Part shown: in pieces, positions 1 to 64,000 of the stretch
Layout of the letters: every line of letters begins with the position of its first letter
Numbering within the stretch: position 1 is the first letter of the stretch
Source: Symmetrospora coprosmae
Taxonomy: Eukaryota > Basidiomycota > Cystobasidiomycetes > Symmetrosporaceae
Length of the DNA stretch: 64,000 nucleotides
Assembly: GCA_008802785.1 (NCBI GenBank)
Contig: VUYT01000003.1
Span: 835,640 to 899,639, forward strand
Direction: 5' to 3'
The notes under the pieces: generated by a model
Database searches by the model: none
Told to the model about the DNA's origin: nothing
What the model saw: only the letters and a program-made list of their open reading frames with translations
Made by a program: the position numbers and the translations under genes

Positions 1-59
1 GCCTGTGCCTTGTGTGCTGACGCCTCTGTCGACCGCGCCCGGCCTTGCTTGCAATGCAG

Positions 60-2188
60 GCCCGCGAGGAACAATCAAGATGCTGGTCGACGGTGCAGGG
101 AACCTCAAGATGACAAAGGTGCGTCTGCAGTGCATTGCATCGCATCGCGTCGCTGGTGCTGGTTCACGCCCTCGAACCTGCAGAGGTAGCGGCGGAAGTT
201 GCGCGGACCTCGAAGCTGACGGCAACATCTGGCAAATTCGCGTGTACCTGGCACCTCGCGCGTATGCCCGGCTGCACACTCTCAGGACGGGAAGGTGCTC
301 CTCTCCGAGATGCAGATCCAGGTGGGTCTCGTTTCTGGGATGCTGCCGTGCCCGCAGAGCTGCCCGCGCCGTATGCTGACAGGTCTCCTCTCGCTCGGTA
401 CCTCGGCCCAGAACCCGACCGCCTCGATGATTGCACGGACAGCAGTAGCGCAAGATGATCAGACTGGTGACGGCACGACATCCGTTGTCCTGCTCGTCGG
501 AGAGCTGCTCAAGCAGTCCGAGCGCTACACGAGCGAAGGCGTGCACCCGCGAGTCCTGTCGGAAGGCATCGAGGTGGCCCAGAAGGAGGCGCTGGCGGTG
601 AGTCGTGCGGCGCGTTCGGCGCCCCTGCTTGGGCATGCCTGTTCACATGCATGCTAACGCGTGTCAACACGGACGCACGGCAGTTCCTCGACAGCTACAA
701 GGTGCCCATGCCGTCGGCCGAGCCGGACCTCGAGGTGCTCACGAGCGTGGTCCACACGTCGCTCGCGACAAAGCTGCACGCGCGCCTGGCAAAAGGGCTC
801 GCAAAGCCGATTGTGGACGCGACGCTCGCAATTCGGCAGCCCGCGAGCAGCGCGTCGACCTCGGGCAGCAAGCGTGCGTTCGAGCCGATCGACCTGCACA
901 TGGTCGAGATCATGAAGATGCAGCACAAGAGCGACACCGACACACGCCTCGTCAAGGGCCTCGTCCTCGACCATGGCACGCGCCACCCGGACATGCCAAA
1001 GCGCCTCGAAGACTGCTTCATCCTCACGCTCAACGTCAGCTTGGAGTACGAAAAGACGTGGGTCTAATTCTTGCGCGGGCGGAGTATTGCGAGCAGACGG
1101 CTGATGACCCGATGCTATTATACATGTCCGCAGTGAGGTCAACTCTGGCTTCTTCTACTCGAATGCCGAGCAGCGCGAAAAGCTCGTCGAGTCGGAGCGG
1201 CGGTTCATCGATGCACGTCTGAAGAAGATTGTCGAGCTCAAGAACCACGTCTGCGACCAGAAGGTCGACGCGGTCGAAGGGATTCAGGGCAAGAGCAAAG
1301 GGTTCGTCATCATCAATCAGAAGGGTATCGACCCGCTCTCGCTCGATGTCCTCGCAAAGAACGGCATCATGGCGCTCCGCCGGGCCAAGCGGCGCAACAT
1401 GGAGCGACTTCAGCTCGTCTGTGGTGGAACGGCACAGAACTCGGTTGATGAGCTCTCGCCTGATGTTCTCGGGCATGCGGGTCTCGTCTACGAGCACACG
1501 CTCGGAGAGGAAAAGTACACGTTCGTCGAGGAGGTCAAGGATCCCAAGTCCGTCACGCTGCTGGTCAAGGGTGGGTGACTGCTCCTCGCTTGCAGTCTCA
1601 GCAACCTAAACTGACGCCCTTCTCACGACTGCGAACCTCGCCAGGCCCCAACGCATACACCATCAGCCAGATCCAGGACGCGATCCGCGACGGCCTGCGC
1701 GCTGTCAAGAATGCCGTCGAAGACGAGTGCCTCGTGCCGGGCGCAGGGGCGTTCGAGATTGCATGCGCAGCGCACCTCAGCAACGTCGTCAAGCCGAAAG
1801 CGAAAGGGCGGAGCAAGCTCGGCATCCAGGCGTTCGCGGACGCCCTGCTCGTCATCCCGAAGACGCTCGCTGTGAACGGCGGGTACGATGTGCAGGATGT
1901 CATTGCGTCGCTTCAGGTGGGTCCGCAGTATCCTCCAGTCTGTCGAGCACTTTGCTAATCTTGTAGGCCCACTCGCAGGACGAACAAGCCGAGGGCGGCA
2001 TTGTCGGACTGGACCTCCGGACTGGCGAGCCCATGGATCCCGTCACGGAGGGTGTGTTTGACAACTACAGGGTTAAGCGCCATCTGCTGCACAGCTGCGG
2101 CGTCATTGCCGTCAACCTGCTGTCGTGCGATGAGATCCTGCGCGCGGGGCGGTCGAGCTTGAAGAATGAAGGGCCGCCGGGGCAGTAG
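60..2188 (+). CDS. CCT6: T-complex protein 1 subunit zeta (CCT6), 5' end cut off by the window
   Basis: Zeta subunit of the cytosolic CCT/TRiC chaperonin, which folds actin, tubulin and other proteins in an ATP-driven double ring. The window starts inside the gene, so roughly the first 40 residues and at least one intron boundary are missing. I join seven exons: 60-118, 286-321, 412-597, 684-1057, 1134-1570, 1645-1916, 1967-2188, giving about 527 residues; the family is about 540-550. The group II chaperonin nucleotide motif [10 protein letters not shown] lies in exon 3. The apical-domain stretch [15 protein letters not shown] is in exon 4. The C-terminal block [14 protein letters not shown] is in exon 6. 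All junctions are GT-AG, and joining restores the family sequence without gaps (for example [13 protein letters not shown]). The stop is at 2186-2188. Identification rests on clear recognition of family sequence and is very secure. Confidence 0.96.
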
Positions 2189-2640
2189 AGCGGTAGCGTT
2201 GTCTGAGATCAAGAGCATGCAAAGCAAGACAAGCCTGAATCGGCCAGCGTCTACGTCTTCCTGAGTCTGCCCCTGTTCCGAAGCACAAACTTGCCCCTTG
2301 CGACAGCGTTTGCCATGTTCATCGGAAATGTTGTGGCAACGTGATTGGCCGCAACGGATCTCCGCAACGGACAACCGAGGTGGGCTCTGCTCTGTTCCAA
2401 CCAAACGCAGATACGCACAATTGAGATCGAGAATGCACGAGCTGTAGTCACTGCAGAGAGTCAGCGAGTGAGTATTCGACGCTACGGCCAAGGTCTCTCC
2501 AGCTCAGACGTCGTTGTCGCATACTCAGACATCCGGCCGGCCTGCCCTTTCGACGCTTTGGACACCTTCGACTGCAAAGCCCTGCGACAATACCGACATC
2601 CTTCATCCAAACCACACGCTCTCCCTTTCGCCTCACTGCA
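2189..2640. other. Intergenic region between CCT6 and the F-box-like gene
   Basis: This region has no supportable gene. It should hold the CCT6 3' UTR and the promoter and leader of the following gene. The last 60 bases before the ATG at 2641 are rich in C and T, as is common before start codons in this window. I saw no TATA box or repeat. Confidence 0.5.
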
Positions 2641-3867
2641 ATGTCCTCTCACCACGATAGCACGGCGCCTTCAGCAGTCCAACGCGTCTTCGACGTCGAA
2701 GAGCTGCGCGAGATGATCTTCGAGAGCGTGGGCGACGGATTGTTCGCAGACCTCTTGCGATACATGCGGGTCACTCGCAGCTGGTACCATTACTTCAGTC
2801 GCCTCTTCTACGCCACCCTCGACCTCTCGGGTCATTACAACAGCTGGCAGCGGTGGTGTGACCGCGCTCAAATCGACCTGCTCACGCGAAGGCCGGACCT
2901 GGCACAGCTGGTCAAATGGATCTACAGTGGAGATGACCTGCCGTACCACCTCCTCGACTTAGTGCTCAAGATTTGCGTACATGCGCAGAGCCTCGTGTTC
3001 CACAGGAGCTCCGAGCGGCTTCCCTTTTCTTACCGGCGCGCAACTCCCATACCACCTCTCGTCGGCACCCAAATCACAGATCTCACGCTCGACCTTGATC
3101 GCAAGCCATCTGACGGCATCGAACTCCTCCTTGCGCCGCTCCCCAATGTCTCCATCCTTCGACTCGATGGCCCGTCCGACATGCAGGATGTTCTGGCGAT
3201 CTTGAAGGCTCTCGGATCCAGAGTGCAGGAACTAGACCTGGAGACTCCGTTTATCGCATCTGTGGACGACAGCGAGGACAACGCTGCAAATTGGACAAAG
3301 CTGCTCCTCACTTTGCCGTCACTAGTGTCGCTCAGCATCACCGGGCGGGCAGTAGGCTTTGCAGGCGCCGGCTCGGCCGCGTCTACCACACTTGCGAAGT
3401 TGTCGTTGTCGAATGCGCTCCCATGCGACTACGCTCCCTTGGTGGAAAGCTTCGAAGATCCGTCCTGGTGCTCGGGCCTTACCAGCCTGCCTAAGCTCAC
3501 CTTGATTGAGGCCGAAGAAGTCGAGAGCTGGGAATGGGATGGAGAAATGTATTTGCGAGCGGCCAGAGATACGCCGACCGAAGAAGACTACATGGCTTTG
3601 GTGGATATTGGAGTTTCTGCCTTGAGGCAAAGGCCGGGCATGGTGATCGACCAAGAGGCGGAGGCAACTTTGGCGACGCTGGCGAAGAGAGGATGGGAGC
3701 TTTACAAGGACCTTGTGCGCCATAAGGACGATGTCGATCACCATCTTCTGACGGAATTTGCGGAGGAGTTTCCCCAGGCCTTCGAGCTAGACTCATCGTC
3801 TTCGGTGGCAAGTATCGCAAGTGAGGCGTCAGGAAGTCTGGGATTCAACGCATCAGATGCTAGCTGA
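2641..3867 (+). CDS. F-box-like/leucine-rich protein, paralogue of the gene at 37871-39261
   Basis: Single-exon gene of 408 residues. The N-terminus, about residues 15-65 (motif VEELREMIFESV, then LLRYMRVTRSWYHYFSRLFY), has the look of an F-box-type helical domain. Residues about 130-270 contain spaced leucine-rich segments such as LPNVSILRLDG and LPSLVSLSITG, suggesting degenerate leucine-rich repeats. The C-terminus is acidic and Ser-rich. Fungal proteins of this layout usually serve as substrate receptors in SCF ubiquitin ligases, but no substrate can be inferred. A relative lies about 34 kb away on the opposite strand. It shares the F-box-like block, the following PDLAQ/PHLAQ motif and the leucine-rich middle. 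F-box assignment is by pattern only and weak; the reading frame itself is secure. Confidence 0.7.
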   Translation: MSSHHDSTAPSAVQRVFDVEELREMIFESVGDGLFADLLRYMRVTRSWYHYFSRLFYATLDLSGHYNSWQRWCDRAQIDLLTRRPDLAQLVKWIYSGDDLPYHLLDLVLKICVHAQSLVFHRSSERLPFSYRRATPIPPLVGTQITDLTLDLDRKPSDGIELLLAPLPNVSILRLDGPSDMQDVLAILKALGSRVQELDLETPFIASVDDSEDNAANWTKLLLTLPSLVSLSITGRAVGFAGAGSAASTTLAKLSLSNALPCDYAPLVESFEDPSWCSGLTSLPKLTLIEAEEVESWEWDGEMYLRAARDTPTEEDYMALVDIGVSALRQRPGMVIDQEAEATLATLAKRGWELYKDLVRHKDDVDHHLLTEFAEEFPQAFELDSSSSVASIASEASGSLGFNASDAS

Positions 3868-4207
3868 GAAGGCTTCCGGAGTACAGCTGGCGTCGGTACA
3901 GCTCGTCCAGACAGCTCTTGCCGTCAAGGCACCAGCAGCCCAGTTCGGGCTTGGACAGGTTTCGTGTGCGCAGGCAGGAGGCATGTTTGATTTGTCGTGT
4001 TCAGAGGAGGACAACGCGTATACGGAGATCAGACAGGCATGGATCTGGGAAGCAAAGTTGTGGCTCAGATTGACGGCAGGAAGCAGCAGAGGTTCTCATT
4101 GTATATGGTACATGTCCGCTCGGACAGCTCAGAAGGGACTACGAGCAGTGCGGTGCGGTGCGAGCTATGTTGTACTACAGGAACGACGAGATTACGATAC
4201 ATGCAAA
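3868..4207. other. Convergent intergenic region
   Basis: 340 bp between the stops of two convergent genes. It should contain both 3' UTRs. Open frames across it continue from neither gene convincingly, and I see no repeat or RNA gene. Confidence 0.4.
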
Positions 4208-7200
4208 TTACTCTGCTGGTGCGACTACCGAGACTGCCGGCACCGCTGCTGCTGCCTCCTTCTTGACTCCGGCGGTGCGGCACGCCGGACAGGTATTGGC
4301 GCCCTGCGAAAGCCACCGATCGACACAGGGTTGATGGAACGAGTGCTTGCAGGCGAGAATTCTGACGTCCTCGTCCGCTTCGTAGTCTTCGAGGCAGACT
4401 GTCACAAAGAGACGGTATCAGCTGATGCGCATCTTACGCGCGAACGAAGCCAACTCACCCAGGCATCGATCTGCCGTAATGCTGAGGATCTTCTCTTCTT
4501 CGAGATACTGCCCGACTTGGCCACCCTTGATGACCTGTAGATCCGACATTGCGATCTCGTCTGTCGTAGCGGTGGGCTGCTTGTGCGAGCCGAGCACTTC
4601 TGCGAGGCGCAACATGTCCTCGTACGACAGGACGTCATCGGATAAAAGGTTGGGCGCAATGACGAGGGGATGGTTCGAAGGGTAGAGCCCGCCCATGATC
4701 CATAGGACGAATCCTTGCGAGACGGAAGGTGGAGTGACGGACTGCGCGCGCGGCAGTGTCGACGGAGCGGGAGCAGGGGAGCTACTCGGGCGGCTGGCCG
4801 ACGCGATGCTTTCGAGCTCATCGATATCATCGTCGTCGTCTGCTTCGGCGTCGATATCCTCGTCGTCATCGCTCGGCAGGGGTATGTCTGCCGGATCGGT
4901 GGGAGAAGGATTGGCTGCGGGAGCTGGAGGTGCCGTCTCGCCGACTGAAGAAGCAGCGGTTGCGCCGGATCCAGCATCCGCAAGCTCGTCCGCCAGCGGG
5001 CGCGTCATGCTCCGCACGCCGACGAGGAGTAACGGCACAACTTCCGCATTGGTCGGGACTTGCAGTGGGCCGAACATGCTGGGCGGAGACGGGGGCGTTG
5101 CAGCTGTGGCTGCGGCATGAGGCGATCTAATGTTACCTGTCGGTGTATCCGTTGCCGCGGTCGTGCCTGACGTGTCGCCAACTTCTGCATCTTCCGACTC
5201 TGCCGAGAACGAGCCAGGCATGACCGGCGAGGTCGGACGGGCAGACTCGGCTGGGGCCGCGGGCGTTGCATTCTCGGCGGCAGCAGCTTCGGGGACGAGC
5301 GAGGCGACCGGTCGTGCCGGAAAACGATAGCTCCGGAAGAAGGTGAAGCGAGCTGGAGTTGTGTTTGCTGCAGTTGCCGGCGAGCGAGGCGTTGCATCTG
5401 ATCGCAGTGCATCTGCTGCCGCAGCAGAGTCGCGGGCCTCCCCGGGGGCCTCAGACAAGAGAGGCTGTGTCTCTTCGATAGTAGTCGAAGAGCTGCTGGG
5501 GCTGGCGTTGTCGCTCTCCTCACTCCCTTCTTCACTTCCAGCCGGCGCAAGTGCCGCCGATGCCAGACTCGCATCCTCGTCTTGCTGAAACCGTAGAATG
5601 GAGGTCGCGATACTGGGGAGGAAACACAGAGATCAGCGGGGGTTTACCTCAGCTTGCAAGCAGTAGAAGGGCTCACTCTGTCTGCATATCCGCAAGGAAG
5701 CGCTCGAAAGTCCCGACCGGCTGAGCCCGACCGTGTGCGAGGGTAGGATCGAGGTGGAGCGCAGTGATCGGCACCGCTAGCGGAGATGGCCTGCTGGTTG
5801 AAGGAGCCGCGCTCATTGCCGCCGGTGACGACGGTACTGCATCAGAGACAGGCGATGTGGAGGCGTCTTCCGACAACGGCAAGGCTGCAGCTGATATGGC
5901 GGGCGTTGCGGACTGCTCGGTTGCAGTACCATCCCTTGACGTGCTGAGCGGCGAAGGCGAGGCGAGAGGTGGCGTGACGGCCTCGCTCTGTGCGAGTGAA
6001 GGAGATGCGGGCGGTGAAGCTGGGGGTGTCCTGAATGCAGCAGCTAGCGCGTTGCGTAGAATATCCTGCAGGGATCCGCTATTCTGGCCACGTGTCGGAC
6101 CGGGTGACGAGAGGGGCGCGGAGCGAGTAGCAGTAGACGGCACTGGCACCGAGTTGCTGCGCGACCGACTGGTTGTCTGCTCACTCGCCGGTGCCGAAGC
6201 TGCGGAGGGTGTTGCACTAGATGCAGCGGTTTGCGCACTGCTCGCGGAAGAAGCTCCAGCGCCAGTGAGCATACCGCCGTCGCTGTCGTCGAAGCCAGAG
6301 ATCGTCTGGCCGTTCATGGTAATGGCGCCCGGCAGCAGCGTTGCAGCAGTAGCGGCAGCCGCAATGCTGAGCAGGCGGCCAATGAGGGCGCCTTGCTGCG
6401 TCCTACTGTCTGAATCATCTGGTGTCTCCACGTCGGCCACTGGAGTTGACGCGCCGGTCGTCGCACCATCGCTGAACGCGGTCGACCTCCTGCCTGACCG
6501 GCTATCCTCTGTCGGCAGCGCAAGGAGCTCGGCCACTGCATCCTCCCACATTGATCCCTCAGGCGACGTTATCCGTCCCTGATCTGGCGAATCAGAGTCT
6601 GGACCAACGTCTTCAAGGACAGCCTCTGCACCCGGGAGCTCGCTCCAGAAGCCGCTATCGCTCGCACGCGCATCGTTTTCATCGGATGTAGATCCGATGC
6701 GAGGCGAAGAAGTGGAGGGCGTGCGCAGCGGAGAGGCACGTCGAGGGAACGGGGCAGTCCGGCGGCTGGGAGGAGTACGTGTCACGGGTGGCGTACGTGC
6801 GACCGGCGGCGTCCGCGCAGGGGCGCGAGCGACAATGCCTTGCACCAAGATGCGCCGCGGAATCGTCACCTGTGGTGTGCCGGTCGGCGTGGGCGCTGGC
6901 GGACTGGTAGCTTGCGATGCCGGCTGTAGCGGCCTTGTAGCGGGCTCGGAATGCGTCACGGTCTCGCTCGGGGCCACGACAGGCTGTACGGGCTCGGAGA
7001 TCGAGACAGGCCGCCCTCCCGCTGAGGAGCTTCCCTCGCCGTCAAAACCCGCCAAGTCACTCCCCGTTGCTGCCTGAACCGCGCCTCCTGGAATGGCCGG
7101 CTCGGGCTCGCTCGCTGCTAACGGAGCTGATAGAGCCGCGACGCCCGGAAGCATGGCCCGTGGCGTATCTGCGTCTTCTGGAGTATCGGGCGATCTGGCC

Positions 7201-8177
7201 AATTCTTGCAGGAGGTCAGGCTCGTTGTCTGCCGCGTCGGAGTCTGGGCTGTTTGGGAAGGCCGACGTCGTGGGGCTCGCCGTGATGGGTATGACGCATT
7301 CCGGCGGTTCCAAGGCATCGTCTTCGTTGGGTGCGCGTATCACTATCTCCTGCGATGAAGGCGTGTGGGGCGAAGAGAACGTCTGGCGTTCTGGGCTGCG
7401 AGAGACCTGGTGCGCATCGGCTGCATCCGAGTCAGACTCCGGGATGCGATCTTGGCTGAACGAGTCGGAGAAGGCTCGGTGCAACGAGGGCGGCAACGGC
7501 ACACTTGGAGCATCATCGTGGCGCAAGCCGTCCGCAGAGCGTTCGCCACCGGTCCGCCTGCTCCCGGCGCTTCTGAGCTTGTCCATGAAGCTCCTGCGTC
7601 GCGGGAGGGGTGATAGAACAGGAATTGAGTCTACGGGGACTCTGTCGTTGCTGCCTGTATCCTTCCCTGCCGCGCTGGCGCTCGCGGTCGACCATGTCGG
7701 GCTCCTGAGCGTCGCCACCGACCTGTCTGACGAGGTGCGCGAGTGTCGAGGCGAGTCACGGTAGCTGGATGCGCGGATGGTGCCGATGCTCGACGACTTT
7801 GAATGCATTCTCCTCGCTGCCAGGCTGGGCCGCGATGCTGTCTTGCCGTGGTATGGCTGCTGTTGCTGCTGCTGCTGCAGCTGCTGCTGCATCGTCCCCG
7901 TCATGCCGTCATCGCCGCCTCGACTCGACGATGGCAACGGCGACGGCGACGAGCTCTCCTGTCCAGCATCGCTGCGGATGCTCATCACACTGCTCGTCCT
8001 GGAGCGCAGTGCCCGCTTCTGGTCCATCGTCGTCCTTGCTGCTGACGCTGCCATCTCCGCCGTGTCGCCGTCAGTAGCAGCAGCTGCTGACGAGGTGTCC
8101 AGGGATGCCCGTCGCCTCTCCCTTGCTGCTTCTCCTGCAGAGCCTCCCAGCCCAAGGTGCGATGCGACTTGGCCCAT
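4208..8177 (-). CDS. Large disordered RING-H2 protein with N-myristoylation signal (probable E3 ubiquitin ligase)
   Basis: Three exons on minus: 5677-8177, 4459-5612, 4208-4398. They total 3846 nt, giving 1281 residues in frame. The start MGQVASH fits the N-myristoylation pattern (Gly2, Ser6), so membrane tethering is likely. About the first 1100 residues are Ser/Pro/Thr/Ala-rich and look disordered. They include a polyglutamine run encoded near 7855-7890 and an acidic Asp/Glu tract encoded near 4810-4875. Near residue 1150 is an ordered hydrophobic block (motif FVLWIMGGLYPSNHPL) of a type I recall from fungal RING proteins. The C-terminal RING-H2 domain only forms when the 60-nt intron 4399-4458 is removed: CLVC, then CKHSFHQPC, then CPAC, a C3H2C3 set. 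Role inferred: ubiquitin ligase on a membrane; substrate unknown. No closer orthologue name can be given. Confidence 0.85.
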
Positions 8178-8680
8178 CTCTGCAGGCAGTCTGCTATTAT
8201 ACGTTGTCCCTTGTTGTGCTGTGGTTGGACCGGACGGGGACCGCGCACAGTCGCGTCCGGGCCGTCACTTGGGGCGCGGGCGATGAGATCAACAACGTCG
8301 CGGTGCGGTGCGGCTGCTGCCTTGTGCGATGATGACTGTCAATGATGCACTTCACGCAGACGTCGAGACGATTGACAGTAGAGCCGAGGTGTTTGCGCGT
8401 AAAGAGCGGGCTGACCGAGCAGCCTCATCAAGACACACACCGCCACAGAGAGGCACAACCTTCTGCAGTGGCATTAACGTAGCAGCAGATCAACTATAGG
8501 AGACAAATGTAAGGAAAGAGTACCGATATACTATGCAGGGTATCGTCGCGCGTGTGTATGCGAGTCGCAATGATGGAGGGGAAAGAAGGCCTTGCTGAAG
8601 TTGCTGTTGCCCCGGAAACTTACTCTACAACAGCCCTTATTGCTCTGCTCGTATCGTCTCGCTCTTACAGATCTTCACGC
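8178..8680. other. Intergenic region between two minus-strand genes
   Basis: 503 bp containing the promoter and leader of the RING gene and the 3' UTR of the kinase gene. It is more A/T-rich than its neighbours around 8490-8540. No gene, RNA or repeat was recognised. Confidence 0.4.
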
Positions 8681-11600
8681 TCACGATGCTTGAGTGTCCG
8701 TTGACGCCTTCCGCCTGCCCGTCGCCGGCGCCTTCACTCTCTGCAGAGCATTCTTAGGCATGGTGAGGAACTTGAGCCTGCACACGGGGGTATCAGCGAT
8801 TGAGCCATACACCACAAAAGGCAGACTGGGAGATGGTCAACGCACCACTTGCTCGTACTCGCACCCCGCGGCCTGCCGCCCTCGCTGCTATCCTTCGATT
8901 CTGATCGCGCAGAATCCGTGCGCATGGCAGCGGACCCACCGCCGCTCCCGCCGGCCGAGGTAGGGCTGAGGTTCCTGCCCCACGCGCCATTCGACCCATT
9001 CGTGCTCGCCGTCCCCGGTCTTCCATCGCGCTGCGACTCTGCCCTGTTGGAGCTCCGGCTCGAGCGAAAGCTGGCGTTCCCGCCTCGAACGGTGCCAGCA
9101 GTGAATGGCGCATCGCCGGCGCCTCCAATGGGCGACTTGCCGTTCGTATGCGCCTGCGCCCTCGGCCACGGCACGTCGCCTCTCGCTGCCGTTGCGCTGC
9201 GCGGCGAGGCTGGAGGCAGCATCTCAAGCTGCTGAGGCGGGATCTGCAAGGGCGCCAGAACCGACGGCGAGGCCATGCCGTTCGGAGTCGTAGGGGCTTC
9301 GGCCCCTTCTTCATCGCCCGCAAACAGGCTCTCTTCTGCATCTCCATCCTCTCCGCTGACGCTGTCGTCAATGCTGCTCTCCGACAGCGCCAGCATGTGC
9401 TTGGGAAAGACGGTCGGCGCCGTCATGCCCGTCTCCATCTGCGGCGGGTCGACCGTCCAGATGGTGTCAAAGTCCACGGCCGAAAAGAACGGGTGCTCCT
9501 TGATCTCGTCCACGCCCCGCTTGCTGCCTAGCCGCTCCAGCGGGTCCAGCACGAGCAGCTTCGACACCAGATCCCTCGCGTCGTCTGGGAACTCTGGCGG
9601 AAAGTCGTAGTCGAGGCGTGTAATCTTCTGAAAGATGAGATACTCGTTCGGCGCCCGGAACGGGGTGCGCCCGCAGATGAACTGGTAGAGGACGCAGCCG
9701 AACGCCCAGAAGTCTGCTGCGTGGGGCGGAGGGAGCGTCCGCGCAACCGCGGCCGGGTCCTTGCTGAGGTCTGGTAGCGGCTTTGCTGTCAATAGTTCCG
9801 GCGAGACGTATTGAGCGGTCCCGACAAAGGAGTTCGACCGTGACTGAAGGTGATCCTCTGACGACATTGACTGACATTAGCAATGTCGAAGCAGGGAGTG
9901 GGCGGGCAGGTCCTCACTCACCAGCCGACACGTTCTCGACTGATCCATTCGGGCTCAACAGCTTGGCCGTGCCGAAATCAGCCAGCTTGATGCGCATCTT
10001 TTCATCGAGAAGCATGCTGCGAACGGAGGAGCATATGCATTAGATGCTGTACGAGCACACGAGATGGGTTAATGATGGCTTGTCTCACTTCTCAGGCTTC
10101 AGGTCCCGGTGCACCACCCCTCGCTTGTGCATGTGCTCCACGGCAGAGATGACTTGTGCAGCGTAGAAGCGAGCGACATTGACCTCGAACGAGCCGTAGT
10201 CCTTGATGAATTTGAGGATCTCGCCGTTACTTGCCAGCTCAAGGACAAAGTAGAGGGAGCGCTCGTCGTGGAACGTCCAGTACAGGCGAATGATGCCCGG
10301 GTGCCGATCCAGTCGAGCGAGCGTCTCCTTCTCGACGTTGACGTACTTGACTTTGCGTTCCTGGAAGCAAGCGAAACATGACCGTCAGTTTGTGGCCGCT
10401 CTGTCAGACCGGTCCACATCGGGACTCACCTTGATGATGTGCTTCTTGTCGAGCACCTTCAGAGCATACTGGCGATGTGGCGGAAACTTGTCCGTCGCCA
10501 AAAAGACGGTGGAATAGCTACCTTCGCCCAGAATCTCGCCAAGGTCAAAGTCTGATGCCTTCTTGTGGAAGTTGTTGCCGATGCTCGCGCTGCTGTTCGT
10601 GCGCGAACCGAGGCCCGGCCGCACGCTGGACAGCGGGCGCAACATGCCATTGGGTGTCGCGGTCCCATGCGGACCCGCAGCGAGCATGAGCTCTGCCCCA
10701 GGTGTTGTAGGAGGTCGGAGCATGGCGTATGAGCTGCTCCCGTTCTGCTGTAGAAGCGGGAATCCTTGTGGCGCTTGCTGTTGAGCTGTTTCGGCGGGTC
10801 CCCCGTTGCTGGCAAATATGCTTCCTGCAACGGGAAGCGCGATGATTGCGGGACGTGGGGTGCGCCCACTTCCTATTGTGTTGGCGTGGAAGCTGCCATT
10901 GGCAGCTGCAGATGCAGCCGTTGCTTCAGCCGCGTAGAGAGCGGCTGCTGAGGGCCCTATCGTCGCATTGGAGCCGGATGCGCGGTGCCCGCTCAGGCCT
11001 ACATTCGAGGGCGCCGAGCGCAGGGATGCTTCATCGACAATGAGGGGCAGCAGCTTTGGCTCGATGGCCGCCACGGGGACGACGTGCACCCCCGGAGCGA
11101 CTGGCAGGGCGCCGCGAGGGACCGGGTTCGAAAAGCTGTTCCTGGCTGTCGTGTATCCGCGCGTGCCACTACCGCCAAAGCGGGGGGGCAGCAGAGTGGG
11201 AAAGTACGATGTCCGTCCTTCTCCCGATGTAGAACCCGCGCGCGAGTTGCCTCCCGCCGGCGTCCGAAAAGGCGTCATGCGGAACGGCGTGGCGTACACG
11301 GAGCTGCTCGACGATGCGCGCGAGAGGCCCGACACGCTCGAGTCGCTCGAGGTGCTGTCCCCTCGTTGCAGCGCGACGGTCACATTCTTGTTGAGTGGGC
11401 GGTTGTCCGAGTCTGGGTCAGGTGACGATGCAGCCGAGATGTCGGCCGCGTCTGCGTGGCCTTCCTCTGCCTGTGCGGGAAGCAATGCATGCTGCGCGCC
11501 AACGTCTTCTTCTGCGTTGTTGCCTGGGTGTGCCTGCTGGTGCTGCGATGACTGTTCGCGCGTAAGTCGCCGCGCATGCGGGTGCGCGACTGGCAGCGCC

Positions 11601-12100
11601 GCTTCCTCGAGGTCGCGGTCGCTCGAAGGCGCGCTCACGCTGTCCCCTGGCTCGAGGGAAGAGGTGGACAGGTCTAAGCTGAGGGCGGCGTAGGGTACAC
11701 TGCTGCCATTGCTGTTGTTGACGGGCGAGCCATCGTCTATTTCTGCTGCTGGGAACGAGCTGGCGCTGCCGTCGCCGACAGCTGCGGCGTCGTCGCGGCT
11801 TGCCTGTCGCTTTGGGCGCGTAGGCGTACGCGGGTCTTCCTCCTCGCTGAAGCCAATGCCGCCTGCCATGCCATCCCCTCCCGCTGCTGCTGCACCTCCC
11901 GGCTGCACGACAAACATGGATGTCGAGGCAGATGCAGACGCAGAGGCGGGCGTAGTCAGGCCAGACTGCTGCAGGCTGGTCAGACCCAGCGAGTCGCGCC
12001 GCCGCTCTCCGAGGCTGCTGCCACTGCTGTAGTCGTGGTGGTAGTGCTGCCGTCCAAATGCATCCCCGCTGCCTCCCCTTGCGTCCACCAGCATGTCCAT
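8681..12100 (-). CDS. PDK1/Pkh-type AGC protein kinase
   Basis: Serine/threonine kinase of the 3-phosphoinositide-dependent kinase 1 (Pkh1/Pkh2, Ksg1) type, which phosphorylates the activation loop of other AGC kinases in the sphingolipid and cell-integrity/TOR pathways. Five exons on minus: 10430-12100, 10089-10360, 9922-10016, 8846-9857, 8681-8777; 3147 nt gives 1048 residues. The N-terminal ~520 residues are low-complexity and Ser-rich. The kinase domain follows: glycine loop GEGSYSTV, ATP lysine in YALKVLDKKH, catalytic HRDLKPEN (split by an intron), DFGTAK, then activation segment SNSFVGTAQYVSPE, diagnostic for PDK1. A ~25-residue insert follows the SPELL motif. I see no obvious PH domain after the kinase. 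I start at the ATG of MDMLVDARGG because the longer frame upstream overlaps the last exon of the next gene and has no ATG. Confidence 0.93.
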
Positions 12101-12425
12101 GGTCTCGCCAGATCTGCCCTCGATTCCGTAGAACTCCGCCCGCGAGCGAGCGAGCGAGGCAGAGTTGGCGCCGGGACCAGCGCTCAGCTGTAGCCGTGGT
12201 GCTGGTAGTGCTGCTCGGTCGTCAGATCTAGCTGGAAGAAGGTCATTGGTACATGCGAATGCGACGTGATGGTGCTGGGCGGTTGATCTGATGCTGATAC
12301 ATAGCGATGGAAGGAGTGACAGGCGAGAGTCTAGACCGAAAGAACAGAGCTTGCAGAGCAGACTACAAAGGTCCCAAAGAGCAGGCGCACAGCAAGCACA
12401 GCACTCGCATCCACATAGGAAGAGC
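12101..12425 (-). other. Kinase 5' leader/promoter and dioxygenase 3' end
   Basis: 325 bp between the kinase start and the dioxygenase stop, both on minus. The kinase reading frame stays open through it and beyond, but without an ATG, so I treat it as untranslated leader and promoter. Confidence 0.5.
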
Positions 12426-14218
12426 TCAAAGCCCAAATGCGACCGTCGTGGCTCCGTAGAGTCCAGAGAGGAGCTTCGTCTCGCCGCCTTCGCCTGTTTG
12501 GGAGCCAAGGGTCCATCAGCACAGACCTCTATTTCACACAAGCTTGCTCCGAGCGCTCACCTGCTCCTTGAGCAACATAGATAGGGACAAAGTGTTCCTG
12601 TTGAGAGCATCCATCCATGAGCAACCTGCTGCGCACCGTCCCGGAAGAACGGCCATTCAGCCTACCTCGCGCGGATGTGCGAGTCTGAACTCTGGCTCTT
12701 TCGTCAGGTTGAACAGAGCCTCCTTGCGCTCGCTTGTCTAGAATAGGCGCCACATCTCGGTGTCAGCTTCTTGGTCGCGCCCGGCTGCTGTCCAACATGC
12801 CAATGCCTCGCGCTCACCGTTCCCTTGGCCCGCACAGCAGCCACGACCTTGTCATTCCAACCATGGTAGAGCTAAAGCCAAACATCGGTCTCAGCAGAGG
12901 ATACATGGGAACGCGTGAAGGCAACCGCTGCTCACTGGCTGAGCCGTCTTCTCGTTGAAGGAGGACATGTCCTCGAAGCTGTGCACTGTCAGTCCGCCAG
13001 ACAGGATGAGGATACCCTCATCTCTGCATGAGGTCAGGAGCCAAAGTGAGCTCGAGTCCTCTCACGTTGCTGCTCATCTACAGGGGGATGAGCGCCATCC
13101 CACCTCAGGGCTTTGATTGCCTTCCCAATCTGGTATTCCGTCTCCGGACGCAAGTCAGACGAGATCGAGACCTCGACAACGGGAACGTCGAACGGTCCTT
13201 GCGTATCTGGGAACATGATCTTGAAGGGGATGAAGACGCCTTCGTGGTTGAGACATCCAGCTCAGTCGTTGTGGCCCAGCAAAGGTCGAATCTGGTTGGC
13301 GTGGGCTTACCATGGTCGAAACCGCTGGATACCAGCGGTCTTTTCTCCCTTCTCCCGTCGCGGCCTCTACTTTCCGATGCAGGAGAAGTCCGCGCATGCA
13401 TGCCGTTCTTGGTGAATTCCTGAGCCACACGCTGGGACAGCTGAGACGAACCGCGAGAGCGCCAGGCGATGTCGTACAGCTTCTGAGGGAAGCCGTAGTA
13501 CTGGCAGAGGAGACAGCGTCAGTCAAATCGGCCTGGGAGCTGTAGCGTAGAGGGTATCACGAACGTCGTAAAGCAGCGGGTTTTCGGCGCCATAGTCGGA
13601 CACTGCGCGACGACCGGAGCGTCAGAAGGCGGACTGGACTGGTTCCAGGACATTATGCGCACCAAGCCTTTCTCCGCCCGTCTCCCAGTGCGCAGAGAAC
13701 ACCACAATACCCTTGGGGCGATACCTGCGCATGCCGGAGGGTCAGCTCGCGGAGGCATGTTGGAATGGCCGGAATCTTGCACACTTCTCGAGCAAGACCT
13801 TGCCAAAGTCTTTCAGAAAGCCACACAGTAGGCCATCGGGCTTCGAGATCTCGCCGAACTGAGGCCAATGCGCGGGATGACCAGCATCAACAGTGTATCA
13901 GCACCGGACTATCGTGCTGCCAACGGCGTGGGGACTGACCAGGTCCGCCCGCGGGTTGGGCACGTCCTTGGGCCAGAGCAGCGTAGGGTGGCCGTGCGCA
14001 AAGAAGAAGGAGGGGATGCGTCCCTTGGTCGCTGCGAGGTCTGGGAGCTCGTTCAGTGCAGCCTGCCATTCTGCGCGAGATGCAAGGACTCCAAGCTGAT
14101 TGCGGGCCATTCTGGGCGACTGAGAGCTGCGAAGTGACAGAGGGGCAGACGTGTGGTACCAGGCGAGAGCTGCGAGGATAAGAGCGGCTGTGGAGGATGA
14201 GAGGAAGAGGGTGTGCAT
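12426..14218 (-). CDS. LigB-superfamily (DODA-type) aromatic ring-opening dioxygenase with N-terminal membrane anchor
   Basis: Non-haem metal dioxygenase of the class III extradiol/4,5-DOPA dioxygenase-like family. I reconstruct about ten short exons. The N-terminal exon (13940-14218) begins MHTLFLSSSTAALILAALAW, a hydrophobic segment that looks like a signal anchor. The first metal-site motif AHGHPTLLW follows. Later exons give YRPKGIVVFSAHWET, VSDYGAENPLLYD, YYGFPQKLY, FDHGVFIPFKIMFPD and LSGGLTVHSFED. Then come LAHPRE|EHFVPIYVAQGAG and the C-terminal LYGATTVAFGL, with the stop at 12426-12428. These cover the His ligands expected of the family. Between SRG and FDHG there is an extra ~13-residue basic stretch that keeps the frame open and is unusual. 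Substrate cannot be told from sequence; fungal relatives act on catechol-like compounds or are uncharacterised. The membrane anchor is atypical for a family of soluble enzymes. Confidence 0.87.
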
Positions 14219-15523
14219 GAAATATGAGCTGAAGAGACTGAGGTCAAGCTGAATCAGCTCCTCGCGAGCTCTACGGTACTCCCCTCTACGGTAGGCCCTG
14301 GTCAGCTCGTGATCACGTGCTTCGCCGCAGCTTGGTCAGCTTCGCGTCTGTCAGCCATTACGAGGGCGCGTTGACCATGAAGGGGTTGAATGAGGTGAGC
14401 GACTGAGCGGGCGTGTGCATGGATGTATCAGCCGCTTGGTATCACCTCTGTTGTCAGGGAGGTCTGGCGAGCTGTCATGTGGGATCAGCTGTAAAGAGTG
14501 CGGGCCTGACGATCCCAAGCAGGCAATGCTGTGGCTGGATGGTCAGCAATAGCAGCAGCATCTACAAGGGCAGCCCACACTTCTGCATGACAGCATTGGA
14601 CACCTCTATGATGGAGAGCAGAGAATTCGCAAGGCCGTGTGTGCCTATAGGCACTGTAGGCCAACGAGCCGACGCGCTCCTGAGAATCCGCCACTCAGGG
14701 CGATGAGGCTCGAGCGGCCTCCACAGCAAGGTCGGCTGTGATATAGCGTATGGATAGGATACTGTGCCCAGTACAAAGCATATCAACACGACTTGCAAGA
14801 GCTGTTCGAGCTTTGTGCCCAGCAAGAGTGGATGCGAGCTCGAGGACCCGGAGCAGCGACAGCCGGAAAACCCCGGGTCGCAAATTGGAAGAAGCCGCGG
14901 CCGGTTCCATGGGAACGGCGCTGTGCAGAAAAGCGGAAGCTCTGCGTTTGCAAGACGGTCTGGCAACCAGCTTGCACTGCAACCCATACACTCTCCACAC
15001 ACGCGCACGTCTGGCCCTTGCTGCTGCTTGGACTCTGCACCCGCACTACCTGCAAGGTGAGCTGAGCTGCTCTGTGCCTGAAGCGGATGCGCGTGTCGCT
15101 CGCCCTTGTGGCGGATCCGTTTCACGCCGGACCTGATTGGGCGCGTCGAGACGAAGGCGACGGAGCTTCCTTCGGCAGGATGTGCAGCAACAGTTGCGGT
15201 ACGAATTAGCAGGCTGATGCACACTTCATCCCCCTTGCTGTCCTCCTTGCTGTGCTATGTGCTGTGTTGGCGTACGCTTCCCCTGCCGTTCTTTGTCGGC
15301 GCTCTCTTTGGCCGCCGCCCCGCTCTGTCGCTGCCGCTGCCCCTGCTGTCCTGCTGCCTGGGCTGCCCTGTCGCTTCCCCCTTCTCCCTTCTCTCCCCGC
15401 AGAGCTTCCTCCCCCCATCTCGGACAACGTCAACGACTGTTTCGCCTGCACAGCAGCACAAGGGAGGTGATATCGTAGCATAGCAGTCGAGCCCCCCGCC
15501 CGGTCAACCCGCCCTCCTTCACC
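14219..15523. other. Divergent promoter region between dioxygenase and aconitase genes
   Basis: 1.3 kb between two divergently transcribed genes. Open frames exist here (for example 14562-15224 on minus) but none starts convincingly, resembles a protein family or shows clean splicing. The segment 15337-15420 is strongly pyrimidine-rich on the plus strand, as expected for a promoter or leader of a highly expressed gene. No tRNA or repeat was recognised. Confidence 0.5.
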
Positions 15524-18500
15524 ATGTTCGCGCGCTCCCTCCAGCAGCGGGCGCCGGCCCTGCGAAACTCGGTTGCGCGCAACTACGCCCAGGCAGCCTC
15601 GCGCATTGGAGACACAAAGGTACCGATGAGCCCGCTCAACCCGGATGCCTACATCAACTACCGTGGGTGGTCTGCCGTATGCCCGCTTTGCACGCTGATG
15701 TTGACGGTGATCGCCCTGCTCTCGGCCTGTACCGGCCCGCTCTGCCTGCTTGCCCCTGGACACACGCACTACAGAGCGCATCGAGGACAACGTGAGTACA
15801 ATTGCCATAGTCTGGCCGCAGACGGTATTGCAAGCAATGCACATGCGCTGATGCCATCACTCTTCTCGTCTCGCCTGCCAGCTTGCCGTCGTCCGTCAGC
15901 GGTGAGTTCCGGCGCTCCGAGTTCCCAAGTCAGCCTCATATCCCGTAGAGCTCGCACTGATGTCGCTATCGTACCCTGCCCAGACTTAACCGCCCTCTCG
16001 CAACGTCCGAGAAGATCCTTTACGGCCATCTCGACAACCCTCACGAGGCCGACATCCGCAGGGGTGCTTCCTACCTCAAGCTGCGACCTGACGTACGTCC
16101 TCACATATTGTTGCCGTCAGCAAGTCTGGTTCTGCTCTGCTGATGCACGTCTTCTCAACAGCGAGTTGCTTGCCAGGATGCCACCGCTCAGATGGCCCTC
16201 CTCCAGTTCATGACCGCCGGCCTTCCCACCGCGGCCGTCCCTACGAGCGTGCGTACAATCAGCGTGGCTTTCCGCAATCGAGCAGAAGCTGACCCATTCT
16301 TCGCTTTTAGGTCCACTGCGACCACCTGATCGAGGCCCAGACCGGAGGCAAGGAGGATCTTGCCCGCGCCATCAACCTCAACAAGGAGGTCTACGACTTC
16401 CTCGCTACCTGCACTGCAAAGTACGGCATTGGCTTCTGGAAGCCCGGATCTGGCATTATCCACCAGATCATCCTCGAGAACTACGCTTTCCCCGGTGGTC
16501 TCATGATCGGTACAGACTCGCACACCCCGAACGCCGGTGGTCTCGGCATGATTGCCGTCGGTGTCGGTGGTGCCGATGCCGTCGATGTCATGGCCGACCT
16601 GCCGTGGGAGCTCAAGTGCCCCAAGACCATCGGTGTCAAGCTCACTGGAAAGATCGGAGGATGGACCACGCCAAAGGGTGAGTGAATCCGCTTGACCAAT
16701 GGAGGCGGAGAAGGAAACCCGCTAACATCATCGTCTCCCCTGCCTTGCAGACGTCATCCTCAAGGTCGCAGGCATCCTCACCGTCAAGGGAGGAACCGGC
16801 GCTATCGTCGAGTACATTGGCGAGGGTGTCAACTCGCTCTCGTGCACCGGAATGGCCACCATCTGCAACATGGGTGCCGAGATTGGCGCCACCACCTCCC
16901 TCTTCCCATACAACAGCCGAATGGGCGACTACCTGAACGCGACGAACCGAGGCGACATTGCAAAGTACGCTGAGCGATTCGCACACAACCTCCGAGAGGA
17001 CGAGGGCGTCGAGTACGACGAGGTCATCGAGATCAACCTCTCCGAGCTCGAGCCGCACATCAACGGCCCCTTCACCCCGGATCTTGCCACCCCTCTGTCC
17101 AAGTTTGCCGCTGCCGTCAAGGAGAACAACTGGCCTGAAGAGCTCAAGGTTGCGCTCATTGGCTCGTGCACCAACTCGTCGTACGAGGACATGGGCCGTT
17201 CCGCCTCGATTGCCAAGGAGGCGCTCGACCACGGCCTCGAGTGCAAGTCCAAGTTCACCATCACGCCTGGATCCGAGCAGGTCCGCGCAACCATCTCGCG
17301 CGACGGCCTGATGGAGACGCTCGAGAAGGCCGGAGGTGTCGTGCTCGCCAACGCGTGCGGGCCGTGCATTGGACAGTGGGACCGCACGGATGTCCCGAAA
17401 GGCACAAAGAACTCGATCATCACGTCGTACAACCGTAACTTTACCGGACGAAACGACGCCAACCCGGCCACACACGCCTTTGTCGCCTCGCCCGATCTCG
17501 TCACCGCCATGGCATTCGCCGGCTCTCTTACCTTTAACCCCGTCACGGACTCGCTCAAGGGCGCCGACGGCAAGGAGTTCAAGTTCTCGGACCCGACCGG
17601 CAAGGACCTCCCTCCTCGCGGCTACGACCCAGGAGAGAACACGTACCAGGCCCCTCCCGAGGACCGGGCATCCGTCAACGTCGCCGTTGACCCCAAGTCG
17701 GACCGTCTCCAGCTCCTGACGCCCTTCAAGGCATGGAATGGAAAGGACTTTAAGGAGATGCCAGTCCTGATCAAGGCTGTTGGCAAGTGCACAACTGACC
17801 ACAGTGGGTGTTGTCGTCTTGCTTTGCGGAGTCGGAGCTTGTGCTGACGCCATCGAGTGTGCAGTCTCGGCTGGTGGACCATGGCTCAAGTACCGAGGAC
17901 ACTTGGAGAACATCTCACAGAACTGCCTCATCGGCGCCATCAACGCCGCCAACGGCAACGCCAACGAGATCCAGAACCTGCTGACTGGCGAGTGGGGAGC
18001 GGTCCCCAAGGTCGCTGCCGAGTACCGTGACCAGAACCGCCCATGGGTCGTCATTGGTGACTGGAACTACGGAGAGGGATCATCGCGAGAGCACGCCGCT
18101 CTCGAGCCGCGCTTCCTCGGAGGACAGGCCATCATCACGAGGTCGTTCGCACGTATCCACGAGACTGTGGGTGGCCAATCCTTTGCGTTCCCGGCTCTTT
18201 ACGCCCTTGCTGATCATTCTGTCATGCCTGTGCCACCCGCAGAACCTCAAGAAGCAGGGCATGCTTCCCTTGAACTTTGCCAACCCAGAGGACTACGACA
18301 AGGTTCAGCCTACCGACTTTGTCGACCTCGTCGGCATTGAGAAGCTCGCGCCCGCGTCGGAAGTCACGATGCGACTCACGCACAAGGACGGCAGCAAGGA
18401 GGAGATCAAGCTCACGCACACGTTCAACGAGGGACAGGTGCGCTCACTTTCTGTGGTTGTCTAGTTATGTGGACTTGCTGACGCAGACCGCTTGTCCTTA

Positions 18501-18573
18501 CCCACAGATTGAATGGTTCAAGGCCGGATCCGCGCTCAACAAGATGGGTCAGGACAAGAAGAGCAAGGCATAA
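15524..18573 (+). CDS. ACO1: Aconitate hydratase, mitochondrial
   Basis: Iron-sulfur enzyme of the TCA cycle that interconverts citrate and isocitrate in the mitochondrial matrix. The start [20 protein letters not shown] is an Arg-rich presequence free of acidic residues, fitting mitochondrial import. The gene is interrupted by several introns, most of them in the first 800 bp. One intron falls near 16679-16750, others after CTTDH near 17803-17865 and after SFARIHE near 18165-18241, and one before IEWFKAG. Cluster-binding cysteines are in [11 protein letters not shown] and ACGPCIGQW. Other family blocks are [24 protein letters not shown] and [15 protein letters not shown]. The C-terminus ends KKSKA, stop 18571-18573. 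The block usually read SAAGPW is SAGGPW here, a mild change. The antisense strand holds a 470-codon open frame that I regard as a shadow of strong codon bias. Confidence 0.97.
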
Positions 18574-19260
18574 GCCGGCCACGCTAGCTCTGCCAAATAT
18601 TCACCCAATCTCATCGTCTCCGGCTTTCTCCCCCGGCCGAAAGACCGACTCCTCCGCATGGCTGTGTGAACACTGTAAACGTAATGATGTGACTCCAAGC
18701 GTACAGGTATTTCGGGGCTGCGTGTTCCATTGCAATTTCTCGTTCTCTCTCTCGTCACCGCGCCTCTTTGCTTCTTCCTCCTCCTTTCTGTCCGTTCCGC
18801 CTCGCCCTGCTGCTCACGCACCTTCCTCGCTTTTGCACAGCCGCTAGGACGACACATGACGCAACGGCGGCACGGCCTGCCCAAGCCATACACTGACGTC
18901 AATCGCTGACGTGTCGCCTGTCTTGTCCCCAACCTCGCAGGCTGAACGATCAGCTCCCGAAAGCGCAGGCTCGCTAAGCCGTCAAGGCGCAGGCGCTTGC
19001 ACAAGCTAGGCAACTGTGACTCATGGTCCTCCACGCAGCTGGAAGATCACAGTCTATAAAAGCGCTGCTCGTCTCCTGCCTCTTCTCTTTCCTTTCCTTC
19101 CTTTCTTCAGCCGCAAAGCCTGGATCGTGCTGATCCCTCCAGCGGCTCTCTACCTCTACCTCCGCCTCGACCTCGTCCGGGATCGTAGCTGTTCCCGGTA
19201 CAGGCTCGAAGGTCCTGATCGCTACCCTGGCCGCTAGGCCTGCGCTCCAAGTGTGCCCAA
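18574..19260 (+). other. Aconitase 3' region and promoter of the following gene
   Basis: 687 bp of non-coding sequence. It contains a good TATA box (see separate entry), followed by a long pyrimidine-rich stretch at about 19075-19110. No additional gene is supported. Confidence 0.5.
19055..19062 (+). promoter_or_regulatory. TATA box
   Basis: TATAAAAG, a textbook TATA element, about 205 bp upstream of the proposed start of the orphan gene at 19261. It is followed 20-50 bp later by a C/T-rich tract typical of fungal transcription start regions. Function is inferred from sequence alone. Confidence 0.55.
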
Positions 19261-20749
19261 ATGCCCCGTCAGGCAGCCCAAGCATCGCCGCGTCGATGCA
19301 GTGGCCCTGCAGCCTGGCGTTCATAGGACGACGGTCGGACGACGAACCCTCCAAGACAGGATAGACGATGTCCTGGAGGGCGTCGTCGTCGGCAGGGCAC
19401 CGCCCACGACGCACTTCACAGCGGCTGCTCTGTCGGAGCAGCTGCAGCAGGCCAACACCGGCTACGGCCAGCTGCGAGATGCGGCAAACCAGTGCGCCAA
19501 CGACCTAGCGACGACCCGGGCCGACGTCGCCCGGACCGACGCCGCCATCGGCGCAGTGCGCACGAAGACCGACCCCTGCATCCAGCGGGTCAACGACTTC
19601 GAGGAGCGCCTGCGGGGTGTCGAGGACCGCCCCGCGCCGGTGCAGGCGGTCCAGCCGGCGCCGGTCTCGCGCGATGAGTACCGGAAGCTGCGCGAGCGGC
19701 TCGGGACTCTTCAGCAGGAGCGCGAGACATTCGCGCAGCGCGTAGCTGCCTTGGAGCAGTACAAGGCAGGCGCAGAACAAGCTGCCGCTACTGCCGCCGC
19801 TGCTGCCGCTTGCCAACATCTCGGTGTGCGTCATTGGCGACAGTATCCTGCCGAAGCTACCAGGTAGTATCAGCCACTGGTTCGCCGACTTGGAGGCCAT
19901 CGGCCTCGGACAGGCCAAAATGCGAGGCAGGAGGGAGATGCGCGAGTGGTTTGAGAAGCGGGTCACAAGGCTTGCGCCACAGGGCAAAGGGCGGGACCTC
20001 ATCGACTTCCTGATGGAGGAGAAGAAGCAGGATGTCTTCGACGAAAGCTGGCACCGTGACGCACTACGCGAGTTCGATATCGCCGTCGACTCTGATATGT
20101 CATCCTTCCTCGAGATCTTCCGCGCGAACTTCCACTCTCTGCCTCTCACCGCGGAAGTCGTGTCGCTTCAGGACTGCTTCGACGACGCTGCGACGCAGAT
20201 GAGCGCACTAGTGCCTCTCTTCGGCAAGCTCGGCCGGAACTTCGTGGTGGTGAGTCGCAAGGCGCTCCCATAGCTAGCGTTGGACTCACTGACATGGCTC
20301 CCCGCGTAGAACATGTCGCCATTCTTCATCACCTTCGATTACTACCACGAGAGAGACACAAGCCTCGCATTGTTCGAGACTGCTTGCTGATCCTTGGCCC
20401 TGACAGCCCGCTCAAGGACGATAAAGGCCGACCTGTTCTGCCGACAAATGAGGCCGACTGGATCCTCGACGAGCTTCTGAAGCCCGACGTCTTCTTTGGC
20501 GTCTTCTCACGCGTCAAAGGTGGCACAGCGTGGAATCAGCTCGTTGCTGGCGGCGCGTTCCTGCCGCACGTCCGCGTCCGCCTCTGCCTGATTGTCAAGT
20601 CGTTCCTCGATTACGAGGTATGGTACCAGAGGAGCCTGCGCATCAAAGCAGAGACGTACGATACCTCGGTACGTGTCGCCTCGCAATACGTCGAACGAAG
20701 CGCTGATCAGGCAGCACGATGCACGACCACCCTCAAGGCTCTTCGTTAG
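19261..20749 (+). CDS. Orphan coiled-coil protein, multi-exon model, start uncertain
   Basis: I do not recognise the family. The clear coding part runs from about 19420. It opens with a Gln/Ala/Glu-rich coiled coil (segments LSEQLQQANTGYGQLRDAAN and EYRKLRERLGTLQQERETFA) that ends in an alanine run. A 40-nt intron, 19829-19868, restores frame into an acidic helical region (motif HWFADLEAIGLGQAKMRG). Another intron leads to FITFDYYHERDTS. A proposed 35-nt intron near 20370-20405 removes a TGA and joins to a block with KPDVFFGVFSRVKGGTAWNQ. No ATG exists in the first reading frame upstream of the coiled coil. The ATG at 19261 works only if an intron (donor about 19299, acceptor about 19419) is removed. 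The 3' end at 20749 is a read-through of a possible further intron. It could also be a decaying gene. Function unknown. Confidence 0.45.
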
Positions 20750-20951
20750 GAGCATCAGGCTAAGAGTGAGTGTCAGTCTTCGTTCGGCGAGTCAGTGATG
20801 ATTGCTGACGTATAGCTTGTGTGCCATGCCCCTCGAACGATGCCCTGCTATGGTCGCATCTCCGCGAGGGACCAAATCGCCAAGACTCGAGAGCAAGAGA
20901 AGGAGTCGAAGGAATTGCAGTCGAGCATGTGTAGTCGTTACAAGCAGGAGA

Positions 20952-22395
20952 CTAGCGGAGAGGGCTGAAGGGAAGTGGGCTGAGGATCTGTGCGCTCATG
21001 TGGTCTGTGAGCTTGACGGTCTGTGCAGAGTGAAGCAGGAAGCAATAGAGACACATCAGCTTTGGAGCGAGCGAGCGAGTGCAAGAGAGGGCCGGACCTT
21101 TGCCACCGTGTTGCTCCAGGTGTCAATCTCCCACGCGCGCTGCCGCATCTGCTTTCGGGATTCCATGCTGTCGTAGTGCCACATGTGGATGACCTGGTGC
21201 AGCTCGCCGACCTGGGCGAAGAAGGCAGCGATTGGCTCGACGAACTGCTTGCGCGCCTCGAGGCCGACGCGCCTGTGTGAATGTGCAAGCATGTCAGCGA
21301 TGCGGAGCGCAGGGCGGCCTTGACGGGACGCACCACTCCTGCTCCCATTCGAGCAGTGATCCAGGTTTCTGTGAGGGCGAGCCGTTTGATCAGCTCGCGA
21401 AGAGCTCTCGAGGCGCGCGCATCCACTCACGAGCGAGTAAGTGCGCATCTCGTAGATGCCGCCGAGGACTTTCGGCGGGGAGGACGGCCAGAACGAGAAC
21501 TCCTGGATGAGCTGCGAGCTGCGGCTGACGAGTGTCGGCGCAAGACGAGCAGCAAAGTCTTGGTACTCCTGTATGGATAGGGAGGAGTAGTGTCAGAATG
21601 ACGAGCTGCGCGCTCGCTTGCGCCCGCAACGACCGACGCTCACCTTGCTCGCAGCCATCTTTGGCACGACCTCGTCGTAGCCGTGGAACCCGCTGTGCTC
21701 CCACTGCGAAGCATACGAGAGCAAGCGTCAGCGGATAGCCCTGCCTGCAAGGGTGGAGACGCCTTCGGGCGATCGCCTTACGACGTGGTCTGAAGGCGCA
21801 AAGGGCAACGAGAGGGCGTCAGCGGACGCTAGTATGCTAGTTTAGGCGCATGGATACGCACAGAAGGTGTCGAGCTCGCCGACGATGACCTCCCAGGATC
21901 CCGTGAGCTTGATGTCAACGTCTGGGTTCTTTGCGAGGCTGTCGTAGAACTGCGCGACGAGGCTCTTGTACTCGTCGACCCTGTCCGGCTTTACCCTGTG
22001 CTTGTACAGTTCGTGGATGTACTTTCCCCTCCCGAGCACCTTGGAGTATCCTCGGTTGCCGCCCTGGCTGCCTGCTGCCTGCGCGCCGCCTTCGCCTTCG
22101 CCGTCCACCGTGGGGGCCTCGGCCTTTGCCTTGTCGGAGCCATACAGCACGGACTTGGTGGAGGGCAGCAGCAGCAGCAGCAGCAGCGGCACGTCAGCTG
22201 GCAGAGAATATCTCCTTGCAGCGCTGCTGCCTGTCTGCTATGCCTCACCTTGAGCAGTCCGCCCTTCTTCTCGTCTGCGAACTGACGGCTCGACGTTGAC
22301 AGCCAGGCCCGCGAGGATGACGCTACAGGCGCGGATGTGCCGCAGCGAGCAGCTGCTCTGCCACTGATGAGAGACCGTCGGAGCGCAGTCTGCAT
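20952..22395 (-). CDS. NIPSNAP-family mitochondrial protein
   Basis: Homologue of the NIPSNAP family, small mitochondrial proteins with two ferredoxin-like (dimeric alpha-beta barrel) halves; in animals they mark damaged mitochondria, in fungi the role is unclear. The N-terminus MQTALRRSLISGRAAARCG is Arg-rich and fits mitochondrial import. Exon 1 is 22249-22395 and exon 2 is 21862-22153, containing LYGSDKAKAEA, RGKYIHELYKHRVKPD and LTGSWEVIVGELDTF. An 8-nt exon at 21782-21789 then joins to WEHSGFHGYDEVVPKM. Later exons carry LIQEFSFWPSSPPKVLGGIY, EMRTY and QVIHMWHYDSMESRKQMR, and the C-terminus ends ILSPLPFSPLR. Exon 2 is preceded by a CAG/CTG-type run inside the intron at about 22168-22190. 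The motif LIQEFSFW and the closing LSPLPFSP block are strongly diagnostic. Confidence 0.92.
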
Positions 22396-22622
22396 TCTGT
22401 GCTCGTTGCTATGCTGCTGCTGCTGATGTTGTGCTTGTGCTGGCGTGACGGAGACCTCGAATGCGCGACGACAGCGGATGCGGGGCGCCGTCATCAGGCT
22501 CGAGGGATAGAGCTCCACATCAGCCAGGCAGGCACAGAGCCAGGACATCGCAAGAACAGCATGTTGGTCGTACCGTAATTCTTACAGGCATACACGACTG
22601 CGGATAACATGGTCAAGGATCC

Positions 22623-25600
22623 CTACATGCCCATCCTCAGCCGCTGCAACCGCTGCTCCTCGTTCATCTGCACCATCTGGTTTGTCCGCCTGTCATTGTC
22701 CATCTCTCGCAGAATCTGCCTCTTCTGCTCGGTCGCATTGAGCTTCTCTGTAGGCGGGACAACGTTGCGCAATAGTCAGCTCTGACGGCCTCATGACGCT
22801 CGACCAAGGGACTGCACTCACGAGCCTGCGAGAGACCGGGCATCTGCTCCGTCTTCTGCGCGATGCTCAACCTGATCCTGTTGGCCAGATCCCTAGTAGG
22901 GTCGGGACCAGCGAGAGACCTCGACAAGCTGCTCGTTGCCAGCTCCGGCTGTCTGGCCATCCTAGCGGCAAGAGCCAGGTTCGGCTGGCGCTGCAGGACA
23001 GGCGCGAAGCGGGATTGGAGACCGGGCGGGAGCTGCGTTCGGAGAGTAGGAAGGGCCACTCGCGGAGGTGGGAGAGCGCGCGTGCCGTTCATGAGCAGCG
23101 GTGCGCTGTATCGCCTGCCGAAGAAGGACGACAGACCGAGGCCTGACAGATGCGGCGCAAGCAGCGTCAGCGCATTTCCCGGTCGCGCTCGCATCATCTC
23201 GCAAGCTCACCCAGCATCCGTCGCTCCGCCTCCTGCATCTGGTAAAACTTGAGCCGCCTCTGCCTCTCATTGAGCTCCTGCCATCTAACGCGCGCCCTCC
23301 ACCTCCGCAGCTTGACCTCGTCACGCAGCCTCCGATCCGCTCGAAGCGCATTTTCGAAACTGACGAGATCCGCAAAGGCAATGGCGCTCTCCTGACCCTG
23401 TCGCAGCGCCTGAGTGAAGTAGTTCTTGCTTTGATATGGCTTGAACATACTCGCCAGAGTGCTCGAGACCGGGTACGACATGGGTCGAAGCGCGCGCGGG
23501 TCGTAAAGATCGATGAGGCCGAGTCGTGAGTCCCACTAAAGTGCGAGCAGCCTGTGTCAGTGTTGTTTCGCGCTCGATTGAATGCAGGCCCCGCACTCAC
23601 GTAGCCTCCCGTGAGACCGAGCGACGTCCTGTCGGTGTACGACATCTGCCCCCACCTCGTGCGCCGCTCGAGCTCGTCCAGCTGCTCAAACTCCAGCCTC
23701 CGCCTCCATCTCGCCAGTCGCTCGCTCTCCTGCAGGTTCCGGTCGTACTTGAGCGCGTTGCTCCACGCGAGCAGATCCGAGTATCGCGCGTAGCCGGAGT
23801 CCATGTACGAGCACGTGTTGAGGCCGCTGCTTCCGCTCATGTACGGCGAGTAGACGCTGCGGAGCGTCGAGGGAAGCTCGTACGGCAGCGACATGCCCTG
23901 GAAGTTGGCCGACGAGGCGGCGTACAGCGGACCCTGCCAGGAGCCAATGAGACCCAGACCGAGGCGCTGCGGCATAAGGAGCGATAGTAAAGTCAGCGAA
24001 TTCATCTTCGAACTGCCATTTATACCGGTACGCTCACCTCCCTCTCCGTCTCTGGCATCTGCTGCCACCGAAGCCTCCTGGCATCCGCGTCGAGCTGCTG
24101 CCACTCCATACGCTGCTGCCAGCGCGCCATCCTCTCAGCCTCTCCAAGCGCCTTGTCGTTCATCAGAGTCTGCTGATAGTATGCGAGGTCCGCAGCCTCC
24201 CTGAATCGCGAGTCGTCTGAGAAGTATGGCAGTCCGCCGAGCGAGCTGGCGCCCGAACCGTAGAAGTCGGAGTAGCGGCTGCGCAGGCTGCCAGTCAAGC
24301 CGTGCGGCATGCTGGAGTATGATTTCAGGTAGTAGTTGGGATTGCCGTACCCGAGCGAGTAATCACTGCCGTAATAGGATCCTGCGCAAGGGTGAGAGTG
24401 TCAGTCTGAGCACAGGAGCGCAATGCGCGGGCTGACTCACCAGGGTTGGAGTAGTAGCCGAAGGCAGAGTATGCAGGGTCGTAGCTTACGCCTCTGCCGT
24501 ACTGGCTGCCGTAGTAGCCCGTGTCCAGACCAAGCCGGCTTCGATAGCCGGGTGAGTAGGAGTTCCAGGTGGATGCTCGGGCAGCATCGTCGAGCGCATC
24601 AAAGGCGAGCCTGTCGCGCATGATGCTGTCTCGCTCGCTCTGCGCGATAGCATTGTTAGTGTAGAGGCGGTTCTCAAAGTTGGCGAGATCAGCGTATTGC
24701 AGGCCCTGCGGTGGTGTGGTGAATACGTCAGTCTACACCGAGAAGCGCATGCAGAGGCGCGATACTCACAGCCGAGCCGAGTCCGGAGCCAGCGCCAAGA
24801 CCATCGTACGCGCCATAGCCGTACGAGGTGTGCCCGAGCAGGCCGAGGTCTCGGTCGTAATGCGAGTCGCCATAGAGGCTGCTCGACAAGCCGCTGCCGA
24901 GCCCGCCGTAGCCACCGCCTACGAGAGAAGCATCGCCGTATCCGAGGCCCCGGTCCAGCGAGTGGCCCGCACCGTATCCGCCCAAGGTCGAGCTGCCATA
25001 TCCGCCGAGACCGCTGCTGCCTGCATACATGCCCGCTCCTGCTCCCAGAGCTGCTCCTCCTAGTCCGAGCGCGCTCGCTCCCAGCACGTCGGAACCATCC
25101 AGGCGTCCGAGATTGTCGAGGCCAGTGTCGTACGTTGACCAGCCAGAGTTGCCGAGCCCGGCGAAACCGGCATCGTAGCCTGCCGCACCGAGACCGAGAC
25201 CGGAGCTGCCCAAGCTGCTAGAGCCGAGAGTATCGAAGCCAGCGTTGTAGTCGGAGAAATGGGCGCTCTCGAGCGGGGACGCAGCAGCGGCCAGACCGCC
25301 GTAGCCCACCGTATCGAGCCCGCTCCCCATTGCGCCCACGCCTCCGAATGAGCCGTAGCCGTCCACCCCTGAGGAGTAGGCGCCGAGGCCGCTGTCGTAT
25401 GAGCGCGAGAGGCCGTCGAGGCCAGCGTCGAGACCGCTGTCGAGCGCACGAGACCCGCCAAGACCGCTCATATCGAAGCTCGAGGCGCCCAGCGAGTCCA
25501 GCCCGCCGCCCAATGCCTGCCCGTAGCCCGCATCGTACTGGCCGCCGCCTTCAACGCCCGAGAGGAACGGGTCTGACAGACTCGAGCTGCCGAGAGTGTC

Positions 25601-26017
25601 GAGCGCACTCCCTCCGCCGATGCCGCCGAGCCCGCTGGAAAGGTCGAAGTTGTCAAAGTCGCGAGCTTCGGGGATGTTGAACGCGCCAGGCAAGCTGCCA
25701 GCCCCTCCTCCGCCGCATTCGTACGGGTCGCTGAAGCCTCCTCCTCCGGCGCCGACGCCTCCGCCGTCCGCTCCGTAAGCGTCCAGTCCTGACGTGTTGA
25801 AGGACGATCCAGCGAGGCCGCCGCCGCCATAGGTGTCGTCCAGCCCGGCTCCGAGCGTGTCAAATCCGCTGTCGTACTGCTGGCCGCCGGACAGAGCGAG
25901 CCCGTCATCGCCCAGACCGTAGAGCTGGTTTTGCAGGCCAGACCCGATGCCCGCATCTCCGTCGTAGGACCGATAGCGCCCTCCGCCGAGGGTGTCGTCA
26001 CCGTCGTAGTAGGCCAT
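22623..26017 (-). CDS. Orphan 997-residue protein: Gly/Tyr/Ser-rich N-terminus plus four helical repeat modules
   Basis: I do not recognise any family. Seven exons on minus: 24770-26017, 24441-24705, 24038-24381, 23601-23966, 23211-23535, 22822-23142, 22623-22747. They total 2994 nt with every junction GT-AG and in frame. Residues 1-416 (exon 1) are almost entirely Gly, Ser, Leu, Tyr, Asp and Ala, with short recurring units such as FDTLG, LDTLGSSS and YDAG. It looks like a prion-like or phase-separating region. Residues about 418-850 hold four modules. Each starts with an A/S-DL-A/V motif, continues as a charged amphipathic helix with pattern ERxARWxxR, then LDxxxRxxxWxQMxxxER, and ends in LGL plus a Tyr/Gly/Ser-rich linker. 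A basic proline-rich region and a Gln/Arg-rich helix (QMNEEQRLQRLRMGM) close the protein. No signal peptide or membrane segment is seen. The ATG at 26017 is the first in frame. Confidence 0.85.
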
Positions 26018-26547
26018 CTTGTGCGCGCCTGACCGTCTGCCTACCGTCAAGAAGGCAGAGACAGGCACGACAAGAGTGTTTCGAGTTGGCGGAACGGCAA
26101 AAGCCTCGAGAGCTGTCGCGCATGTCTGTCCAGTCGCAAAGCGCGACGACGCGGAGGTGACGCCGGCGCTCGACCGACCGAGCGGAGCGGCGGGGATGCA
26201 TCAAGCTTGCGGCAGCTCTCGCGGCAGCGTCTCCAGCGTGGCTGTGGAGGACATGCGCGTCAGGCTTCAGATCTAGGTCGACAACACTGGATCGCACTCA
26301 CGTCCTGCCATTGTGTCTGCCTAGAGTATCAATGTGATGCAATGCAGAAAGGTCCTTCGCTGCTGATCCAGTTCGTCCACAAAGGGCGGAGGAGAGGGCA
26401 GGGCAAGCTCGAGTCCAGACAAGGCGTCCTCCCTCCGGAGCTCCACCTCATGCATACATAGACTATGCAGTGAACAGATCTCGACAGCAGCGTACTGCCA
26501 GTCGACGCGACCACCGTACCCCTTACGAGCAACCCTGCGCCTGCGCC
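26018..26547. other. Divergent promoter between the repeat protein and the sugar transporter
   Basis: 530 bp between two starts facing away from each other. It should carry both promoters and leaders. No ATG-initiated frame of note and no repeat was seen. Confidence 0.45.
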
Positions 26548-28254
26548 ATGTCCGCCTCGCCATCGCACTCACCAAGGCGGTCCGTCAGTCTCTCACGTGC
26601 ATCCGAGCCGACGCCATCTCCGCAAGTCCTGGCCTTTCGTTACGCGTGGATAGCTGCTCTGAGCTTCCAGTATGGCTACCACATCGCGTCGCTCAATGGT
26701 CTTCTCAACGTGCTCAGTCCCGACTTCCACCACATGACGGTGCGGCCGGGTCGCGCTCAGCCAGGGCGTTGCGTCGCCAAAGCTGACCAGGGAAACACGT
26801 CTACAGCGCTACCAGTTCGGCCTGCTCACATCTATCTACGCGCCTGGGGGTCTCCTCGGAAGTCTCGTAGCTGGAACGCTCGCAGACCAGCTGGGTCGGA
26901 AGCGGGCGTCGCTGACCGCATCAGCCGCGGTCGGCGTCGGGTCCCTCATGATGGCCTTTGCGGCACCGCATCTCTGGATCCTCCTGCTCGGCAGGTGAGC
27001 TGGTACACCGCTCAGTTTATACTGTCTGCTTCTCACAAGCTGTCCTGCAGGTTCGCGATTGGCACTGGGTGCGGCATTGTTGTGGTTGTCGTGCCAAACT
27101 ACCTCTCCGAGATCGCTCCGGCAGACAAGCGGGGCAGCGTGGGCGTCCTCAACCAGCTCGGAATCGTCACGGGCATCTTCGTCGGCCAGGCCGTCTCCAT
27201 TGCACTTGCCTCTGCGTCACTATGGAGATTCGTACCCATCGTCAGCGCATGCGTCGCAGCAGCTCAAGGTATCCTGAGCCCGAAGATGGTGGAGAGCCCG
27301 GTCTGGCTAGCTGGGCAAGCAGGCGGGGATGCAGCTCAGACTGACGAGAGTGAGTGTAAGCATCTTCCTTCTCAATCCGGCTGAACGGAAGCAGCTGACA
27401 TGTCTGTGGCGACAGCATCTCGCCTGCTGGCGGATGGCACGCTCCGTGGAGACGAAGAGAGTATCGCCCCGGCTCAATCAACGAGCAAGGCGCCCCCGCG
27501 AACGATCCGAGGCGTCCTCACCTCGCCCCTGACAAGGAAAGGGCTGCGTATCGTGCTCATCACGCAGATCTTCCAGCAGATCTCTGGTGGGTGCGCGTAG
27601 CCCGGGCAGTACCGCGATCTCGCTAACGCCAAACACGATGACCAGGCATCAACGCTGTGCTATACTACAGCTCGGACATCATGAAGCACGTCTTCCCGAC
27701 CAAAGCGGGCTACATCGCCCTCTTGATCACTGGCGTCAACTTCCTGATGGTGAGCATCCCTCATGAGCGTCTGTAGGCATGGCTAACCCAAGCTCGTATG
27801 CAGACCTTCCCTCCACTCTACCTCATTGACGTGAGTATCATTCGACACAAGCGCGAGACCGGCCCTAGCTGACTTTGAACTGGCTTGGCAGCGCGTGGGC
27901 CGCCGCCCTCTGCTCCTGGCGTCCATAGGCCTCATGAGCTTGTTCTCGCTAGGCCTCTCATTCAGCATCACCTCGCATGCCATCCTCTCGAGCTTCTTCA
28001 TCATGGCCTTTGTCGCAGCCTTCAGCATCGGCAACGGACCCATCCCCTTCATCCTTATTCCAGAGGTCGTTCCGCCCGCCAGCGCACCTTCAGTCGGGTC
28101 GATAGGGCTGTCTGTGAACTGGATCGCCAACTTCATCGTTGGGGCAGCCTTCATACCGCTTGCTACGGCACTGGGGACTCAAGGCGTCATGCTCATGTTT
28201 GCGGCTATTTCGGCAGTAGGCTGCCTGGCTGTCGGGCGCGTGTACCAGCCATGA
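26548..28254 (+). CDS. MFS sugar transporter (sugar-porter family)
   Basis: Twelve-helix transporter of the major facilitator superfamily, sugar-porter branch. Starts at the ATG of MSASPSHSPRRS; the open frame further upstream lacks an ATG. At least six short introns interrupt it. Family signatures present are FQYGYHIASLNG in helix 1, DQLGRKRASL between helices 2 and 3, and KMVESPVWLAG after helix 6. QQISGINAVLYYSS in helix 7, RVGRRPLLLAS between helices 8 and 9, and GNGPIPFILIPEV in helix 10 complete the set. The GxGPIPF form and the unusual VESPVW block resemble GLUT/Vps73-like fungal transporters more than high-affinity hexose transporters, so an internal-membrane location is possible. Substrate and direction cannot be told. 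The gene ends 95 bp from the convergent UVDE gene. Confidence 0.9.
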
Positions 28255-28349
28255 GCAGCAGTTTAGTGCAACGTATTGCTACACTGATGGATCGGATAAT
28301 TTGCTAGATTGACTCCACTTGTGCCATGGCTACACGGCGTACGTGCGCT

Positions 28350-30791
28350 CTACTGACTGGCATGCTCGGCACAGGGACCGTCCTTCTCGCAGGCCGGGCA
28401 GGGCAGCGCCTCGACAATGGGCTCATTGACCTCCTCCATCTTCATGTCCTCGATGTTCTGCGCCTCGGCCGGCTCGGCTCTGACCTGCTTCTCCACTTCC
28501 TCCTTCTTGGCAGCATCGTCGGCCTGAGCCTTCTTGCTTGATCGCGGCTTGCGCGCTGGCGTCTTCTTTCCGTCCTCTTCCAGAGCAGCAGCAGCATCAT
28601 CATCGGCGGCGCCCTTCTTTGCGCGAGGCTTGCGCGGCGTGCGCGCCTTCTTCTCCGGCTTGTCGATGGGATCTCTGGGAGCCGCGACCTCCGCGCCATT
28701 GATGTCAACAAGCTCATTCGCAGGGTCGGGCTTGCAGCACACCTCGCCGTCCTCGCCAGTGACGTGCTCGTGCGGCTCGGTTTCGGGATCCTCTTCCCCT
28801 TCGTCCTCGGCGCCCTTCTTCTTCTTGTGCGACTTGCGCCCGTTGGTGCGGAGCGACTCCACCTCGGCGGGAGGACGCAGACTCTTGTAGATTGTAGGCG
28901 CATAGTCGTACAGGCGGTGCAGGTGGAACACGGCTTGCTCTTTGTCTGCGGGTGTGGCAGTCTGTGAGTGAGGATCGACAACAAGCTGTGAGTGGCCTAG
29001 ACCTACCCTTTGCCTCTATCATCAGGTCGATGCCGGCAGGCAGAGGCTCTGGCAGACGCTTGCATCGATCCGAGTGAGCGCGCCTCTCCATGACTGTGAC
29101 TGCACCAGGGCGCTCTTCCGACAGATGGAACTTTGGTCGAATGCCCCTGGCAGAATCAAGCGCGTCAGCGTCACCCAAAGTCAAGCCCGGCAAGAAGCAC
29201 CCACTTCTTGGTCCAGGTGGCCACTATGCGCGGCATGAGGTCCTCGAGCGAATGCTCGGCCGTCGGAAAGATGCTGTGATGGTGGTAGTCGAGCACCATG
29301 GGGATGTTCATCTCCTCGCACAGGGGCAAGAGGTCGTCTACATTGTAGCAGATCTCGTCATTCTCGAGCACGACGCGCTTCTTGACATTCTCTGGCAAGC
29401 GGGCGTAGTTCTCCTTGATGCGCAGCAGGGTGGCCGCCTTGTCGCCAAACACGCCTCCGCCGTGGATTATCATGACGCTGTCCTGGTCCATGCCCATCCG
29501 GTCCAGCATCTCGCAGTGGTAGATGAGGTCCTTGAAGGCGTTGTCGACGACCTGCTTGCGCGGACTGCCGAGCTGCGTGAACTGCGGAGTGACACGGAGA
29601 GCGGTGTTCAGCACGGTCCTAACTCAGCTCGACACGCAGCGACGAGTGCGCACCTGTCCAGGATGAGTCGTCAAGCGGTGTCCGTACTTCTTGGCAAGGT
29701 CTCCAGCAGCCGTGAGCTCCTCTTGCGCGTACGACAGGTCGTACCCGTAGTCGCCGTGGCTCGCAAACGGGAACATCTCGGACGATAGGCGCATGAATCG
29801 GATATTGTTGTCCTCGTTCCACTGGATGAGCTCGAGGAGATCGCGCATGTTTTGTTTGCCGAGCTCTTTCAGGAAATCCATGCCGTTGAGCTTGATTGTG
29901 GCGATGCTGCGGGGACGCGCGAAAGCATCAGTACGCCGGCTTTATATACGAGTCTAAGATGGCTAGCACACACCGACACGTCCTCGAGCAAAAGACTGGC
30001 GGCTTCCTCGTTCGCAGAATGGTATTCAGGCAAGCGTAGCCGAGTCGGCCGTCGAAAGTCGGGTGAGGCGCCAGCTTCTCGACGTCGGGGATAACGTAGA
30101 CCGGTTCGGGCTTTGGCTCTTTTGGCTTGCGCGGCTTCCTCTGCTTCTTCTTTGGCTTCTCCTCGAGCTCCTCGACCGCGGTCAAGGTGGAGCTGTCGGA
30201 CGCGTTCCCGTCCTTGCCTTCTCCATCCTCGCCTGCGCCAGCGGCATAGTCCGTCGCCTGCACTGCCGCCTTCTTTCCCTTTCCCTTGCCCTTCTTTGCA
30301 GTAGCAGCGGGCGCGGTCTTGGCCTTCTTTGACGCAGCCGTCTCTTCGCCATTCGCTCTCGCCTTTCGCTTTGCTGGAGTGCGCTTCTTCTTGAGTGTGT
30401 CGGATTCGCCCTCGCTCGTCTCGGTGTGCATTCCACCTCCGAGCATGGCGTCCTCGTCAAAGCTCTGCTCGTCCGTCTCACCCTGGCCGTCCGCGGCCAC
30501 GGTGTCGCTGTAGCTGTCCTCGCCCTCGTCGTTGGTGAGCTCTGGCTCGGACGCGGCCGACGCGGGCGAGTCTCCGCCGTCGGTGTTTTCGCCATCCGCG
30601 GCCGTCTGCGTTTTGCTGGCGGACGCAGAGATGCTCGCTGCTGCTGCTGTCGCTGCGGAGCGCCTGGCTCGACCGGGTGTTGCGGATGCGGCGGCCATCC
30701 CAGGGAGACTGGCGGCTTGAAATGGAGCGGGAAAGGGCACGGAAGCGGACGAGGTAGTGACACGCAGGGGCGAAGTCGCAGCGTGAGCCAT
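28350..30791 (-). CDS. UV-damage endonuclease (UVDE/Uve1)
   Basis: TIM-barrel endonuclease that nicks DNA 5' of UV photoproducts and starts an excision pathway independent of classical NER. The N-terminal ~250 residues are low-complexity and Lys/Glu-rich, with probable nuclear-localisation clusters (KKKQRKPRKPKEPKPE). The catalytic core is spread over several exons: GRLGYACLNTILR, FCSRTCR|IATIKLNGMDFL, RFMRLSSEMFPFASHGDYGY and KKYGHRLTTHPGQFTQLGSP. It continues with DSVMIIHGGGVFGDK, VVLENDEICYNVDDLLPLCE and VLDYHHHSIF. These carry the conserved His/Glu/Asp metal ligands. A long acidic/basic C-terminal extension ends in CPACEKDGPCAEH, a possible small zinc site not expected in the family. The first ATG in frame is at 30791; the frame remains open upstream (see findings). 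Confident as to family. Confidence 0.95.
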
Positions 30792-31742
30792 GTGAAAGCT
30801 GGCTATCCTGCTGCGCGCTGCTGCTGCTGCTGGAAGGGTTCGGGTGCTCCTCCGGATTGCAGCTGAGAGCGCGGGCGTCGGGCAGCGGAGGAAGGAGGAG
30901 AGGAGAATGGTGAGGGCGCTGCGGGAGTTGTGCGAGGGGATGGCCCTTGTTGCGGCGTCGTTGTTTACAGTCTGGCTATGGCGCTGAATGTGCGAATGTG
31001 TGTGAGAAGGAGCGCGACAGCGACGCGACGCGGACAAGGGCGACAGCAGAAGCCCGATGAGCGAAAGCTGCAGAGCTCCAAGGGGGCGCGATGACGCACC
31101 ACCGCCACCGACCTTCAGACGCGTTCAGGACAGAAGCGGGGCGACGTTGGACTCGGGATTCCATGCAGCATACAAGCAATCTGCCCACGTAGATCAAGAT
31201 GCGCCGACCCGTGTTCTGCTGGAACGCGGATGGAGGTGTTGCAGCATCGATGATTGCACGTGAGCGAGGACCCGCTCGCAGCTCCAGAACGACTGACCCT
31301 CTGAGCCCATCATCCAGCTGCTTTGCTATACCCAAAGCTAGAGAGACTTTTGTACATTCGTTGGACAGCTTACAAGTAGCTCGAGATGATCGTGCACCTC
31401 ACTGCTGCAATACTTGCCTCGTCTGACCTGTGCAGACCGCCAAAGCCGCAGATTGCGTGCGAGTCTGCTGCGACGCCCACCGCGCCCCTCCAGGCAGGAC
31501 AGGCAGTCGTAGATGGCTCAGGCTGCGCGGCAGAAGAAATGGCGAACGAATGAGAGAAGGACCGGCGCAGGGTTGCCTCTCGACGATGCCAGCGCCAGAC
31601 CGAGACAAACAGACGAAGAGACGGGCATAGACGCGACAAGGGCAGCACAGCAAACCACCACACGACACGCGATACGTCGCACAAGCGTCACGCGGCTCGC
31701 GTCAACGAGCTCCCTTCGACCCATCGCGGCCTTCCGCCCACC
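30792..31742. other. Divergent promoter between UVDE and Hpc2/ubinuclein genes
   Basis: 951 bp. The 246 bp next to the UVDE start (30792-31037) stay open in the UVDE frame without an ATG and encode an Arg/Ala/Ser-rich stretch. The remainder shows no supportable gene. Confidence 0.5.
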
Positions 31743-34651
31743 ATGAACGACACGGGGATGGAGCTGGATGGCCTGACGCCCGTCATTGCAGCCGGTCCTC
31801 GAGGTGTTCAAGGCGGTCTGCTCGAGCGACTGGAGCGAGAGGCATTGGCAGAGGCTGCTCAAGCTACCGCTGCCGCTGCAGCTGCTGCCAGTGCCGCATC
31901 CGCTGGGCCGTCGCAGCCTGGAGCGTACGTCCCGGGCGCCGCTGCTAAAGTCAGAAAGCAGCAGCAGCAGCAGCAGGCCGGGCCGTCCTCCCCCTCCCCT
32001 TCCACGACCACTATCGGCAGCGCAGCACCTGCAGCAGCGACGACGACGACCTCAGCACAGCCGAATGGCGCGACCCAGGGTGAGTGTGTTGCTCTGCTTG
32101 CGATTGAGGAGGAGCCGAAGCCAGCCTGAACTGAACCGCGTCGCACCCGGCTGCGCTTTCGCCACAATCACCATATGCACCTCTTTGCCATATCTACGTG
32201 TATTCCCTCCACCACTCATCACCCTGCACGTCTAACGTACAATGTGACAGCCGCCGCTGGACCCGCCGAACCCAAGATTAAGATCAAGCCCGAGCAGCCG
32301 ACCATCCGACTCCAATTCCACTTCCGCCCTTACTCGCCAGAAGTCGTGCCCACAGCCAAGCAGGTCCCCATCTTCAACGTCCACGAGCTGTCTGAGAAAG
32401 CTGGCCTGCTCGTACACGTGTCCGAGGAAGAGGACGAGAGCGCTTCGTCGCAGGGCGGGTCGGATGACGACGATGACGGGGAAGCAGAGGGCGAAGAGAC
32501 GGGTGCGGATGTGAGTTATTAGCTGCTGTCCCTCCTTGTGCTGCATCTCTGCTGAATGTTTCTCTCGCACAGACCACCGTCGAAGCGACGCACGAGAGTG
32601 CAGCCATGAAAGCCGCTCTAGCCATCGCCCGCGCAAAAGGCAACAAGGTCATCCAGAAGAAGCGCGTCCGCGACCGCGACGAAGGATACGACGTGAATGA
32701 CGCGTTTGTCGACGACAGCGAGCTCGCCATCAACGAGCCAAAGTACTGCGCAAAGGCTGTCAAGGAGGGCTACTGCGTCGTGCAGGGCCTTGTCGACGTC
32801 GTAGCCGCGTCTGGCAGCGGAGCCAAGAAGGGCAGGCAGGCGGGGAGCCTCAACAAGCCCAAAGTGTCTGTAATGCAGCCGGATGGGAGCACAAAGATGG
32901 TCTCGGAGGCGGTCGCTGCGAGGGAGGAGAAGAAGAGCGCAAAGGCGAAGATGTCGCCTGCGGCTCCAGCTGTAGGCACGAGCGCCAGTGCCAGGGAGGA
33001 GGGAGACGCCGCCACTGCCAGCAGCAGCACCGCCAAGAAGCAGAAGATGAACGACGGCCATGCTTCGGAATCGCCCGGCCCGTCAGTCCTCCTGCAGCGC
33101 GAGCCTCGCCCGTACGCTTCCGCCCCTCAGTCGTCCACGGCATCCGCGCAGAGGGCTCCAGACTCGCCTGCCATCACCTCTCGACCTCCCGCATCGCACG
33201 ACGGCACTCCAGGTACGCGTACCTCGCCCATTGCCCTCGGCGACAGCGATGATGAGGGCGAGAATGCCAAAGGAAAAGGAAAGGCTAGAAGCAGCGACAT
33301 CCCCTCTTCGACCGCTCACGGGATGAAAACCGACTCGATGGACTATTCCTTCTCGAACTCGCCCGCACCGTCGTCAACAGCTGCCCCAGCTTCAACGAAC
33401 GGTGCTGGCCCGCCGCACGAAGCGTCGCCCATTCCGCAGGCCTCGAACGTATTTTCGTTCAATGCGAGCCCGGAGAAAGGAGGGAAGCGGGTCTACGACA
33501 CGCAGCCTGTCAGTAAGGAGCTGGCAGCTACGCTCAGAGACCTCGAGATCCAGGTCAAGAACAGTAGGTTATCTGGATGTCTGAGCAGACTCGTGGGGCT
33601 CACACAGCGACTGACCACTTATCCCGCGACGCAGCCTCCTTCCTACCCAACAAGAACAAGTTCCCGCCCTCACTCAAGCCGCCCCTCGTCCGAGCAGCCA
33701 TGCTCGCCATGGACAAGGGCGAGTACAACGACAATTTCTTCAACTTCCTTCCCGGCATCTTCCCGTACAACCGCTTCACGATGGAAAAGCTCGTCAAGCG
33801 CGAAGTGTGCGGTCCGCGCGTCGATAAGCTCGAGGCCGACATTGCGGCTACGGCGACTGCACTCAAGGCGCTCGTCGACCAGCAGATGCCCGCCATGATC
33901 CAGGCGTACGAGGCTAACGTCATGGCGTGGGAGGCGGAGGTGGCTGAGATCCAGAAGGGCAAAGGCACCTCTGCCGCGCCTGGGCACGAGAGCGCGTCCA
34001 TGCAGCCGAATGAGAGCAGACAGAGCCTGACCCCTGTCGGATCCGATGGTGACGCGAGCATGAGCGCACCTCCGCCGGCCTCTACAGCTGAAGGAGATGC
34101 ACTGCGTGAGTTGCGGACGAACAAAGGCCTCGAGTGCGCATCAGAGCTGATGCTCATTGCCTTATCATGCCACATCGACAGCTCCCAAACCCCTAAAGAA
34201 GTTCAAATTCACCGAGCCGATGCGCATGTACCTGTACAGCATCATGACGTCGAGCGGACTCATCAGCGAAGCCAAAATAGCCAAGGCGTGAGTCCTTGTG
34301 CGTCGCAGTAGACGACTCGAGGCCCCGCTGACAATGTGATGCACGCACAGTGAGATTGAGAAGGCTGATCCGCCGAGTCTCAAGTCGGGCGTCACGGCCA
34401 GATATGCGGAAGTGAGTGAGACGGCCAGACCTGACAGTTATCCCGCGCTGCACTGACCGCCATCGTACTTGTGCTCGCTCTAGCTCGTCAAGCTCTGGCC
34501 TGCCGACTGGATGACCAGCAATCAGCTGTCGCGAGAGCGTGAGTGTGACTGCCACCAACGAGTAGCCTGGCCTCCGAGCTGATGAAGCGATATCTCAGTC
34601 ACGGCTGCCAAGAAGAAGCTCGAGAAGACCATTGCGTCCGCCAAGCAGTGA
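31743..34651 (+). CDS. HIR histone-chaperone complex subunit, Hpc2/ubinuclein type
   Basis: Subunit of the HIR/HUCA complex that deposits H3.3-type histones outside S phase. The first ~115 residues are Ala/Gln-rich and disordered, with a run of six Gln. The Hpc2-related domain is in the third exon: RDEGYDVNDAFVDDSELAIN, followed by KYCAKAVKEGYCVVQG. It matches the family pattern GYDxxDxFIDDSE. Before it lies an acidic stretch of Asp, Glu and Ser. After ~250 disordered residues comes the ubinuclein middle region: KFPPSLKPPLVRAAMLAMD, then FFNFLPGIFPYNRFTMEKLV. The last exons are very short: MRMYLYSIMTSSGLISEAKI, SEIEKADPPSLKSGV, LVKLWPADWM and LTAAKKKLEKTIASAKQ. The stop is at 34649-34651. The start has a good context (CCACCATGA). 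Exact borders of the small 3' exons are my reading. Confidence 0.88.
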
Positions 34652-35016
34652 GACATCGCTCGTATACGCAGTCCAGTACCACCTCCAGCAGCGTCTCGAA
34701 ATACCCCATTTTAGGCGATTCCCTCTCGTGCCTAGGTACAGGACCCAAGACACGCCAAGATTCGACGAGCCGCCAGCAGCAGCCTGGCTGTCTGACCAAC
34801 CCCTGCAAGCTCTGCATCATGCGAGCATTATCATTCCTAGCCGCCGAACTAGCAAGCCTCTATCTGCACAGACTCTATACACACGTCGTTGCCCTCTACT
34901 GTCTCAAGGATGGCGGGCGCCCACCAAAGGATGTACACGGCCTTCGTTGACCGATAGAGAGGGCCATAGCTCCTTCCAGCAGACATGTACCTACCCTGCC
35001 CATCGATGCAACACTG
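34652..35016. other. Convergent intergenic region
   Basis: 365 bp between the stops of the Hpc2 and guanine deaminase genes. Only 3' UTR sequence is expected; nothing else was recognised. Confidence 0.4.
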
Positions 35017-37612
35017 TTACTGCCCGAGCGGCGCTGCTCCTCCAATGACTCTCCCTCTGACGAAGACGGACGCAATCTGCAGAGTGCCGGGACTTTTATC
35101 AGTTCGGGCGCTGAGATGGCCAGTCTCGACGCAGGTTCCGACAACACTCACATTCCTGTCATCGCCTGCGAAGAGGAACTTCTCAAAGATGGCCTCGAGC
35201 GGGTCCTGCGGCTCGACGAAGAGAGCCGGGTTTGGCTGATCCTCAAACAGGTCGCCCCGGAAATCGAGCTCTTTCTGGCCGGTACGGACAAGCAGCGCAT
35301 CAAACTCCTTGCCGACCTTGAAGTTCCCGACAACGTCTTGCAGCTCGCACACCTCTGCTCCTCCCAGCGTCGCGAGGAAGAAGAGCGTCTCGAGGGGCAG
35401 GTGCTTGCCGGCGAACTTGTCCGGGGCGGACAAGGCGCGCGCAGGAGCGTCGATGGTCCGTTCGGCTTCCGCGTCGGCTTCGACGGGAGGCAATGCGCCC
35501 CCGTTGGACTGCTTCCTTGGCGTGAGCGAGCGCCCGCGGCTCTTGTCGGCTTCGATCTTTGCGTGCTCCTGAAAGCCAAACACTTTGGACACGACGCTCG
35601 CTTCCCGCAAAGCGCTCAGAATGCCGAGGCTGAGCGTGAAGGAGACTTCAGCATCTTGGCCTGCTGACAATTCGCCTGCCGGCACTCACCCGAATCCGCC
35701 AGAGACATCCGTCCCAAGGCCGACCTTGATGCCTCTGTCTAGCAGCTCGGCCACGGGCGAACAGCCACTTCGCAAGTTGAGGTTGCTTGTCGGGCAGTGC
35801 GAGATGCCTGACCGCTGTCTCTTGATGAGCTGCATCTCGTCCTCTTCGAGATGAACACAGTGCGCAAGAATGGTCTTCTCTGTGAGCAGGCCAAAGTGGT
35901 CGTAGACTGGGCGAGGAGAATGCGTCATCAGCAGGCCGGTCACGAGCACTATCAGCCAAGTGACGGGCCCACCCTGAGTGTAAGAATCGGTAAAGGGGAA
36001 GAGCTGCTTTGTGAACTCGATTTCTGCCGGGTTCTCGGCCAGATGCGTCTGAATGTGCAGCGACGGGTCCTTTGACACCATTGCCTGCAAGCTGGCCATG
36101 AGAGCGTCCGAGCAGGAGATGGCGAATCGTGGCGTAAGGATGGGCTGGACGAGCGCGGTCGAGTAGTAGGCTCGCTGCGTGACGGAGAGGGCCACGCTTG
36201 CGGCGCCGGAGGAGCCAGACGTCGATGAGCGGTGCCGACCATTGCTTCCGGACTTTCTCCGCCTGTCGTGCGAGCCTGAGCCTGAGCCCGACGAGGCCGT
36301 TCTGCTCCTTGAGCTGGAGCCGACCCTGGGCGAGATAGGGTCGTCCGAGGTCGACGCAGAGAAGCGCGGCGAGCAGCACTCCTTCCTAACATAGGCAATG
36401 AACTCCTTGGTGTCCTCGATGCTCTTGCTCGCCGTCTTTTCGACATAGTCGGGCGCGCTGTTCCGGTCCATGTTGCACTTGCCCACAAAGGCTCGCTGGC
36501 CTTTCCGGTGGACGATGTCGGCCAGCTGCTTGGTCGCATCGAGGTGCAGCGTCGCGTACCTAAGGGATACGAGTCAGACTGTGGACCTGAATCACGCTGC
36601 GACGCGTTGCACTCACCAGCAGCAGGTAGTCGTGCCTGTGTTGCGGAACGGTGTCAGCTGGCTCGTCCTTGGCTGTCCGCGCGACCGTGCTCACCTGCAG
36701 CGATGTTGCGAGATACGACAGACTCATATGTCCTCTGCGCATAGATTGGGTCGCTGAACTGTGTCGAGTGTCGTGCCTGAGCTTCCGTGCAGTGAGTGAT
36801 GTGCAAGATGCGCGCTCACCTTCGCTTCCGTAGGGAAGGTAAGCTGGATACGGCGTCGAAGGGTCAGTCTAGGAGCACAGTTGAGCTATAGGAGCCTGCT
36901 CACATTGCTCAGCCAGTCAAGCAGTTGGTACTGGGAGATTGTACTGATTCAGCGGGGGCTTGTCTTCGACACGTGCCTGCTTGTATGCAGGAGCGCACTC
37001 ACCTGTTGCCCTCTGCCCAGGTTCCTGTGACACGGGGAGGTCAGAGAGAGCAAAAGTCAGTTGTCCTCGGCTGGCTGCCTCTTCCTTCATCCCGCTCACG
37101 GATATTGCGGGGCGTGCTGCTCGGGAAAGATAGACAGATCAGCATGGCCTTATCGCGGCGCTTCCGGGCGCGCACGAGAGCCCGAGTGCACACGCACAGT
37201 ATGTGTGTCGATGAGTCTTTGCGAACAAGATAGATCCCATCAGCTCTGTGTGCGTGTTCAGGAACTAGGAGAGCTCCCTGTACCCACCCGGGGATGATAA
37301 ACTCGCCACGCTTGAGCGCAGTCACCTCGACTTGCTCCCATCCATTCTGCTGCTGCTCGAGCAGGCCAGCAATATCCTCGCTGCGGACATCGCGCTGGAT
37401 AAAGACTATCACACCGCTCTCGTCCACTGCGAGCAGCGTGTCGACCAGGTACTCGAGCTTGCGATTCGATAACGCATGAACAAAGGAGCCGTGGAAGACG
37501 CGCCGCTGTCCGGGCTAAAGGATGAGGGCGGGGATCAGCGGTCAGCGGATGATGTCTGCATCTCCTCTGCATCTCGCATACGCTCGCCTACCGAAGTGGG
37601 AGCAGTGACCAT
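35017..37612 (-). CDS. Guanine deaminase
   Basis: Zinc amidohydrolase that converts guanine to xanthine and ammonia in purine salvage and nitrogen use. About ten exons, several under 60 nt. The N-terminus is MVTAPTS|PGQRRVFHGSFVHA. The first metal ligands lie across an intron (LIDTHT|HAPQYP), as in the family's DTHTHAPQ. Further blocks are NLGRGQQYQLLDWL, ATLHLDATKQLADI, RAFVGKCNMDRNSAPDYVE and THLAENPAEIEF. HCVHLEEDEMQLI, SHCPTSNLNLRSG and GTDVSGGF follow, then ILSALREASVVSKVFGFQ and the end VFVRGRVIGG. A Ser/Arg-rich insert of ~60 residues sits between FIAYVRKE and TQRAYYSTA, where most relatives continue directly. The intron after GTDVSGGF is very short (29 to 44 nt depending on acceptor). 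Family assignment is secure. Confidence 0.94.
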
Positions 37613-37870
37613 GGCTGTTCGCGGTTTGCAGGACGATAAGGAGGATGTGCTCGCAAGGCACGTGCGCTGATGGCGCGGTTTCAGCCGGTGAGGACCAATG
37701 GTGACACAGAGGCACGGCAGGAGCGCACTTTGCACAGCTTTCACAGTCGCACATCATCTCGACACTTAATCCCATGTGGCTTCTGCAGCGGTCCTTAGCT
37801 TGCCTTCATTGCAGCAGCTTCTCTACCGCCGGACCTTTGCTTTGGCCACCTACAGTCCAACAGCTCGCCT

Positions 37871-39261
37871 TCACTCTGCGACAGCCGCAGGTGTAGCCTT
37901 CCCTGCCTCGCTGCTGTGCTCTGCGACTTCCTCGTTCTGGCCTCCTGCCTCGGCTTCAGACCCACTTCCCCTCTCTTGTTCGTCCCCATTTTCCCCGACG
38001 TCTTCCAGCTCGAGGTTGTCCGTGCTGCCGGCACCGCTTGATGCCATTCCGTACTCGCTGCCCAGCTCGCCCGCCATGATCATCTCGTCCAGAAGATCGT
38101 CCGCCATGAACATGTCTTCGAGCGGATCTGGCGCATCTTCTGCCTCCTCCAGAATGTCAATCATCCCCTCGATTTCGTTGACGCTTGACTCGCGCAGTGC
38201 CCGCAGCTCGAGTTCGGCAGCATCGTCCCATACCAGGTTGCTCCTGCTCTTGAGACCCGCTAGCGCGGATCCAACACATGCGTTGAAGAGATCCTGGGCC
38301 GGTACCCGCGCGAGCTCTCGACGGTAAGACTGCAGGGTCACAGCCACGTTCTCGCCGTTCGCGATGTAGAGCTTAGGTATGGCGACAAGGAGAGGCAACC
38401 ATGTGCTGTCCGAGAGCTTCTCGAGGATGGGAAGATAGCCGGCGGCGAAATCGCCCGAAAGTTCGAGCTCCTGGAGCTTGGGAGGGAGAGTAGCGTCTGC
38501 GAGCCCAGCAGTGCGAATGTCGATCTTGAGCACCTTGAGATTGGGAAGGTGCTGAAAGAGAGCGGTCCAGTCCGGAGCAGCAGCCGCAACGTCGGTATAG
38601 TCGAGTCCGGTAATGGTGAGATGGGTGAGCGCACTTCCCCTGTTGCCTGACACGTCCCAAGTCGGGACTTGGAGACCCCTGAGTCTAAGGAAGGTGAGAG
38701 TACGAAGGTTCTTGAAGGCAGCGCAGAACTTGCGCAGTATCTTGCCCCTCAGTGACCATGGCTTTGATTGCATTGGCGGGAGCAGCATGGTTACCTCCCT
38801 CAGCGAGGACCCGGCGGGAGAGAGCAGAGCGGGTGGCATAGAAGCGACCTTGTCAAATGCACTGAGATGTTCGAGACAGAAGCTGGCCTTCTGCACAGAG
38901 CCGCCCAGTGCCATGAGCGCCCGGACAGCGTGGAGGTCCGCGCCAGATTCGGCCCAGATAGATCTGATCATCTGCGCAAGGTGCGGTTGTTTGGCGATGG
39001 TGTTGATGAACGCCGCGTTCTGGGACCCTTCGGGTTGAGGGTGTGATGTGCGTAGAGTTGAGGTGTGAAGTAGCTGTTCCACTGGCTCTTGTTGACGCGA
39101 GCATATTTGGCGAGGGTGCGGGGATGAGCGCTAGAATGCCCGGGCAGCTTGTAGTACTTCTCCGGCTGATGTACGAGGTAGTCGAAGATGCGCTCGCGTA
39201 GTTCCAGTATACCGAAGACGAGCGCACACGCGCTGTCCGGAATGCCGTCGACGGAAGCCAT
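37871..39261 (-). CDS. F-box-like/leucine-rich protein with apparent 1-nt frameshift
   Basis: Paralogue of the gene at 2641-3867. The ATG at 39261 opens MASVDGIPDS, then an F-box-like block (ILELRERIFDYLV, LAKYARVNKSQWNSYFTPQL). Around 39028-39040 the homologous reading moves to another frame (continuing INTIAKQPHLAQMIRSIWAE) with no room for an intron and no ATG to start the second frame. The second frame then runs open for about 390 codons to the stop at 37871. It has leucine-rich segments (LPNLKVLKIDI, LPPKLQELELSGDF) and an acidic C-terminus. One missing base in the CCC run at 39032-39034 would explain it. Either an assembly error or a gene being lost. Function would be as an SCF substrate receptor, by pattern only. 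Confidence 0.65.
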
Positions 39262-40054
39262 GTCTTGCGCTGGACCGCAAGCGGATCCGGAGAGGCGCGC
39301 CCTGTCCGAGGTGGACTGTGAAAGCGATGTCAGCAACGCAGACGCGCGGATGCGTGTCGCAGCATTCCTATATGCTCATGGCTTGCTTCGCTTTAAAGGC
39401 CTGTCACACCTTTCCAGTGTTTTGCGGCACTCGGCAGACCAGCGCGACTAGAACTGTCTGCCTTTGGCCCGGGAGTGACTGTAAGGGCGTCCCGGGCGAG
39501 AACGTCAGCGAAGTCCGACTATAACGACTGCGTTCTGATGCCAGCAGATTCACCTATCGTATGCCTGTGCTCTCGTCGCCTGCAAAATTCGAGGGTGAGC
39601 AGGACGGAGACAGGAGAGTATGCCCTTCCGCTGACCTGGAGACGCGACGGCAACCTTGCCGCCGCTGCAGTGCCGCCACCGCCTCTCGCCCTCAGGACAA
39701 AGCAGTACTGCACCGGCACCGTCGACTCCAGCAGGCCTAGTCTCGATATCAGCACCATCAATACACTCCCCACACTCGTTAAGCCGTTACCCTCTGCCGG
39801 TCCCCCCTTGTGCCCGCGTGTCGCCCTCTGCCTCCTCCTCCAACTTTCGTCGACACTCGGTCAACCTCTACGACCCAAAGAGCAGCAGCGCGTCCACTGC
39901 CCCGTTTGTTTACGCGCAGGCTGAGCAGGCGAGCTCCTCGTACATCGACACTTCCCTGCTGCTGCTATTGCTTGAGTCTGCCCACATCGCTGCTGGCATC
40001 ATCCGACCTCGTCTGTCCGGACCGGACCGAGTGCAGATCGCTTCGAAGCTCCCG
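39262..40054. other. Divergent promoter between F-box-like gene and membrane-protein gene
   Basis: 793 bp. Frames on the plus strand stay open into the next gene (from about 39656) but lack a convincing start upstream of 40055. No repeat or RNA gene was recognised. Confidence 0.4.
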
Positions 40055-41904
40055 ATGCAAGAGCAGCAGCAGCCCGCTGAAACCCACAACCGCAACAAGC
40101 GCGATGTCTTCTCTGGGAACACAGGGCTCGCCCTGCTCGGCGTCCTTGTCGGGCTGGCTGTCCTCTTCGTCATGTTTGTGAGTCGACGCCCGCAGGATGG
40201 GCATGTCCGCTTTGCGGGGGGGACGGAGATGCTGACATGGTGCTTGTGCATCAACAGCTCGGCGTCCTTGTTGTCTTGGTTGTGAAGAGGCGCATGAAGA
40301 CCAAGAAGGAGGCGCCGACGCCTAAGCGGCGGTATCGCAACCATTCTGGCAGGATCTCGGAAGACGTCAGGCAGCCGTCGGTTTCGGAGGAGCACAGTCA
40401 CGAGTGGGTCGCTCCTCGGTTTCAGCCTGTCGTACGCACAGCTGATGCTCGTACGGACAGCCTCCATCCTCCCACCTTCCCACAGATGCAGGAGCACGCA
40501 ACGTCTCGCTTTCAAAGCTTCGACTTTCCCCAGTCCCCCATGGGCTCTGGGCAGTGGGTGCCTCGGACACAGATACACCCTCCCACAGACCAAGGAATGA
40601 CGACCTCGGCAGCAGTAGGACCATCTCACCTCGCCATCGCCATGCAGACCACCTCTGCTCCTCCCTTGCTGAAGCGCAACCAGACCGAGCCACACAGGCC
40701 GCACTCGTACCTCCCGGCGCAACGCGCGTTCACGCCTCTCGCCGCCAGTCTCCCCTTCGTGCGCACTTCGCCCATCCCGACCGGGTCTGGGCTATCGAAC
40801 CACCCTGGGATGCCGTCAATGCCCAGCTCGGACCTCCTGCCGCGCTCCGTCAGCAGCCGTGATCAAGCGACTCCGCAGGACGACCCATTCCATTTCGATG
40901 AAGATGGCGACGACGAGGATAGGCACGAGGCGCTCCAGCAGGCTCGCGCAAGTACGCCCGGCGGCGGCATGGAGTACGTTTACACGTCGCCCGCAGGCCG
41001 AAGCGAGAAGCACGCTCGTTCGTCGGCCTACAAGCACGCGCACCGGATCTCAGCAGACGACTACATCGTGCCGCAGCCGAGCAAGTCGCTCTACAATCCG
41101 CGCTACCACAACGTGTACTCGCATCACCAGGCGTACACGTCCGCCGCGAACAAGCAGGCGCGCACCTCGACGCACATGCGGAACCGCAGCTCTGGAACCA
41201 ACCTTACCGCACATACAATCGACACAAACTCTTCGTCGGCAACGACGCGCATCCGCCCTGTCGTGTTCAACGACTCGCCTCGCTCGAGCGTATTGAGCGT
41301 GCTCTACACGCCAGCATCGCCGTACCTCGCCTCCCATCCTTCGCCGTTCGCGGACCAGCATCAGCAGCCAGCGCAGGACGGCGAGCCAAGCCATCCGTTC
41401 AGTAGCGCGCAGGACGGGCTTGGGAGACCCGAGAGTGCGTCTTTCGACACGACAGCCAGCCCGGATGCCCTGACCTACAACTTCAGCTTCCCGACCCCAC
41501 CTCGAGCGGGGCCAAACGCTTCGGCTGGTGGGGTGGTGCCAGGCGCGCAGAGGAGTGAGGGCCTGCGACAGGTCTCGCAGGCTCGCCGAGCGAGCGGCAA
41601 GCTGCCCGATGTCCTTTTCAGCAGGGCTCCTCCCGCGTCAGGCGAAAGCGACGAGAACGTCCCTCCCGCACAGGGAGAGTCAGCATGGTTCACTCCCGGC
41701 GTCGCACGCCAGCACTCCCTGCAGCACAGGAAGAGCCTCTCTGCACCGCTTTCGCCCGCCGTGCGCGACTCGGCCTACTCGCAGATGGAGACGCTCATGC
41801 CGATACCCGCACACGCCGGCAGCGCCCGCAGCGTCAGTCCCGCCGCCACGGCCTCGTCAGGCACAGGCAGTCTGCAGAGCAGCCAGTACGGGCATGCCTT
41901 GTGA
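40055..41904 (+). CDS. Single-pass membrane protein with long disordered tail
   Basis: I do not recognise a family. Two exons join across an intron at about 40177-40257 to give roughly 590 residues. After a 25-residue polar N-terminus (MQEQQQPAETHNRNKRDVFS) there is one hydrophobic helix (LALLGVLVGLAVLFVMF|LGVLVVLVV). It is followed at once by KRRMKTKK, a strong stop-transfer signal that puts the remaining ~540 residues in the cytosol. The tail is rich in Ser, Pro, Gln, Thr and His. It looks disordered, with likely phosphorylation sites and a motif SDENVPP near its end. No signal peptide and no catalytic domain. Such layouts occur in fungal cell-surface sensors and polarity proteins, but here the outside part is too short for a sensor ectodomain. 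Start chosen at the first ATG in the frame that contains the helix. Confidence 0.75.
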
Positions 41905-42159
41905 CGCTTTGCCCGTCTTTTCGCGCACATATACACGCATTCTCCCACACGCTCAACTAGTTTCGCCTTTCTTAGCCTCCAAGTAGCATAGCTGTGCTCT
42001 CTGCTTGTCTTCCCCTCCGCTGCGCTCCTCTCCCATTCCCATCATTTCTCAGCCGCTCCCCGCATCGTTTAATAATCCTTGGCCCAGCAGCAGTCCTGTC
42101 GTACCCGCAATGCAGTAGCAGCAGCAGATCGTCTTGCAGGGAAACATGTAACAGAGCGC

Positions 42160-43463
42160 TCACACCCGCGCGGGGCATGCGGTTTGAAGCTTGCTACATT
42201 GCTCTGCCTGCCGCGTGCGCACAGCCGTAATCAGACACGCCTCAAGAGCCTGGAAGCAGTCGACAAATCTCGGCCCGGCAGCGGATGCATCAAAGGCCTT
42301 CTGCAGTGCCGTCTTGTACACTGAGGTCTGGTGCAGCTCAGCTGGCAGCGGGACTGTCCGTCAAGAAAGTGAGGTCAGCTTGAGGTCGCGGCGCCTTCAG
42401 TTGGCTGACGCACCGGCTTGTAGATCGACGACGAGATTCGGAGGCAGGTATCCGAAGGCCTGTTGTGTGATGCCATTCTACGTGGGAAATGACCAATGAG
42501 TTCATGCAGCGCTGCTGTAGATGACGACTCGCGTGTAGCTAATCTGGACGCACCAAAATAGCTTGCAAGCTCGACAATGGACCTCCTACAAGGCATTGAT
42601 AGCTGGACGGCAGGGCGTCGCCGAGCTGAACAATGTCGTTGAAGCATTGCTGTACCTGGAGCAGAGCAGTCACGGTGTTCCCCGAGACGGAAGCGACGAT
42701 GCTGTTGATGACGTTGCTGATGTGCTCATAGAATCCGGCTGTAGTGCTTGACTGCGAGAGCGAGTAGCCGACATCTGGGGGCAGGAAAGGCGTTGGTCAG
42801 AACGGCGGAAGCGCAAGAAGGAAGCCTTGCGCACTATTCATGAGGCTCAGCACCACGTTCGGAGGGAGGTATCCTGCGCTCTGCTCCATGGCGCCGTCAA
42901 GTGCAGTCTGAATGGTCGAGAGCGGGCCTCCGGCCTGGGTAGGGCAGAAGCGTGTCAGGCCAATCTATTGCAATGCGAAGTGACAGATGAGCAGACAGTC
43001 CGCCTGCTCACTGCCGTGTAGCAGACCACGTTCTCCGCGGGCATAGACGCGGCGCGACGAAGGCATTCCTGGAGCTGCTCGAGCGCAGTAACGGTGTTGC
43101 CGCTCGCACTCGCCGTTACGGATAGCAGGGCATTGTTGATGGCTTCAACGAAGAGCGTGTCTCTGAGGGGTAGCTTGAGGATGACAGGACTCACGGCTGT
43201 TGGGAGGATGTCAGCGTGCGTCTCAAGGACAAGGATGGAGCGCGCCCACCCTGCTGGACCGCGGTGAGGGTGGCAGGCGGGAGGATGCCAATGTACTGCT
43301 CGATGACGGCGTTGAGTGTCGTACGTGGGTCGCTGAGAGCTGGGCGAGAAAGAGCAGACAGGCCAGCTCGGGGAGAGTCGGTCACGGCATCGCGTCTGTC
43401 GTGCGCGGAGACTGCTGCGACGAAGGAGGTCAGGAGCGCGAGAAAGGACAGTGCGAGTCTCAT
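42160..43463 (-). CDS. Secreted protein made of three repeats
   Basis: I do not recognise a family. MRLALSFLALLTSFVAAVSA is a clear signal peptide. Six or seven exons give about 330 residues. The mature part consists of three related units of about 75-90 residues. Each begins with a TL/TI/SL helix leading to a LPP motif (GILPP, GYLPP, GYLPP). Each then has a PL segment and a second helix with two cysteines (QLQECL and VVCY in unit 1; QVQQCF and YQCL in unit 2; DCFQALEACL and QC in unit 3). Units 1 and 2 share SGNTVTAL. An intron follows the LPP helix in all three units. The six or more cysteines could form disulfides. No transmembrane segment or GPI signal is seen. A secreted wall or effector-like role is possible but not shown. 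Confidence 0.8.
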
Positions 43464-43659
43464 GGTTGGAGGCAGTGGGTGAGTTAACGAGGAAGACAGA
43501 AGGAAGTAATGTCAGAGCGTCAACCTGTTCAAGCGGCCGCTGCGGGTCAACAAGCATGGCCCATTCCCCGCCCAGGTCAGACACCTTCCGAGCTGTAAGG
43601 TCGATGACCGCTTTCGCTTCTGCCGCAACCCGGCGCTCGCCTCGCATCTCGCAAATTCT

Positions 43660-44688
43660 ATGGTTCTCTTCTTCACATCGACTGGTGAGGTTTGCGAGTA
43701 AGCTTTGCTGTTTTCGACGAATGCTGACCCTCCAAACAGTCCTGGGGGCGGACAAGCCCATCGTCATGTAGGTGGCGACTGATCTCCCCCGTCGTATTGC
43801 TCGCTGACCTCTGCGCGTAGCTACATGGGCAAGGACAAGGTGCGCCTCTCCCGATGTCTTGTCTCTCTGAAATCCGACTGACGCGCTGATTGCTGGACAG
43901 TTCGAAAGTAAGCTTGCCGCCTCCGCCAAAGACTTCGACGCGTCGTCCCCTCTGACATCCGGCCAGACGAGGACCTCATCCGATATGCCTACACCGAAGA
44001 CGTCTGGTTCCACGTTGACAAGCTGTCGAGCGCGCACGTCTACCTGCGCTTACCGCCTGGGATGAGCTGGGATGCGATACCTGAAGCGGCGCTCCTGGAC
44101 TGCAGCCAGCTCGTCAAGGCCAATTCCATCGAGTGCGTGCGCCAAATGGCTCGTCTGCAGATATCCACTGACCTGGACGGGACACAGAGGCAACAAGAAG
44201 AGCAATATCACGATCATCTACACGCCCGCGTCTAATCTAAAGAAGACGGGCGACATGGCTATCGGGCAGGTATCTTTCCACAAGGACAAGGTCGTCCGGC
44301 GGTTCCATGTCGCTGCTCGCGATAACGCCATCGTCAACAGACTGAACAAGACGAAAGGTGAGCGGGGTGCGTCCGTTGTCCTCCTGCAACGGCCAGCTGA
44401 TGCTGTCGTCGGGCAGTCGAGCGCGAAGTCGACCACGAAGCAGACCGCATCATCCGCCAGCAGGAGATGGGCAAGCAGCGCAAGCTAGAAGCGCACGAGC
44501 GGAAAAAGGTAGAGGCGGATCTGGCGCGCCAACGCAAGCAGGAGGCCGAGTCGCGGAGCTACACTTCTTTGTTCGCTGCGCAGGAGCAGGACAGGAAGGA
44601 GCGGCTCGCAGCGGGGGAGAGCAGCGAAGACGAAGCGAAAGGCGCGAAGACGGAGGGCGACTTTGACTCGGACGACGACTTCATGTGA
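43660..44688 (+). CDS. CCDC25 homologue (NFACT-R domain protein)
   Basis: Conserved eukaryotic protein with an NFACT-R (DUF814) domain; human CCDC25 is its best-known member. Several short exons. [46 protein letters not shown] is followed by [34 protein letters not shown] and [38 protein letters not shown] completes the domain. A coiled-coil tail rich in Lys, Glu and Arg contains [14 protein letters not shown]. The end DSDDDFM matches the acidic FM-ending tail of the family. One exon (FE) is only 7 nt long in my model. Cellular role in fungi is not established; relatives in the NFACT group act in ribosome quality control, but this short form lacks the other NFACT domains. Confidence 0.94.
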
Positions 44689-44711
44689 ATGACTAGCGTA
44701 TATTGTATGCT

Positions 44712-45958
44712 TTACAAAATGCCACCGATCTTGACGGGCCCCTTGTGCGCTGGGAACCCGCCTGCGAACTCGTCCGGGAGATCCACTGCGACCTGCGCAG
44801 TCTTGCTCACGTACTCCCTCTTCGGCTTGAGCTCGCCGCTCCTGTATGCGTGCTGGCGCTTCTCGAGGTCGTGCGCCCACATGGCCGCGCCTATCCGGTT
44901 GCTGACGGAGAAGAGGAGGCCAACGAGCGGGACACGCTCGAACAGGGCGGCTGCGAAGCCAAAGGAGCGGTACTCGACCAGCCGCTCGACGATGAACATC
45001 TCCTCTTCGTAGGGTGTGAGGCGCTTGATGGCAAAGTATGGCTTGTGCAGTATGCGGGCAAGCGTCCTGGGATCCGGGAAGGGACTTCAGAGCAGAAACG
45101 GACCGGTGAGGAAGTGGCACTCACACGCTCGCTAATGAAGCGGAAACGATGAGGCCCAGGAACGGGATGAAGTTCAGGGGCTGGAGAACGACTGGAAGGG
45201 GCAAGCACGTCAACTGGGTCGGAGCTGCCTTGCCAAGGTTGGACTCACCTTTAAGCAGGATGATCCGCAGCCAAGGGTTCCCTGCCTTCATAAGAAAGCT
45301 CTTCCTCTCCAGACTCCTCTGTGCCCTCTCCACTGGTGGCTCTTTCCACTCCTCTACGTACGGCATCCAGAAACTGGCCTCTTTGCCTCGAGAGGCGACT
45401 GTCGCGTCGTATGCGTGCGCGCGGGCTGCCTTTAGCTCCTTCTTGATGAACCATTCGAGGACGAACGAGGCTTGCTGCAGGACGAGGAGGTACGTGGCAT
45501 ACGAGTGTATGCTAGAGGCGGCCGGTCAGCCTGTTGCCGCTGGAAGCATCGGGACAGACCCCAGACTCGCGCACTTGATGCCGAGCCAGCTGCTCTTTTC
45601 CTCGTACCGTCCGAGCAGGGCCGTCTTCATGAAGCTGCGGACGTAGTAGCGCGTGAAAGGCAACGAGACGACGGCCCACTACGAGAGGTCGGTTGAGGGA
45701 GGTCAGTCTGGAGCCTCTCCTTACATCAGCAGGGGATGCCATGACGTACGACGAGGGCGGCCAGAGCTCCCTTCTGGGCCGCTTTACGCGTTCGCTGCCT
45801 GCAGAGGGTGTTGACAAGGCTCTCAATGGTCGCCTCTTGCTAACGGTGCGCTGCTGCCGGCCGCACCATATTGGCCTGTTTATGCTGGCATCTGTCAAGA
45901 AGCGGTACGCTCCGACGAGGATGTAGAGCGGCGTGAACCGCAGGAACTCGGCTGGCAT
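44712..45958 (-). CDS. Polytopic membrane protein, Lds/Rrt8 (EI24-like) type
   Basis: About six exons. The N-terminus is MPAEFLRFTPLYILVGAYRF. It continues WAVVSLPFTRYYVRSFMKTA, LLGRYEEKSSWLGI and IHSYATYLLVLQQASFVLEW. Then come WMPYVEEWKEPP, PLNFIPFLGLIVSASLAS, FAIKRLTPYEEEMFIVERLV, EYRSFGFAAALFERVPLVGL and GAAMWAHDLEKRQHAY. The pattern of several hydrophobic segments plus the closing EEEMFIVERLVEYRSFG...WAHDLEK block reminds me of fungal Lds1/Lds2/Rrt8 proteins, which in budding yeast sit on lipid droplets and spore wall membranes. That link is from memory and moderate. The stop lies 23 bp from the convergent CCDC25 gene, so the two 3' UTRs must overlap. Confidence 0.75.
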
Positions 45959-46218
45959 ATCGCAGACGCGCAGAGAGTGCGCTACTTCGAGGGTGTAGTT
46001 TACTGTTGTGCTTGGTGTGCGATTGCGTAGGCGAGAAGACGTCGGACGCGTTCAATCCGTTGCCCACAGCCTGCTCTATCGGCGCCACCGAGCCCGTCGA
46101 CGTCGACGTCGATGATGCGTCTTTCCGTCCCACTCTCCCTCTGCGTCTCTCCAACCCAACAGCGATTGTTCATTCATCTATACACGGCAGGAAGCATCAC
46201 ATACATCGCACACACATC

Positions 46219-47873
46219 ATGGCCGACGCATCATCCAGCAGCAGCCCGTCCTCGAACGAGATTGAGATTGTCATCCGCGCCCCCTCCGACACCAAGTTGA
46301 CCGTCTCTATCGACACGTCAAAGACCGTGGCCGAGCTCAAGGAGATCATTGCAGCGAAATGCGACATTGAGAAGGACAGGCAGAGGCTCATCTACTCGGG
46401 CAAAGTGCTCAAGGACGAGGAGAAGGTCGAGGTGTACAAGATCAAGTGGGTGGGCTGCATGCGCTGCGTGCGCTGCGTCATCCGCATCAGGAGTGCCGAA
46501 GCGAGAGTCGGGCGTGCATGCAGCACAGGCAGCAGCAGGAATGGCCAATGCATACATGCATGGACGGTCAAGCTGACGGGTGCTTCGTGCTTGGGCTCCA
46601 CCTTCCTGCGCAGACCCGGAAACACCGTCCACCTCGTCAAGGGCGCTTCAAAGGCGCCCGCTCCGCCCTCGGCCGCCCAGGTGCCCCAGAACATCCAGAC
46701 CGGACAGCAGATAGCCGGCAATCCTCTAGCTCCTCTGATGAATGGTGCGCTTGCCTCGTCATCCGCGTGTCCCGCTTCCTTGCCGCACCCGATCGACGCG
46801 TACCCGCCCTTCCACCCGTCAACAGCCACCAACCAGATTGGCAACTTCAACCCGTTTGCGCAGATGGGCATGAACACCAATGATCCCGTGGGTTCTGCTG
46901 AACCCTCTGCTTATACAGGCTCCTGACTGACTCGTGCCCATGCGTCGCGCACAGAACATGATGTCGAACTTCATGGGCACGCAGGAAGGGCAGGACCAGA
47001 TGCGGGCCGCCCTGTCCAACCCCGAAGTCATTGACCAGGTCGGTGCAAATTCTCCTATGCGCGTTCCCCACCTTGTGAGCACCCCAGGCTGACAGTCTCC
47101 CCTTCTCTGGCTGCGCGTTAGATCATCCAATCCTCGCCCGAGCTTCGACAGATGGGCCCCTACGCGCGCCAGATCATGCAGAGCGAGCAGTTCCGCAACA
47201 TGATCACGAACCCTCAGGCGATGCAGCAGGCGATGCAGCAGGCAGAGCAGCTCCGCCAGATGGGCGGGATGGGCGGATTGGGTGGCATGGGCGGACTCGG
47301 AGGGCTCGGCGCCCTCGGTGGAATGGGAGGCTTTGGAGGCGGAGCTGCCGGCGCTACGGATCCCTGGGGAGCACCGCTAGGCGGAGGAGGTGCAGCGGGA
47401 GGAGCAGGCGCACAGCAGCAGCAGAACCGCGGACCGACAAACCTCTTCAACCCGCAACCTCAGCAGGCGGCCGGCAGTGCCGGAGCAACGGGAGCAGCAG
47501 GAGCCGGAGCTGGCCAGATGCCCGACTTTGGTGCGTTGCAGCAGCTGCTCGGCGGCATGGGCGGAGGTGGTTTTGGAGGATTCGGCGGGATGGGAGGACC
47601 AGGAGGACCGGGCTCGCCGCCCGCCCAGGCAGCCGCACCGCAGGACAGTCGACCACCCGAGGAGCGCTATGCGAGCCAGTTGGAGCAGGTGAGTCCCACG
47701 TTCTGCGGATCACAAACCTCGCGCGCTTTCTTCTAACAGAACTGTATCCGGTCCACCTGCAGCTGGGAGAGATGGGGTTCATCAATCCGCAAGCCAACAT
47801 CAGGGCGCTCCAGGCGTGCGGAGGGAACGTGCAGGCGGCCATCGAGTTCATCCTGAACAGCCAGAGTTGGTAG
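46219..47873 (+). CDS. DSK2: Ubiquilin, proteasome shuttle factor Dsk2
   Basis: Shuttle that binds ubiquitinated proteins and carries them to the proteasome. The ubiquitin-like domain, residues about 14-90, includes IEIVIRAPSDTKLTVSID, LIYSGKVLKDEEKVEVYKIK and PGNTVHLVKG and is split by an intron at about 46450-46613. The middle has an STI1-type region (MSNFMGTQEGQDQMRAALSN and IIQSSPELRQMGPYARQIMQ). A Gly/Met/Gln-rich low-complexity stretch follows. The C-terminal UBA domain (YASQLEQ|LGEMGFINPQANIRALQA, then GGNVQAAIEFIL) is also split by an intron. The low-complexity stretch at 47262-47640 is dominated by GGMG/GGLG repeats. Start ATG at 46219 has purine context. All three diagnostic domains are present in order. 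Confidence 0.96.
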
Positions 47874-47977
47874 CCCACGAAGCATGCGCCGTGATAATCG
47901 AAGATGCAGGAAGGTGGATGTAACGATACCTGGGTATGCAAGAGTCATGTAACGAAAGAGAGAGCAATGCGATATAA

Positions 47978-48706
47978 CTATGCTTCGACTGCGGCACCTT
48001 GTTGCGCTTGCTGTGCCTGCATCTGAAGCTGGACGATCTGGAGGCCGGGAGACGTGTCGGAGCCGGCGCTCAGTTCGCGCATGCACGAACGGCACGGGAG
48101 AAGCAAGCAGGACTGACCTGATCCTTCTTTGCTTCACTTTTCGCTTGCGTCTCCTTGATGGACGCCTCTACGCGAGTGCTACATGGGGGAGCAGCCTTTC
48201 TCAGCTCGGCTACACCCAGGCAGGTCATGCATGCGTACGAAGCACGCACATTTCGTTCCCGATGAACTCGAGGCGCTTCCGGACGTTGGCTTTCGCTTCC
48301 AACGGATCCTGCTTGACGAGCGCGGTGCCAATGAGCTTGTAGATGGTGTTGTTGGGCGTGAGCAGGTTGAACTCCTGGATGGATGGGATGTTTCGGTGGC
48401 GCCGTGGATGCACAGTCGCACACGATAGGGCGGCACGGCGTCAGCTTGGCGAGACAGCACTCCGATGTATGGACGGCGCACCTTCTCCACCGACTCGTTC
48501 TCGCTGTGCTGCGCCTCGAGCTTTGCCCGCGTGTCGACAATCTGCTGCAGCTCTGCGGGAGAGCGCGTGCCCACCGGATAGATGTCAGCTCCGTGAGTAT
48601 GGCGGCGCATCCCTCAGGAGAGCGGGAGCAGCCCCTCACCCGTCTGTATCTGCTGGTATTCATTGCCCAGCTGCTGAGCGCGCTGCTGCAGTGTCATTGC
48701 AGACAT
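47978..48706 (-). CDS. YKE2: Prefoldin subunit 6
   Basis: Beta-type subunit of prefoldin, the hexameric jellyfish-like chaperone that hands unfolded actin and tubulin to the CCT chaperonin. Five or so exons. MSAMTLQQRAQQLGNEYQQI is followed by ELQQIVDTRAKLEAQHSENE, then EFNLLTPNNTIYKLIGTALV. KQDPLEAKANVRKRLEFIGN, VEASIKETQAKSEAKKDQ and the Gln-rich end IVQLQMQAQQAQQG complete it. About 120-125 residues in total, as usual. The coiled-coil helices flanking the NTIYKLIG hairpin are the family signature. The start is 147 bp from the divergent RVB2 start, so the two genes share a promoter region. The window also contains CCT6, its functional partner. Confidence 0.94.
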
Positions 48707-48853
48707 GTTACTGCTAACGTGGTGGTAGCAGGCTGAAGAAGGAGAAGCTCGAGCACGCTCACGGTCACGTTGCTCCTCTTCCTCCTGCCTTCATCCTGTT
48801 CCAGCCTCCCAGATTTGCACAGACACTGCTATATACTGCACAGTGCACACATC
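48707..48853. promoter_or_regulatory. Shared divergent promoter, prefoldin 6 and RVB2
   Basis: Only 147 bp separate the two start codons, so both transcripts must initiate within or overlap this interval. A C/T-rich stretch lies at 48774-48800. No specific transcription-factor site is claimed. Confidence 0.5.
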
Positions 48854-50501
<1,648 letters not shown>

Positions 50502-51034
50502 ATGATGTTCTGGCCGAGGAGTGGTGTGTAGAGAGCTAGAAAAGCGGGCCGATGTGTCCTTTGTAGGGTTGGCGAACGATCGATACGGTTACCACCTAAT
50601 ACTCTCAACGCAGCCCGGCAGACTTCCATCAGGCCCTGTGATAGCGGCTCGCTCACGTGCGGCGCTTCACTAATGCGCTACGTATCTCGTCTACCAAGCC
50701 AATTCGCTGATCCCAGTGGTCTCCCCCGGAGCTATCACGTGGGCGACGTCGCCACACTGCGCTCACCTTGACGACCACATCGAGCTCAGCCGTCCGACGA
50801 TGGACGATGGCGCTTCTCTGCTTCGCTCTGACTGCCATCGGTCTACTCGGTCCCACTGAAACGCAGCTGGCCTGCTCACAACCTTCGCCAACGCTCGTTC
50901 TTCCTTCGTTTCCGCCTCGGCTGGTTCCGAGGCTTCTTCTCGTTTCTGAGCTTCTCCCTGCGGCGACAAGGGCTACACCAGGAGCCAGGACAATCGCAAG
51001 TCAAGCTATCTCTGCTGCTGTACGCAGCATCGCA
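50502..51034 (+). other. Intergenic region upstream of the DUF7727-like gene
   Basis: 533 bp between two plus-strand genes. Open frames on both strands are short, and none shows family similarity or clean splicing. Confidence 0.4.
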
Positions 51035-51920
51035 ATGGCGCTCAAGTACTCGGACTGGGCAAGACTCGTCTCGATGACGGCAGCGATGTGTGCGTGCTCG
51101 CTCGCGGAGAATACTTCCGATACGCAAGCCTCCCGCGCTAACATCGTCTTGGACGCTGCTGTCTGCTCGCAGGGTCACTCTGGGGTGCGATCTGTGAGCG
51201 AACGCCAGCTCGATAAGCTCGTGTACTTCCGAGACGACCCACGTCTAACCTAACGCTCTTGCCCTCGCCATCCAGGGGGCATCGCATATCGCAAGTTCTT
51301 TCTCGACATGATTGGCGCCGAGCTGGGTCCTGCCGGCCTCATGTGGGTCCTCATTGTTCTGTTCGTGCGGCCTTCCCAGGCTCCTCGCTGACCGTCACGC
51401 TCGATGCGCTGCAGTCCGCCCAAGAGCTCTGCACTATTCATCGCCATCATCGTCGATCTCCCTATCCTGCAAGTCTTGACCATCGTGAGTCGCCTGCGTC
51501 ACTTCGGCATCCGAGACGAGGACGAGCTGATTGGCCTTGTCTGGCCTCGTCTGGCTTAGCTGCTCGCGCTCGCCATCCTCGCCATCGAGTGGCCGCTGCC
51601 CTTCCTGCAAAAGACCATCGTCAACCGCTCATTCATCATCAAGATGACCATGCACTTTGTTCTCGGCTTCATGTCGCGTGAGTGTTCAGCCGCTGCGAAT
51701 CGAGCGTTTTCCCCCGTTATCTTCCAGCTGATGCTCAAGGCGGTCCTCCGACGCAGTCCTCATATATCAGACATTCGACAGCGCATTTGTGTCGTTCTTC
51801 TGCATATGGATCTACGGCAGGGCGCACCAGAAGGGAGAGGCCATGACGGGCGCGGAGCTGGCTAAGGGCGGCGAGGGAGGTGGCCGAGGGGTCGGACGTG
51901 ACGCAGAAAGGCAGGTGTGA
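51035..51920 (+). CDS. Small four-helix membrane protein, DUF7727-like
   Basis: About six exons joined by phase reasoning. MALKYSDWARLVSMTAAM runs into WSLWGAIWGIAYRKFFLDMI, then GAELGPAGL and PPKSSALFIAIIVDLPILQV. LTI|LLALAILAIEWPLPFLQ, NRSFIIKMTMHFVLGFM, LIYQTFDSAFVSFFCIWIYG and a Gly/Lys/Glu-rich tail follow. Hydrophobic stretches suggest four transmembrane helices in ~200 residues. The layout (WARLVS start, Y-RKFF after helix 1, PPKSS before helix 2, LALEWP-type turn, tail beginning GRAHQKGEAM) matches a family of uncharacterised basidiomycete membrane proteins that I recall as DUF7727. It is one of the better pointers to a basidiomycete host. No function is known to me. Confidence 0.8.
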
Positions 51921-52064
51921 GGATCCCCTAGGTCTCGTCAGTCGGGACCAGGCTGTCTTTGACAAACAAGCTGTCATCGCCAGACTTGTGCAGCTGCGAT
52001 GAGTGTGACACAGAGCGTCCGCACCTGCGCGACTATCGGCTGTTACAGCTCTCACCTAACACTG

Positions 52065-53724
52065 TCACTCTTCGTCTTCCAGCCACTTGCCAAATTCTGC
52101 AAGCCGGCGCTTTTCCGCCTCTTCCTCCGTCTCCCCTTCTCTCTGAGCGGCCTCCTCGTTCCTCCCAGACTTCTGATACCGCGTCTTGCCGTCGTAGAGC
52201 CATGCTTTGAGCTGCCGTCCGCCAAAGAAGCGGTCGTTGTTCTTGAGAACGCAAGCTTGTGCGCTGATGGGATCCGCGAACTTGACAGTGACGATGCCGT
52301 TTTCCTCTTTCTGGATGCGGAGGACTAAAGTTAGGGAAGGCGTCCGAGGTATGGCGTGCTGCTTGCTTGCCTAGCGGACTCACATCGTACAAGACCAAGT
52401 TGGTCACCTTCCCGAGCCCTTCGCACTCCTCTCGCACGTCCTCCTTCAAGTCCAGCAGCAAACTGGCATCCTCGGCCAATTCTTGTAGCGTAAAGACGTG
52501 GGCAAGCACGACGACTCGACCGCCAGCTGCCTTTGCCTTGGCAGCGCCCGCTCCTGCAGCACTGCCACCAGACGCAGATGCAGAAGTTGCAGCAGGCACA
52601 ACAGCAGTGAGTGCTTCAGGTGCGTCTTTCTCGTCGTAGGACGGGTCATAGTCCGCCGCCTCCTTCTGCAGCCTCTCTGCGCGCCTTTGCATCTTCTTGG
52701 CTTCCTCGTTCGTCATCTTTCCCTTGCGCTTCTTCTGCTGTCCGTTATCACCGTCCTGCGCGTCTGCCCCATTTGCAGGCGTGGTCTTGTGGCCCCAGTC
52801 TGCCTTTGCGACCTTCATCCTGTTCTGCTCGTCGCCCAGCCGCAGCGGCGTGTCGTCGAGCAGCTCCTGCGCGAGCGTCACGCTCCCTTCGTTGTAGTAC
52901 ACGACGAGGCCGTCCCCATTCCGCACGCCAGTGCCGCTGTCCGTGTACAGCTTGATCTTGGGTTGCCCTTCGGCGTCGAGCAGGATGAGGCCCGCCTTGC
53001 TGAACACGCCCGACACCTCTGCCGCCGTCGCGTCGCGCGGAAGACCCGTCACATACACGGCCGTGTTCCTCGCGGCTGGCTTTGCGCGCTTCGGCTTTGC
53101 GGCTGGCAGGGCGGAAGTCGACGCTGTAGCTCCCGCGCCTCCGCCCGACTCCGCACCAGCATCTCCGCCGGTGGTGTCGTCCCCTTCGCCCGCTTTGCGC
53201 TTCTTCTGCAGCTTCTTCTTGTCGCGCTGCAGGAGCACCTGAGCTGGGGTCTGTGGAGGTCCAGACGTAGACAGACCAAGTCAGCATCGACGGTCAAGAC
53301 GGCACGTCAGGGTGCAGCTGGTGTCGCTCAGCCGCAACCACAGCCGCAGGGACACGATGCGATGCGATGCGATGCGATGAGCACCCACACTCTCGTCCAC
53401 TCCAGCGATGCTGTACGCAGCCTGCTGCTTCTTGAGCTCCTCCTCGTCCGCCACGGGCACCCATGCATTCGCGACCGTGTTCCACTCGTACTCCTGGCCG
53501 GTAGCGAGGTCCTCGTACATCCATTTGCCGGACGTCGTGTCAAAGTGCATGTTCTGATCTGGCACTGCCGCTGCGCTGCTATTGGTGATGCTGCTGTTGC
53601 TGCTGTTGCTGCCTGTAGCTCCAGCTTGTCCTCCTCCTACCGGTCCCGCTTGAGAACCGGCACCTCCAATGGAGGCCATCGCCGTCAAAGCTCCTGCAGT
53701 GGACGATGGCGTGTGATCTTCCAT
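52065..53724 (-). CDS. U2 snRNP-associated splicing factor, Cus2/TAT-SF1 type
   Basis: RNA-binding protein that helps U2 snRNP adopt its active form; yeast Cus2 and human HTATSF1 are relatives. The N-terminal part has an OCRE-like or WW-like Tyr/Trp-rich block (GKWMYEDLATGQEYEWNTVA). A Lys-rich region follows. The first RRM includes NTAVYVTGLPRDATAAEVSG, YTDSGTGVRNGDGLVVYYNE and SVTLAQELLDDTPLRLG. A linker with MTNEEAKKMQRRAERLQKEA comes next. The second RRM, with degenerate first strand, reads RVVVLAHVFTLQEL, DVREECEGLGKVTNLVLYD and ENGIVTVKFADPISAQACVL. The C-terminus is FFGGRQLKAWLYDGKTRY followed by FGKWLEDEE. Introns occur after VDE, after LVLYD and near the C-terminus. The first intron holds a pentanucleotide repeat. 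Confidence 0.92.
53356..53379. repeat. Pentanucleotide repeat inside an intron
   Basis: About five tandem copies of GATGC inside the first intron of the splicing-factor gene. A simple repeat prone to length variation. Confidence 0.85.
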
Positions 53725-53937
53725 GGCGTATATGAGCTCGTTGCTGATGCCGCCGCTTGGTACAACGTGTTGGGATCAAGAAAAGGGAAATGGACGACAA
53801 GCGGCGCAGGTCCTAAAGTCAGCCACTCGACGAGAAAGGACGACGACGACGACTGCTTGCAAGGGTCCGCATCCTTCTTCTAGTGCTACAGTGACTACAT
53901 TGGATCGTGCAGAGATAACGTGACGTGTCAAGCGCGT

Positions 53938-55574
<1,637 letters not shown>

Positions 55575-55744
55575 GGCTGTGGCTGTGTACGGTATGGTGT
55601 GATATGGTCCGAGGGTGAGTCGGTCTGGGGCGAAGCTGACGACGCCGCCCGCGTCCACTGGGAGGGGCAGCAGCAGTCACCCCATCACCGCTCACACTCT
55701 GGCCATCCCAAGCATAGCGTATCACAACACAGCACAGCACAAGG
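55575..55744. promoter_or_regulatory. Shared divergent promoter, RPT6 and VTI1
   Basis: 170 bp between the two start codons, so transcripts initiate in a common short region. I looked for the yeast proteasome element recognised by Rpn4 and did not find a convincing match. Confidence 0.5.
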
Positions 55745-56869
55745 ATGGACAGCACACCGGGACTCGAGGTGTACGAGTCCTACGAGACGGACTTCACCTC
55801 GCTCTCGAGCAGCATCGGTGGCAAGCTCAAGGGGGAGGCGAGGGATGCCAAGGGGGGTGGGTCACCTCATCCACCGCAGCAGCCGGGATGACAGACAGCG
55901 ACGATACTGAGATGAGCAGACGCTGCTCACTGCAGAGGCCCGAAAAGCCATCCTGCGTCGGGTCGAGATGGAGCTCGACGAGGCGGAGGAGATAGTGAGT
56001 AGAAGCCCGCGCAGGTCATCGTGACACAGAGACAGCTCGACTGACCCACCGACTATGCGCACACAGCTCGAGCAGATGGACGTCGAGGTTGCGTCCGTCC
56101 CCCGCGAGCACAAGACAAAGCTCCAGATAAAGCTGCGGAGCTACAAGGGCGAACTCTCACGGTACAAGGCCGAGGTGGTGGGTTGCCGCTCTCGGGGGCC
56201 TGCTTGAACACTCGTTCGAGAAGAAACTACTCTCGCCTCTCTCGCTGCTGATACTGAAGGCTCCAGAAATCCCTGCTGTCCTCCTCCGACCGCGACGAGC
56301 TGTTGTCTGGCGGATACCGCGTCGACTCTGACCTCCACGGCGGCGGCAACGGCGGCGACCTCGAGTCTGGCACCGGCGGGCTCTCGCAGGCGCAGCGCCA
56401 GCGCCTGCTGCAGGGCAACCAGACGCTGTCCGACTCGACGCGCCGCCTCGAGGATTCGCACCGCGTTGCTCTCGAGACCGAGGACCTCGGCGCAGGCATC
56501 CTCAGCAACCTCCGCGGGCAGCGCGAGCAGATTGAGAACACGCGCGACACCCTCTACAGGGCAGACAATAGCATCGACAAGGCGTCTGGCACGCTCAAGC
56601 AGATGATCAGGACGTGAGGCGCACCCTTCCGGCTGGTTCTGTGACAGACACTGAGCCAACTGACGCATTGGCCGGATGGTGGCTTTTCCCAGTATGTATC
56701 AACAACGGATAATCACCGGTCTTATCATTGCAGTTCTTGTAGCATTGATGTAAGTGCCCTTGGGGTTCTGGCGCGACCGCCGCCATCCAGTTTTGTGGAG
56801 AAGACGCTAGCTAACTTCGAGCATATCCTCAAACACAGCATCATTGTCATCTGGTCGAAGTTCTTCTAG
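55745..56869 (+). CDS. VTI1: v-SNARE Vti1
   Basis: Qb-SNARE for Golgi-to-endosome/vacuole fusion. Six exons. MDSTPGLEVYESYETDFTSL, EARKAILRRVEMELDEAEEI, LEQMDVEVASVPREHKTKLQ and IKLRSYKGELSRYKAEV make the N-terminal Habc three-helix domain. The SNARE motif runs QNQ-type as GNQTLSDSTRRLEDSHRVAL, ETEDLGAGILSNLRGQREQI and ENTRDTLYRADNSIDKASGT. The C-terminal anchor, MYQQRIITGLIIAVLVALII followed by IVIWSKFF, is split by an intron at about 56750-56839. Compared with yeast Vti1 there is a Gly-rich ~25-residue insert (HGGGNGGDLESGTGG) between the two domains. The family's conserved ETEDLGAGIL and DNSIDKA blocks make the call secure. Confidence 0.95.
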
Positions 56870-57660
56870 TGATCTGCATATACATGATCGCTTAATCGAG
56901 GTAAATCAGTACCAGCGCAGAGTGCGCAGAATGCGCTTGTTGTAGAGTGGGATGTGCCAGGCAACTACCGCCACTGCTAATGACGGTGGTACAGCCCTCG
57001 CGCGATGGCTACGACATGGCCCTGCCAGACAGTCCTTGAGATGAACCTACACGCGCAGGGTTCGCGCGTCAGCCAGATTGTTCACTTATCATACCTCAAC
57101 GCCGGTGTGGCAAGGCGCCGGGGGTTTGTACTCAGACCGCATGCACCGCTTGCTAGTAGCAAGTGAAGCAAGTCTCGCCGAGGCCCAGCAGTCCACAGCC
57201 CACTTTCGCTTTTATCATTGGCATACACCTTGACACATTTAAGAGGGGGAGCTCGCAGACCATATGCACGCGCTGAAGTATACACATGTTCGACTGACCG
57301 GAGACCGAAGACCAGAGAGCGAGAAGGAGAGAGCGAGAGCAAGCAGTACGGAGAGTCCGCGAAGCGAAGCGGGGGAGACTATCGTGGATGCCGAGGCGGG
57401 AGGGAGAAAGACACACACGACACGGGGCGGAGGACAAGAAGGGAGGAAAGGAAGAAAGGGGAATGGTCGGCTACAGCGTTTACAGCGGAGTCGAGCGGGG
57501 TCGGATGCGAGGCAAGGCGAGGCAGAGGCAGGGCGTGTCGTGAAGGCGTGGCGTGGTATGACGGGCGATTGTGCGGGATGGGTGGCAGCCAAGCGCGCCG
57601 CGTGGAGTCGGGGTATCGATGCGGCTTAGGAGGGCTGGCCACTGATGAGCTCGAGAGCAA
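56870..57660. other. Convergent intergenic region
   Basis: 791 bp between the stops of VTI1 and the bHLH gene, unusually long for a convergent pair in this window. The part 57300-57560 is purine-rich (many GAG and AGG triplets) on the plus strand. Open frames on both strands there are likely a by-product of this bias. A long bHLH 3' UTR is the simplest reading. Confidence 0.4.
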
Positions 57661-59586
57661 TCAGAACTGAGAGACTAGCCCGCCATACGTCGTGAGACCC
57701 TGCTGCTGCTGTTGGTGCGCCGCCATCATCATCGTCTGCCACGCTGGGATCCCACCAGGCGTGCTCATGCCCGTCGGCTGGGGGAGGTGCATCTGCTGCT
57801 GCTGTGTGAAGTTGAACCCGCCCATGCCGTTCTGCGAGCCCGTGCCGGTGGCTGTGGGGCTAGGCAAGCCTGGCGAGCCGACCATGGGTTGCGTACCCGG
57901 GAAGCCACCAAAGCCCATCGAGCCCATCTGACCGTTCGCGCTGCCGCTGCCGGAAGTGAAGCTCTGCTGCTGCGGCATTGTCGGACTGCACGTGCCATTG
58001 CTCGTCCCTGCGCCAGACTGCGCAGGGAATATGCCGCCCATCCCAGCTGCGGCCGCTGCTGCTGCCATGCCCATTGACAAGCGCTGCTGGTACGCAATGA
58101 AGGCCTGCAGCTCACTCTGCGCCTTCTGCAGTTCGCGTGGTCCGAATTGCGCGGCAAGGTACGCAGCATCGGCAGAAGTGTCGAATGCAGCTAGGGCAGG
58201 GTTGCTAGGCCCCGCAGCGGCGTTCGCCGAGGTGCTAGACTGACTCGCGTTCGTCGCAGGGGTGGAGTCTCTGCGCGCTGCGCTGTCGAATGTCGAGGGC
58301 AGGGGCACGGGCGAGTATGTATTGCCAGGCGTAGGGACAGAGTGCGATGAAGCGGGCGAAGTGGCCGTTTTGTTTCCACCAACATCCGAAGCCGCTTTGT
58401 CGCTAACGAGCGATGCGACGGTCCCCGCAGGCGACGGGTTGCAGAAGGACGAGTTGGGCGACGCCGTGTGCTGGCCGTCGTGCACAGCTCCCGGAATGGG
58501 CATCGCGCCGTTGATGGTGTCGTAGGAAAGGGTAGCGTCACCAAAACGGTGGCTCCCGCTGCCCTGACTGGCATCAGAGAGCGCAGAGGGCGACGGTCCG
58601 TTCTCCGTCTTGATGCTAAACTGCTGCTGCTGATGTTCATGGGCGGCCATCGGGTTGAAGATGGCCGGGAAGCCAGGGAAGATGGGCATGCCAATATTGG
58701 GCAGCGAAGCGGAGCGCTCCTGACCCTGCTGGCCATGGTGTGCGGCGGCCTGGGCGCCGTTATTGGCGGCTGTCATGTGCGCCATGGCAGCTGCGGCTGC
58801 AGCGGGATGCATCATGGGAAAGCCATGCGGGTGATGACCCATCCCAGCCATGGCAGCTGCATGTGCCTGCATTTGCGCCTGAGCCTGAGCCTGAGCGTGT
58901 GCCTGAGCCTGTGCCTGCGCGTGCGCCTGTGCCTGCGCCTGAGCAGTAGCCATTGGGTTGCTCTGATAGGGCGCGGAGGGAGTGGTGACAGCAGGGGCAG
59001 CTCCGTTGCCGGTCGCCGGGCCGCCGCTGGCCCATCTCTCCTTCAGTGCTGCAATCTCGGCCTTCAGCGCCTGATTCTCCTTTGCCAGCTTGCGCTCGCG
59101 CCCTTGCAGATCGTTGATGAGGGCGATGCTCTTATTGACAATGGCAGCCTTGGAAGCGCGCTTGACGTGATTCTGCAGACGAGGGCAAGAGCGTCCTGTC
59201 AGACTGTGCAAGGTGTTTGAGCAGGAGAACAGATCGCCAAAGCTCACCATTCCAGGGAGCATGTCGGCAAGAACGAGGAAGCGGCCATTGAGGGATTCTC
59301 GGCGAGCGCGCTCAACCGCATTGTGCGTGGCCTTCTTCTCGGCGGTCGATGTCTGCTTCTTTCCCTTGCGAGCGGGCTTGTCGCTCGTGCCATCGTCGCC
59401 AAGCGAAGAGGTGGACATCTCGAGACCGTCCCTGTTCTCGTCAAAGTCGTCAAACGAGATATCGTCGTCCTCATTGCCGAAGTTGTCAAAGCCAGAGAGG
59501 GTGTGGAAGATGTCGTCGTCAACGCCGGGGATGGACGAGACGGACGAAATGGTTCGCTGATGCGAAGGCATGGTGGGGACCGCCAT
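57661..59586 (-). CDS. bHLH transcription factor
   Basis: DNA-binding regulator. N-terminal ~75 residues are acidic (FDNFGNEDDDISFDDFDENR). The basic region and helix 1 read HNAVERARRESLNGRFLVLA, with the H-E-R contact residues for E-box DNA. Helix 2 is HVKRASKAAIVNKSIALIND, continuing into a leucine-zipper-like heptad (LAKENQALKAEIAALKERW). A 75-nt stretch in the loop (59173-59247) has GT-AG ends and no stop; I take it as an intron. The remaining ~430 residues are Gln/Ala/Met/His/Gly-rich and disordered, including a Gln-Ala alternating tract. The start MAVPTMPSHQRT at 59586 has an in-frame ATG. Target genes cannot be deduced. A very long upstream region suggests complex regulation. Confidence 0.9.
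   Translation of the reverse strand: MAVPTMPSHQRTISSVSSIPGVDDDIFHTLSGFDNFGNEDDDISFDDFDENRDGLEMSTSSLGDDGTSDKPARKGKKQTSTAEKKATHNAVERARRESLNGRFLVLADMLPGMVSFGDLFSCSNTLHSLTGRSCPRLQNHVKRASKAAIVNKSIALINDLQGRERKLAKENQALKAEIAALKERWASGGPATGNGAAPAVTTPSAPYQSNPMATAQAQAQAHAQAQAQAHAQAQAQAQMQAHAAAMAGMGHHPHGFPMMHPAAAAAAMAHMTAANNGAQAAAHHGQQGQERSASLPNIGMPIFPGFPAIFNPMAAHEHQQQQFSIKTENGPSPSALSDASQGSGSHRFGDATLSYDTINGAMPIPGAVHDGQHTASPNSSFCNPSPAGTVASLVSDKAASDVGGNKTATSPASSHSVPTPGNTYSPVPLPSTFDSAARRDSTPATNASQSSTSANAAAGPSNPALAAFDTSADAAYLAAQFGPRELQKAQSELQAFIAYQQRLSMGMAAAAAAAGMGGIFPAQSGAGTSNGTCSPTMPQQQSFTSGSGSANGQMGSMGFGGFPGTQPMVGSPGLPSPTATGTGSQNGMGGFNFTQQQQMHLPQPTGMSTPGGIPAWQTMMMAAHQQQQQGLTTYGGLVSQF
58860..58950 (-). repeat. 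Imperfect GCCTGA/GCCTGT hexamer repeat coding a Gln-Ala tract
   Basis: About fifteen imperfect copies of a hexamer inside the bHLH gene, encoding alternating Gln and Ala with a few His and Met. Likely length-variable. Confidence 0.8.
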
Positions 59587-60364
59587 GATGTGACGAAGTA
59601 GAGGAGGAGGAGGTGAGGGGTGTCTGTGTGTGTCTTCTTCGTAGTGTCTGTTGACTGAGTCTCGTTGCTTGCTTTTTAATACTCTGGCAGGTCTCCTATT
59701 GCTACTCGTCGTGGAGTGGCCGGGTCGAGGTCGAAGTCGAGATATGCGAGCGCGTGCGATGTACTCTCTGCGCTCTTGGGTGCGTCGCTACGTGATACGA
59801 GCTTGTGCCTGTATCGGGGCATAGCTGGTCAGACTGGCTGTTCTGTGGAAGCCGCTCGCCGGCATCCGGGGCGAGAAGGGGGAGCAGGCTCACGAATGAG
59901 AGTATGCTTCTTGCGATGATGCAATCGTTGTGCAGCACCTGCTCTGTGCGATTGTTTCTCAGGGGGGCGCGATAAGGCTTTCTTTTTCGATGATAGCCCT
60001 TTCGTTTGGTGCGGCGGGGGTTTCGCGGGGCGGCGTCGCCCTTTCGGTTAAAGTCGACGGGGGTCAGGTGAGGAGGTGAGCGTTTTGGATGCTTGAAGCG
60101 AGATAGTCGTGGTAGGGAGGGGACTATGCACGACTACGGCTGAACAGACGATGCCTGCGCACTCTCTGGGTGTATTGCTGTATGCAGATCGGTGCTGCTG
60201 CTGGGATCGCTGTGGTCGCTTGATGGGTCGCTGTTGGGGTCGCTGGTCGCTGGGGGGTATCGGCGGTGGGAGGGGGATGCACGAAGCTAGGAACGCGAGC
60301 CTGTGTGCGAGATGGTGCGCAGCCCAATCTCGTGTCAGTCATCTCCTCTGTCTGCATGTCTGCA

Positions 60365-60387
60365 TGTGTGTGTGTGTGTGTGTGTGT
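60365..60387. repeat. TG dinucleotide microsatellite
   Basis: Eleven and a half uninterrupted TG units in the upstream region of the bHLH gene. Confidence 0.95.
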
Positions 60388-60894
60388 CGTCTGTCCATCT
60401 CCTCCCGTCGTCCTCGCCTGCTGGCTGAAGGCGTGCTATCGCTCCTCTCTCTCCTGCATGACTGGGCGACCAACCCAACCCGACATCCACTGGCAGACAC
60501 ATCCACGCAGGCTGCACACTCACGGAGCTCAAAGCGTAACCTGCTATCGGCTAGAGGGTGGAGAAAAGGGGGAAAGGGAGCAGGGACCTGCAACAGCGAC
60601 CTTGTCAAAGTGAACGAGTGGCCAGAGGAAAGAGGGAGGCCCAGCTGGCCGCACGGGCCCAGGCGCCCGGCCAGGTGAGCACAGCGGGCACAGCGGGTAA
60701 GCCGGCAGCGGGCCCATTCCCCCACCCCCGCACCACCTCGATTGGCCAGAAACTGGCTAAAATTCTCAAAGGAAGCTTGTCAGTGCCGTTAATTACTTAA
60801 TGCGCGGCCAGAATCACGAACCCGGGAAGTCAGGCCCGAAGAAAGCCGCCTCGAGCGGTGCGGTGGTGGCGCAGGCACGTCGAACTTGCTTGCG

Positions 60895-61271
60895 ATGGAT
60901 GCACAAGCGACAAACAGCCTGCAGGAACTGCCAGCGTCCGTCCTGAGCGTCATCGTCCCGTTGATGGCATCATTGACGCGGGCTGCATCGGGCGACAGAC
61001 CAGTCATCTATTCCGGCAGATGTGCCAGCCCCGCGCATTCTGGTTCGCGGAGAGGGTCCTCCTACCGCAGGATCCGAAGACGGCGAAGGCGAGACAAGAC
61101 GGATGCGGGGCCTTCTCGCAGAAGCGGGCCATTCTCCGACGTACGCCGCGGTGCAAACGCTTCCACGCTGACATGGGTGCGACGGCGGATTGGCGTCAAA
61201 GCATGCCTGATCCCAGCAACGCAGCGACAACCCACATGAGCGCATGCTGCACTGCTGTAGATGTTGCGTAA
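60895..61271 (+). other. Weak candidate small gene (F-box-like start?)
   Basis: An ATG at 60895 opens MDAQATNSLQELPASVLSVI and then a low-quality frame. A second frame contains LFRQMCQPRAFWFAERVLLP, which looks more protein-like. If the two were joined, the layout LPASVL...LFRQ would resemble a short F-box domain. I could not find a convincing intron to join them. May be a relic or chance. Confidence 0.2.
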
Positions 61272-61353
61272 TGTACACAGCATATGCGTCTTAGGCGGTC
61301 CGCCCACCCTGCGTCAACCTGTCTAGCCGCCTTTTATTCCAACACGTTCTCCT

Positions 61354-63314
61354 CTAGATGGCAGAGCCAAAGAGGGTGAACCGCCTGCAGATTGACGGTC
61401 CAACCTCGTCGTAGTCTGCCTTTGTCACGCATGACTTGTAGAACATGCCTTGCTGTAGAGCCAGAGATGGCGCGTCAGTCTCTGTCGCTTTCACAAGGTC
61501 AGCAATGCTGCTCGTCTAGCTCACGTTCTCGGCAAGGATGGATCCGCCCGACCAGACGGCAATGTGCTGCCTCTTGTGCGCGATGACGTTGACGTCGACT
61601 CCCGAGGACTGACGGAAAGGCAATGTCGATATTCAGCTTGTGTCGCCCACGGTGCAACCCATGATTGCTTGAGACGGGCTGGCGCACCTTCATGAGGCCA
61701 CCCGAGGCCGACTCGGATCCCGCCAGTCTCTGATCGACAATGTTCTGCAGATCGCGCTGGAGCCTCCGGTCAAAGTGCGGGAACATGGTGCTTCCGCCGC
61801 TGAGCACAATGCGCTTGTACAGCCCTCTCCGGACGTCGATCGGCGACGTCTGGATGACATTGTCGACGACCTCGGGCAGAGGAGTCAAAAAGTCCGAAGA
61901 GGCAATCTCCGGATTGAAGAAGATCTCGGAGGCGAGGAAGCGCTCGTACCCAACGTCGACGGAGTATTTCTGCGGTCACAAGAAACAGACTTTTAGCCGT
62001 GACTCAGAATCCATGATGGCTGAGGAGTAGGGCGGCACACACCCGACCCGTAACGCTGTGGATGCCCTCGTACTTGCGCAGCATCTTCTGCGGGTCGCTG
62101 TCGTACTTCTGAAACTCCTTGACAATGTCCGAGCACGTGTACCCGAACTGCTCCTTGATCTCCTGCGCGACCCGCAGCTGGTCTTCAGGCGGGATGATGC
62201 TGTTCTCTCCTCGGTCGCGGAGGAGCTGCTGCACAAACGAGGTGATGTCTCGGCCGGCGACGGGGATGTGCTTGATGGAAGAGCCAATAACGTAACCTTC
62301 GGCCTGTGGATTGACGAGAATAAGCAGTCTTCACCATGGTGCTTCCCTACGCCGGGTACCGCCTATGATGGCGGGATGCTCACGACCGGGATGACATGGG
62401 TCACTCCGTCTCCAGAATCAACGACCGTGCCCGTCAACGAGCGGTCTTCAACCTACGAGACCACCCAAATCAGCATCGCTTCTGACGGCCTTCAAGCTTG
62501 GCCTGTGCACACCTTCGAGCTCAGCCATGTCGAGGCCAAAGCAAGGACGGCCTGCACGGCAATGTGGATCCCGGCGGCGTTGAAGGTCTGGACGTGGAGG
62601 TACAGAGTGCGCTCATCAGTCCTCAGGACCTCATCGTCGGTGACTGCGCTGAAGGGGAACGCACTTCAAAGAAGATCTCCGCCGTGTTCTCTCGGTTCTC
62701 GGGCGGGTTGAGCGGCGGTTCCGTCTGCGCAGTGCATGCACGAGGGGAGGGACAGCAGATCAGTACATTGCCCAGCGAGCACCTCCAGCATCACCGAAAT
62801 GGCGAATCAAGCCCCGGTGGGTTGGCAAGCCGCTTGATTGTGCTCGACAGCTCCCCGAACTCTGGCGCTCTGCCCTTCGCCTCACCAGGAGAAAGCAGTG
62901 ATCCTCTGGCTCCGCGCGCAGGTACTTGAATATGCACTGCTGCCAGTACTTTTCCATGAGATCCCAGTTCTCGATGAGGCCGTGTCGAACGGGGTAGTGT
63001 ATGCCGTATCCATGACCCTTTGCGGCGGCGAGGGCCTCGTCGCCGATGAAGAAGTCGAGGTCCTCCACACCGCGCTTGGAAGCGAGGTTGGAGGACGTGC
63101 CTCCACCGCCTCCGCTGCTCCCTCCACCGCCAGACGAGAGCGAAGAGGGCTTTGAAGGTGGAGGAGGGGCGCGCGAGCCGCCCGAGCTGGGCCCGGAGCG
63201 GGTCGAGATGGCGGACGGGATGACGAACGAGGGCAGCTGGTTGCCCGCGAACCCCATCTTGGTGTACCCTGTTCCCACATCGAGGACAATGGACGTCCCG
63301 CTGATGGCTGGCAT
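61354..63314 (-). CDS. ARP3: Actin-related protein 3 (Arp3)
   Basis: Subunit of the Arp2/3 complex that nucleates branched actin at endocytic patches. [20 protein letters not shown] is the first nucleotide-binding strand. An insert rich in Gly, Ser and Pro (~45 residues) follows FVIPSAIS, then [20 protein letters not shown]. Next come [20 protein letters not shown] and [12 protein letters not shown]. After further exons come [57 protein letters not shown] and [59 protein letters not shown] and [20 protein letters not shown] end in [26 protein letters not shown] and [10 protein letters not shown] are diagnostic for Arp3. The N-terminal insert is much longer than usual. Confidence 0.95.
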
Positions 63315-63900
63315 GGTGCTAGAGTCGAGGGCGGGGCCTTGATGTCAGAGAGGTGCCGTGCTCGAGGCTGCTTGCTCCGCGGAGACGAATGCAGTTGCAG
63401 ACGTGCGAAGCGCAGCGGAGCGTGCGCGAGGGCGTGAGCGAGTGTGTGCGACCAACCAAGATGCGATGCGTAGCGATACAGTGTCAGCCCGCTGCCACCA
63501 TTGGGAGCGCGCATGTCATGGACGCGGACGAGCGGGGATGCTCGGAGGGGACTCTCGGCCTGCCTCCCAAGCACCGCAACTGCAGCGATGTAACAAAGCT
63601 CACCAGATACTTTCCACTCGAGCGCTGTGTTGTTCCCCTGCTCGTTTGCCCTTTTGGCTGTTGCTGTATGCCTCGATAAGCGTGCGGGAGAGGACGCCGA
63701 CCTCAGGCTCCGAGCTGGGGAAGAGGGCCTGCGGCAGCGGCGCACACGCAGCCCCCGCAACAACAGCCCAATACGATACGATAGCAATCTCTTTGTGCCT
63801 CTGTATGTCTTTCTACAATGTGCAGACGATCCCCTTGCCTTGCCCTGCTGTTTCTTGTCGCTTACCGTGCTCGAGGCCCGCTTGCTGCTGGGTCCCTTTC

Positions 63901-63939
<39 letters not shown>

Positions 63940-64000
63940 CCCCCCCCCCCCCCCCCCCGGCGGCACCGCCCGCAGGCGCCGGGGCGAGCGCAAGAGGAAC
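63315..64000. other. Upstream region of Arp3 and window end
   Basis: 686 bp with no supportable gene. It should contain the Arp3 promoter and leader. It ends in a long C homopolymer (separate entry) and a GC-rich 43-nt flank. Confidence 0.4.
63902..63958. repeat. 57-nt near-pure C homopolymer
   Basis: C run from 63902 to 63958 interrupted only by one G at 63939. Such runs are rare in fungal nuclear DNA and are typical trouble spots in assemblies. Confidence 0.95.

What the first reader, a model, noticed from the sequence alone, without database searches (positions are those of the whole stretch)
22623..26017. Orphan 997-residue protein with prion-like N-terminus and four helical repeat modules
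Seen: seven in-frame exons. A 416-residue Gly/Ser/Tyr/Leu/Asp-rich N-terminus carries recurring FDTLG/LDTLG units. Four copies follow of a module with motif A/S-DL, then ERxARWxxR, LDxxxRxxxWxQMxxxER and LGL, separated by Tyr/Gly/Ser-rich linkers. Copies lie at about 24530-24700, 24040-24200, 23610-23770 and 23211-23390. Exon ends fall just after the helical part in three of the four modules, which points to exon-linked duplication. Inference: a multivalent scaffold or condensate-forming protein. I know no family with this pattern.
Basis: partly seen in the sequence, partly recalled or inferred. Interest (0 to 1): 0.75.

Follow-up and report, generated by a model that had tools for sequence, protein, structure and literature searches.

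The report
Conserved fungal protein, four helical modules
A fungal gene encodes a long protein with a floppy, glycine-rich acidic front part and four related helical units at the back; relatives in other sequenced samples keep the same layout, so it is a real conserved protein of unknown job, probably an internal scaffold, and not a one-off oddity.

Summary
Seven exons (six introns of 59-74 bases, all GTGAG...YAG with a CTGAC box) join into one 997-residue frame. Four related modules of about 62 residues are beyond chance (leave-one-out, no shuffle reaches any of the four). The protein is not an orphan: 23 unnamed homologous fragments were found. Relatives without the introns read through five of the six joins with matching residues; the sixth, in a variable linker, rests on frame continuity. 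Modules 1, 2 and 4 group by position across relatives, so the layout predates their split. A search of the genome found no other module. No Pfam family at E<=1, no Foldseek match at E<=0.001. The module is predicted as a four-helix unit. Two inferences fail: the N-terminus is not Q/N-prion-like (Q+N 3.1%), and introns sit at different positions and phases relative to the modules, against exon-linked duplication. New: the best-kept stretch is the end of module 4 with an FFGRRY box behind it. A multivalent intracellular scaffold is the most likely function, but only inferred.

The parts
24770..26017 (-). Exon 1: 416-residue Gly/Ser/Leu/Asp/Ala/Tyr-rich acidic N-terminus (net charge -37) with degenerate Y-D-x-G-[FL]-D-x-L-G units
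25028..25090 (-). Gly/Ala-rich hydrophobic segment, residues 310-330 (Kyte-Doolittle 1.40 over 19 residues; 1.66 in P0001)
24441..24705 (-). Exon 2: module 1 (residues 417-476, most diverged) and first part of the Tyr-rich linker
24038..24381 (-). Exon 3: rest of the Tyr-rich linker and helical part of module 2 (residues 561-619)
23838..23870 (-). Linker helix PSTLRSVYSPY before module 3 (residues 652-662); a similar L-x-S-x-[YF] element lies before modules 2 and 4
23601..23966 (-). Exon 4: LGL end of module 2, linker, module 3 (residues 676-738)
23211..23535 (-). Exon 5: linker and module 4 (residues 789-849), net positive
23060..23142 (-). LGLGLSSFFGRRYSAPLLMNGTRALPPPR box (residues 849-877; the first codon lies at the end of exon 5), 24-28 of 29 identical in six homologous fragments
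22822..23142 (-). Exon 6: box and basic tail
22623..22747 (-). Exon 7: C-terminal end; join to exon 6 matched by P0020-P0022

Best explanation
A conserved fungal protein, single-copy as far as searched, that most likely works inside the cell as a multivalent scaffold. Shown: an acidic low-complexity N-terminus with repeated Y-D-x-G-[FL]-D-x-L-G units; four old, diverged helical modules of about 62 residues; a predicted four-helix fold for modules 3 and 4; a similar L-x-S-x-[YF] element before modules 2-4, predicted helical before 3 and 4; a strongly conserved FFGRRY box and a basic tail. Inferred: the acidic N-terminus self-associates and may pair with the basic module 4 and tail, while modules 2-4 bind repeated copies of one partner through the conserved Asp/Arg residues; the FFGRRY box binds a separate fixed partner. 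Intracellular location is inferred from the start MAYYDGDDTLGGG, which does not look like a secretion signal (read by eye; no predictor run).
For: Gene model and introns; modules beyond chance; 23 homologous fragments, 52-98% identical over the matched part; module groups in the tree 100/100 (M1), 99/100 (M4) and 87/100 (M2, below the program's mark), module 3 rows unresolved; one Asp and three Arg invariant in 26 of 26 module rows; charge split -37 (N-terminus), +6 (module 4), +13 (tail); module 3 pLDDT 86-92 from residue 61 of the exon on; end of module 4 plus box 90% identical in the best 29-residue window; no second copy found in the 20.05-Mb genome.
Against: No binding partner, location, expression or phenotype is known. 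The two-module model (P0010, 8 sequences) has mean pLDDT 67.7 and its five models range from 52.0 to 67.7, so the arrangement of modules is not settled. The same parts would also suit an RNA-binding or a membrane-bound structural protein. Only one relative (P0001) covers the N-terminus, and there one of the looser unit patterns (Y[DN].G) is reached by 71 of 2000 shuffles.
Confidence: 0.38

Rival explanations
1. RNA- or other polyanion-binding protein: the Arg-rich module 4 and basic tail bind nucleic acid and the Gly/Tyr-rich N-terminus drives ribonucleoprotein granules, somewhat as in FET-type proteins.
For: Module 4 net +6 and tail +13; conserved Arg in modules; 9 [GS]Y[GS] triplets in the N-terminus and 20% Tyr in the first linker.
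Against: Modules 1-3 are near neutral (-1, -1, +2); no Pfam family of any kind at E<=1; the N-terminus is strongly acidic.
Confidence: 0.2
2. Membrane- or cortex-associated structural protein: the Gly/Ala-rich hydrophobic stretch (residues 310-330) inserts into or lies on a membrane and the modules cross-link proteins beneath it.
For: The stretch is kept in P0001 and reaches Kyte-Doolittle 1.40 and 1.66 over 19 residues.
Against: 1.40 is below the usual 1.6 mark (recalled); only two sequences compared; no signal peptide seen by eye.
Confidence: 0.17
3. Septal-pore-associated disordered protein, a counterpart in role of the ascomycete SPA/SPP proteins.
For: Lineage-restricted proteins are known at septal pores (PMC10023807, passages seen; Lai et al. 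2012 on disordered proteins is in its reference list and was not read).
Against: No sequence link was sought; whether this fungus forms septate hyphae is unknown here.
Confidence: 0.08
4. Gene-model or assembly artefact, several genes or introns wrongly joined.
For: No RNA reads were available.
Against: Relatives without introns match on both sides of five of six joins; the remaining join (exon 2/3) lies in a variable linker, but P0001, P0005 and P0011 are single frames across it.
Confidence: 0.02

Closest known systems
Homologous fragments P0001-P0023 (unnamed; sources coded lgn, ena, jgi; P0010, P0011 and P0013 carry 'hypothetical protein')
   Same: Same modules in the same order, same linkers, same box and C-terminus where covered
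   Different: Each is a fragment; organisms not named; several come from close relatives of this genome; some lack introns or seem to carry them elsewhere
FET-type (FUS/EWS/TAF15) low-complexity proteins (recalled)
   Same: Gly/Ser/Tyr-rich N-terminus followed by folded parts
   Different: 9 [GS]Y[GS] triplets in 416 residues, 1.4% Gln, strongly acidic; no RRM found
Tandem protein A B-domain repeats (PDB 4npf, 5h7a, 5h7b)
   Different: Foldseek E 8.9 (4npf) and 6.8 (5h7b), Z far below the level that means kinship; 10-13% identity in the VIA alignments
Ascomycete septal-pore SPA/SPP proteins (PMC10023807, passages only)
   Same: Lineage-restricted; some disordered
   Different: No sequence comparison made; role here unknown

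Membership tests
Any Pfam-A family | Match above the family's cut-off | tested here: not met
   No family at E<=1 for the whole protein; among 15 module-bearing rows three families, one row each, best E 0.097
Yeast-type prion-like domain | Gln/Asn-rich composition | tested here: not met
   Q+N 3.1% of the 416 residues
FET-type low-complexity domain | Dense [GS]Y[GS] repeats | tested here: inconclusive
   9 triplets in 416 residues; no threshold or control was run
Phase-separating condensate scaffold | Forms condensates in cells or in vitro | not testable with these tools
   Composition and repeats only
Protein made by exon duplication | Introns at equivalent module positions and equal phase | tested here: not met
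   Offsets -4, +4, -1.7 residues from the LGL end and phases 0, 0, 1
Protein A-like three-helix bundle | Shared fold | tested here: inconclusive
Septal-pore-associated protein | Located at the septal pore | not testable with these tools
   No localisation data; sequence comparison with SPA/SPP proteins not made

The most novel reading that the evidence does not exclude
The module is a new domain family, perhaps a new fold, and the protein is the core scaffold of a lineage-specific fungal assembly whose four-module array and FFGRRY box have been fixed since before these species split.
Probability: 0.2. Interest if true: 0.65.

Novelty: new variant of a known kind. Interest (0 to 1): 0.4.

Why it matters
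It points to a domain family with no match in Pfam or NCBIfam here, found in one conserved gene with a stable four-module layout in the relatives seen. Strong conservation of module 4 and of the FFGRRY box means that it has a maintained job, so a knock-out and a tagged copy in one laboratory yeast could reveal a lineage-specific structure. Uncharacterised lineage-restricted fungal proteins are common (general knowledge), so the surprise is moderate.

Tried and rejected
Fifth module in the tail: the window's tail scores above most shuffles (4 of 1945 scored shuffles reach it; 5 of 986 with the first profile), but relatives P0020 and P0022 do not support it (55 of 1868 and 36 of 1944 reach theirs, with other stretches matched). 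Left open, not claimed.

Paralogues: none seen in the genome by the module half (six matches, all inside this gene) or by module 3 (four matches, the four modules). The tool says that only the best candidates are scored.

Homologue searches: each scored only the roughly 8000 candidates sharing most words, so more relatives may exist.

Organism: not identified. The rRNA family search did not complete and a ribosomal primer pattern found nothing. That this is a fungus, probably a basidiomycete, is inferred from the 20.05-Mb genome, GC near 61%, short CTGAC-bearing introns and a Dsc3_N hit together with recalled knowledge.

Papers: five searches (20, 15, 0, 3 and 0 papers listed) showed no paper on this protein in the listings; the library holds only part of the literature. 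Only passages of PMC10023807 were read.

Wording mended after recount: 'best-kept stretch' was first claimed for the box alone; a sliding-window check puts the best 29-residue window at residues 841-869 (end of module 4 plus first part of the box).

Full report
Observation. The seven-exon model is right. Exons at 26017-24770, 24705-24441, 24381-24038, 23966-23601, 23535-23211, 23142-22822 and 22747-22623 on the - strand give 2994 nt and 997 residues plus stop. All six introns start GTGAG, end CAG or TAG, contain CTGAC and measure 59 to 74 nt. The start codon lies in the context CACAAGATGGCC.

Confirmation of the joins without RNA. Three homology searches gave 1, 7 and 23 proteins; the last list contains the earlier ones. 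All are unnamed fragments (P0010, P0011 and P0013 are labelled 'hypothetical protein'); several look like open frames cut short by introns, and P0006, P0007, P0015, P0016 and P0019 are close to this genome (77-98% identity by the table). Around each join I compared 24 residues, ungapped, with all 23 relatives. Matches on both sides were found at join 1 (P0001), join 3 (P0001, P0003, P0013), join 4 (P0002, P0003, P0008, P0009, P0010), join 5 (P0004, P0012, P0020-P0022) and join 6 (P0020-P0022). Four further rows at join 3 (P0004, P0020-P0022) are the similar end of module 4 and do not count as support there. Join 2 gave no ungapped match; it lies in a variable Tyr-rich linker, and P0001, P0005 and P0011 are each one open frame from module 1 into module 2.

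Modules. The four modules are about 62 columns long and share 16 to 28 identities of 60-62 pairwise; each is found by a profile of the other three at 34.7-74.0 bits, while the best shuffles reached 8.2-17.8. Across 26 module rows (25 different) from the window and its relatives (34 profile matches; the 8 shorter ones were dropped), the Asp of the DL motif and three Arg are invariant in 26 of 26. In the tree, module 1 (4 rows, 100/100), module 4 (6 rows, 99/100) and module 2 (6 rows, 87/100, not starred by the program) group by position and not by species; the module 3 rows are not gathered under one fork. The duplications therefore most likely came before these species split. The whole genome, searched with module 3, showed only these four modules.

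Introns and duplication. Introns 3, 4 and 5 lie at -4, +4 and -1.7 residues from the LGL end of modules 2, 3 and 4, in phases 0, 0 and 1. In P0001 an apparent in-frame insertion, read as an unspliced intron, splits module 2, and P0003 and P0013 start with unrelated letters just before the same point. P0003, P0008 and P0009 all end inside module 4 at the same residue, which suggests another intron there. This argues against exon-linked duplication. For the other side: read-through in P0005, P0011 and P0015 (intron 3), P0017 (intron 4) and P0006 and P0007 (intron 5) suggests that the window's own intron positions are shared by several relatives (judged by eye).

N-terminus. Residues 1-416 carry net charge -37, Gln+Asn 3.1%, and six [FLY]D[TSN][LV]G units (0 of 2000 shuffles). 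A looser reading is Y-D-x-G-[FL]-D-x-L-G. In P0001, the only relative covering this part, G[FL]D.[LVI]G occurs three times (1 of 2000 shuffles reaches that), while Y[DN].G occurs three times (71 of 2000 reach that). A Gly/Ala-rich hydrophobic stretch is kept in both. 'Prion-like' in the Q/N sense is not met.

C-terminus. With the five close fragments and the near-duplicate P0021 left out, the best 29-residue window from residue 417 on, among windows covered by about three or more relatives, is 841-869 (90% identical), then 794-822 inside module 4 (86%); the box itself has 112 of 129 (87%). It is followed by a basic tail (net +13).

Surroundings. Of 20 open frames of the window scanned, 10 matched a Pfam family at E<=0.001, one of them below its curated cut-off. 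The nearest are NIPSNAP, downstream on the same strand, and a sugar transporter upstream on the + strand. They give no hint of function.

Reading. The most likely function is an intracellular multivalent scaffold; RNA-binding and membrane-bound structural roles are live rivals. Architecture, conservation and the lack of a second copy are shown within the limits above; partner binding, self-association and location are inferred.

Noticed in passing
22165-22190: Run of CTG/GCT triplets in or beside an apparent intron of the neighbouring NIPSNAP-like gene.
   Followed up: no
21059-21592: NIPSNAP domain (Pfam E 1.7e-14), gene directly downstream on the same strand.
   Followed up: partly
26338-28251: Sugar transporter (Sugar_tr) split over several exons on the + strand.
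   Followed up: no
32477-33895: HUN domain (HPC2/ubinuclein), a histone-chaperone subunit candidate.
   Followed up: no
35689-36573: Amidohydrolase family domain.
   Followed up: no
49545-50498: TIP49 (RuvB-like) ATPase.
   Followed up: no
8737-9876: C-terminal part of a PDK1-like kinase domain (best PDB match E 7.7e-35).
   Followed up: partly
57664-59787: Helix-loop-helix transcription factor candidate.
   Followed up: no
45937-46923: Ubiquitin-like domain with a Dsc3_N hit, a DSC E3 ligase candidate.
   Followed up: no
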